Below are positions 1-40,172 of a stretch of DNA of 40,172 nt, in pieces; the stretch's first letter is position 1, and each line of letters starts with the position of its first letter. The notes below the pieces were generated by a model. That model worked only from the letters and a program-made list of their open reading frames with translations. It made no database searches and was not told the origin of the DNA. The DNA lies in assembly GCA_005798335.1 (NCBI GenBank), contig SYJV01000274.1, positions 1-40,172 of the forward strand, in the 5' to 3' direction. Both the position numbers and the translations under genes were made by a program. The stretch is from Planctomycetaceae bacterium (lineage in GTDB: Bacteria; Planctomycetota; Planctomycetia; Pirellulales; Pirellulaceae).

Positions 1-85
1 AACCAGCAAGTTCCGCTAGTTCGTGATATTGGCGACGCAGGTCTTCTTCGTCGGTAGTTTCCAATTCCGACATCTCCTGCAACAT
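1..85 (-). CDS. Start of a minus-strand protein, cut by the window edge; possibly a sensor histidine kinase
   Basis: Reading the minus strand from an ATG at 85 gives 28 codons without a stop, running off the left edge. The peptide is acidic and charged and ends in LRRQYHELAELAG. In planctomycete sensor kinases a stretch of this type (QYxExAxLAG) often lies just before the HisKA phospho-acceptor motif (AHEIRNPLS), so a histidine kinase is my best guess. The catalytic part is outside the window and the guess cannot be tested here. A second in-frame ATG at 73 is an alternative start. An AAGG stretch lies 10-14 bases upstream of the first ATG. It is divergent from the transporter gene on the other side of the gap. 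Confidence 0.4.
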   Translation of the reverse strand, partial: MLQEMSELETTDEEDLRRQYHELAELAG

Positions 86-324
86 CGTTTCTTGCCTTGA
101 ACTGAAAGCGACGAAAAAAATACGGAATGCAAGTTCCCTAATCGCTGAATTGCGATGTGAAACCGTGGTGTTTTGCCCGGCGTTGCAATTCTTGCCCGCG
201 GTCAACTTTGCGGTTGCTCGCAGGGACACCCAAACCGGATTGGTCGAATATTATAGCCATTCTTGAGAAACCGTCGTGGCAGATTGCGACTATGGACATT
301 AGACTTTTCCTTTCCGAAGTGCAA

Positions 325-455
325 ATGAGCGGAAAGGCGCTAATCCGCGGCAAGAAGCTGCTGCGCAAGTTCAGTCGCAACTCAACCTTCCAACTCGATT
401 TGCACCACCCGCCGCGTAACAACTTCCTGCCATTGGCTAGCGCCCTTCCGCTCAT
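325..455. repeat. Imperfect long inverted repeat (hairpin element) in the gap before the transporter gene
   Basis: The arms 325-366 and 414-455 are inverted copies of each other, about three quarters identical over 42 bases, with a 47-base spacer. Both start ATGAGCGGAA and continue GGCGCTA. The right arm contains the core GGCGCTAGCC, which also lies in both arms of the element at 28180-28341, so the two look like members of one palindromic family. The rest of the 86-510 gap holds no convincing gene. The open frames on both strands here arise from the palindrome itself. Confidence 0.7.
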
Positions 456-510
456 TTTTATAGTTGGTTGAACCACTTGGTGAGAAATAACCTTCGCTTT
501 GGTGAGTACC

Positions 511-2007
511 ATGTCCAGTGAACCAGAAATGAAAAAAAACTTGTCCACTGAGCACTCGCGAGCTGGGACTGACGCTGGCAAAGATGTTGAAAATGTTCGC
601 CAGCGACTTGGTCTGAATGAAGACTGGACCGCCGCTTTGTTGGGGTTGTTGATTCTTGGATTGGCAATGGTAATCTCCCTAGGAACTAAGCCGAGCCAAC
701 TGACTTGGGCGACGAGTGCCAGCGTTGCTGCCGGCCAAACGCAGCCCGCTGAAAAGCCCGTTTGGAATCCGCCGCTATCAGGTTGGATTGCCGAATCCAG
801 TAAGTGGAAAGCGTGGCAAGCCAATCCTCTGGAGTCGCTAACCGACAAAAATAAGCAATCGATATTGCCTGGCCTATTAGGAGCATTGTTAATTTCAGGC
901 TTGATTGGAATCGCGGCGTGTCTGGTGCAAAAGAGTTCGTGCAGGAAGTATCTGAGCGCATTCCCGGCCGTCTTTGTGCTGGCGGCGATTGCGTTTTGGC
1001 TTGCCAAACAAGAGGTCTTGGAAAGCGCCAATCTGGAGTATGCACTTTGGGCGCTGGTGGTTGGACTGGCGATCAGCAATTCCATTCTGACGCCTAAGTG
1101 GATGTTGCCCGCCGTGCGCAGCGAGTTGTATATCAAAGTCGGACTGGTGCTGTTGGGGGCAGAGGTGCTATTTACCCGCTTACTCGCTCTCGGAGTTGCA
1201 GGAGTGGTGGTTTCGTGGATAGTGACTCCTGTCGTGTTGATCGCGACGTACATTTTTGGACAACGTGTGCTGAAGATGCAGAGCCGGTCCTTGAACTTGG
1301 TGATCTCGGCTGACATGTCCGTTTGCGGCGTGTCTGCCGCGATTGCCACGGCTGCGGCATGCAAAGCGAAGAAAGAAGAGCTCTCACTGGCTGTTGGCAT
1401 GTCGCTGGCGTTTACGGTGCTGATGATGATCGTTATGCCGATGGCGGTCAAAGCAATTGGGCTGTCACCAGAAGTCGGAGGCGCTTGGATTGGCGGCACC
1501 ATCGACTCGACTGGCGCCGTTGCCGCTGCCGGTGAAGCACTTGGCAAGGAGGGGCGAGATACCGCAGTGACGGTCAAGATGATTCAGAACATACTCATCG
1601 GCGTTGTCGCGTTGGGCGTCGCTATCTATTGGACTCGCTGGATAGAGAAATCGAATTCTCAGGGTTCTGCCGAAATTGGCATCGGTGAAATCTGGAAACG
1701 CTTCCCAAAATTTGTACTGGGATTTGTAGCTGTTTCGGTCCTATGTTCCGTTGTCTTCGCGGCTTCGTTGTTTGGCGAACTGTGGGTCAAGGCGGTGACC
1801 GATGGCGTCACGAAACCATTGCGTACTTGGCTGTTCTGCCTTGCATTCGTGTGCATCGGTTTGGAAACGAACTTTCGCGAGCTGATGCCGTTTCTTCGCA
1901 GTGGCAAACCGTTAACCTTGTACTTGTGCGGCCAGGCACTCAATGTTGTGCTAACTTTGATCATGGCTCAGTGGGCATTCGGTTGGAAATTCGCTCCGTT
2001 GTTGTAA
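511..2007 (+). CDS. YeiH-type putative sulfate exporter family membrane protein (Cons_hypoth698 / UPF0324)
   Basis: The product is a polytopic inner-membrane protein of about 498 residues with roughly a dozen hydrophobic segments. The hallmark parts of the YeiH family are visible: paired helices with a segment like SADMSVCGVSAAIATAAACKA in the middle, then GGAWIGGTIDSTGAVAAAG and a C-terminal segment around FCLAFVCIGLETNFRE. Family members are usually near 330-350 residues. The extra length here comes from an N-terminal cytoplasmic stretch and a large soluble loop after the first helix (residues about 60-110). Members are annotated as putative sulfate or anion exporters, but the substrate is not settled. 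The frame opens further to a TTG at 499, but the ATG at 511 has a GGTGAG ribosome-site-like stretch just before it. A small membrane protein follows 4 bases downstream. Confidence 0.9.
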   Translation: MSSEPEMKKNLSTEHSRAGTDAGKDVENVRQRLGLNEDWTAALLGLLILGLAMVISLGTKPSQLTWATSASVAAGQTQPAEKPVWNPPLSGWIAESSKWKAWQANPLESLTDKNKQSILPGLLGALLISGLIGIAACLVQKSSCRKYLSAFPAVFVLAAIAFWLAKQEVLESANLEYALWALVVGLAISNSILTPKWMLPAVRSELYIKVGLVLLGAEVLFTRLLALGVAGVVVSWIVTPVVLIATYIFGQRVLKMQSRSLNLVISADMSVCGVSAAIATAAACKAKKEELSLAVGMSLAFTVLMMIVMPMAVKAIGLSPEVGGAWIGGTIDSTGAVAAAGEALGKEGRDTAVTVKMIQNILIGVVALGVAIYWTRWIEKSNSQGSAEIGIGEIWKRFPKFVLGFVAVSVLCSVVFAASLFGELWVKAVTDGVTKPLRTWLFCLAFVCIGLETNFRELMPFLRSGKPLTLYLCGQALNVVLTLIMAQWAFGWKFAPLL

Positions 2008-2011
2008 CGCT

Positions 2012-2209
2012 ATGTTAAATCGCCTCGCTCGTGGACTGATCTGTATGCTGGCAGCGGCCGTGTTCTGGCTAGCGATCCTGCCGTCAGTCGCGAAAATCCC
2101 GACTGTCCGCGCGCATATCGATCGCATGCAGGCTGGGAACGTCGTCACCACTGCAAAATTCTATACCGAACTAAACTGGGAACCCCCGACCGGACCTGTG
2201 TGGCGATAA
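2012..2209 (+). CDS. Small single-helix membrane or secreted protein downstream of the YeiH-type gene
   Basis: This 65-residue product has one hydrophobic segment (residues about 8-27, ARGLICMLAAAVFWLAILPS) followed by a short polar tail ending WEPPTGPVWR. It starts 4 bases after the stop of the transporter gene and has no clear ribosome site of its own, as expected for translational coupling. I do not recognise a family. The position suggests an accessory subunit or a conserved small partner of the transporter, which is inference only. A chance frame is possible because the protein is short. Confidence 0.55.
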   Translation: MLNRLARGLICMLAAAVFWLAILPSVAKIPTVRAHIDRMQAGNVVTTAKFYTELNWEPPTGPVWR

Positions 2210-2266
2210 CGGCGAAGCTGTGCAATTCAGACGACGATTGCCTTCCGAACCTCGCGGGAGTAATTC

Positions 2267-2488
2267 ATGAGAATCGGACCGCTGCTAATCTGTTGCGTGA
2301 TATGCTTCTGCTGTGCGATAGCCAGTAAGTGCCTCGGCCAGACATCATCGGAGTCGATCGGCGATAGTCGCCCTAAGGCGAGCGGCAGATGGGAATTTAC
2401 CAAGGCCTCAGCGAATACAAGCCCGAAGCGCAAGCGAGTGCGTCAATCCTGGCATACACTCGCTTGCGCTTCGGGCTTGTATTGGTAA
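2267..2488 (+). CDS. Short secreted protein whose coding sequence runs into a palindromic repeat; probably truncated
   Basis: The first 24 residues form a credible signal peptide (RIG, then a Cys-rich hydrophobic core, then ASKCLGQ). The mature part begins TSSESIGDSRPKASG. From about codon 36 the frame is made entirely of the repeat element at 2374-2511, giving an Arg/Lys-rich tail with no family resemblance. A GGGAG stretch lies upstream of the ATG. The simplest reading is a secreted protein gene interrupted or replaced downstream by the repeat, leaving only the start. It may not be expressed as a functional product. Confidence 0.35.
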   Translation: MRIGPLLICCVICFCCAIASKCLGQTSSESIGDSRPKASGRWEFTKASANTSPKRKRVRQSWHTLACASGLYW

Positions 2489-2511
2489 GAAACTATCTGC
2501 CGCTCGCCTAA
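2374..2511. repeat. Palindromic intergenic repeat, family A (copy 1)
   Basis: An inner pair of perfect 27-base arms (2414-2440 and 2457-2483) contains CAAGCCCGAAGCGCAAGCG and encloses a 16-base loop. An outer pair of 15-base arms (2376-2390 and 2495-2509, AGGCGAGCGGCAGAT) encloses it, with an unmatched or bulged zone between. The two-tier symmetry implies a long double hairpin in single-stranded form. A degenerate copy lies at 21499-21596. Bases 2512-2702 between this repeat and the next gene hold nothing else I recognise. Confidence 0.85.
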
Positions 2512-2702
2512 GAGCACTGCGCATGTCCATCATATAGCTGTTGTCTTCCAACATGCAGACGAGTGGATTGTCGTTCATTTTTTCGGTAACCTACGGATTC
2601 GATAGTTGAGATTGCCGGAGAAACCGTTCGCCGGACTTCCAGTTTTCGGCTGGCGAATCGGCGGACTGACGAACACGAAGAATCAGTGATGGGAGTTGTA
2701 AT

Positions 2703-3536
2703 ATGCGAATTGCTAGTACCTCGGTATCGTTGATCTTCACCGCCTTGATCGGCGGACAGCTCGCCGCAGATGACACGATTTTTTCCGGACCACAAATTGG
2801 TGAGAAACTGTCTGAATTCAAGGTCCGTGGCTTCTTCGAGCCGAACCATGGAAAAGAGCTGGATTTTGTCAAGCAGGCAGCAGGTAAACCGATTGTGCTG
2901 GTCTTTATTCACGACGGCAACCGATCGTCATTGCGATTTACACAAGTGCTCTCGAATTACACTTGTGGAGTCGTTGACAAAGGATTGGCCACAGGAGTCG
3001 TATGGCTGGCCGACGATATCACCGAAGCAGAAAACACGCTGAAGCAGAATGTTCGAGTGCTAACGCAGGAAGCGCCCACAGGCATTTCGCTGGACGGCGG
3101 CGAAGGGCCGGGAAGCTATGGATTGAACCGCAAAATAACGCTGACAATTTTAATTGGTAAAGCAGGACGCGTGACGGCTAACTTTGCCTTGATACAACCA
3201 AACATAGAAGTCGACCTGCCGAAAATTTTGATCGCGATCGCCAAAGTTATGGGCACGCCAGCGGCCACACTGGAAGACTTGCTCATTGTCCCCAATGCAA
3301 AGCTTCGAGTATTTTTCAGCAGGCTGGTTCTCAAGTCTGCCGACCGGAACGCAGTTGACGAAGAAGCCCAGAGGATTGAGAACTACGTCAAGCAGGACGA
3401 GACAGCGCGCCAGGAGCTGGGGCGCATTGCGAGTAAGCTGGTCCGCGACGGAAATCTGTCGAGGCATGGTACGCCGCATGCCCAGGAGTATTTCCGTAAA
3501 TGGGCGACGGAATTCGGCGGCGAGAAGAAGCAGTGA
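2703..3536 (+). CDS. Secreted thioredoxin-fold-like protein without a CxxC motif
   Basis: The 277-residue product opens with a signal peptide (residues 1-22, ending GGQLAA before DD). The following 100 residues match the layout of peroxiredoxin/thioredoxin-like domains: a lead strand after GPQIGEKLSEFKVRG, then KPIVLVFIHDGNRSSLRF where an active-site CxxC would normally lie. No redox cysteine pair is present at that place (HDGNRSS), and only one cysteine occurs nearby (NYTCGV), so a thiol oxidoreductase role is doubtful. The C-terminal third is helical and charged. A GGGAG ribosome site lies about 9 bases before the ATG at 2703. It probably acts in the periplasm; substrate and partners are unknown. 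Confidence 0.75.
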   Translation: MRIASTSVSLIFTALIGGQLAADDTIFSGPQIGEKLSEFKVRGFFEPNHGKELDFVKQAAGKPIVLVFIHDGNRSSLRFTQVLSNYTCGVVDKGLATGVVWLADDITEAENTLKQNVRVLTQEAPTGISLDGGEGPGSYGLNRKITLTILIGKAGRVTANFALIQPNIEVDLPKILIAIAKVMGTPAATLEDLLIVPNAKLRVFFSRLVLKSADRNAVDEEAQRIENYVKQDETARQELGRIASKLVRDGNLSRHGTPHAQEYFRKWATEFGGEKKQ

Positions 3537-3606
3537 ATCCCATTGCAATGCCTATTGAATCACCATTGCCGGTCCGTTCAATTCGGACGACGGATGAAAT
3601 CAGATC

Positions 3607-4050
3607 ATGACTCGTGTTCCCAGCAATGTTGATCATAATCCAAACGCCGGTGTGCTGGCCATTGATGTTCTACAAAAGCCAGCCTATGGGGCCTATGGGC
3701 CTGCAACAACGCCCAATGCTCCCGGCGCGTCGGGTTTGCCAAACATGACAACTACATCGGTCCCGTACTCGTCTCCCTACTCCGGTAATACAACTGTATC
3801 ATCAGCCGGTTATCGACCTGGCACAACGGGGAGAACCACCAACTACAATTTTTCCACTGCCGCGCCGGCCGTCAATTCCAGCCAGCCGTCAAACACGGGC
3901 TTGAATTTTCCATCGGCAAGTCTGCCGGTTCAAGGCAACCCAGCTTATCCAACTGGGCAATTACAGGCCTTCCCTCAACCAGCGATTGGATTACCGTCCA
4001 ACACTTCGGCACCGGCGCAACCTGCTCTTCCTGCAGCGTCAATTACATAA
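3607..4050 (+). CDS. Low-complexity Pro/Ser/Thr/Ala/Asn-rich protein, possibly a gene fragment
   Basis: The 147-residue frame is rich in Pro, Ser, Thr, Ala, Gly and Asn with repeated short motifs such as YGPATTPNAP and SNTSAPAQPALPA. This is typical of disordered surface linkers or tails in planctomycetes. There is no signal peptide or hydrophobic segment, so it may be the remaining C-terminal part of a longer secreted protein. After its stop at 4048-4050 another frame continues with similar composition (HNPAAPAGGSNGAYWRNP, from about 4046), hinting at a frameshift close to the end. It converges with the minus-strand gene ending at 4084. No function can be proposed. Confidence 0.45.
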   Translation: MTRVPSNVDHNPNAGVLAIDVLQKPAYGAYGPATTPNAPGASGLPNMTTTSVPYSSPYSGNTTVSSAGYRPGTTGRTTNYNFSTAAPAVNSSQPSNTGLNFPSASLPVQGNPAYPTGQLQAFPQPAIGLPSNTSAPAQPALPAASIT

Positions 4051-4083
4051 TCCCGCAGCACCCGCTGGCGGATCGAACGGTGC

Positions 4084-4992
4084 TTACTGGCGCAATCCCC
4101 AGATTGAATACAGAACTTTGCTTGGATCATCCTTCAATCTACGTTCGGACGTAAATTTGAGATAAAATGGTTTGGTCTGGATTGGAGTTTGACTTTCTAC
4201 GCGGTCAAATTTCCATACCACTTTGCCATCTTTGCGTATTATGGTTTCAAAAGCCATGTTATGAGAACACGCTAATACCCACTCGTTCTGACGCAGTTCG
4301 ATCTGTAGGAATGCCTTTGGATCAGTTTCTGCGACAAAAGCAAAGATTGCTCCATCTGTGACCTCGGGTGTGTTCTCTGGGTATCGATAAACTGGCTGGG
4401 GCAACAGTCTCATTTTCGCAGTCCCTACTGTCCCTGACGCTTCGAACTCGCGAACAATTCCTTTCATTTGAGTCAAACGAGTCAAGCGGTTGGATGAAGG
4501 CGTTATATCGGAGAGCCCTTCCTTCCATTGAACACCTGGTTCATCACATTCCCAGAAAACTTGACCATATCTGGAACCAGCAACTTTTCCTTGCGTCAGG
4601 GAATGGAATTTGACGGCGATTACGCGGGCCATCGGTACATCATTGTCCTGGGCTGACATAATCGCGCCAATAATGATCGGGCGACCATTGTCTGTCCAAA
4701 GAAGTATTTCGCCATGCCGCATACCGGCGGTAGCTACAAGTTTAAGAATCATCTGCATTTTTAGTTGCGGCGAATCCCCGCGCGGAGCCGGGTCGATACC
4801 GGATGAACTATAGGAAAACTTCATGCTGCCAGCAATTTCGTCGTACACCTTGTACCATCGCTCGACGAGAGCTTGTTCCTTATCTGTCTTTGTATCAATC
4901 GAATCGGACTGTGCCCAAGACTGAACACAATGCTGAACAAACAAAAGTACTGTAACCGTGGAGATGAAGGCTAGTTTTGCGAAAAAGTCCAT
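4084..4992 (-). CDS. Secreted protein of unknown function
   Basis: The product is about 302 residues from the ATG at 4992, which directly begins a signal peptide (MDFFAKLAFIST, hydrophobic core, cleavage near SWAQ). The frame opens 12 codons further upstream, but those residues would disrupt the signal, and the stretch TAGGTG before 4992 can serve as ribosome site. The mature part starts with a helical ALVERWYKVYDEIAGSMKF segment, followed by an all-beta-looking region. I do not recognise a named family; the layout resembles planctomycete periplasmic proteins of unknown function. It converges with the low-complexity gene and is divergent from the ECF sigma factor. Confidence 0.7.
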   Translation of the reverse strand: MDFFAKLAFISTVTVLLFVQHCVQSWAQSDSIDTKTDKEQALVERWYKVYDEIAGSMKFSYSSSGIDPAPRGDSPQLKMQMILKLVATAGMRHGEILLWTDNGRPIIIGAIMSAQDNDVPMARVIAVKFHSLTQGKVAGSRYGQVFWECDEPGVQWKEGLSDITPSSNRLTRLTQMKGIVREFEASGTVGTAKMRLLPQPVYRYPENTPEVTDGAIFAFVAETDPKAFLQIELRQNEWVLACSHNMAFETIIRKDGKVVWKFDRVESQTPIQTKPFYLKFTSERRLKDDPSKVLYSIWGLRQ

Positions 4993-5381
4993 GAGGCACC
5001 TAAATGGAAGCTCTAGATCGACAAACACAGATTATAGACTTTGTATCTATAATGTAACAGTCATCGAAGTGCCGCCGGGCGATTCGATCCAAATTACTGG
5101 GTAGCCATTCTGGTTTTCTAGCATCATTCTTCGAGCGAAGAGTGCATCGGATCTCCGCCGTCAATTTGGCCGACTTCGCAGACCACTTGTCCGGCGATGC
5201 GAGAGAATTGTAGGCGATTTGCAAATGATCGAAGTATGCCGCTGCATTTGACAATGGGGCTATGTCGACTGGGTGCTGGTTGCAGAATTTCAGACGCTTC
5301 AGAATAGGCCATCTGAGGCGGACGCGTTAGCGGTTCGCTACAATAGTTGGCATCAAGCATCATCTCTACAATCGCACAACT
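4993..5381. other. Gap between divergent genes with no recognised gene
   Basis: This 389-base stretch lies between the start of the minus-strand secreted protein and the start of the ECF sigma factor. Open frames here are short and resemble no family. It must hold the promoters of both flanking genes, but I could not place -35/-10 boxes with confidence. Confidence 0.5.
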
Positions 5382-5675
5382 ATGTCCGATGTCACCCGTA
5401 TCCTCTCGCAAATCGAATCCGGCGTTCCGCTGGCGGCGGAGAAACTCTTGCCGTTGGTTTACGACGAACTACGGAAAGTTGCGGCGGTGATGATGGCTAA
5501 CGAGAAGCCGGGGCAGACGCTGCAAGCGACGGCTTTGGTGCATGAAGCCTACGTACGGTTGGTCGATCAGAAGCATGTTCAAAACTGGAACGGCAAAAAA
5601 CACTTTTTTGGTGCAGCGGCAGAAGCCATGCGTCGAATACTCGTCGAGCGCGCTAGGGAAAAAAAGGCAGTTTGA
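5382..5675 (+). CDS. ECF sigma factor, planctomycete Sigma70_ECF type: N-terminal (sigma-2) part
   Basis: The 97 residues match the N-terminal half of the sigma-70 ECF family common in planctomycetes: VTRILSQIESG, AAEKLLPLVYDELRKVAA, EKPGQTLQATALVHEAYVRLVD, then HFFGAAAEAMRRILVERAREK. This is the sigma-2 region that binds core RNA polymerase and the -10 element. Family members are near 185-195 residues in one frame; here a TGA at 5673 ends the frame just after sigma-2. The missing sigma-4 half continues in the -1 frame (5672-6043). The junction lies on the heptamer A AAA AAG at 5660-5666, so the gene is either programmed to shift or has suffered a one-base loss in a run of seven A. No ribosome site is evident before the ATG. 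Confidence 0.85.
   Translation: MSDVTRILSQIESGVPLAAEKLLPLVYDELRKVAAVMMANEKPGQTLQATALVHEAYVRLVDQKHVQNWNGKKHFFGAAAEAMRRILVERAREKKAV
5660..5666 (+). other. A_AAA_AAG slippery heptamer at the frame junction of the sigma factor gene
   Basis: In the zero frame the codons are GAA AAA AAG GCA GTT TGA, so the heptamer A AAA AAG sits in exactly the X XXY YYZ phase known from the dnaX -1 frameshift. A -1 slip gives K K G S L K H G G, which restores the family sequence (R-K-x-LKHGG). Seven A in a row are also a mutation hot spot. No well-spaced upstream stimulatory Shine-Dalgarno and no obvious downstream pseudoknot were found, so a simple mutation remains equally possible. Confidence 0.6.
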
Positions 5676-6043
5676 AACACGGAGGTGATCGGAAACGAGT
5701 TGATGCAGTTGTTTTTGAGTCGGAATCGTCCGAATCCTGTATTGATTTGTTAGCTCTCGACGACGCTCTGACTCAACTCAAGCGCAGTGACCCGCGTCGG
5801 GCCCGGCTAGTTGAATTGCGTTTCTTTGCAGGGCTTAGGACCGGCGCAGAAATAAATGTCCGTATTGTCGCCTTTCGCTCCGCGAAAGGACGCACTTTCG
5901 CGGAGCGAAAGGCAACACTTATTTCTGCGCCGATCCTTAGCAACGAGCAAGCCGCTTTGGTGCTCGGGATTTCTACTTCAACTGCCGACAATGACTGGGC
6001 CTACGCTAAAACCTGGTTCCGAATTCGAATGGGAGCGGAATGA
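5672..6043 (+). CDS. ECF sigma factor: C-terminal (sigma-4) part in the -1 frame, carrying an in-frame inserted palindromic element
   Basis: This frame continues the sigma factor: LKHGGDRKRVD, then a linker, DLLALDDALTQLKRSDPRRARLVELRFFAGL, then the sigma-4 helix-turn-helix SNEQAALVLGISTSTADNDWAYAKTWF that would contact the -35 element. Between FFAGL and SNEQ lie 34 extra residues not expected in the family. They are encoded by a 97-bp inverted-repeat element plus a duplicated CTTAG. The insertion length is 102 bases and contains no stop, so the frame survives. It disrupts the joint between two sigma-4 helices and probably impairs promoter binding. The usual kinase partner gene is not next door; only a cyclase remnant follows. 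Confidence 0.75.
   Translation: MKHGGDRKRVDAVVFESESSESCIDLLALDDALTQLKRSDPRRARLVELRFFAGLRTGAEINVRIVAFRSAKGRTFAERKATLISAPILSNEQAALVLGISTSTADNDWAYAKTWFRIRMGAE
5834..5940. mobile_element. 97-bp MITE-like palindromic element with CTTAG target duplication inside the sigma factor gene
   Basis: The body spans 5839-5935 and is flanked by the direct repeat CTTAG (5834-5838 and 5936-5940). The ends are 21-base inverted repeats with 19 matches, of the form GA(C/T)CGGCGCAGAAATAA. Inside lies a second perfect inverted pair of 19 bases (5870-5888 and 5895-5913), and each of those arms is itself nearly palindromic (CTTTCGC TCC GCGAAAG), so a clover-like fold is possible. There is no coding capacity for a transposase, so it would be moved in trans. 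The uninterrupted sigma-4 sequence on both sides shows the exact insertion point. Confidence 0.85.
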
Positions 6044-6068
6044 CCGTCTAAGCACCTGAACTGTGTGA

Positions 6069-6206
6069 CTCGCTGGCGCTGGTGAAGTAATCGTTTCGCA
6101 AGCCGTACTGGATACGCTGGGCGGAATTCTTCCGACGGTCTCCCTGGGTGAAGTCAAAGTCAAGGGTATGGTATATCCCGTCCTAGTCAATCGGATTGTG
6201 ACTTGA
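6069..6206 (+). pseudogene. Remnant: C-terminal end of a class III adenylate/guanylate cyclase-like protein
   Basis: After a stop at 6066 this frame reads GAGEVIVSQAVLDTLGG, then SLGEVKVKGMVYPVLVNRIVT and a stop at 6204. It matches the typical last 40 residues of class III nucleotide cyclase domains (GE-hLVS-AV, LGEVxLKGhxxPVxVYRh). No start codon, no catalytic aspartates and no upstream cyclase sequence are present, so this is the 3' tail of a lost gene. It suggests that a regulator with a cyclase domain once stood behind the sigma factor and that the locus has been deleted and rearranged. Confidence 0.6.
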
Positions 6207-6223
6207 GAGATTACCAATGCAAG

Positions 6224-7723
6224 TTATGGCGACTGTTGAAAGATGTCGATTTCAACATCGTTGGACTGACGCTTGCCAGGAGTGCTGCGCCCTTGGTCGA
6301 CATATTGCTGTAGCAACTGAGTCAATTGCGTGACGACGTTTGGATGCAGCGACTGAACGTTGTTCGATTCCGCGAGGTCATTTGCCAAATTGTAGAGCTG
6401 TACTTTGGGATAGCCCTGTTTCGTTGCAGCCGGGTCCTTCGGTTCGCCCCAACCACCCGAACCCGAGCAGAAAATCAGTTTCCATGGACCTTGACGAATT
6501 GCAAATTTGCCTTGGATCGAATGATGCACGATCGCCTCGCGCCGTGGCTGGCTCGCGCTGCCCAGCAGTGCCGGCAACATACTGACACTGTCCTCGGCCG
6601 CGTTGTCCTGTAGTTTCTCGCCAAGCAATTCGGCACAGGTGGCCATGAGATCGGTATGGCAGATCGTAGCTTCGCAACTGGAACCCGGCTTGACGCGTTT
6701 TGGCCAGCGCGCGATGAAGGGGACTCGATGACCTCCTTCCCAAATGTCGGCTTTGTAACCGCGCATCGATCCGCTGGCAAAGTGACCGGCCCTTTCCAGA
6801 TTCTCGGTTTGAGCTGCGGGCGAACATCCGTTATCGCTGCTGAAAAACACCAATGTGTTCTCCGCTAGTTGCTGTTTGTCGAGTTCAAGCAGTACGCCGC
6901 CAACCACGGCATCGGTTTGTTTGACGAAGTCGGCATAGTCTCCCATGCCACTGGTCCCTTTCCACTCAGCGGTTGGCACAATCGGTGTATGTGGAGAAGT
7001 TAAAGGCAGGTACAAAAAGAATGGTTTACCGGAGCGCGCCGCTGGTGCTTGTTGTTGGATATATCCGATGGCCTGACTGCGCAGTCGAGGCAACATTTCG
7101 ATGGGCTGGAGATTTTCGATAACAGATTCGTTCTCGATCAAGCCCGACATAGTTCGAGCATTCGAGCAGCCCCAGAAATAATCGAACCCACGAGTTGTCG
7201 GACCGCCAAGTATGGTCGATCTCACCGGCAATCCGCCTCCGGCCTTTTTTCGTTTTCCCGTACCAAACTGAGGCGCTCCCTCAGGTCGCTTGGACAAGAA
7301 TCCCAAGTGCCACTTGCCAATCGCCGCTGTAGCGTAACCATGTTGTTGCAGCATTGCCCCAACGGTGAGTCGTCCATCGGCAATCAAAGGCGGATCATCG
7401 CTGCCATCTAGTACGCCTTGCTGTAATCTTGTTCGCCAAGCATATCTGCCAGTCAATAATCCGTAACGCGTCGGCGTGCAAACCGAGGAACCGCTATGCG
7501 CGTCGGTAAATACGACGCTCTGCGAAACAAATGTGTCCAAGTGCTCGGTGACAATCTTGCCACGTTGGCGATTAAGACACTGAACGTCGCCATACCCCAA
7601 ATCATCCGCCAAAATGTAAACAATATTGGGTCGCTCCGCGGCGTTAACCGATACCGAAAACGAGATACTCAGCGCAGCTACCAAGCACACCGGCGGTCGA
7701 ATCGCTGACCACAGACGAACCAT
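6224..7723 (-). CDS. Secreted formylglycine-dependent sulfatase (arylsulfatase family)
   Basis: The product is about 499 residues with a signal peptide (residues 1-29, cleavage near VNAA) and the alkaline-phosphatase-like sulfatase fold. Metal ligands are visible in RPNIVYILADDLGYGD (D40, D41). The catalytic cysteine C82 lies in SSVCTPTRYGLLTGR, the CxPxR motif that is oxidised to formylglycine. Further active-site residues are GKWHLGF (K137, H139), TSPHTP (H245) and SSDNGC (D297, N298). It hydrolyses sulfate esters, in planctomycetes often on algal polysaccharides; the substrate class cannot be read here. A GTG at 7735 is an alternative start; the ATG at 7723 gives the better signal peptide. 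It lies 100 bases downstream of the diguanylate cyclase gene, possibly in the same transcript. Confidence 0.93.
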   Translation of the reverse strand: MVRLWSAIRPPVCLVAALSISFSVSVNAAERPNIVYILADDLGYGDVQCLNRQRGKIVTEHLDTFVSQSVVFTDAHSGSSVCTPTRYGLLTGRYAWRTRLQQGVLDGSDDPPLIADGRLTVGAMLQQHGYATAAIGKWHLGFLSKRPEGAPQFGTGKRKKAGGGLPVRSTILGGPTTRGFDYFWGCSNARTMSGLIENESVIENLQPIEMLPRLRSQAIGYIQQQAPAARSGKPFFLYLPLTSPHTPIVPTAEWKGTSGMGDYADFVKQTDAVVGGVLLELDKQQLAENTLVFFSSDNGCSPAAQTENLERAGHFASGSMRGYKADIWEGGHRVPFIARWPKRVKPGSSCEATICHTDLMATCAELLGEKLQDNAAEDSVSMLPALLGSASQPRREAIVHHSIQGKFAIRQGPWKLIFCSGSGGWGEPKDPAATKQGYPKVQLYNLANDLAESNNVQSLHPNVVTQLTQLLQQYVDQGRSTPGKRQSNDVEIDIFQQSP

Positions 7724-7823
7724 GAATCGGCTCACAAAAAAATGTCGTTTACAGAATCTACTTCAGCTCCAGCATGCAGATGAATTTCGTTTCCTTCGTT
7801 GGCGCTGGCGCGAAATGGAAATC

Positions 7824-8858
7824 CTACGGTCGGGGCTGAGTAACTTCGGCGAGACGGCGCGACTCTTCTTCGACGATTCGCTTCAGTCGATCTTGAAGGC
7901 GTTGTTGCAAAGCGTCTTTACTCTCAGGTGCAGCAATGGATGCACTGGCGACGGATGTGGAGGTCATCGCCCCGGCGGGTGCAACTTTCGTTATCAGTCG
8001 GCACATTGTTCCGTCGTGCAAGTAAACGCGATTTCGCCCACCTAACTTGGCAGCATACAACGCTTCATCACTGCGCCGGACCAGCTTGCCGATCTTGTCA
8101 TCGGGCGAGATTTGGCTGGAACCCGCGCTGAGGGATATTTGGATGATTTTTTCTTCGTGCAACACTTCGATTTTAAGAATTGCGGCACGCAAGGCATCCA
8201 GATCCTGCGCAGTTTCCTCAGCACTGGATAATGTCAGTATTGCAAATTCTTCGCCACCGTAACGAGCGACACAAACCGCGTCGCGCATTTCGGCTTGCAG
8301 AGTCTCAGCGACTCTCTTCAGCACGACATCGCCGCCGGGATGGCCATAAGTATCGTTAATTTTCTTGAAATGATCTATGTCGATCAGTCCCAGCGAGAAT
8401 GTCTGTCCTTTCGATTGCCATTTGGTAAACAGTTCATCCAAGCACTTATCGAATGCGCGGCGGTTGGCCAGGCCGGTCAAACCATCGGTACGCGCTTCCG
8501 TCAAATAGCTGGCGATTTGACTAGTTTGTGACTCCAATCGCAGTTCGGTAGAATCCAACCGCTCCTGCAATTGGCGATTGGCATGCATGATCTGTGAAAT
8601 CAGCTTCTGAATATCCGCGCGCGACGGGCCGTCTTGATGTACCTGCTGGCTGATATTGGTCAGTTGCGACTGGTACTTCGATACATCACCGGCGAACTCG
8701 CTAGTCCACGACGACAGATTTCGCAAGAACTTAAGAAACTGTTTGCGGTCAACAACTTCGGAACCTGTGAGAGATCGTCTGCCCAGCCAATAACCGAGCA
8801 GGAGTCCGACCACCAGCAAACTGGTTCCAAACCCAAGCCCCAACAGGAAAACTGGCAT
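7824..8858 (-). CDS. Membrane-anchored diguanylate cyclase (GGDEF domain)
   Basis: The product is 344 residues from the ATG at 8858. One N-terminal transmembrane helix (residues about 3-25) is followed by a coiled or helical stretch to about 120 and a complete GGDEF domain: TDGLTGLANRRAFD, LIDIDHFKKINDTYGHPGGD, ARYGGEEF (201-205), then DEALYAAKLGGRNRV. It should make cyclic di-GMP from two GTP. The inhibitory I-site five residues before GGEEF reads RDAV instead of RxxD, so feedback inhibition is probably lost or weak. A disordered Ala/Ser-rich stretch and a basic helix end the protein. It starts 27 bases after the PVC cytochrome gene and likely shares its transcript. The frame opens upstream to a TTG at 8879. 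Confidence 0.93.
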   Translation of the reverse strand: MPVFLLGLGFGTSLLVVGLLLGYWLGRRSLTGSEVVDRKQFLKFLRNLSSWTSEFAGDVSKYQSQLTNISQQVHQDGPSRADIQKLISQIMHANRQLQERLDSTELRLESQTSQIASYLTEARTDGLTGLANRRAFDKCLDELFTKWQSKGQTFSLGLIDIDHFKKINDTYGHPGGDVVLKRVAETLQAEMRDAVCVARYGGEEFAILTLSSAEETAQDLDALRAAILKIEVLHEEKIIQISLSAGSSQISPDDKIGKLVRRSDEALYAAKLGGRNRVYLHDGTMCRLITKVAPAGAMTSTSVASASIAAPESKDALQQRLQDRLKRIVEEESRRLAEVTQPRP

Positions 8859-8885
8859 ATTCGTGGGCACGAGAATCAACTCAAC

Positions 8886-11800
8886 TTAGTTATTGCCATT
8901 GATCCGACTATCCAACGGAATCGCTCCGGACATGTAACGCCAGCCCTTTATGAAGGCTAGCAAATCGGCCATCGCTTGCTGATCGACTTGGGATTCGATA
9001 CCCTCGGGCATCAGCGAAACACCAGTGGCTTTCAATTGCTCGATGGAATCGCGTCGCACAACCGTTCGTTGATCGTTCTGACCGCGAATAACAATGCTAT
9101 CACTGGTTTCCTCAGAGATCATGCCTTCGACCGTACGGCCATCATCGGTCAAAACAACATAGCGAAAATAGTTGTTATCGATCGCGCGATTAGGATCGAT
9201 GATTGATAGCAATAGTTTGTCGGGAGTCTGCGTTCGGGAATCAGATATATCCGGCCCCACTTGACTGCCCAAGTTATCGATACGGTGACAAGCTGCGCAG
9301 TGACGGGAAAAAATTTCCTTGCCGCGCGTCGGGTTGCCTACTAGTTTCAAACATGCTTCGTAGTCCTTCAAAACGCTCGCTCGATTGCTATTGGCGATCG
9401 TATCCAAATGCTTGCGATAACCGGCCTTCGACTGTTCGTCCGCGCGTTCCACTAATTTGGCAAGTTGAACGGCTCCGATCTGCCGCGGCTGAATTTGACC
9501 TTCGTCCAATTTGCCGAGCAACGCCACCAAGCGCGATTGCCGACCGAGGATCAAGTCGAACATCACGGGCTGCAACTGAGGTCCGCTACTGGCAAGTTGG
9601 TCGATCAAATGGCGATCGCATTCCGCCGCGCCCGTCTCGGCCCAAGCTCTGAGGGCTTTGATCCTCATCGGCATCCCCTCGTTTCCGCGAGCCAAATTGC
9701 CGAGCAACGCGACATCTTCTGGGCGAGTCGAATATCCCAACAGCTCAATTGCCGCGGCGCGCGCTTCGGTCCCGCTACGCTGCGACTGTATCAATTCACC
9801 GATTCGCTGCCACACGGAATCGCCAAGTTTGTCGCTACCGCGCGAGCGCCGATTGGTCGCGGACCATTGAACCAGTGCGGCCAGTGCCGCGGATTGTTTC
9901 AATGGACTCGCTGTGGAAACCAAGTTCATTTGAGTCACCTTCTGTACGGACTCCCAACGCGCCGGTTGGTCGCGCAGAATGGCCTCGGTTAACTTCTTAG
10001 CAGCGACCGAAAGATGTGCCGGAATTTGTTCGGCGGCTGATTCCAGCGACGACAACCAACTGACGGTGAAATTAACCAATTCATGGTGGCTGGCAGCCGC
10101 GACGGCGATCAACAAGTCAGCGTCTTGTGGTTGGGCGCCGGCCAGCTTCGCCAACCGCTCTACCTGGCTCGACGATAATTTCGTCGTTGAATTGGCTTGC
10201 CCGCGCGCCAAACACAGGACCGACTCGACGCGAATCCATGGATCGCGCGTTGATTCGGCCATGCTGAGGATTTTATCATTTGAATCGACTGACAAATCTT
10301 GGCTACTTCCCAGCGAGCGCAATGCACTGACCTTCACCAATCGATTGGCATCGCCGAGCGCTTGCGAGATCGCTGTCTTGCCCGTGGGGGCCAAATGAGC
10401 AACCAAACTGAGCGCGGTCGCACGTGCGGAACTCGTTATGGCAGCGTTGCTGACCAAGGATTGCAAAACCCCAACGACGTCGGTCGCCTCGCGCTCAATC
10501 AAAATTCTGGAAGCGGTTAACCTCATCCAATGGTCATCCGAACCAACGAGCGCGGCCAGTTGAGCGCTGGGTCGTTGAAAGAGTGGTTGTTTGATCAAGT
10601 CGCGAATCGTTTGGCTGGGCCAAGTCTTACCGCTCACCTCCGTCCAGTAAAGTCTACCTGCGCTATTGCCCCAGCGCATATCGGGCCGGTTCTTCAATTC
10701 ATCGGGCACCCAACGCGGATGTTCAATCACGGCGCGGTGCATGTCAACTACGACTAATCCGCCTCCCGGCGCGGCCACGACATTGACTGGACGGAACCAC
10801 TCATCGCGACTGGCCAGCCACTCTTTGCCAGCAAGTTCATCCGGCGGCGACCAAGTCGTGCCGTCGTGGGTTACACTCCGTCGGTGCACGAGACTGCCGG
10901 TTGGCTCACAAGCCAACACGTCGCCGCGCACCTCCGATGTCAATGTCGCTTGCGGCGAAAAGAACACGCCGCAAGCTGCTGTGAATTGTCCAGCATGAAG
11001 GTTCGAAGTTGTCCATGACGGGGCAATTGCAAAGACTCGCGAGGCTTCACCCGACGGAATCACGTCGCGCGTCGAGGGAATGATTCCCGCGAGCGGATTA
11101 GCGGTCAGATCGATCTGTTCGAACAGCACCTGAGTACACGGATTTCGATTGCTGCAGAACATGCGAGTTCCGATATCGTCCCAGCACAATCCAAACTGAG
11201 CTGGTCCGGTAATAGGCTCGACAACTTTGGTACGAGGATTGTAACGCACGTCGCGACTGCCAATATCGAACACCGGCGTGGAGTCGTTGGAGCTGGGACC
11301 AACCACCAGCTTGCCGCCGCGCAATCCACAAGCGATGTACCACCATCCGTCTGGACCCAATCTCGGATGATTGGCGCGCAATTGTTCGTTGTCCTGAGTA
11401 AAGCCGGACAGCCACACCTCCTCCTGATCCGCCGCACCATCGCCGTTGGTGTCGCGCATCCAGACCAGCCGTCCCGCCAAAGTTACCAGCACGCCTTCTT
11501 TCCAGAACGCCACTCCCGTTGGCATGTCCAGTTTATCAGCGAACGTCGACGCATGTTCGTAAACGCCGTCACCGTTGCCGTCGGTTAGGATGCGCACGCG
11601 ACCGCGAGGAATATCATCGGATTTCTCGCGGTAGGGATAATCATTCATTTCCACGACCCACATTCGACCACGGTCGTCAAAAGCAACGTCGACGGGATCG
11701 ATCACCTGGGGTTCATTAGCAATCAGCCGAACCTGAAAACCGTCTTGGATTTCCAGCATCTTCAGCGAGTCATTTGGCGACAGAGGCACGCGACGCAACT

Positions 11801-12026
11801 CCGAAACTGCTGTTACCGGTTTGGGCTCTTGGGCGCTCGCTTGCCACACGCCGCAAAGGTTGCCAAACACTATCGAACCGAACACAACACTGAAGGACCG
11901 CAGGACATTGACTCGCTTGCCAAGCTGCCGACTGTGCGATCCACACGATCGATCATTATTCTGCGAACAATTCACCACGTTTTTATACAGGTATCGCACG
12001 GCTAGCCACCAAATATTGTTGTGCAT
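8886..12026 (-). CDS. PVC-type haem-binding CxxCH protein (dehydrogenase-like beta-propeller, HEAT repeats, cytochrome c)
   Basis: This 1046-residue exported protein follows the planctomycete layout. An N-terminal membrane-bound-dehydrogenase-like propeller (about 75-440) has repeats such as FDDRGRMWVVEMNDYP and Asp-rich loops (DGNGDG, DTNGDGAAD) that may bind calcium. Helical HEAT-like repeats run from about 480 to 880. A C-terminal cytochrome c region carries CAACH (910-914) for covalent haem and LMPEG as probable Met axial ligand. It is likely a periplasmic redox protein, perhaps in sugar or alcohol oxidation; the substrate is unknown. The ATG at 12026 has a strong GAGGAG site 8 bases upstream, although this leaves an unusually long polar lead (about 40 residues) before the hydrophobic signal segment. 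A diguanylate cyclase follows in the same direction. Confidence 0.93.
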   Translation of the reverse strand: MHNNIWWLAVRYLYKNVVNCSQNNDRSCGSHSRQLGKRVNVLRSFSVVFGSIVFGNLCGVWQASAQEPKPVTAVSELRRVPLSPNDSLKMLEIQDGFQVRLIANEPQVIDPVDVAFDDRGRMWVVEMNDYPYREKSDDIPRGRVRILTDGNGDGVYEHASTFADKLDMPTGVAFWKEGVLVTLAGRLVWMRDTNGDGAADQEEVWLSGFTQDNEQLRANHPRLGPDGWWYIACGLRGGKLVVGPSSNDSTPVFDIGSRDVRYNPRTKVVEPITGPAQFGLCWDDIGTRMFCSNRNPCTQVLFEQIDLTANPLAGIIPSTRDVIPSGEASRVFAIAPSWTTSNLHAGQFTAACGVFFSPQATLTSEVRGDVLACEPTGSLVHRRSVTHDGTTWSPPDELAGKEWLASRDEWFRPVNVVAAPGGGLVVVDMHRAVIEHPRWVPDELKNRPDMRWGNSAGRLYWTEVSGKTWPSQTIRDLIKQPLFQRPSAQLAALVGSDDHWMRLTASRILIEREATDVVGVLQSLVSNAAITSSARATALSLVAHLAPTGKTAISQALGDANRLVKVSALRSLGSSQDLSVDSNDKILSMAESTRDPWIRVESVLCLARGQANSTTKLSSSQVERLAKLAGAQPQDADLLIAVAAASHHELVNFTVSWLSSLESAAEQIPAHLSVAAKKLTEAILRDQPARWESVQKVTQMNLVSTASPLKQSAALAALVQWSATNRRSRGSDKLGDSVWQRIGELIQSQRSGTEARAAAIELLGYSTRPEDVALLGNLARGNEGMPMRIKALRAWAETGAAECDRHLIDQLASSGPQLQPVMFDLILGRQSRLVALLGKLDEGQIQPRQIGAVQLAKLVERADEQSKAGYRKHLDTIANSNRASVLKDYEACLKLVGNPTRGKEIFSRHCAACHRIDNLGSQVGPDISDSRTQTPDKLLLSIIDPNRAIDNNYFRYVVLTDDGRTVEGMISEETSDSIVIRGQNDQRTVVRRDSIEQLKATGVSLMPEGIESQVDQQAMADLLAFIKGWRYMSGAIPLDSRINGNN

Positions 12027-12642
12027 TAAGTACTCCTCAACCTAGCTGAGATTGGGACGCGTATTCTTTTAGATGACCGTCAATCGGTAATTGGGCGATT
12101 GTATCCTAGAACCGCTGCCAATACCGCCTTAGTGCGTCCAAATACCACCATTTTTGCAAGCCGAACGATTACTGCTGGCCTGTATTCTAAATGTCGGCGC
12201 GGGTTTAACGAAATGCCTATTACCAACCGGCTAGAAAGTAAGATAAAATTTCGCTGCGTCCGTTCCTTGTTGGGTAACGTCGTAGTGAGGAAGGGATGTC
12301 ACAAGCATCCCGGAGAGGCTGTGACTTTTTTGAGTTGGCGGTCGTATCGCAATTCTGTGGAGAGTAATTTTTGATTTTGTTGTATTTGTGTTCGGGTCTG
12401 ACTATAGCTACCGCATTCGCCAAACCCTGCGAATTGACTTTTTGGCTCTGTGTCAATCGATTTCGTTATACTACTAGCGTCTCGTATCGTCCAATCGTAT
12501 TTACTCCTCGACTGGCAAATTTCGGCCCGCAATCAGAAGGAAAGGAAACTTCAAATGCGACAGTTGTTTATCGATTGATCCATACTTTTTGTTGCCTTTG
12601 AGTTCAGGTGCCCGGTCCACGCCGGAACTACGGAGCTGTTAG
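12027..12642. other. 616-base divergent gap between two PVC cytochrome genes
   Basis: No open frame here resembles a known protein, and no RNA gene was recognised. The stretch must carry the promoters of the two divergent PVC-type operons. A short inverted pair GTCACA...TGTGAC lies near 12298-12325 (spacing 16) but is too weak to call an operator. Local AT content is higher than in the flanking genes. Confidence 0.5.
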
Positions 12643-15600
12643 ATGCATCACAGCAATCTTCGATACCAATTGTCGTCAACTAAGCTGAGCGGAATTATTT
12701 CACTGGCTCTGGTTCTCGTGCTGTGGATGGTCAACCATTCGTTGTTTGGTCAAGAAGCAATCCCACCGGCCAGCAATGTTAGCGACCACCCACCGTCGCT
12801 GTCGCCGGCTGAAGCACAAAAGCACTTCAAAGTTGCCGAGGGCTTGGCGATCAGTCTGATGGTCAGCGAGCCGCAAGTCGCGCAGCCCTTGTCGATTTCG
12901 TTTGACGATCGAGGGCGGATGTGGGTGCTGCAATATCTTCAGTACCCGAATCCCAATGGGTTAAAAGCCGTCGAGATGGATCATTGGTTGAGGACCAAAT
13001 ACGAATCCTTGCCCGACCCACCTCCGCAGGGTCCGAAAGGTCGCGACCGAATTTCGATTTACGAAGATGTTAATGGAGACGGCCGTAGCGATACTGTCAA
13101 AGAATTCGTCTCGGATCTGAATCTGGCGTCCGGGATGGCTATCGGTCACGGGGGCGTCTTCGTCGTTCAACCGCCTTACTTGTTGTTCTATGCCGACAAG
13201 GACCGTGACGACGTGCCCGACGGCCCACCCCAGGTTTTGCTAAAAGGCTTTGGTATGGAAGATGCCCATGCGTTCGCCAACTCGTTGACCTGGGGACCGG
13301 ACGGTTGGTTGTACGGTTGCCAAGGGAGTACGGCGACGGCAAACATTCGCGGCATTGGATTTCAGCAAGGAGTTTGGCGCTACCATCCGCTGACCAATGA
13401 ATTCGAATTGTTCGGCGAAGGTGGTGGCAATTCGTGGGGCGTCGAGTTCGATCGCTTTGGCAACGTGTATTCGGCGGGCAATGAAGTCGAGTTGCTGGTC
13501 CATATGGTACAGGGAGGATACTACGTGAAGGGCTTTGGCAAGCATGGCCCGCTGCATAATCCGCACACGTACGGTTACTTTCAACCAGTACAGCATCACG
13601 GCTATGTTGGTGACAGCCTCTCGGGCGGCGCGGTATTGTACCAAGGTGGCGCGCTGCCCAGCCAATTCAATCATGCGTGTATCGCTCCCCACACTCGCCA
13701 CAGCGCAATTCGGTGGGCAACTGTCGAGCAGCGGAGTTCGACAATCGCAACGCGGCATGTTGGTGACTTTGTCACAACCGACGATATTTGGTTTCGGCCG
13801 GTTGATATGACGGTCGGACCCGACGGCGCAGTCTACATCGCCGATTGGTACGACTACAACATATCTCATTCGTCGCCAAAAAACCGTAGTCAATGGTACC
13901 AACCCAGCCGCATGGACGGACGAATTTGGCGAGTCGCTCCCGACGATTTGAAACCCATCGCTTCCGGGACTTTCAATCTGAGTGAGCAATCCAATTCCGA
14001 GCTAATGAAACTGCTCGCACATCCCAACGATTGGTACGCGCGGCAAGCTCGGCGGATTTTTGCGGAGCGACGCGACGAATCCGTCGCCGCCGCGCTAGTC
14101 AAACTGGCATTGAATAGTCCAGATCAAAGGCTTGCATTGCAAGCCCTATGGTCGACCTACGTTAGCGGTGGTTTCAGCGAAACATTGGCCGCGGAACTGC
14201 TCGACAGTCCTCATCCGTACGTTCGCGCCTGGACCGTGCGGTTGTTGGGAGATCGTCGTCAGGTCACACCGATTGAGGCCAAGAAATTTGTTCGCATGGC
14301 AGCCGAAGATCCCAGTCCGATCGTGCGTAGCCAACTCGCGTGCACAGCCAAGCGACTGCCCGGCGCAACTGCACTAGCGATCGTCGACCAATTAGTAAAT
14401 CACGATTCGGATCAAGCCGACCCACATATTCCACTGCTGATTTGGTGGGCCATCGAGGACAAAGCGATCGCGCACTCAGATGAAATTGTCGGACTGTTCA
14501 ATCGTCCGGAACTTTGGCAGCGGACAATGGTTCAAGAAACACTTCTTGAGCGGATTTCTCGGCGATTCTGTGCCGAAGGAACTCCGGCCTGCTTGCGTGC
14601 CTGTGCTCGGCTACTAGAAATTGCCAAAGAGAGTGCTGATCGCGACCGATTGCTCAATGGAATGCTGTCGGAGCTGTCCGGGCGAAAACTCACCGACGCA
14701 GCCGGCGATCTCACTAAAGTCCTATCTCAACTGATGTCGACCGAACCAGACAACGTTCGTGCGGTCGAGGCGGGAATCCGCTTGGGCCTGCCCCGTGCCA
14801 CCGATAGCGCCTTAGTCCTAGCGTTCGACTCGTCCGTTTCAGTGCCCCTCAGATCATCTTTGATCAAAGCCCTCGGTGAAACTCGTCAAGGGCAAGCCAA
14901 AGGAGCGCTGCTGACGCTGCTGCGGCAAACCAACGATGGACATTTGCAGAGCGTCGTCATAAGCGCACTGGGTTTCTTTGACGATTCGCAAATCGCGCGC
15001 GTCATCGCACAGGAGTATCCGACATTGACTCCAGCGGCGCAAGGGCGAGCCATCGAATTGCTGACCAGCCGATCAGAGTCCGCCTTGGTGATGCTACAGT
15101 CCATTGAGACCAAGGCGATTCTACCTCAAGCCGTATCGATCGATCAAGTTCGAGCCATGCGCGAGATGGCTGACTCCCGTATCGCCGCAATTACAGTCAA
15201 GCATTGGGGCAATGTCCAAGCGACGACTCCGCTGTTGATGCGTGGGCGAGTCAGCGCCGTCCAGCAGATGCTGGGCAAAGGAAAAGGCGATGCAGCACGT
15301 GGCCGCCAGCAATTCAAGACCCTGTGCGCCAACTGCCACAAACTGCACGGACTTGGCGAGTCGATCGGTCCCGATTTGTCGGCTGCCGAGCGTAAGAACC
15401 GCGATCTCTTGGTAGTGAATGTAGTCGACCCAAGCTCGGTGATTCGGCAACAGTACATCAGTCATGTCGCGCTGACTACCGATGGCCGATCACTCACTGG
15501 ATTGTTGGCGGAATCCAATTCACAAACGATAACTCTCTTGGATGCCAAGAACAATCGAACCGTGCTCAATCGTCAGGACATCGAGCAATTGAAGGAATCG

Positions 15601-15708
15601 CCGATTTCACTGATGCCCGAGAATTTACTGGATGCACTTTCCAATGAGCAAGTTCGCGATCTGTTTGCGTTCTTGCAGAGCGACACAGAAATTGACCCGG
15701 GAAAGTGA
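12643..15708 (+). CDS. PVC-type haem-binding CxxCH protein (second copy, divergent)
   Basis: This 1021-residue protein has a signal segment (residues about 15-36, ending LFGQ), a dehydrogenase-like propeller (about 55-430; FDDRGRMWVLQYLQYP, YEDVNGDGRSD, VGPDGAVYIADWYD), HEAT-like repeats (about 450-850) and a C-terminal cytochrome c region. CANCH sits at 895-899 and SLMPE supplies a probable Met ligand. It is clearly related in layout to the gene at 8886-12026 but strongly diverged. It is the first gene of a three-gene cluster with an FMN-binding protein and a polyferredoxin, which makes a periplasmic electron-transfer role likely. Its last 850 bases are also present as a decayed copy at 19417-20277. 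A GGAG stretch lies about 10 bases before the ATG. Confidence 0.93.
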   Translation: MHHSNLRYQLSSTKLSGIISLALVLVLWMVNHSLFGQEAIPPASNVSDHPPSLSPAEAQKHFKVAEGLAISLMVSEPQVAQPLSISFDDRGRMWVLQYLQYPNPNGLKAVEMDHWLRTKYESLPDPPPQGPKGRDRISIYEDVNGDGRSDTVKEFVSDLNLASGMAIGHGGVFVVQPPYLLFYADKDRDDVPDGPPQVLLKGFGMEDAHAFANSLTWGPDGWLYGCQGSTATANIRGIGFQQGVWRYHPLTNEFELFGEGGGNSWGVEFDRFGNVYSAGNEVELLVHMVQGGYYVKGFGKHGPLHNPHTYGYFQPVQHHGYVGDSLSGGAVLYQGGALPSQFNHACIAPHTRHSAIRWATVEQRSSTIATRHVGDFVTTDDIWFRPVDMTVGPDGAVYIADWYDYNISHSSPKNRSQWYQPSRMDGRIWRVAPDDLKPIASGTFNLSEQSNSELMKLLAHPNDWYARQARRIFAERRDESVAAALVKLALNSPDQRLALQALWSTYVSGGFSETLAAELLDSPHPYVRAWTVRLLGDRRQVTPIEAKKFVRMAAEDPSPIVRSQLACTAKRLPGATALAIVDQLVNHDSDQADPHIPLLIWWAIEDKAIAHSDEIVGLFNRPELWQRTMVQETLLERISRRFCAEGTPACLRACARLLEIAKESADRDRLLNGMLSELSGRKLTDAAGDLTKVLSQLMSTEPDNVRAVEAGIRLGLPRATDSALVLAFDSSVSVPLRSSLIKALGETRQGQAKGALLTLLRQTNDGHLQSVVISALGFFDDSQIARVIAQEYPTLTPAAQGRAIELLTSRSESALVMLQSIETKAILPQAVSIDQVRAMREMADSRIAAITVKHWGNVQATTPLLMRGRVSAVQQMLGKGKGDAARGRQQFKTLCANCHKLHGLGESIGPDLSAAERKNRDLLVVNVVDPSSVIRQQYISHVALTTDGRSLTGLLAESNSQTITLLDAKNNRTVLNRQDIEQLKESPISLMPENLLDALSNEQVRDLFAFLQSDTEIDPGK

Positions 15709-15768
15709 ATACAATAAACCGTTTACTTCGAGACGTAAAATCGAAACACGCAGAAACTGGATTTGACT

Positions 15769-17034
15769 ATGCAGAGTTTGGTTCGTGCGATTATTGCGTT
15801 GATGTTTCTATTTTCGACTCCACACGGAGTTTTGGCGGACGATATCGTCGAATTGGCCAATGGTGCCAAGGTCCGCGGCAAAGTCGTGTCTCACCAAGCG
15901 GGAGCCATTGTCGTCGAAGTTGTTGTCGGCGGAAAGACCTACTCGCGAAAGTATGATCGCGATATAGTTAAGAGCGTCATCGTTGATGGCAGTGCGATTC
16001 CGATCGGTACCGGCGAAAAGAAAACGGCTCGTTCCAAAACCGAGATCCTGGCCGAGATAAAGTTGGCCGGTGAGTCATTGCCCGATTGGTTCGAAGCGAC
16101 CAAGTTGAGCTATCCGCCGACACTGGATCTCGATTGGCCCATACCGCCGCCCAAGGGCTGGGATAACTCAAAGAACGTCGGCCAATTCGTGTGGGATCGA
16201 ATCAATCCAAACCCTAACCAGTGGCGTAACGGCGTCAAGCTGATGCATCACATCTTGGATATTCACCACGGAAATACCGCAGTGACCAAGCAAGCCATGC
16301 TCGCTCTGGGCAGCATGTACCATCATTTGCTGGTCGACTACCCTCGCGCAGCGTATTGGCTGCAGCGCGCCGGAGTGGTGAATGAGCCAGACCGGGACGT
16401 GCACGCTGGAATTCAATTGGCGGACAGTTACTGGCAACTGGGTAGCAAATCGATGGCCAAGGATGTTGTCGACCGCATGCGACGACGACCGTTGCATGCA
16501 ATCAAGTTACTCGGCGACATGGGCGAAACGGAAGAGGCGATTCGGTTGGCCGAGTCGTTCAGTAAGTTTTCCGAACCGGTGACCTGCTTCCTGTATGCCG
16601 GCGACGTATATCGGGTGGCCGGTAATCTCGATGCGTCCGAGCAGTATTACCGCAAAGCTCTCCAAGCCGCGGATCGCGACGCGCGCGATAACGATCATGC
16701 AAAACGCGACCGCCAGCGCGCCGAAGCGAGTCTAGCAGCCATCGAGTTCTACCGGCTCAAACCGACCGAAATCACCGATGGGACATACTCGGCCAGCAGT
16801 CTTGGCTACGAAGGCCAAGTCGAGGTCGCTGTGCAAGTAAATGCTGGTCGCATTACTTCGGTAAATGTGACGAAACACCAGGAAAAGCAATTCTATTCTT
16901 CGATTTCCGATACTCCGCCGCGTATTATCGCCAAGCAAGGATTCGCTAACGTCGACACAGTGGCAGGGGCGACAATTACGTCGGAAGCCATTATCAACGC
17001 GGCCGCCAAGGCCTTGGCCAAAGGCAAACCATAG
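15769..17034 (+). CDS. Secreted FMN-binding domain protein with covalent-FMN motif (NosR/RnfG-like domain)
   Basis: The product is 421 residues from the ATG at 15769. A signal peptide (residues 1-22, ending VLA before DD) is followed by a small beta domain (ELANGAKVRGKVV, a type often seen in planctomycete secreted proteins), a helical TPR-like middle (about 120-320) and a C-terminal FMN-binding domain (about 335-415). That domain ends with DTVAGATITSEAI. The Thr of GAT (about residue 402) is the expected site for phosphoester-linked FMN attached by ApbE. A periplasmic one- or two-electron carrier is likely. It lies 60 bases after the PVC cytochrome gene and 1 base before the polyferredoxin gene. 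A TTG at 15763 is also in frame but gives no better start. Confidence 0.88.
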   Translation: MQSLVRAIIALMFLFSTPHGVLADDIVELANGAKVRGKVVSHQAGAIVVEVVVGGKTYSRKYDRDIVKSVIVDGSAIPIGTGEKKTARSKTEILAEIKLAGESLPDWFEATKLSYPPTLDLDWPIPPPKGWDNSKNVGQFVWDRINPNPNQWRNGVKLMHHILDIHHGNTAVTKQAMLALGSMYHHLLVDYPRAAYWLQRAGVVNEPDRDVHAGIQLADSYWQLGSKSMAKDVVDRMRRRPLHAIKLLGDMGETEEAIRLAESFSKFSEPVTCFLYAGDVYRVAGNLDASEQYYRKALQAADRDARDNDHAKRDRQRAEASLAAIEFYRLKPTEITDGTYSASSLGYEGQVEVAVQVNAGRITSVNVTKHQEKQFYSSISDTPPRIIAKQGFANVDTVAGATITSEAIINAAAKALAKGKP

Positions 17035-17035
17035 G

Positions 17036-19081
17036 ATGCGGCTGAATTGGTTTTTGCCGATGATCCGCCGTCCGCGCGACGGCATTCGCCAGCTCAAGCG
17101 GCGTCGATTGGTCGAAACACTCCGTCGAATACTGCCTGCCGCTTGTTCGTCGGACTGGACCACGAAACGCCGAGGACTGGGGCGAACCTTCTTGCGGCGC
17201 CTGGGACTAAGCTGGTTGGCTTCTCCGGTGCGGCGCGTTGTTCAGTCAGTCTGCCTGGTGACTTTTCTAATCTTATTCTTCTACGTCTGCTGGCCGTATG
17301 ATGCGCGACCTGCCCAATCGTGGCCGGGGTTTATTCCGATCAGCGTTGATGCAGTCAGCGGACGGGCGACCCTCACCGGTAATGAAACCACCACCGACTT
17401 ACTGCAGCCAGGAAGCCGCCTACACGCTAGCGATGCGAGTGACCAGGCACAGCTCGTTACGTTGGGGCGGTTTGAAATCGTTTCGGTAGCAGAAAACTCC
17501 GTTGAATTGTCTCCGGTAGAAAAACTCAGCGACGATATTCTGGCCGCTATGGCTCTGAGTACCGGTCCATGGAGCTTGAGCCGCGAACCGCTCCAATTGT
17601 GGCCGAACCACTATGCGAACAACTTGGCTCGCAAGGAGAAAATCGCTGCCGAGTTCTTCTTGGTGATCGATCCGCTGGTCAGTTTCTCGACAGCCGTCGC
17701 GTCGCGCAGTTGGGTCTGGTCGCTCACGTCGGCTGTGATCATTTTGGTGGTATGCGTTGTCGTCCCACGAGGTTTTTGCGGTTACCTTTGCCCGCTAGGA
17801 ACGACGATCGATTTGTTCGACGCCTTGATTGGCAAGCGATTCACTAGATTTCGAGTTCCTGACGACGGATGGTGGGTGCACGTCAAGTATTATCTGCTGC
17901 TGGCTATTTTGGTCGCAGCGGTCAGCGGCGTGCTGATCAGTGGGTTCTTTGCGGCGATCCCTGTAATTACGCGTGGTTTGATGTTCACCGTGGCTCCGCT
18001 GCAAACCGGTTGGTCCGTGGGGTGGCATCAAATGCCGCCGATGCATTCGGGACATTGGTTGTCGATCACCTTGTTTTTTACGGTGCTGGGGCTCGGTGTT
18101 CTCAAGCCCAGATTTTGGTGCAAATATGTCTGTCCCAGTGGAGCAGTATTTTCGCTGGGCAACTTGTTTCGAGTTAGCCAGCGCAAGGTCGAGTCGAGTT
18201 GCATCCATTGCAACAAATGCGTTGAGATCTGTCCGTTCGATGCGATCAAGCCTGACTTTACCACGCGGACGACCGATTGCACGTTGTGCCAAAGCTGTGG
18301 TGGAGTATGCCCGACCCATGCGATCAAGTTCGTCGGACGCTGGGAGATTGCGGGCCTGAAAAGCGCCAACGATCCGCCCACTGGCGAGACGCCGATTGGC
18401 AGGCGAGGATTCGTAGCCACAGGAGTTGGATTACTGACGGCAACAGCGGCGGGAGCAGCGACAGCCGGTGCTACGAGTCTGCTAGGTGCGCGCTTAGACC
18501 GAGCCAATTCGCCCCGCCCAATCCGTCCACCGGGCAGCGTCGCTGAAGAAGAATTTCTGCAAAAGTGCATTCGCTGTGCCGAGTGTTTTAAAGTATGTCC
18601 CAGCGATGTCCTGCAACCGCTCGGATTTTTGCAGGGGCTGGAAGGTCTGTGGACACCCCACGTGGTCGCCGATTGGGCTGGGTGCGCGTCGAGCTGCAAT
18701 AATTGTGGTCAAGTCTGTCCGACGGGAGCCATTCGCGCATTGTCGCTGGAAGAAAAGAAAAGCACGCGCATCGGGCTGGCAATTGTCGATAGCAACTCTT
18801 GCCTACCGCTGGCTGGCCGCGAGGCTTGTCAACTGTGCGTCGACGAATGCAACGCTGCCGGATACCACGCGATCGAGTTCGTTCAAGTACGGACGGAAGT
18901 TGACGCAACAGGCATGCCGATCGAAGGGACTGGATTTCTGGCACCGGTCGTCGTCGCCGAAAAATGCGTCGGCTGCGGTCTCTGCCAGACTCGCTGTTAC
19001 GGTATCAACGTCGCCGCCAAGAAATTGTTGATGGAATCGGCCATCGTCATCAAAACGGGCCCAGGCTTGGAAGATCGCTAG
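17036..19081 (+). CDS. Membrane polyferredoxin, NapH-like and NapG-like parts fused
   Basis: This 681-residue protein joins two modules. The first resembles NapH/NosR: a transmembrane helix at about 68-87, further helices at about 228-245, 284-320 and 342-356, the membrane cysteine motifs CGYLCP (248-253) and CKYVCP (362-367), then two 4Fe-4S clusters (C389-C399 and C415-C425). The second resembles NapG/MauM: a twin-arginine-like signal RRGFVATG (from 456) with a hydrophobic stretch, then clusters at C511-C521, C550-C561, around C598-C605, and C644-C654. It should pass electrons between the membrane quinone pool and periplasmic carriers. The ATG lies one base after the FMN gene stop, so translation is probably coupled. 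The region between the first two helices (about 90-225) is soluble. Confidence 0.9.
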   Translation: MRLNWFLPMIRRPRDGIRQLKRRRLVETLRRILPAACSSDWTTKRRGLGRTFLRRLGLSWLASPVRRVVQSVCLVTFLILFFYVCWPYDARPAQSWPGFIPISVDAVSGRATLTGNETTTDLLQPGSRLHASDASDQAQLVTLGRFEIVSVAENSVELSPVEKLSDDILAAMALSTGPWSLSREPLQLWPNHYANNLARKEKIAAEFFLVIDPLVSFSTAVASRSWVWSLTSAVIILVVCVVVPRGFCGYLCPLGTTIDLFDALIGKRFTRFRVPDDGWWVHVKYYLLLAILVAAVSGVLISGFFAAIPVITRGLMFTVAPLQTGWSVGWHQMPPMHSGHWLSITLFFTVLGLGVLKPRFWCKYVCPSGAVFSLGNLFRVSQRKVESSCIHCNKCVEICPFDAIKPDFTTRTTDCTLCQSCGGVCPTHAIKFVGRWEIAGLKSANDPPTGETPIGRRGFVATGVGLLTATAAGAATAGATSLLGARLDRANSPRPIRPPGSVAEEEFLQKCIRCAECFKVCPSDVLQPLGFLQGLEGLWTPHVVADWAGCASSCNNCGQVCPTGAIRALSLEEKKSTRIGLAIVDSNSCLPLAGREACQLCVDECNAAGYHAIEFVQVRTEVDATGMPIEGTGFLAPVVVAEKCVGCGLCQTRCYGINVAAKKLLMESAIVIKTGPGLEDR

Positions 19082-19181
19082 TGTTCTACCGACGGCCTGT
19101 TCCTCCGGGCCTACGGGCAACGCCGTGAAGCATTTTTTCCTGAAAATATGAGGGTTTATTTTAGCATCGATCGGAAAATGA

Positions 19182-19341
19182 ACCGTGTTCCCAGGGCGGC
19201 GTTCTACCGCGTTCTACCCTGGGGTGGTTTTTGCCGGGCCATTCAGGCCGATACACCGATACGCTAACGAGTCGGATCTTGACGGCCCCAAGGGTCAACC
19301 ACAAATCAGCCCAGGGCAGAGCGCCGCCCTGGGAACACGGT
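19182..19341. repeat. 160-bp element with perfect 20-bp terminal inverted repeats (MITE-like)
   Basis: The ends 19182-19201 and 19322-19341 are exact inverted copies beginning ACCGTGTTCCCAGGG. Inside, the CCCTGGG/CCCAGGG motif recurs near both ends (about 19220 and 19310). There is no transposase. The minus strand can be read through the element as a short peptide (with SQGGALPWADLW), which I take as a by-product of the repeat, not a gene. No convincing target duplication flanks it. It stands between the polyferredoxin gene and the truncated duplicate; the remaining bases 19082-19181 and 19342-19416 hold nothing else recognised. Confidence 0.8.
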
Positions 19342-19416
19342 AACCATCGAATGTTTGCCCTCAAGGGGCCGAACGATCGATGTCGAATTCTCAATGTGTG
19401 TCCTATTTTGCCCCTT

Positions 19417-20277
19417 TTTGATCAAAGCCCTCGGTGAGACGCGCCAAGCGCAAGCCAGAGGTGCATTGCTGACACTGCTGCGCCAAACCAACGCTGGACC
19501 AATACACAGCGTCGTCATTGACGCATTGGGATACTTTGACGACTCGCAAATCGCAAGCGTCGTCGCGCAGCAGTATCCGACATTGTATTCCACGGCGCAA
19601 GGGCGAGCCATCGAATTGCTGTCCGGCCGACCAGAGTCCGCCTTGGTGATGCTCGAGTCGATTGAATCCAAAACGATTCCACCTCAAGCCGTATCGCTCG
19701 TTCACGTTCGAGCCATGCGCGAAATGACTGACCCGCCTATCGCCGCGCTGACCGTAACACAATGGGGCAAAGTGCAAGCGACAACTCCGCTCTTGATGCG
19801 TGGGCGGGTCAGCGCCGTTCAGCAGATACTGGGCAAGGGAAAAGGCGATGCAGCTCGCGGCCAACAGTTATTCAAGACGCTCTGCGCTAACTGCCACAAA
19901 CTGCACGGAGTAGGCGAGTCGATCGGTCCGATTTGTCCGCTGTCGAACGAAAGAATCGCGATCTCTTGGTGGTGAATGTGGTCGACCCAAGCTCAGTTAT
20001 TCGCCAGCAGTACATCAGTCATATGGCCCTGACCACCGATGGTCGAACACTCACCGGATTGTTGGCGGAATCCAATTCCCAAACGATAACTCTCCTAGAT
20101 GCCAAGAACAATCGAACCATGCTCAATCGTCAGTACATCGAGCAACTGAAGGAATCGCCGATTTCGCTGATGCCGGAGAATTTACTGGATGCACTTTCCA
20201 ATGAACAAGTTCGCGATCTGTTCGTTTTCTTGCAGAGCGACGCTGAAATTGACCTAGGAAAGCGAATAGCACTGTGA
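19417..20277 (+). pseudogene. Decayed duplicate of the 3' end of the PVC CxxCH gene at 12643-15708
   Basis: From TTTGATCAAAGCC at 19417 the sequence follows the parent gene from 14859 to near its end, including the last HEAT-like repeats, CANCH and SLMPE. There is no 5' part and no start with a signal peptide. A single C is missing near 19927-19930 (GGTCCGATTTG against GGTCCCGATTTG in the parent), which shifts the frame right after the haem motif: the first frame stops near 19975 and the second resumes at about 19933. The stop codon of the parent is changed to CGA, so the second frame runs on a few codons to 20277. Amino-acid differences are mostly conservative, which suggests that it was once a complete functional paralogue. 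Confidence 0.88.
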
Positions 20278-20424
20278 CGGGGCGACGGCGCGCGAATGGT
20301 TACGCTAGGTCAAGCCGGGGGACATCGGTCGATCTGGGTGGCGCCGAGTCAGAACGCGATCTGCTATAGGACATCATCGCTATCGCTGGCGAGCGCTGAA
20401 AGCGAACCCCAGCTTCCTTACCCA

Positions 20425-21393
20425 TCAACGCGCGAACGGGTCCGACCCTGGGCTCGGATGCGTCCGGTAGACCAGGCTGTCGCTGAACTTGCCGCCCTTC
20501 ACGAAGTGCATCCGGAAGCCGTCGTATGTAAAGTAACAGGGTACCGTCGTCTTGGGTGTGAGAACGTAATCGAATTTCTCGACGCGCGTGACCGCAATCT
20601 TCTTGCCGCCGATGACCGCGGTCTCCTTGATCCGCCGCACGGCCGTCGGCAGATAGTTGTCCACGAACTGGTCAACGGCCTCGGGACTTTCCACAGCCGT
20701 CTCCACGAAGTCAAAATGTATGTTCCCCACCTCCCCACCCGACGTGAGGAACGCGATGCGAAACGGCCGTTCGTTGTACACTTTCCAGCCGCTGTTACTG
20801 AACACCCGCTGATCGGACGTGACCTTGATGCGCACGATCTTGGCGCAGAATACCCGCATCTTCAATGCACTGCCGGACTTCGCCCCAAACAGCCGGATGA
20901 GCTGTTCGAGGTTCTGCGCGTTCTGCCCGACCGAACAGGCCCGAATGGCCAGGTGGTTGAGCTGCTTACGGTGCACGGCCCGAAGCTTTTCCTGCACCCG
21001 CTCAATGACGTTTCCCTGGCTGGTGCTCATGTTGAAGTAGTAGGCCGCCTCTGAGGTTCTGGAACTCAGCAACATTTTTACGGCCTCCGCCCCGATCTGG
21101 CAACTGGTGCCGCCCTTGACGATCGGTAACGTCAGCCCGTTTTCGCTCCCGTGGCAGATCACCATGACGTTGCCCGGGATGATCGCATCGCGCACGATAC
21201 GGTCGCACAGGCTTTCCAAGTTCATGCCATCCACTTGTTGAAACGAGTCGACGCGGATCGTTTTGCCGGTGTATTCCACCGTTTGCAAGCCAAGATCGAC
21301 GAGTTTCCCCGGCTCGATCGGATGGAGCGGGAACGATTCGAAAAAGGCCTTCTCCCGCGAATAGTCTCCATCGACAAACAGTGTGGTTCCCAC
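20425..21393 (-). CDS. Orphan protein of unknown family with a possible caspase-like His/Cys pair
   Basis: The 322-residue soluble product starts with GTG at 21393, preceded by a strong AGGAGGG ribosome site. I do not recognise a named family. Two strand-end motifs stand out: NVMVICHGSENGL (H81) and LNHLAIRACSVGQNA (C153). A hydrophobic strand ending in HG and a second strand ending in (A)C about 70 residues later is the arrangement of clan CD peptidases (caspase, gingipain, CHAT) and of related domains of unknown activity. The C-terminal half is beta-rich and lysine-rich with no motif. No signal peptide is present, so it is probably cytoplasmic. It stands alone between a pseudogene and a repeat, which fits a transferred gene. 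The peptidase idea is inference. Confidence 0.6.
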   Translation of the reverse strand: MGTTLFVDGDYSREKAFFESFPLHPIEPGKLVDLGLQTVEYTGKTIRVDSFQQVDGMNLESLCDRIVRDAIIPGNVMVICHGSENGLTLPIVKGGTSCQIGAEAVKMLLSSRTSEAAYYFNMSTSQGNVIERVQEKLRAVHRKQLNHLAIRACSVGQNAQNLEQLIRLFGAKSGSALKMRVFCAKIVRIKVTSDQRVFSNSGWKVYNERPFRIAFLTSGGEVGNIHFDFVETAVESPEAVDQFVDNYLPTAVRRIKETAVIGGKKIAVTRVEKFDYVLTPKTTVPCYFTYDGFRMHFVKGGKFSDSLVYRTHPSPGSDPFAR

Positions 21394-21405
21394 GATGTCC
21401 CTCCT

Positions 21406-21419
21406 GCGGGAGTTCCCGC
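21406..21419. promoter_or_regulatory. Short inverted repeat directly upstream of the ribosome site of the orphan protein
   Basis: The sequence GCGGGAGTTCCCGC has 6-base arms around two bases and lies immediately before the AGGAGGG ribosome site of the minus-strand gene starting at 21393. In the mRNA it could form a small hairpin touching the ribosome site; in DNA it could be an operator half-pair. Neither is shown. Confidence 0.3.
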
Positions 21420-21498
21420 GTGCCTATTACACCCTACCGAGCCCGTCCTGTCAACACTCCGATTCTGTTCCAGCCGTACCAGGGCCGATCGCTACGGT

Positions 21499-21596
21499 TA
21501 GGCGATCGGCAGATGGGTTCTTACCAATACAATCTCGTGGCGCAAGCGAATGCCTACCGCCATCAATCCACTCGCTTGCGTGTCGAGCTTGTACCC
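21499..21596. repeat. Palindromic intergenic repeat, family A (copy 2, degenerate)
   Basis: It shares with the element at 2374-2511 the outer arm (AGGCGATCGGCAGATGGG), the stretch TTACCAATACAA, the arm CGCAAGCGAATG and the returning arm CACTCGCTTGCG. The centre also keeps ATCAATCC next to the returning arm. The outer right arm is not recognisable here, so the copy is decayed or truncated. It sits between the orphan protein and the CHAT-like gene; the rest of 21394-21648 holds nothing I recognise. Confidence 0.7.
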
Positions 21597-21648
21597 ACAG
21601 GACCTACGGTGACTTGTGAGAAACAGTCAACACATTACACCCGCAGCT

Positions 21649-24600
21649 CTACGGTGGCTTGGGCGCCTCATGGTCGCCGACCAGGAAATAGCCGCTCCAG
21701 AGCAACGAATAATCGCCGTCTACCAGCGCAGTGCCGTTGCGAATTGCCGGCGGAAGCGCCGGTTCGTCTTCAGCGGGGAGTTGCTCAGCCCACAGCGCGA
21801 TGGCTGACCGCTGCCATGCGGCCGACGGCGATTCGAACTGCAATTCCTCCAACAATCTCGCTAAGGCGATCTGGGTGCTGCGACCTCCGACGGGCCAACG
21901 CGTCAAAATGGCGGCGCGAGTTCCTGACGACAGCAGCGTACACGCAGGCAGAAATAGTTCGTTGCCGCCAGCCAGCACTTTTGCTTCGGCCGAAGAATGC
22001 ATACCGCACAAAATTACCCTGGCTGGCGATTTGAGCGGCGACTGCAACCAACTTCCCAGCACGTTGTCGCGATTGCCATTAAAGGGCAGAATCCTCAAGT
22101 CCCACGGATTTTTGGGAAAAGGACTGTCTGCGGCCACCCACAATTGGTCAGCGCGAAGACGCAACCAATGAGTTGGCAGCGCTGGCAGTTTTTGCGTGAG
22201 GTCGATGCGCTGGGAGTTGGGGATTACTTGAACCAGTGAATCGGACATCTGTGCGTTGGTCGCTCGGTTGTTAGAAAAGAAACTACCAACAACTCCAGCG
22301 GTATCAACGACGTTCGGGGCAGCGCCAACGATCAATTGAATAGAGCCGATCGTCGGTAGATAAGTGATCCGATGGCGCGCTAAAAGTGGTGCGGGATTCA
22401 GCGCATCCGAATCGGGTAAAACTTCGAACGGCAAATACCATAAATTGCCGCTCGGCACGATGATCAACCGATTCGCAGCTTGAGTCATAGTGCGAATATT
22501 CTCGGGCAGCAGCAACTTTGAAAGAGCTGCTGCGGACAGTTGAACTGCTTCGCGCACTTCCTGTTCGTCGCGTTTGGCTTGACCAGGCACGCCGATTGCC
22601 GCGAGCAACTGTTGGATATGCTGAAGAGCTGCGGCGCGATCGTCGACTCGCCAAGACTCTTCTGTGTTCTTGTTGATCGCAATTCCCAGCAGGGATTTCT
22701 CGGTTTCTACCCAAGCGATCACCAAGTCATCGTCCTGCATCGCTCGACGAATTTCGGCCAAACTTGCTGGCAGCGGCGCGAATCGTTCCAACGGCCAACG
22801 CTTCAGCGCGAACGCTGTCAAAAGGTTTTCAAAGTTCTCCGCCACGCGCGCCAACTCGGTGGCTTTCTTTTTTGCTTCGGCGGTCAACTGTTTGTCGTCG
22901 ACCGCCATAGGTTGCTGGTTCAACTCGGTAATCAGCTTTTGCATTCGCGCGGCCATGTTGGAGATCGCTGGATTCATTTGTATCGCTTGTTGCAAAGCTG
23001 CTTGAACAGTTGGCGGCAATATTGGATGAATTCCTCCTGCGGCTTGTCGCCAACCGTACAGGCGTCCTCCCAGCGGTAGCGCTTCGTACAGTCGTTGACG
23101 TTGTACTCGATCCATGCGCGCAACAATCTCCTCTTTCGTACCTCTGCGGATCGCGAATTCCAGCCAACGCTCATATGCCGGTAGCGCTGACGTAGTAATG
23201 TGAGTCAAGCACTCGATGGGAAACATCATCCAATCTGCCGATGACGGTTCGGCTAGTAATCGACTGAGCGCTTGTTCGCCCTCCAATATGCCCAGTGCTC
23301 CCTTGTCGACCAAGTCCAACGCCATCTGTGTTTGAAAGACATAGCGCGCGGCCGTCCCTGAGCGCGGATTGCCGCGCAGCAGTGTCAGCGCCGTGTCCAA
23401 ATTCTCGAGGCCCACTGCCGCATTGTTCTGTGCAAACGCAAATTGAGCCGCGACATAGCTGGCCTGCGCCAGCACTCGCGGGACGGCGATCTGCTTCTGG
23501 CGCTGTCTTAGTACCGTACCGGTTTGTTTGACTAGAGTATCAAAAGCGGCCACATTGCCCGCCGCAAGAGCCAGTTCGGACGCTGCCGCGCTGATTGAAA
23601 CGAAAGCGTGGCGGCTGCGCGATTGATTCCAGGCAATGGCTCCTTGAAATGTCGGCAACAGGTCGGCACGACGCGTTGCCGTGGCGATGCCTGCAGCTAA
23701 CGACGCCGATTCAGCGAGCGTGTCAAACTGATCAAAGTGGGCAGCAATCACCGCAGCATCCAACAGATTTGTTAGCGCCGCTGGCGGGTTCGAACTGTTC
23801 ACGTCCATTTGTCCCAACGCGACCAATGCCAGGGGAGTAAGAAAATAATCGTATTGCTCGCCGATGCTGCTGCCCAACATTAACACTGCGCGCGATTGTT
23901 GGTCCTCGCGCGAGCCAGCCATTGCCAAGCCATGTAGCACGTTCCACGAGGCGCTGACCCAGGGGACGTTTTGCTGCGGTGCTTTTGCAAATAGTTGCAC
24001 CAGAGGATCGGCCAGTGGCGAGTGGCGCGCCAACGGCCCCAAGTATTGGGCTCGCCGCCATAACGCGATCCCGATCGTGCGCAGTACTTCGGCAACGTCC
24101 AAGCGGGTAACCATGGAAATGGGTGCGACCACGCCGCCGTTAGGCAATGTCTGAGCCGCCGTCGGGTCGACAGCAATTTGCGTGGCATCGGGAATCGCAA
24201 CCAAGGGAAACTTGCGGGACGAAGCGCCCCAAGTAACGTTTCTGCTGCCAGTATTTAAGACAGGCAATGCGGCCATTGGTACGTTTAGCTGATCGATCCA
24301 ATTGGGATATGCCAGCGCGAGCATCAATGCGGCGTCGTATTGCTCGAGCGCCATCGCGATGCTCCCCTGCTGATAGAAGCATTCGCCTAGCATCACCAAC
24401 GGAGGAATACTATCTACCCAGCGCTGTTTTCCGATTTGACGAGCCCGTTTGAAAGCTGACTGAAACCCTTCGGTCGCATCTTGGATTTGTCCGCTGTCGT
24501 AAAGATCCTTGGCAATATAATAATCGGGACGAGGTAACTCACTGGCGACCACGTTGGTAGGAGGAGCTTGTCCGAGCGCGACCGAGACGTAAACCGCAAT

Positions 24601-24657
24601 GTTTGCGACAGCCAGGATCATCCAAACAGCTCGTTTGATAAAGTCGATGCCAATCAT
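21649..24657 (-). CDS. Large TPR/CHAT-like protein with apparently degenerate catalytic site
   Basis: The product is about 1002 residues from the ATG at 24657. It has a signal peptide or anchor (hydrophobic residues about 8-28, ending ALGQ), helical TPR-like repeats from about 45 to 600 (DLYDSGQIQDATEGFQSAFK; YQQGSIAMALEQYDAAL), then a C-terminal CHAT-like region (about 640-970). The latter shows CHAT landmarks: RLIIVPSGNLWYLPFEVL, HRITYLPTIGSI, and GGNELFLPACTLLSSGTRAAILTRWPVGG. The positions of the catalytic pair look changed: the usual HG strand reads LWVAADSPF and the usual LSACET reads LCGMHS. It is therefore probably a non-proteolytic, exported member. Start codons further upstream (24687) would lengthen the signal region. 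Confidence 0.8.
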   Translation of the reverse strand: MIGIDFIKRAVWMILAVANIAVYVSVALGQAPPTNVVASELPRPDYYIAKDLYDSGQIQDATEGFQSAFKRARQIGKQRWVDSIPPLVMLGECFYQQGSIAMALEQYDAALMLALAYPNWIDQLNVPMAALPVLNTGSRNVTWGASSRKFPLVAIPDATQIAVDPTAAQTLPNGGVVAPISMVTRLDVAEVLRTIGIALWRRAQYLGPLARHSPLADPLVQLFAKAPQQNVPWVSASWNVLHGLAMAGSREDQQSRAVLMLGSSIGEQYDYFLTPLALVALGQMDVNSSNPPAALTNLLDAAVIAAHFDQFDTLAESASLAAGIATATRRADLLPTFQGAIAWNQSRSRHAFVSISAAASELALAAGNVAAFDTLVKQTGTVLRQRQKQIAVPRVLAQASYVAAQFAFAQNNAAVGLENLDTALTLLRGNPRSGTAARYVFQTQMALDLVDKGALGILEGEQALSRLLAEPSSADWMMFPIECLTHITTSALPAYERWLEFAIRRGTKEEIVARMDRVQRQRLYEALPLGGRLYGWRQAAGGIHPILPPTVQAALQQAIQMNPAISNMAARMQKLITELNQQPMAVDDKQLTAEAKKKATELARVAENFENLLTAFALKRWPLERFAPLPASLAEIRRAMQDDDLVIAWVETEKSLLGIAINKNTEESWRVDDRAAALQHIQQLLAAIGVPGQAKRDEQEVREAVQLSAAALSKLLLPENIRTMTQAANRLIIVPSGNLWYLPFEVLPDSDALNPAPLLARHRITYLPTIGSIQLIVGAAPNVVDTAGVVGSFFSNNRATNAQMSDSLVQVIPNSQRIDLTQKLPALPTHWLRLRADQLWVAADSPFPKNPWDLRILPFNGNRDNVLGSWLQSPLKSPARVILCGMHSSAEAKVLAGGNELFLPACTLLSSGTRAAILTRWPVGGRSTQIALARLLEELQFESPSAAWQRSAIALWAEQLPAEDEPALPPAIRNGTALVDGDYSLLWSGYFLVGDHEAPKPP

Positions 24658-24988
24658 GAACGCAATCTCTAACCGGGTTGCTAGCATTTTTAGGGCACAG
24701 TCTCAATTCGTCGAGTGTCTTCAGTTTAATACTTTTTGCCTTCACCGCAGAACGAATTCATTTGCATGCGCTTGAAAATCTGGCCGATCGCTATCAAACA
24801 GCACAAATTTCCATCTACGTTTCCACGAAATGACGGACCATTCCATCGCTTCACAGATCCGGAAAATTGGAGGTGCATTCAACCGAAATCGATGAAGTCG
24901 GACGTTAGAACAACCGATACAAGCGTTAAGGTCACTTGGCACGTTGGTCCCAAGTTGTTACGACAATGCAACCGGCAGGAGATTCGAA
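24658..24988. other. Divergent gap before the small lipoprotein gene; nothing recognised
   Basis: This 331-base stretch lies between the CHAT-like gene and the small lipoprotein gene, which point away from each other. Short open frames on both strands resemble no family. It is relatively AT-rich near 24720-24830 and should contain the two promoters. Confidence 0.45.
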
Positions 24989-25219
24989 ATGAAAGTGTCA
25001 ATGGGACGCGGCGCTTGGCAGTTACTGGCTGTAGGTGCATTGCTGGCTTGTGGTCTAGTCAGTTCGACCGGTTGTCAGGTCTCGGTGGCTGGTCAAACTT
25101 TGCCAAGTCCCTATTACATTTACGACGACATACAGCATTTCCCGGCTGGTTCTGAAAACAAGCTACCCAATGAAACGGCCGCTTTGAAAGCCGCGAAAGA
25201 CGAAGCGACGCGCAAGTAG
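24989..25219 (+). CDS. Small planctomycete lipoprotein (GCQV...GQTLPSPYY type)
   Basis: The 76-residue product starts with ATG at 24989 behind a perfect AGGAG site. It has a lipoprotein signal: basic start MKVSMGRGAW, hydrophobic core and a lipobox-like SSTGC with C29 as lipid anchor. The mature part begins CQVSVAGQTLPSPYYIYDDIQHFPAG and ends in a short charged helix (ALKAAKDEATRK). Small lipoproteins with a GQTLPSPYY motif recur in planctomycetes, to my knowledge without assigned function. Longer in-frame starts upstream are unlikely because they would bury the signal. Confidence 0.8.
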   Translation: MKVSMGRGAWQLLAVGALLACGLVSSTGCQVSVAGQTLPSPYYIYDDIQHFPAGSENKLPNETAALKAAKDEATRK

Positions 25220-25273
25220 CTTTGCTAGTCGTCTTATATCACCGACGAATTCTTCATCGCGGGGCAATCGACC

Positions 25274-25307
25274 TCTAGACTCAACTTTGCAAAAAGTTTG
25301 GTCTAGA
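25274..25307. terminator. 34-base hairpin between convergent genes, probable bidirectional terminator
   Basis: TCTAGAC at 25274-25280 pairs with GTCTAGA at 25301-25307, extended by TCAACTTT against AAAGTTTG with two mismatches. The inner part carries an A-run, a T-run on the other strand. It lies between the lipoprotein gene and the end of the DUF1501 gene and overlaps the stop codon of the latter, a common place for shared terminators. Confidence 0.55.
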
Positions 25308-26682
25308 ACAGCTCCGCAATGGGCGCTCCATCCTCGACGACATAGTTGGGGCGACCGTGTGGATCGAGATACTGAGTATCGAGCGGAATCTGGAAGTGTC
25401 GGTAGATCGTGGCTGCTAAATCGCCAGGTGTGACGGGGCGCTGTGCAATCTGACCTCCATCGCGTTCGGTGGCGCCGATGACTTGTCCGTGACGCAAGCC
25501 ACCGCCGGCCAAACACATGGACATGACTTCATTCCAGTGATTGCGACCATCGGTGCTCCCCTGAGTTCCCATCAGCGGAGTTCTGCCAAATTCTCCCATG
25601 GCAATCACCAGCACATCGTCTAGCAATCCTCGCTGATCGAGATCGCCAACCAGCGTAGTCAGCAGGTGATCAAACAGCGGAAGCAGCGGACCGAGGCCGC
25701 GCGAAATGCCGCCATACGGTGGAATATTGTCACCGTGTGTATCCCAAGTTCCTGACGCAGTGTGGTAACTCAGGTCCAACGTGACAAACGCGGTCCCAGC
25801 TTCGACTAACCGCCGAGCAATCAGCGCCTGCTGGCACCATAAGTGATTGCCGTAACGCTCGCGCATTTCGGGCGGCTCGCGCTGGATATCGAGGGCTTCG
25901 CGAGCCTTCCCACCGATCAACATCTCGATCGCTTGTCGTCCGTAAGTATCCACCGCATCCATCGAACCCGATGCGTCGAGCGCCGCACGAATCGTATCGA
26001 GTTGCCCCAACAACGATCGCCGCTGGACAAGCCGATCGTCGGTGACTCCACTGGGTAGTTGCAACAAGTCCGCAGAAGTGTGCCGACCGGTATTGAGGCC
26101 TACCAAATCGTAAATTGGCAGCCGCGTCGCTTGATCGGCAATAAACGGATTGAAGGGTTTGCCAAGGTCACCTGCGAACGCTATATGCGAACGCGACTTC
26201 ATGAACGCGACATAAGGCGGTGTACCGGAATAATTTGGTCCGTGATGTTTAGCAACGACCGAGCCGATCGCTGGGTAACTTTCCCCTTTGGGATTTACAC
26301 GCGGTTCTGCGGCACGATGCCCGGACTGCATGACTTTGTTGGGTTCGTGATTGCTGCGCTTCGAATCCACGCTGCGAATGATCGTAAACTTGTCCAGCAT
26401 GGCGGCTTGCTTGGGAAGGTGTTCGCAAATTTGCACGCCTGGCAGTTTTGTATTGATTACACCAAACGGTCCGCGATTTTCCCAGGGTCGCGACGGTTTG
26501 GGATCCCAGGTATCGATATGGCTTGGCCCACCCGCCATCCATAGTAGGATAACGCTTTTGCCCGTCCCCATTTTCCGACCAGATTGAGCCGCTTGTGCGC
26601 GTGCTCGCAAAAGACTGGGTAGCGATAGGCCAGCGATGCCTGCCACGCCCGCCTTGAGCATATTGCGCCGCGTCAGCAGCAT
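25303..26682 (-). CDS. DUF1501 family protein with Tat signal
   Basis: The product is about 459 residues from the ATG at 26682. This start has a GAGGGG site and directly yields a twin-arginine signal (LTRRNMLKAGVAGIAGLSLP). The frame is open further up to an ATG at 26760. The body matches the DUF1501 family, a periplasmic branch of the alkaline-phosphatase/sulfatase superfamily frequent in planctomycetes: VILLWMAGGPSHIDTWDPKP, then GTWDTHGDN, IAMGEFGRTP, GRNHWN. The conserved Asp and His residues that would bind metals are present. Such proteins are often encoded beside a DUF1549/DUF1553 cytochrome protein, but none is adjacent here. The biochemical activity of the family is unproven. Confidence 0.9.
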   Translation of the reverse strand: MLLTRRNMLKAGVAGIAGLSLPSLLRARAQAAQSGRKMGTGKSVILLWMAGGPSHIDTWDPKPSRPWENRGPFGVINTKLPGVQICEHLPKQAAMLDKFTIIRSVDSKRSNHEPNKVMQSGHRAAEPRVNPKGESYPAIGSVVAKHHGPNYSGTPPYVAFMKSRSHIAFAGDLGKPFNPFIADQATRLPIYDLVGLNTGRHTSADLLQLPSGVTDDRLVQRRSLLGQLDTIRAALDASGSMDAVDTYGRQAIEMLIGGKAREALDIQREPPEMRERYGNHLWCQQALIARRLVEAGTAFVTLDLSYHTASGTWDTHGDNIPPYGGISRGLGPLLPLFDHLLTTLVGDLDQRGLLDDVLVIAMGEFGRTPLMGTQGSTDGRNHWNEVMSMCLAGGGLRHGQVIGATERDGGQIAQRPVTPGDLAATIYRHFQIPLDTQYLDPHGRPNYVVEDGAPIAELF

Positions 26683-26760
26683 TAACCCCTCACCGGAACG
26701 TGGGTTCCAATCCGTGAACGCGTGCTGAAACGAATGTTGTTTCGAATGGAAGTCAAACAT

Positions 26761-27454
26761 AGGGATAAAACTCAACAGACTGATCGCGAAATCCTGCGAG
26801 ACTCGTTACTCAATATCGGCATCACAGCCTTGGGAATTCTTCACACGTTAGCATGGAGCAGGGTCGAATGCAATAAATCAGCGGACGGATGACTTGGCCG
26901 GAAAACTGGCTGCTGATTCGCGATATCTAAATCGACGGTTCAATATGGATTCCGACGATGCGTTCTGGTGAAGTACTCTTGTCGATGTCGCAATTGCTCC
27001 GTCGATGTGCGTTCGACGACAAACTTCCTACGACATTTCCTTTCGTGGGACGTCAAAACTGTGATGGAATATGACTTGAGAGTCCGGCTCGGGACGCGGC
27101 AACGGGGTGCAGCAGAATTCGTTGGCAGGTTCGCCAGGAATTGGCTATCCATAAAACTTGGATAGCTGGTTCAGCTCCGAACAACTCGGTACGCCAAGGA
27201 TTGCTGTCGACCGAATCAACAAATTCATTTGGGCAAACCACTTATTTTGCAGCGCATTAATTTCGCAAAGACCGTTTGCTACGGAAAAAGTGATCGGACG
27301 TTGACCGGGCAGTTTGAAAAATCTTCCATTCGCAAGATCAGCTTGCCACCATGCTGACGAACGGAAAGCCACGCCAGAAGTAACGTACGTGCATTTCACA
27401 AGTAGAGTGCACCGGTTAGCGACGGTGCCGGTCGGCCTATGACGCCTGCCACGA
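26761..27454. other. Roughly 690-base gap without a recognised gene
   Basis: The region between the DUF1501 gene and the PPOX gene, both on the minus strand, contains several short open frames on both strands. None has a ribosome site plus a family resemblance. It may hold gene remnants, but I cannot name one. No palindromic element comparable to the others was found in it. Confidence 0.45.
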
Positions 27455-28084
27455 TCAATACAACCTCTCTCGGTAGGAGGTCTCGATCTGCCGCGCAAGG
27501 GCCTCCACGGATTGATCGCGAATTCCTGTCTGGTCGACCAATACCTTGGCGAAATTAAACTCGGCAGATTGCGGCTCGGGGCTGGGTTGGCTCCATAGTT
27601 TCGATCGAATCAACGCTTTGGCACATTGGAAGTAGCACTCCTCCACTTCGATGCCAATGCCGATAATGGGAGTTTTGCCACCGACACTCAGTGGTGCCAA
27701 CAGCGTTTCATCGCTTGTCAAGCATGCTCTGCCATTGACTCGAAGAGTTTCGCCAACTCCGGGGACGAGAAACAGCAAACCAATGCGACCAGTTTGAAGA
27801 ATGTTGCGCAAGCTGTCCGCTCGGCGGTTACCGGGGCGCTCCGGCACAAGTAATGTTTGTGTATCAAGCACCTTGGCGACACAAGGCAGATCACCACGTG
27901 GCGAGACATCGCAGTTGCCATTTGCACCAACGGTCCCCAACAACACCATGGGTGCCCGACCCACAAATTCGCACATGTGGTCATCGAGTCGTCCGAGCTC
28001 TTTTTTGATGACCAGCTCGCTGGGAAGCCCAATTAGTGCCTCCAGTTCGTTGGTCGAGCTGACAATCTGTACAAATGGTGGCAT
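27455..28084 (-). CDS. Pyridoxamine 5'-phosphate oxidase family FMN-dependent flavoprotein (MSMEG_1061/DR2398 type)
   Basis: The 209-residue cytoplasmic protein carries the split-barrel FMN-binding fold. Matching stretches of the subfamily are APMVLLGTVGANGNCDVSPRGDLP, LLVPERPGNRRADSLRNIL, GLLFLVPGVGETLRVNGRA and a C-terminal CAKALIRSKLW. Members bind FMN, and some may act as oxidoreductases; a physiological substrate is not established. The ATG at 28084 has only a weak ribosome site. It is separated from the neighbours by long gaps and appears to be a single-gene unit. Confidence 0.88.
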   Translation of the reverse strand: MPPFVQIVSSTNELEALIGLPSELVIKKELGRLDDHMCEFVGRAPMVLLGTVGANGNCDVSPRGDLPCVAKVLDTQTLLVPERPGNRRADSLRNILQTGRIGLLFLVPGVGETLRVNGRACLTSDETLLAPLSVGGKTPIIGIGIEVEECYFQCAKALIRSKLWSQPSPEPQSAEFNFAKVLVDQTGIRDQSVEALARQIETSYRERLY

Positions 28085-28179
28085 TGTCGTTCATCCAAAT
28101 GAAGAGTTTCCCGAATTTTTACCGTGAGTACGCATGAGTTCACATTCGTCAAATCAAACTCTGAGGGCCTGCAATTGGG

Positions 28180-28341
28180 CTGATAAGAAGTGAACCGTTG
28201 GCGCTAGCCACGGGCGTCGAAGGTGTTGCGCCGAGAATCGCATTTCGATGGACAAAATCATTAGGTGTTGGAACGTCTTCGGTTCAAATCGGCGCAACCT
28301 TCGACGCCCGTGGCTAGCGCCAACGGTTCACTTCTTATCAG
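28180..28341. repeat. 162-bp near-perfect long inverted repeat (family B)
   Basis: Arms 28180-28234 and 28289-28341 are inverted copies differing only by a 2-base indel near the inner end. They read CTGATAAGAAGTGAACC, then GTTGGCGCTAGCCACGGGC, then GTCGAAGG. The 54-base spacer shows no coding sense. The core GGCGCTAGCC is itself nearly palindromic and is shared with the right arm of the element at 325-455. The near identity of the arms suggests a recent insertion or maintenance by gene conversion. Confidence 0.9.
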
Positions 28342-28808
28342 CTCAGCCTGCAACAGGTCCTGCCTACATGCTTGCATCGATGTGGATGTAGCTGCGAGGT
28401 AACCACTACTATTACGACAATCCGTTCGAGCGCGAAGCCTACGAGCAAGATGAACTTCGTCGACAAAAGCCTTAAGCTTTACCAATTCATGCCTCTTTGC
28501 GACACGCTAGCAATAGACCAGCGCATAATCCCATCGCTTTTCTGCTCGCCGGGAATTGCTGTTAAGCTGTGAGGGCTATATCGATTGTCGCTGGCGACTT
28601 GAATCAGTTCGCGTGCGATGTGTATGGGTTGTTCGAGAGATTCGGGCAATGCGGCCGATAGCTGTTCGTAGCGGTTGTGCCGCTGATGATGTTTCAATCG
28701 ATGAGGGATGGCGCTAGGGCCGAACGAATCGAGTTGGTCGAAGGACCAGACTCGCCTATATCCGGCAAGTCCCTCGTAGAAACGTGCTCGAAGGTAAGGT
28801 AACCACAG
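28342..28808. other. Gap before the TolC-family gene; possible small coding remnant
   Basis: Most of this 467-base stretch holds nothing recognised. Between a TAG at 28389 and a TAA at 28473 the plus strand reads NHYYYDNPFEREAYEQDEL, a composition more like real protein than chance, but without a start codon. It may be the tail of a deleted gene adjoining the repeat. The last 100 bases should contain the promoter of the TolC-family gene. Confidence 0.35.
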
Positions 28809-30737
28809 ATGCGATTGTCTCGACCGTATCGTTGGACAAGCTGGCTATGTGCGGCTTCGATGGCTGTCACCGGTTGTTCGCCCGTACGAAAGTTCAAATT
28901 CAACTCTGACGGCAAGTCGTACCACCAAGCTTTTGCGACTCAAATCGAGTATCCGAATGTCAAGTCTTGTTTGGATCCCGATGTCCTCGCTGCACCGACG
29001 CCTTTGGCGATAGAGAATCCGGCTGACGTACCCGCGTGGGAAATTAAATTGGATGAAGCGGTGCGTATGGCGCTGCAGCGTAGCGATATACTGCGATCGA
29101 TCGGTGGAAGCATCGTTCAATCTCCCATATCGAGTCGCAGTGTTTACGATCCAGCCCTGGCTGAGTCCAACCCCTTGGGCGGAGTTGATGCGGCGCTATC
29201 GGCCTTCGACGCGCAGGTAACAAGCGAGCTATTTTGGCAGAAGAACGATCGCCCCAGCAATATCGACCCGGGCTTTGCGTTTTTCTCGCCGCCGGTTTTC
29301 CTACAAACCGCAGCGAATTTTCAATCGCAGATCGCTAAACGCACCGCCACAGGTGCGTCCTTCGCCGCGCGACACAACATCCTTTACGACAACAATAATC
29401 GTGCCAATCGATTGTTTACCAGCGACTACACCGGATGGTTCGAAGTCGAGTGGCGCCAGCCACTGATGCGAGGTGCGGGCGTGGATTACAACCGCATCGC
29501 GGGCCCGAACTCAAATGTCGGTCAGTACAACGGCGTGTTGATCGCGCGCATCAATACAGATATCTCCTTGGCCGACTTCGAACAGTCGGTAATCACTTTC
29601 ATCAACGACGTTGAGACTGCCTACTGGGAATTGTATTTCAGCTACCGCAATCTCCAAACGCAGATTGCGGGCCGAACCAGCTCGCAACTTACTTGGCAGC
29701 GAGTTACCGAGCTTCAGAAAGCAGGCGCGCGCGGAGGCGAAGCCGATAACGAAGCACAAGCTCGTTCTCAATACTATTTGTTTGACGCTCAGGTCAAAGA
29801 ATCGCTTTCGGGTCCCAACGGACTGTACGCTGCCGAGCAGCGGTTGCGGTATCTCCTGGGCCTGCCGCCAACCGATGGCCGCTTGCTGAAACCCGTCGAA
29901 GATCCGATGGAAGGTGCGGTAGTGTACGATTGGCAATCGTCGTTAGCCGACGCGCTGTGCAAACGCGTAGAGATTCGCCGACAGAAATGGTCGATCAAGC
30001 GACGCGAGCTAGAATTGGTTGCGGCGCGCATGAACAAGCGAATCAACTTGGACGCGTTGACCCAATATCGTTATCGCGGTTTGGGAAATCACTTGATCGG
30101 ATCGGCCAGCTCGGTAACCGACTTTGACAACTTGTACCAAAATATCTTGACGGGCGATTATCAAGAATGGCAAGCGGGATTTGAGTTGAGTTATCCTGTC
30201 GGATTTCGCCAAGCCGGTGCCGCGATCGCCAATGCACAGTGGAATCTCGCCCGTGAACAATCGCTGCTGAAGGAACAGGAGTTACGCATCTCTCACGATC
30301 TAAGCAATTCGGCGAGGCAGATTTTGCGGGCATTCGAACTCGTACAGACCAATTACAACCGCCAGGATGCCGACAAGCTCCAAGCGGAGGTATTGCGCAG
30401 TCGTTATGAACAAGGGCTAATCAATATCAACTTTCTCTTGCAAGCTCAGCAGCAGTTAGCCAACAGCCAGAGCGCGTACTTCCGTTCGTTGATTGACTAT
30501 CAGCTAGCCCTGCGCGACTTCCATCGCGAGAAAGGCTCGTTGTTGACGTACAGCCAAGTCGCGTTGTCCGAATCGGCATGGCCGGCGCCGGCTTATCAAA
30601 ATGCTGTCGAACGAGGGAGGTTCTTTGAACCGCAACCGAATCCTGAACTTGTGGAGACGCCTGCGCCAGTCAGTACCGGCGCATTCGATCCCCATCGAGT
30701 TGGCGTACACGATGCCACCGGCACACAAACGAATTGA
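28809..30737 (+). CDS. TolC-family outer-membrane efflux/secretion lipoprotein
   Basis: The 642-residue product has a lipoprotein signal (basic RLSRPYRW, hydrophobic core, VTGC with C23). The body shows the OEP/TolC pattern of long amphipathic helices with Asn/Gln-rich turns: WEIKLDEAVRMALQRSDILR, FINDVETAYWELYFSYRNL, a matching second half (ISHDLSNSARQILRAFELVQ; SRYEQGLININFLLQAQQQLANSQ). Family members form trimeric outer-membrane channels for efflux pumps or type I secretion. An insertion of about 100 residues near the start (residues 90-215) is rich in Asp, Asn and Phe. An AAGGT site lies 8 bases before the ATG. No inner-membrane pump genes are adjacent. It converges with the histidine kinase gene, leaving 30 bases between them. 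Confidence 0.9.
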   Translation: MRLSRPYRWTSWLCAASMAVTGCSPVRKFKFNSDGKSYHQAFATQIEYPNVKSCLDPDVLAAPTPLAIENPADVPAWEIKLDEAVRMALQRSDILRSIGGSIVQSPISSRSVYDPALAESNPLGGVDAALSAFDAQVTSELFWQKNDRPSNIDPGFAFFSPPVFLQTAANFQSQIAKRTATGASFAARHNILYDNNNRANRLFTSDYTGWFEVEWRQPLMRGAGVDYNRIAGPNSNVGQYNGVLIARINTDISLADFEQSVITFINDVETAYWELYFSYRNLQTQIAGRTSSQLTWQRVTELQKAGARGGEADNEAQARSQYYLFDAQVKESLSGPNGLYAAEQRLRYLLGLPPTDGRLLKPVEDPMEGAVVYDWQSSLADALCKRVEIRRQKWSIKRRELELVAARMNKRINLDALTQYRYRGLGNHLIGSASSVTDFDNLYQNILTGDYQEWQAGFELSYPVGFRQAGAAIANAQWNLAREQSLLKEQELRISHDLSNSARQILRAFELVQTNYNRQDADKLQAEVLRSRYEQGLININFLLQAQQQLANSQSAYFRSLIDYQLALRDFHREKGSLLTYSQVALSESAWPAPAYQNAVERGRFFEPQPNPELVETPAPVSTGAFDPHRVGVHDATGTQTN

Positions 30738-30767
30738 CGCATCTCCAGGTGGCACAGGTCGCAAGCA

Positions 30768-33326
30768 CTAGTTACCAGCCGGGATCAATTCCATAGGGCC
30801 ACGAACCCGCGTTACCAAAGTGCGAATAAGCCGCATGTTGATTTCCATGACTGGTAACTGACCACTGCGGGCGCCGTTTTCTAGATCGCGAGCCGGGGCG
30901 ACGAACGGCCTGAAGCCGAGCGATCCTGAGGCTCCCTTCAACCAGTGCGCGAGTTCCTCCAGCTCTTTGAAATTCCTGGTTTCAAACGCCTGCTCCATTT
31001 CATCGATTCGTTCGCGCAAGCGGACCACAAATTGGCCAACGATCGCACGGATCTCGTCGTCGGAATCGACGGGTAACTCCGATTCGATCGGTTGGTAATT
31101 TTGCGTACTTGCGGCCAATTCCGAACTGATGTCATTGGCCATGTTGTGGATCGCTTGCAGTTGTTCGATTTCTGATTCTGGATTGCTTGACCGTTGGCTC
31201 GACGCTGCCGACTGAGTTTCGGTAACGACTTGCCCACCGACGTGTTTGGCGACCGCCGACAGCAGTTGGTTCATGCTGATCGGTTTGGCCAACATACTGG
31301 TATATCCGGCATCGCGACAGGCATCTTCATCTTTCTTCATGACATTGCCAGTAAGAGCGATAATCGGCAGTTTGCAGCCGGCAGCGCGCAAATGGCGAGT
31401 GGCTTGCAACCCGTCCATGACTGGCATGTGGACGTCCATCAGCAGCAAGTCGATCTTATTTTCGATCAGCCGCTCGATGGCTTCTTTTCCATTCTCTGCA
31501 CAAATGACGCTTGCACCGGCGCGCTCGAGGTAGACGGACGCCAGTTGACGATTGGCTTCCCCGTCGTCGACGACCAAAATGGTGCACGCATTCAATCGGA
31601 TCGTTTCCTTGAGTCCTGTGCGAGTACCTTGATGCGTTATAGCATCTGCTGGGGCGAGCATGGGAATACCATCTAGTGGGCCCGGATCGATCGCGACCGA
31701 GAATGTGCTTCCCTTACCTTGGACGCTGGAGACGGAAACGCCGCCGCCCATCTTCTCAGCTAGATACTTGGATATCGACAATCCCAGACCGGTGCCACCA
31801 AATCGCCGCGTGATGGACGTGTCCTCTTGCGAGAACGGGTCGAAGATGCGGTTGACGGCTTCGGATGAAATGCCAATCCCGGTATCGACGACATCGATAA
31901 CGAACATCGGTCTTGGTCCTGGTACCATCTTGGTAACGATCCGCACGCTGCCTCGTTCGGTGAATTTGAGCGCATTGCCAGTGAGATTGATGATCACTTG
32001 GCGCAAACGGACCGAGTCGGTCAAAATGGTCTCAGGCAAGGGTGTCGCAGGCTCGTGGAACAATTCGACGCCTTTTTCTTGCGCCTTTAACTGGAAGATC
32101 ATTAGCGCATGTGAGATGATCTCCACGGGCGAGTACCTCGCCAATTCCAAGTCCATCTTGCCGGACTCAATTTTGGAGAGGTCGAGAATGTCGTTGATCA
32201 GCGTCAGCAAATGTTCGCCGCTGCCTTGAATCGTTTGCAAATAATGTTGGCGTTGTGCTTCGTCGCGCGCCAATCCTCGCTGAAGGATTTCGGTGAAACC
32301 GAGAATGGCGTTCATCGGTGTGCGAATCTCGTGACTCATGCGCGCCAAGAAATCACTCTTGGCGCGGTTGGCCGCGTCCGCTTGATCGCGAGCTTCCGAA
32401 AGTTCTATTCTATTTTGCTGGAGCTCCGTGATATCCTGGAAGGACGTCAGCACTCCTCGGTAATTGCCATCTTGTCCCAGCACAGGTGACGAATTGGCCA
32501 CTAACGTCAGCGATTTCCCGTCCTTGTCGGTCAACTGAATCATCACATTGGGTTGCGCAGTGGCGTCTTCGATCGCGCGTGTCCATGGACAGCGAGTGTC
32601 GGCGTTTGGATCCAGATCCGTTTTCCAAGCAAACACTCCCGCGTCCTGCCCGATCAATTTGTCGGCGTCTTTACCGATCCAGTTTGCGAACGCTTCGTTA
32701 GCCAATACGATGCGTCCTTTGCGATCGGTGACCAACAGACCTTCAGCCAGTGTATCAAGAGCGGCTCGCACGCGTTTGGGGATGGCGTTGGATGGGTCCA
32801 GTTGCCTGAGAACTTTGCCAAGGTAGTAGTAATAGGCCAAAAATGTGATCCATGCGACCGCGGTGGTAAACTGCATCCACGGATCCATCACAAACGCCAG
32901 CAGACCTTGTTGGTTCAACGGTTGGAAGCGGAGTTCGATTTCACCCCATGGGACATTATTGCCCTTGCTCAGTGGCACAACCAATTGTGTTTCCGTAGAC
33001 ATCTCTCCAGTGTTCTTCCAATGTTTCGCGTGATCGCCAACTTCTAAATGCAACTTTTGATTGCTGCGCCGAATCGCGGCGGACAATAGATGTTCGTTGC
33101 GATCCACGACCGCTTTCAGCACCCCTTCCATGCTGGAAATATCACCTCGTTTGACCAGGATGGAAAAGTTCAGTGCCAGCGACTCGCAGAGAGCCTTGCG
33201 TCCTTCCAATACTGCGGATTGCGCATTCGGACCCAATCCGAAGAATCGCGCCAACATCATGACGCTGACTGCCAGGCTGACCAAGCCCAGCGTGATACGC
33301 GCTTTTACCGATAGAAATGGGATCAT
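30768..33326 (-). CDS. Hybrid sensor histidine kinase with PAS, receiver and Hpt domains
   Basis: The 852-residue membrane protein has helices at about 12-30 and 152-170 bounding a periplasmic sensor of about 120 residues. A PAS domain (about 185-305) follows. The HisKA domain has H332 in FLARMSHEIRTPMNAILGF. The ATPase domain has N-box N451, DTGIGIS (481-487) and GGTGLGLS (510-517). A receiver domain has D631 in LLLMDVHMPVMDG and K681. A C-terminal Hpt domain has H794 in AHWLKGASGSLGF. It contains the full phosphorelay up to Hpt; a separate response regulator is expected elsewhere. Its ATG overlaps the stop of the giant surface-protein gene (ATGA at 33326-33323), so the two are probably translated together. 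Confidence 0.95.
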   Translation of the reverse strand: MIPFLSVKARITLGLVSLAVSVMMLARFFGLGPNAQSAVLEGRKALCESLALNFSILVKRGDISSMEGVLKAVVDRNEHLLSAAIRRSNQKLHLEVGDHAKHWKNTGEMSTETQLVVPLSKGNNVPWGEIELRFQPLNQQGLLAFVMDPWMQFTTAVAWITFLAYYYYLGKVLRQLDPSNAIPKRVRAALDTLAEGLLVTDRKGRIVLANEAFANWIGKDADKLIGQDAGVFAWKTDLDPNADTRCPWTRAIEDATAQPNVMIQLTDKDGKSLTLVANSSPVLGQDGNYRGVLTSFQDITELQQNRIELSEARDQADAANRAKSDFLARMSHEIRTPMNAILGFTEILQRGLARDEAQRQHYLQTIQGSGEHLLTLINDILDLSKIESGKMDLELARYSPVEIISHALMIFQLKAQEKGVELFHEPATPLPETILTDSVRLRQVIINLTGNALKFTERGSVRIVTKMVPGPRPMFVIDVVDTGIGISSEAVNRIFDPFSQEDTSITRRFGGTGLGLSISKYLAEKMGGGVSVSSVQGKGSTFSVAIDPGPLDGIPMLAPADAITHQGTRTGLKETIRLNACTILVVDDGEANRQLASVYLERAGASVICAENGKEAIERLIENKIDLLLMDVHMPVMDGLQATRHLRAAGCKLPIIALTGNVMKKDEDACRDAGYTSMLAKPISMNQLLSAVAKHVGGQVVTETQSAASSQRSSNPESEIEQLQAIHNMANDISSELAASTQNYQPIESELPVDSDDEIRAIVGQFVVRLRERIDEMEQAFETRNFKELEELAHWLKGASGSLGFRPFVAPARDLENGARSGQLPVMEINMRLIRTLVTRVRGPMELIPAGN

Positions 33327-36300
33327 GTCAGGTTTGCCACCAAAGGATTGTTTGCCGCATCGTGATTTGATTCGGCAGGAGGAGTGTTCTGTTCGGTTTC
33401 TTGAATTTCATCGGCGTCTGCATCCGACGATGCAACCATCGATTCCAGCGAATCGTCATCGCCGTCGTATTCCGGATCATCTAATTGATTAAGGACTGGC
33501 AACGGATCAACAATGCGCCAGGCAGGTAACTGGGTCATCACGCCGGCGACAATGTAACCTCCACGCACTAACCAAACGACATAGCCCACGGATAAAGTCG
33601 ATGTCAATCCAGTTGCCGCGCCCATCACGATCGGATCGATGCTTGGGATTACGTCAATCTGCTGTTGAATGCTGTCGATGTCTTGCCAGACAATATCAGT
33701 CGCAGCATTAAAAGTTGCGATGGAAAAACCTAAGTCGTTGATGGTATCTAGCGTGCGAAGCGAATCATTTCTGGATTCAGCTCGGTAGGAACGATAGCCC
33801 TGCTGCGACGAGGATTCCACCAAGCGTTCCGTCAGTCTCTGGACTCGATGGACATTCTCCGCGACGCGAATTTCCGCCAGCGTAGACAGCCCTCGTTGCG
33901 CCTCAGTGGGAATGTTGCTGGTTTGGGACTGCGTTTCTGCAATCTGATTAGTGATCACCGGTGAATTGGCCTCTGCGACCGGCGTCGCGCTATCAGATGT
34001 TGCAGGCGGACTGGTGCTGGAACTGGCTGAGGAGGAAGCGGAGGACGATGAGGATGAGGACGACGAAGAAGACTCGGGAGATATGGTTGATGGTGGAGGA
34101 GGCGTGGTAGTTATCGAATCGCTCGAAATGACAGGCTGCTGAAGCGTAGCGATCGTGATGAACACAGTTCCAGTGTCGACACCGCCGTTACCGTCAGATA
34201 CTTCATAGGTAAATGATTCTTGTCCGCCGACATCTGCTGACGGTGTGTACACAAACGAGCCGTCGGGGGCAATGCTAACTCTATCGAGGCTGCCCACGAG
34301 CGCGACCGTTAAACTGTGACCGTCTTCGTCGGTAACTCCCTGCAGTAAACCGGGTGCAGCAACGTTAAAAGGACTTCCCAGCAGAACCGTATAGCTGTGG
34401 TCTCGAGCGACAGGAGCATCATTCGCGTTCTCGACCATAACAGTAATTGCCGCGACTGTGGAGCGTCCCGACCCATCGCTGACCTCAACGTTGACTTCGT
34501 AAAAATTATCGCGGTTGGCATCACCAGGGTTTTCAAAGTTCGGAGGGCTGACGAAAGCCAGATCATTATCATTCGTGATTCTGAATTTGGCTCGATCAAC
34601 ACCACCGACGATTGTAAAACTGAGACTGGGAGTCGGTAAGTCAAGGTCGTCTCCTGCGAGTCTATCAACTATGACCTGTTTCTCGCTAACTCGCAGCAAG
34701 CGCGAAGAAGTGATCACGGGGTCGAATTCGTTTACCGGCAAAATGTCGATGGCAAAAGTCGCTATCGACGACGATCCATCGGTGCTGGATGCACGCACGG
34801 TGATGCCATGTATGCTGGACGATTCCCGATCGATGCGACTGCTATCCGCCACACGAACCACTCCTGTAAACGCATTGATGCTAAAGCGTCCATCGGCACT
34901 ATCGACCAAGGAATACGTGATCGTATTATTGGTTCCATCTAAGTCGACGGCAGAGGCATCAATTCCCACTGCAGTTCCGTTAGCAGCGTTCTCGAGCACT
35001 TGATTGGGGCTGAGGACACTATCCACAATGGGTGAAACATCGAATTCGTCTTGATCGGTAACTTGGATCATCAGCATCTGGACATCGGCCAACCCCGTCG
35101 AGTCGGTAGCTGTTACTTCGACCTGAAAAATATTGTTCTTGTCGCTGTCGCGAAAAGCTTCGTAATCGGACGGTGATGGGGAGAAAATTAGCGTCCCGTT
35201 GTTTTGATCGATTGAAAACCAACTCGCGTCTGCGCCACCAGAGATCTTGTACATAACAGAATCACTATCAACCTCAATGGAGGTCACGATGGCTGGGATG
35301 GAGTTATTTTCAGCAATCGTAATACTGGCGGTAGCCGATCCGCCATTGCTGGTGATGATAGGTGCGTCGTTCACCGGCGTGACAAACAAACTGACAGTTA
35401 CTGGATTCGAACTGCTACTACCGTCTTCAACTACGTAGGTAAATGAATCGCTTCCGAAATAGTTTGCAAACGGCGAATACGTGAAGGAACCATTGGAGTT
35501 GAATAATAGCTTGCCATTGCTGGTAGTAGTTCCCAACGTAGCCATCAGTGGGTTTCCATCCTGGTCGCTGTCGTTGGTAAGCACACCCTGATGAGTTTGA
35601 GCTGGACCAAGCGTTGTCAAACCGCCATTGACCGCCAGGAAATTCGCGTGAATCTGGGCCGCGGATAAACTGCCTTCGTAAGCTCGAAATTCGTCAATCG
35701 CACCTTGGAATGTACGTGACGAAGCGACGCTATGATTACCCACAGTTAAATTCAGCGCAGCGTCCGAGTTTGGACTTCCATCTGGTGACGCCTCTTCGAA
35801 TACTGCTACGGAAACGCCGTTGATAAAAATTTGCGGATCATTGGCGGTTGAAGAACTATCGTAAACTACCGTGACCATCTGCCAGTTGCTGGTCGTGACG
35901 GCACCCATCGCGGTACTCCAACGTCCGACGTGACCTGAGAATCCAAAATGGAACAAAACCCTTCCAGAGCTCCCCGTTCCCGTGGCATACAACCCCCAGC
36001 CGTTGCCCGTGCCCGACGAAAAAGTGCTATTTGCTTTGTCGGCGATTCGTCCATAGGATCCTTCACCCCAGCCCTCGGGATTGATCCACGCTGAGATCGT
36101 GCCACCACCGGTGAACAGGTTGTCAATCACGGTTGCAGAACCGACATTGACACTGTCGTCAACGCCATCAAAGTTCCTCGCTGCTCCGATCCGTCCGGCT
36201 GAGTTGGTAGTACCCGAGTACGAGACAGTATTCGAGTTCACCGTGGAGTCGTCGGCGGGATTAGCCATGTGCAGTACGGCTCTGGTGCTGCTTTCCCATA

Positions 36301-38455
36301 CTCCGTTAGGATTCTGACCAGCGATGGCGGTGGCGTTTCCATAGTACATCCGAATAAAGTCTGTCGAGGATAACGCATCAATCTGCGGGACTCGCACCCA
36401 CACTTGCGAAGTTCCAGTTTCGTTCCACACATCGATTTCATAACTCAGCAAGGTACCGTTGGCATCGACGAATCGTAGATCTTGTCCTGCATTCTGAGTT
36501 TTGCTGTAATCGATCGTGGACGCGTCCAAGGTAACTAAGATCACTTGATCGACGAGATTGGTAGCCGATGTATTGTTGAACGTCAGCTTTTGAAAAGTGG
36601 ACCAATTCGGGTCGAACCAGTTTCCAATTGCCGCCAAGCTGCTGTCTTCCGCAAGTGTATAGGATTCGGAGACTCCGACGGGCGCATCGTTAGCGTCAGT
36701 GATCGCGATCGTGACCGTTTGAGTATCCGTCAGCAATCCGTCCGAGACCTGAACAATTACTTCATACACTCGATCGCTGCCAACGTCGCTGGGTTGTTCA
36801 AAATCCGGCTTCGACTTGAATTGCAACTTACCACTGTTCGCGTCAAGATTAAAGAAACTAGCCTCTGTGCCACCAATAATATTGAAAGTTAATGGCTGCG
36901 ACGGCGTGTCGATATCGCTGGCCGATAGTGTCATGGCAGTTTGAATGTTCTCAGCCAGATTAAACGAATTTGAGGACAGGCTACTGTTGTTATTAATTGT
37001 TGGCGCATCGTTGACCGGAGTTACTGTAATCGTGGCCGAGACAATCGCCGTGCTAAATGCTGACTGTCCGCCATTGGGGATCGTCGCTTGCAAAGCCCCC
37101 ACCGTGCCTATTGTTTCGTCCCACGCGCGAAAGGCTATGGACGCGCCGCCATTCCAATTCGCATTGGGGACAAAGCGGAGCCTCGCGGTACTGTCTGCGG
37201 GCAACAGGCGAGCCAAGGTTTCGCTGACGGTTCCCACATCAGTCCAGTTTGATCCGTTGTCGAGCGAGAACTGCCATTTGCCATGAGAATTATCGGCCGA
37301 CGTAAGGGCAACACCCATCTCAATATTGCCGCTGGTATCGTAGAACTGCCCAGTTGTCAGGTACGAGACGCTGACTCCAAAATTGGAAAACGGATCTTCG
37401 ATCATGTCGGGCAAGTGATTTGCTCCGAATAGAAGCGGTGCTACGTTGTCGACTGACAGCGTGAGACCGCGAATCTCTTCTCCAGATGAGCCTATTCCTA
37501 AATCAACTCCCTCGGCGATAAGCGTTGCTGTACCGTTGGTATTCGAACCCGCGGTCGTTAGCGTCAGAGCAAAGACGTCATACTCCGTAACTGCAACACC
37601 CGCGACTGTATCTGGACTGCGCACGCTCAGCAGGAGCTGGCCTGCTTGGAAGCTCACACCACCGGCCTGCAAATTGACGGGAATCAGCTCTAATCCACCG
37701 ATCTGCTGATCGATTCCGAGGTCACTGCCATCGACCAACAGCGTTGGCGCGGTCACGTTGGTACTCCCTGCACCGACCGTCGTTGCGTGCATTACGTAGA
37801 TATTATCGTCGTCGGCGCCGCCGCTTTGGACCAGTAGGAAATCGCCGTACGCCACCTGGACGTTTCCAACCATGACACCCAACGGTGATTCGACCAGCGC
37901 AATTTCCCGAATATTGGACACACCGCTGGGATCATCCAGCAACTTGGTAAATGTACCCGACGCGTAGTTCCCTGGCAAACTCGGACGAAAGACCATCAAG
38001 TCCTTATTATCAAAGGTGATTCCATTAATGGTCTTGCTACCGCTCTCCAGCGAGAACAACAAATCGCCTTGTTGGAGCGTAAATGAACCTCCGACTCCGC
38101 CAAGAGTAATTGTGGTCTGAACCAAATGCAGAGCGGAAATTGAGTGTCCGCCATCGGTGCCGAACGCGTTGATATTGAACACTGCAGAAAATGTGCCTGA
38201 CGTCGTTCCTGGTTCCAAATCAAACGCTGGATCCCCAAACGCCATTACAGTTCCTGTAGACCATGACGGTCCGCTGTTCGGTGCGGCAGCACCGAGAGTT
38301 GACAACCAGACCGCCGCACTATTGACCGGTAAAACTGTGATCGCAATGTTATCAGTATCGAATAGTGGTCCTCCCATACCGCTATTACCAAGATCGTTAA
38401 CGTTGAACTGAATCGACGAGGAACCGGCAAGCGACGGATTTGGCGTAAAACTCAT
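33323..38455 (-). CDS. Giant cadherin-like/DUF2341/LamG surface protein, 5' end cut off by an insertion sequence
   Basis: The 1710 residues visible comprise tandem cadherin-like repeats with recurrent PVNDAP and ANDAPV boundaries (about 480, 590, 1030, 1345), a planctomycete region with LVDGSDLGID-type motifs (about 50-340), and a DUF2341 plus LamG lectin-like module (about 612-945). A Ser-rich linker follows (about 1460-1480), then a helical stretch, a transmembrane segment (about 1608-1645, TSTLSVGYVVWLVRGGYI) and an acidic tail. There is no signal peptide: the frame stays open upstream to 38518 (DIALDGMSFTP) and enters insertion-sequence DNA, so the real N-terminus is lost. The M at 38455 is only the first available start. 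The protein was probably an anchored adhesin or sensor, made with the downstream kinase. Confidence 0.85.
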   Translation of the reverse strand: MSFTPNPSLAGSSSIQFNVNDLGNSGMGGPLFDTDNIAITVLPVNSAAVWLSTLGAAAPNSGPSWSTGTVMAFGDPAFDLEPGTTSGTFSAVFNINAFGTDGGHSISALHLVQTTITLGGVGGSFTLQQGDLLFSLESGSKTINGITFDNKDLMVFRPSLPGNYASGTFTKLLDDPSGVSNIREIALVESPLGVMVGNVQVAYGDFLLVQSGGADDDNIYVMHATTVGAGSTNVTAPTLLVDGSDLGIDQQIGGLELIPVNLQAGGVSFQAGQLLLSVRSPDTVAGVAVTEYDVFALTLTTAGSNTNGTATLIAEGVDLGIGSSGEEIRGLTLSVDNVAPLLFGANHLPDMIEDPFSNFGVSVSYLTTGQFYDTSGNIEMGVALTSADNSHGKWQFSLDNGSNWTDVGTVSETLARLLPADSTARLRFVPNANWNGGASIAFRAWDETIGTVGALQATIPNGGQSAFSTAIVSATITVTPVNDAPTINNNSSLSSNSFNLAENIQTAMTLSASDIDTPSQPLTFNIIGGTEASFFNLDANSGKLQFKSKPDFEQPSDVGSDRVYEVIVQVSDGLLTDTQTVTIAITDANDAPVGVSESYTLAEDSSLAAIGNWFDPNWSTFQKLTFNNTSATNLVDQVILVTLDASTIDYSKTQNAGQDLRFVDANGTLLSYEIDVWNETGTSQVWVRVPQIDALSSTDFIRMYYGNATAIAGQNPNGVWESSTRAVLHMANPADDSTVNSNTVSYSGTTNSAGRIGAARNFDGVDDSVNVGSATVIDNLFTGGGTISAWINPEGWGEGSYGRIADKANSTFSSGTGNGWGLYATGTGSSGRVLFHFGFSGHVGRWSTAMGAVTTSNWQMVTVVYDSSSTANDPQIFINGVSVAVFEEASPDGSPNSDAALNLTVGNHSVASSRTFQGAIDEFRAYEGSLSAAQIHANFLAVNGGLTTLGPAQTHQGVLTNDSDQDGNPLMATLGTTTSNGKLLFNSNGSFTYSPFANYFGSDSFTYVVEDGSSSSNPVTVSLFVTPVNDAPIITSNGGSATASITIAENNSIPAIVTSIEVDSDSVMYKISGGADASWFSIDQNNGTLIFSPSPSDYEAFRDSDKNNIFQVEVTATDSTGLADVQMLMIQVTDQDEFDVSPIVDSVLSPNQVLENAANGTAVGIDASAVDLDGTNNTITYSLVDSADGRFSINAFTGVVRVADSSRIDRESSSIHGITVRASSTDGSSSIATFAIDILPVNEFDPVITSSRLLRVSEKQVIVDRLAGDDLDLPTPSLSFTIVGGVDRAKFRITNDNDLAFVSPPNFENPGDANRDNFYEVNVEVSDGSGRSTVAAITVMVENANDAPVARDHSYTVLLGSPFNVAAPGLLQGVTDEDGHSLTVALVGSLDRVSIAPDGSFVYTPSADVGGQESFTYEVSDGNGGVDTGTVFITIATLQQPVISSDSITTTPPPPSTISPESSSSSSSSSSSASSSASSSTSPPATSDSATPVAEANSPVITNQIAETQSQTSNIPTEAQRGLSTLAEIRVAENVHRVQRLTERLVESSSQQGYRSYRAESRNDSLRTLDTINDLGFSIATFNAATDIVWQDIDSIQQQIDVIPSIDPIVMGAATGLTSTLSVGYVVWLVRGGYIVAGVMTQLPAWRIVDPLPVLNQLDDPEYDGDDDSLESMVASSDADADEIQETEQNTPPAESNHDAANNPLVANLT

Positions 38456-38462
38456 GCCATCT

Positions 38463-40172
38463 AAAGCAATGTCCCGCTTAACTGCTGGGAATTGGTCTAG
38501 TATTGAATTTCGCTTTTAGCGAGACTTCTTTCCGCAAATTAACGGAAAGGAGTCCGAAATGTCGCGTCTAGCTGTGGACCAATCTGCGGTCCGGGTAGTT
38601 GTTTTGGATCGAGAGGATCGAGTTTGCCCCCAGTGCGGAGGTAGAATGCACGTACGCTGTAGCCGCCAGCGATGCATTCATTCGCTCGACGGCCCGTTGC
38701 AGTTGGATCTTAAACTCGTTCAGTGCTCAAATGCACAGTGCGCGCAGATGAAACTCTTCAGTCCCGAGCAAGAGTGCGGTTATGCGATGCCTCGTTGGGG
38801 GATCGGCTGGGACGTCTTCTGCTGGATCGGTCAGCGACGATTCTCTAGGCATTGGTCCGTGCCGCAAATTCGCCATGAACTCTACGACAGCTACCAGATT
38901 CGCTTGTCGGACGACGCCATCGAAGATCACATTGCTTCTTACCAAAACATGGTTGCGGCTCGACATCAGGCTCCGCAGGAGTTGGCCAAGCTTTATGGCG
39001 GCCACAAGGAGATCGCCCTGTCGATCGATGGACTGCAACCCGAAAAGGGTCATGAGACAATTTACGTCGTGCGTGAAGTAACTCAGCGTCGCGTCTGGTT
39101 TGCCGAAGCGTTGCTGTCGGGCGCGACTGACGAAATCAGGAAGTTGTTCATTCGTGCGAAAGAACTGGCGGTTTCACTGAACTTGAAAGTGGTGTTGTGG
39201 ATCACCGACAAGCAAGAGGCTTTTGTGAGCTGCGCAGCCGCAGAGTTTCCCGACGTTCCACATCGCTATTGCGAGAATCACTTTTTTCGGGACTTGGCCA
39301 AACCGGTGCTGGAGGCGGACAGTACCGCCAAGAAGAAAATGCGTTCCAAAATCAGGGGTTTGCGGGCAGTCGAGCGGGTCGTGCTCGATGCTCAGCAAGC
39401 CACTCAAGCCGTAGCGAACTCGGCTGGTATCCCTGCGGTCGATGCGGCCCAGCCAGACTCTCTGGCAGGCGAAGCCGGTGAGGTAGTACTCGATTACTGC
39501 AGCATGGTGCGCGGCATTTTGAATGATAATCACGGAGGTCCTTACAATCCGCCTGGCCTGCGGATGTTGGATGCGTTGGGTGATGTGCGCGAGTCGTTGG
39601 CGCGGATTGCTTCGTCCGCTCGAACTGGCCCGGAGTTCGCGCTGCTGAATCGACTTCAGGGGTTCATCGACCGAGGTGTGGCTGGCCAGCAAGAGGCCTT
39701 CACCCGCGTGCGAAGCTATACCGACCAAGTGCGCGAAGTCATGGACATTCTGAATACCGAGGAGGGGACGCCGTTGGCTGAGCGCGAACCGCTTTTCGCC
39801 GCCAAGCTGGCTGAGTTTCAGCAAACGCCGAGCGACCCGATTCTGAGCCACTTGGCGAAGGTGATGACGTCGTTTCGAGTGGGCCTCTTCGCGGGAGCAC
39901 AACTGACATCTCATCCGCGCGACAACTTGCACTTAGAGCGCTGGTTTCGACTGCCAAAGTCTCATGAGCGTCGCGTCCACGGTCACCATCACGCGGGCGT
40001 CCGCATCGTGCGCGAGGGAGCGACCTTGATTCCAACGCTCGACGCGCACGCCAACCATCCCGGCCTCTTCACGCGTGAAGAACTTTCTCCGTTCCAGTCA
40101 GCCATCACGCCGTCCAGCCAGATAGCATCGCAGCAACGCCACCGCATCATGGCGAAAAGTCGCTCAAAAAAA
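38463..40172 (+). mobile_element. Insertion sequence, left part (right end outside the window)
   Basis: The element brings a DDE-type transposase gene and interrupts the giant gene. The left boundary is inferred at about 38463-38475, where reading of the giant gene as cadherin-like sequence (IALDG) ends and the stretch TGTCCCGCTTAACTG begins. Its inverted repeat and target duplication cannot be verified because the other end lies beyond 40172. Bases 38476-38558 form the leader before the transposase ATG. Confidence 0.7.
38559..40172 (+). CDS. DDE-type transposase with N-terminal zinc ribbon, partial at the window edge
   Basis: The frame is open for 538 codons to the end of the window. The ATG at 38559 has an AAAGGAG site six bases upstream. 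The N-terminus contains a zinc ribbon (CPQC at 23-26, C34, C39, C56, C61), as in ISL3-like transposases. Candidate catalytic residues are D157 in IALSIDGLQP, D217 in VVLWITDKQEAF and E460 in NLHLERWFRLPKSHERR. Between the second Asp and the Glu is an insertion rich in helices. It would cut and join DNA for its own element. The exact IS family is not certain; ISL3-like or an unclassified group is likely. The last residues (MAKSRSKK) look close to a natural C-terminus. Confidence 0.85.
   Translation, partial: MSRLAVDQSAVRVVVLDREDRVCPQCGGRMHVRCSRQRCIHSLDGPLQLDLKLVQCSNAQCAQMKLFSPEQECGYAMPRWGIGWDVFCWIGQRRFSRHWSVPQIRHELYDSYQIRLSDDAIEDHIASYQNMVAARHQAPQELAKLYGGHKEIALSIDGLQPEKGHETIYVVREVTQRRVWFAEALLSGATDEIRKLFIRAKELAVSLNLKVVLWITDKQEAFVSCAAAEFPDVPHRYCENHFFRDLAKPVLEADSTAKKKMRSKIRGLRAVERVVLDAQQATQAVANSAGIPAVDAAQPDSLAGEAGEVVLDYCSMVRGILNDNHGGPYNPPGLRMLDALGDVRESLARIASSARTGPEFALLNRLQGFIDRGVAGQQEAFTRVRSYTDQVREVMDILNTEEGTPLAEREPLFAAKLAEFQQTPSDPILSHLAKVMTSFRVGLFAGAQLTSHPRDNLHLERWFRLPKSHERRVHGHHHAGVRIVREGATLIPTLDAHANHPGLFTREELSPFQSAITPSSQIASQQRHRIMAKSRSKK

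Follow-up and report, generated by a model that had tools for sequence, protein, structure and literature searches.

A 99-bp palindromic element interrupts an ECF sigma factor gene in the stretch of DNA analysed here (40,172 nucleotides of Planctomycetaceae bacterium, GenBank assembly GCA_005798335.1, contig SYJV01000274.1; hereafter the window). Most probably (at about 0.82) it is a non-autonomous, composite miniature inverted-repeat transposable element (MITE), in which terminal repeats of one type, termed shell A, are moved in trans by a transposase and surround two inverted REP-like hairpins, and which was inserted recently into the sigma gene. The evidence comes from the borders of the element, its copies in its own genome and in a second genome (G448), the exchange of shells and cores, and the reading frames of the interrupted genes.

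Structure and borders of the element

The features of the region are as follows.

5382-5675, plus strand: ORF1, N-terminal part of an ECF sigma factor (Sig-70_X6 type); matches TIGR02999 positions 1-95 of 183 (E 9e-32) and PF07638 (E 7.8e-34)
5672-6043, plus strand: ORF2, C-terminal part of the same sigma factor in another frame; matches TIGR02999 from position 97, region 4 being split by the element
5838-5936, no strand: mobile palindromic element, shell type A, 99 bp, as delimited by alignment of the own-genome copies
5835-5837, no strand: target duplication, left copy, TTA; its length is taken from own-genome and G448 copies
5937-5939, no strand: target duplication, right copy, TTA
5838-5859, plus strand: left terminal inverted repeat, GGACCGGCGCAGAAATAAATGT
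5915-5936, minus strand: right terminal inverted repeat
5867-5889, plus strand: core REP-like unit 1, GTCG foot and hairpin CCTTTCGC-TCC-GCGAAAGG
5895-5916, minus strand: core REP-like unit 2, inverted; foot GTTGC (GTCGC in most other aligned own-genome copies)

Terminal inverted repeats with nested inner hairpins had been described in the initial annotation, and they exceed what is expected by chance. The outer palindrome arms (5833-5859/5915-5941) are 27 nt long and 89% complementary; the inner arms (5866-5888/5895-5917) are 23 nt long and 96% complementary. A single strand of the element folds at -44 kcal/mol, compared to -15.0 +/- 2.7 for shuffled sequences (z -10.7), and none of 200 shuffles folded as well. 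Being short (99 bp), with inverted arms and without a transposase gene, the window element has the features of a MITE. When own-genome copies were aligned with their flanks, the common part of shell A was GGAYCGG...CCGATCC, with small changes, and the same triplet was found on either side. The terminus with its target reads TWA followed by GGAYCGGCGCAGAAATAA; the end can also be written as TWA followed by a GGAYCGGCGCAG-like sequence.

A body of 97 bases flanked by a 5-bp duplication, CTTAG, had been proposed. The body is 99 bp (5838-5936) and the duplication is 3 bp, TTA; the flanking 5-mers disagree in the own genome, for example in C360 and C542. A 5-bp duplication was also rejected in G448, where the two sides match over 5 bp in none of 112 copies. 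CTTAG mimics a longer duplication because the preferred target is YTWAR around the duplicated TTA. The total gain of 102 bp (99-bp element and TTA), equal to 34 codons, was given correctly.

Copies in the own genome

Ten full copies of 93-100% identity, the window copy counted, lie in differing flanks in the own genome (8.46 Mb, 558 contigs). Three further copies (C406, C400 and C172) form a diverged subfamily of 82-86% identity, and two half copies are found at contig ends (C431 and C309). Twelve copies were given to the parsing script, which parsed 11; C62 was unparsed and C99 was left out. The flanking triplets were equal in all 11 parsed copies and were TTA or TAA. The shell A copies were 99 bp (n=6), 100 bp (n=2) or 101 bp (n=3) in length. 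The diverged subfamily shares both its shell subtype and its core spacer. As shell and core spacer vary together in these three copies, the composite moves as a unit. The dispersed full and diverged copies and their short target duplication support the earlier proposal of a mobile class. The prediction that copies would carry different 5-bp flanking duplications held in that many copies occur in different flanks, but the duplication is the 3-bp TTA or TAA.

Two contigs, C99 (L011:1-153) and C366 (L362:108-260), share the same flank over 19 bp on the left and 32 bp on the right and diverge beyond it. At the same CTTAG the shared flank is split in both contigs, once by a shell A element and once by a shell B/C type element; two different elements thus seem to have used one target inside another repeat.

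Copies in a second genome

The second genome, G448 (CAMAVB MAG, 8.2 Mb; loci L110-L188 in part and L265-L324), bears the name Candidatus Kuenenia stuttgartiensis in its record, a label that may be incorrect in view of the genome size, the element copies (about 195) and a PSCyt-type gene in L298. Matches to the shell A end at up to one mismatch numbered 198 and 192 on the two strands, with none in the reversed control, from which roughly 195 element copies are estimated. The 121 loci examined (795 kb) contained 112 distinct elements of nearly full length; 104 of them are 99 bp long, although they were defined as BLAST matches over nearly the whole 99-bp query, a method that favours this length. 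The flanks were equal over 3 bp in 86 of the 112 (TTA in 44, TAA in 38), compared to 38.9 in shuffled pairs, and over 4 bp in only one. The comparison over 2 bp with the triplets out of register gave 3, against 21.8 shuffled. An earlier pattern count had given 51/59 elements at 99 bp and 41/59 with matching triplets, 6 further starts being unparsed. The interior differs from that of the window element, and 134 of its 136 clusters lie within 60 bp of a shell A end, in loci that were themselves chosen by shell A. The G448 interior is hardly ever free-standing, and its description as REP cargo is therefore drawn from its shape. The G448 loci also have other repeats in common, of about 200-280 bp.

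Shell A in other genomes

An 18-mer of the shell A end was scanned in genome contigs and found in at least 110 stretches, a number that includes chance matches in unrelated bacteria. Among the matches listed, the end occurs in MAGs labelled Planctomycetota with differing interiors: a GTCG core in JANXQG (G449; two copies of 100 bp), GTGGGGCACG...CGTGCCCCAC hairpins in CAMAVB (G448), and a GTAGCTGGGGCG... interior in a 99-bp element of SXKJ (L141). A single shell A end is visible in CAMAYU (L155). These elements show, at the level of sequence, an exchange of interiors between species within shell A. The exact 19-mer end was present in only one of 392 genomes sampled from the phylum, the window's own, indicating a patchy distribution. 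Among viral contigs, two stretches had end-like matches but lacked an element next to these, and six contigs had a core half-site match.

The core as a module in several shells

The core half-site CTTTCGCTCCGCGAAAG has 87 + 75 = 162 matches in the own genome at up to one mismatch, and none in the reversed control. The own-genome core consists of a GTCG foot and a CTTTCGC-TCC-GCGAAAG stem; it is found with and without a shell, mostly as inverted pairs and in a few cases singly. REPs and BIMEs are likewise short hairpins on a tetranucleotide foot that are scattered alone or in inverted pairs; the foot of the present core is GTCG, in place of the GTAG or CGTC of the described REP superfamilies.

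The flanks of core sites were read in 61 stretches (the window, L011-L030 and L325-L364), drawn from the first 100 of the 162 matches. Shells were classified by end patterns, with mismatches allowed, within 62 bp, in a procedure run without a control; among the matches listed, 78 core sites were assigned in this way. Two recognised ends were found for shell A in 13, A2 in 14, B in 9 and D in 3, one recognised end in 17 and none in 22. Shell A2 ends are GCATCGGGC and AGCATCGGGCGAA.., the shell B end is TACTACAGCGCG and the shell D end is GGCTYTGTTTCTAAA. The A2 ends resemble those of shell A, and A2 may be a diverged relative of A; the shells that clearly differ are then B and D. The search with the shell B end gave 22 matches (2 in the control) and 15 elements, and that with the shell D end 9 matches (none in the control) and 5 elements. 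The same core type lay behind the end in 15/15 and 5/5 of these elements, respectively; some have no recognisable second end. A pattern selected eight A2 elements; each measures 99 bp and has the same triplet, TTA or TAA, on its two sides (8/8). On the assumption of a TA duplication, which the pattern used fixes, the shell D element measures 100 bp (gain 102). The shell B element is 90 bp with YTAG, and its gain of 94 is not a multiple of three. A 107-bp query matched 20 of 60 genomes (the own genome and 59 relatives), other families of the order included; among the matches listed, it is mostly the core alone that matches.

Two individual elements deserve description. In a shell B copy (L383; G000:C477:20113-20181) the two REP units are collapsed to a single hairpin, as if by recombination between them. 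A shell A2 element in C156 (L344:3693-7136) lies at the 5' end of a 1147-codon frame, and its end, CGATGCTAAG, may provide the ATG directly ahead of a signal-peptide-like stretch.

The interrupted sigma factor gene

ORF1 and ORF2 match the N- and C-terminal parts of TIGR02999/PF07638 separately. Of 15 genomes of the genus that were searched, the own one among them, 13 had matches to ORF2; these matches are members of a large family and are referred to as homologues. In the C-terminal alignment, the 34 residues at the insertion point are absent from 10/10 of the homologue loci aligned; an uninterrupted orthologue in a relative was the support that the initial annotation had called for. The alignment also bears out its statement that the sigma sequence flanking the insert is intact on either side. 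The parts corresponding to ORF1 and ORF2 are in one frame in all ten loci; in the window they occupy two frames. An A7 run lies in ORF1, at 5659-5665. The gene therefore has either two lesions or a single lesion plus an assembly error, and the frame change could be such an error.

The frame is open through the insert, as had been stated, but only within ORF2; that the gene is split over two frames had been missed. Since the frameshift lies upstream of the insert, no continuous frame carries the 34 residues in a whole sigma factor. The window gene was probably inactive already. Neither a 34-residue peptide grafted into the DNA-binding domain of a working sigma factor nor a MITE made into coding sequence is supported for this gene.

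Reading frames in other copies

Elements of both species have in common an open frame on each strand, coding for R[TI]GAEI or RTETEI ... IS..[VI]L. The window copy has an extra open frame on the minus strand. With at least one open frame per strand in the element (R[TI]GAEI...ISAPxL), a reading frame can stay open after insertion. The elements are rarer than expected by chance in frames of at least 200 codons (33% of 51 copies, compared to 79% of 500 random positions), and most copies examined in the own genome and G448 lie outside long frames.

The state of the interrupted frames was determined in G448 for the 99-bp copies, the host frame being defined by joining the flanks. Eight pairs of thresholds (frame length in aa/codons from each end) were used, each counted in two ways. 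The expected open fraction was 0.474 (47%), obtained in a simulation that placed real copies into long frames at randomly chosen TWA sites. Because the thresholds were tried after the list of G448 copies had been seen, the p values below are indicative. Stop-to-stop frames open through the element were counted as follows.

150/30: 18/29, p 0.08
200/30 and 200/40: 14/18, p 0.009
250/30 and 250/40: 14/17, p 0.0035
300/30 and 300/40: 12/14, p 0.004
400/40: 12/13, p 0.001

Counted from the first ATG or GTG, the fractions were 17/25, 13/16, 12/15, 13/15, 12/14, 12/13, 11/12 and 11/12 (p 0.03 to 0.001). This excess suggests that copies which break the frame are selected against in G448. Insertion in frame into protein genes, the property that characterizes the Rickettsia palindromic elements, is found in G448; the window shows it only inside ORF2, in a gene that is frameshifted. 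G448 provides independent support for the idea that elements of this class can be read in frame within functional genes.

Fourteen open G448 hosts were compared with Pfam. Ten gave matches at E <=0.001, L289 only below the curated cut-offs, and no Pfam match was present in the other four (L125, L126, L150 and L120). Four broken frames (L174, L313, L148 and L188) lie outside this set. The element is N-terminal of the matched domains in L297, L298, L314, L321 and L311, where it may precede the true start, and it is also ahead of the Pfam match in L300. Three hosts are clearly internal. In L135, an Lhr-type helicase, the element lies at about 1055-1088, between matched stretches 306-1041 and 1113-1494. 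The corresponding stretches are nearly adjacent in chain 7lhl_A (334-1051 and 1057-1438), which shows that the linker of L135 has extra residues beyond the 34 of the element. In L305 the element is at about residue 157, inside a CHAT match (92-397), and in L130 it starts at about residue 142, between the best-matched AAA stretches.

These hosts bear on a second explanation of the window copy, a functional in-frame graft like that of the Rickettsia elements, in which a still functional sigma factor with 34 additional residues is produced, slippage perhaps joining ORF1 and ORF2. The open ORF2, the intact sigma sequence on either side, the 14 of 17 long G448 frames that are open and the three clearly internal hosts agree with it. 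It is nevertheless improbable in view of the two frames of the window gene, their single counterpart in every homologue locus, and the position of most copies outside long frames.

Search for the transposase

In the explanation that we prefer, a non-autonomous composite MITE, a transposase acting in trans would join the shell A ends into CTWAG-like sites and produce the 3-bp TWA duplication; a DDE transposase with IS5/PIF-like target choice is the presumed enzyme. The core would consist of two inverted REP-like hairpins within the shell A terminal inverted repeats. Shell and core would move jointly at present, the modules having been exchanged over time. The window copy would be a recent insertion into the ECF sigma gene, although the order of events there is deduced. 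Several observations stand against this explanation, among them the rarity of free-standing cores in G448, the resemblance of A2 to A and the possible assembly error mentioned above. A full-length transposase with the ends of the element, which the initial annotation had expected to identify the driver, turned up neither in the own genome nor in those G448 stretches that were read. Further, the 99-bp length is not universal, as it holds for 6 of 11 own shell A copies, the rest being 100 or 101 bp.

In the own genome, a draft assembly, the search at up to two mismatches for a transposase inside shell ends gave lone ends besides the small elements. The end pattern had 45 + 43 = 88 matches, compared to 36 + 35 = 71 in the reversed control, so that most matches at two mismatches are background. 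No element with shell ends and a transposase was recognised in the G448 stretches read, which are part of a draft genome. Far-apart inverted end pairs were found in 4 of 61 G448 loci (296-2028 bp) and in 3 of 60 further loci (1383-2028 bp). Each of these seven pairs includes a complete or partial small element, and no transposase-like product was seen in the frames of two of them.

PF01609 transposases of the own genome and G448 were rejected as the driver, since none of their 17 loci is bounded by shell ends (PF13359, PF13586 and PF13340 were outside this search). Weak end-like matches with 3-4 mismatches occur in 6 of the 17 loci; the two in L398 bracket 99 bp and represent a diverged small copy. 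An IS630-family element (369-1497 in L032:369-1515, G000:C80) has 30-bp perfect ends starting with TA and adjoins a lone shell A end, which extends to 1515; its other side is unlike the shell. IS630 was rejected as the driver because the element has its own, different ends.

A third explanation is that a REP-associated (Y1) tyrosine transposase moves the whole element, the terminal repeats being part of its substrate (TIRtron/TIRYT-like) and not DDE ends. Y1 enzymes are not known to produce a consistent 3-bp target duplication such as is seen here, which speaks against this explanation. Candidate genes exist, as the own genome has 17 Y1_Tnp matches, but within the 1.7-3.3 kb read around each, none of the 17 loci is a RAYT-like gene flanked by the core, and one core-like half lies ~1.3 kb from one gene. 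A decayed Y1 transposase gene (L075:1332-1800, G000:C216) has a shell-like end, TTAGCACCGGCGCAAACATA, ~200 bp upstream. This gene is a possible lead to the mover, although the end is single and has 3 mismatches in 17. TIR-flanked Y1 tyrosine transposases are described in PMC3733652. On balance, movement by a Y1 enzyme is unlikely.

Finally, that the elements are static palindromes, ancient regulatory or structural repeats (attenuators, recombination sites) resembling a transposon, would fit their strong hairpins and their position mostly outside long frames, but can hardly be reconciled with target duplications, near-identical copies in unrelated flanks and interrupted gene homology.

Relation to known palindromic elements

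The composite MITE reading has consequences beyond the window. REP pairs can ride in MITEs, as the same pair is found inside several transposon shells that carry target duplications, and this is a concrete answer to how REPs spread without a matching transposase nearby. Within genes, an element that adds 34 codons and is open on each strand seems to persist mainly at places where the frame remains open; it offers a natural case, outside Rickettsia, in which peptide insertion into proteins can be tested. A broader proposal is put forward tentatively, with the odds rather against it: that Planctomycetota possess a modular class of mobile palindromes whose transposon shells and REP-pair cores are reshuffled and whose size is kept close to 99 + 3 bp, so that each adds 34 codons open on both strands. 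If true, a system of in-frame peptide insertion would have evolved a second time, independently of the Rickettsia elements, with mobility renewed by shell exchange.

IS5-family elements (IS1031-like) and PIF/Harbinger transposons produce 3-bp TNA/TWA duplications at CTTAG-like targets, as seen here; the likeness concerns target choice only, because no transposase was found. A parent element is known for many MITEs, and the term is also used without one. The bacterial MITEs named in PMC3733652 (such as Nezha, NEMIS and RUP) likewise have terminal inverted repeats, many copies and no coding capacity; the REP-like core distinguishes the present elements from them as described there. Rickettsia palindromic elements, given as about 150 bp in PMC10969869, are also palindromes inserted in frame in genes with a conserved encoded peptide. 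Compared with that description, the present elements have clear terminal repeats, TWA duplications and a gain of 34 codons in either orientation, and most copies examined lie outside long frames. REPs inside genes are also reported in PMC3733652.

The closest precedents are REP dimers regularly placed in longer palindromes, A. variabilis GTAG-15 and H. neapolitanus CGTC-1 (PMC3733652), in which a repeated, longer conserved palindrome encloses a REP pair as it does here. In the present case, however, one core occurs in several shells and the shell holds other hairpins in other genomes; the foot is GTCG, neither GTAG nor CGTC; and a 3-bp duplication, of which section 7 of PMC3733652 makes no mention, marks the composite as the moving unit. 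Among the papers listed in searches of the open-licence PMC literature, judged mostly by title and opening of the abstract, none was recognised as a description of these elements in Planctomycetota. REP dimers in palindromes and in-frame palindromic elements were thus already described. The present elements add to this: one genome has several shells around a single core, a single shell has several interiors in different genomes, the duplication shows that it is the composite which moves, and the most frequent length is 99 + 3 bp.
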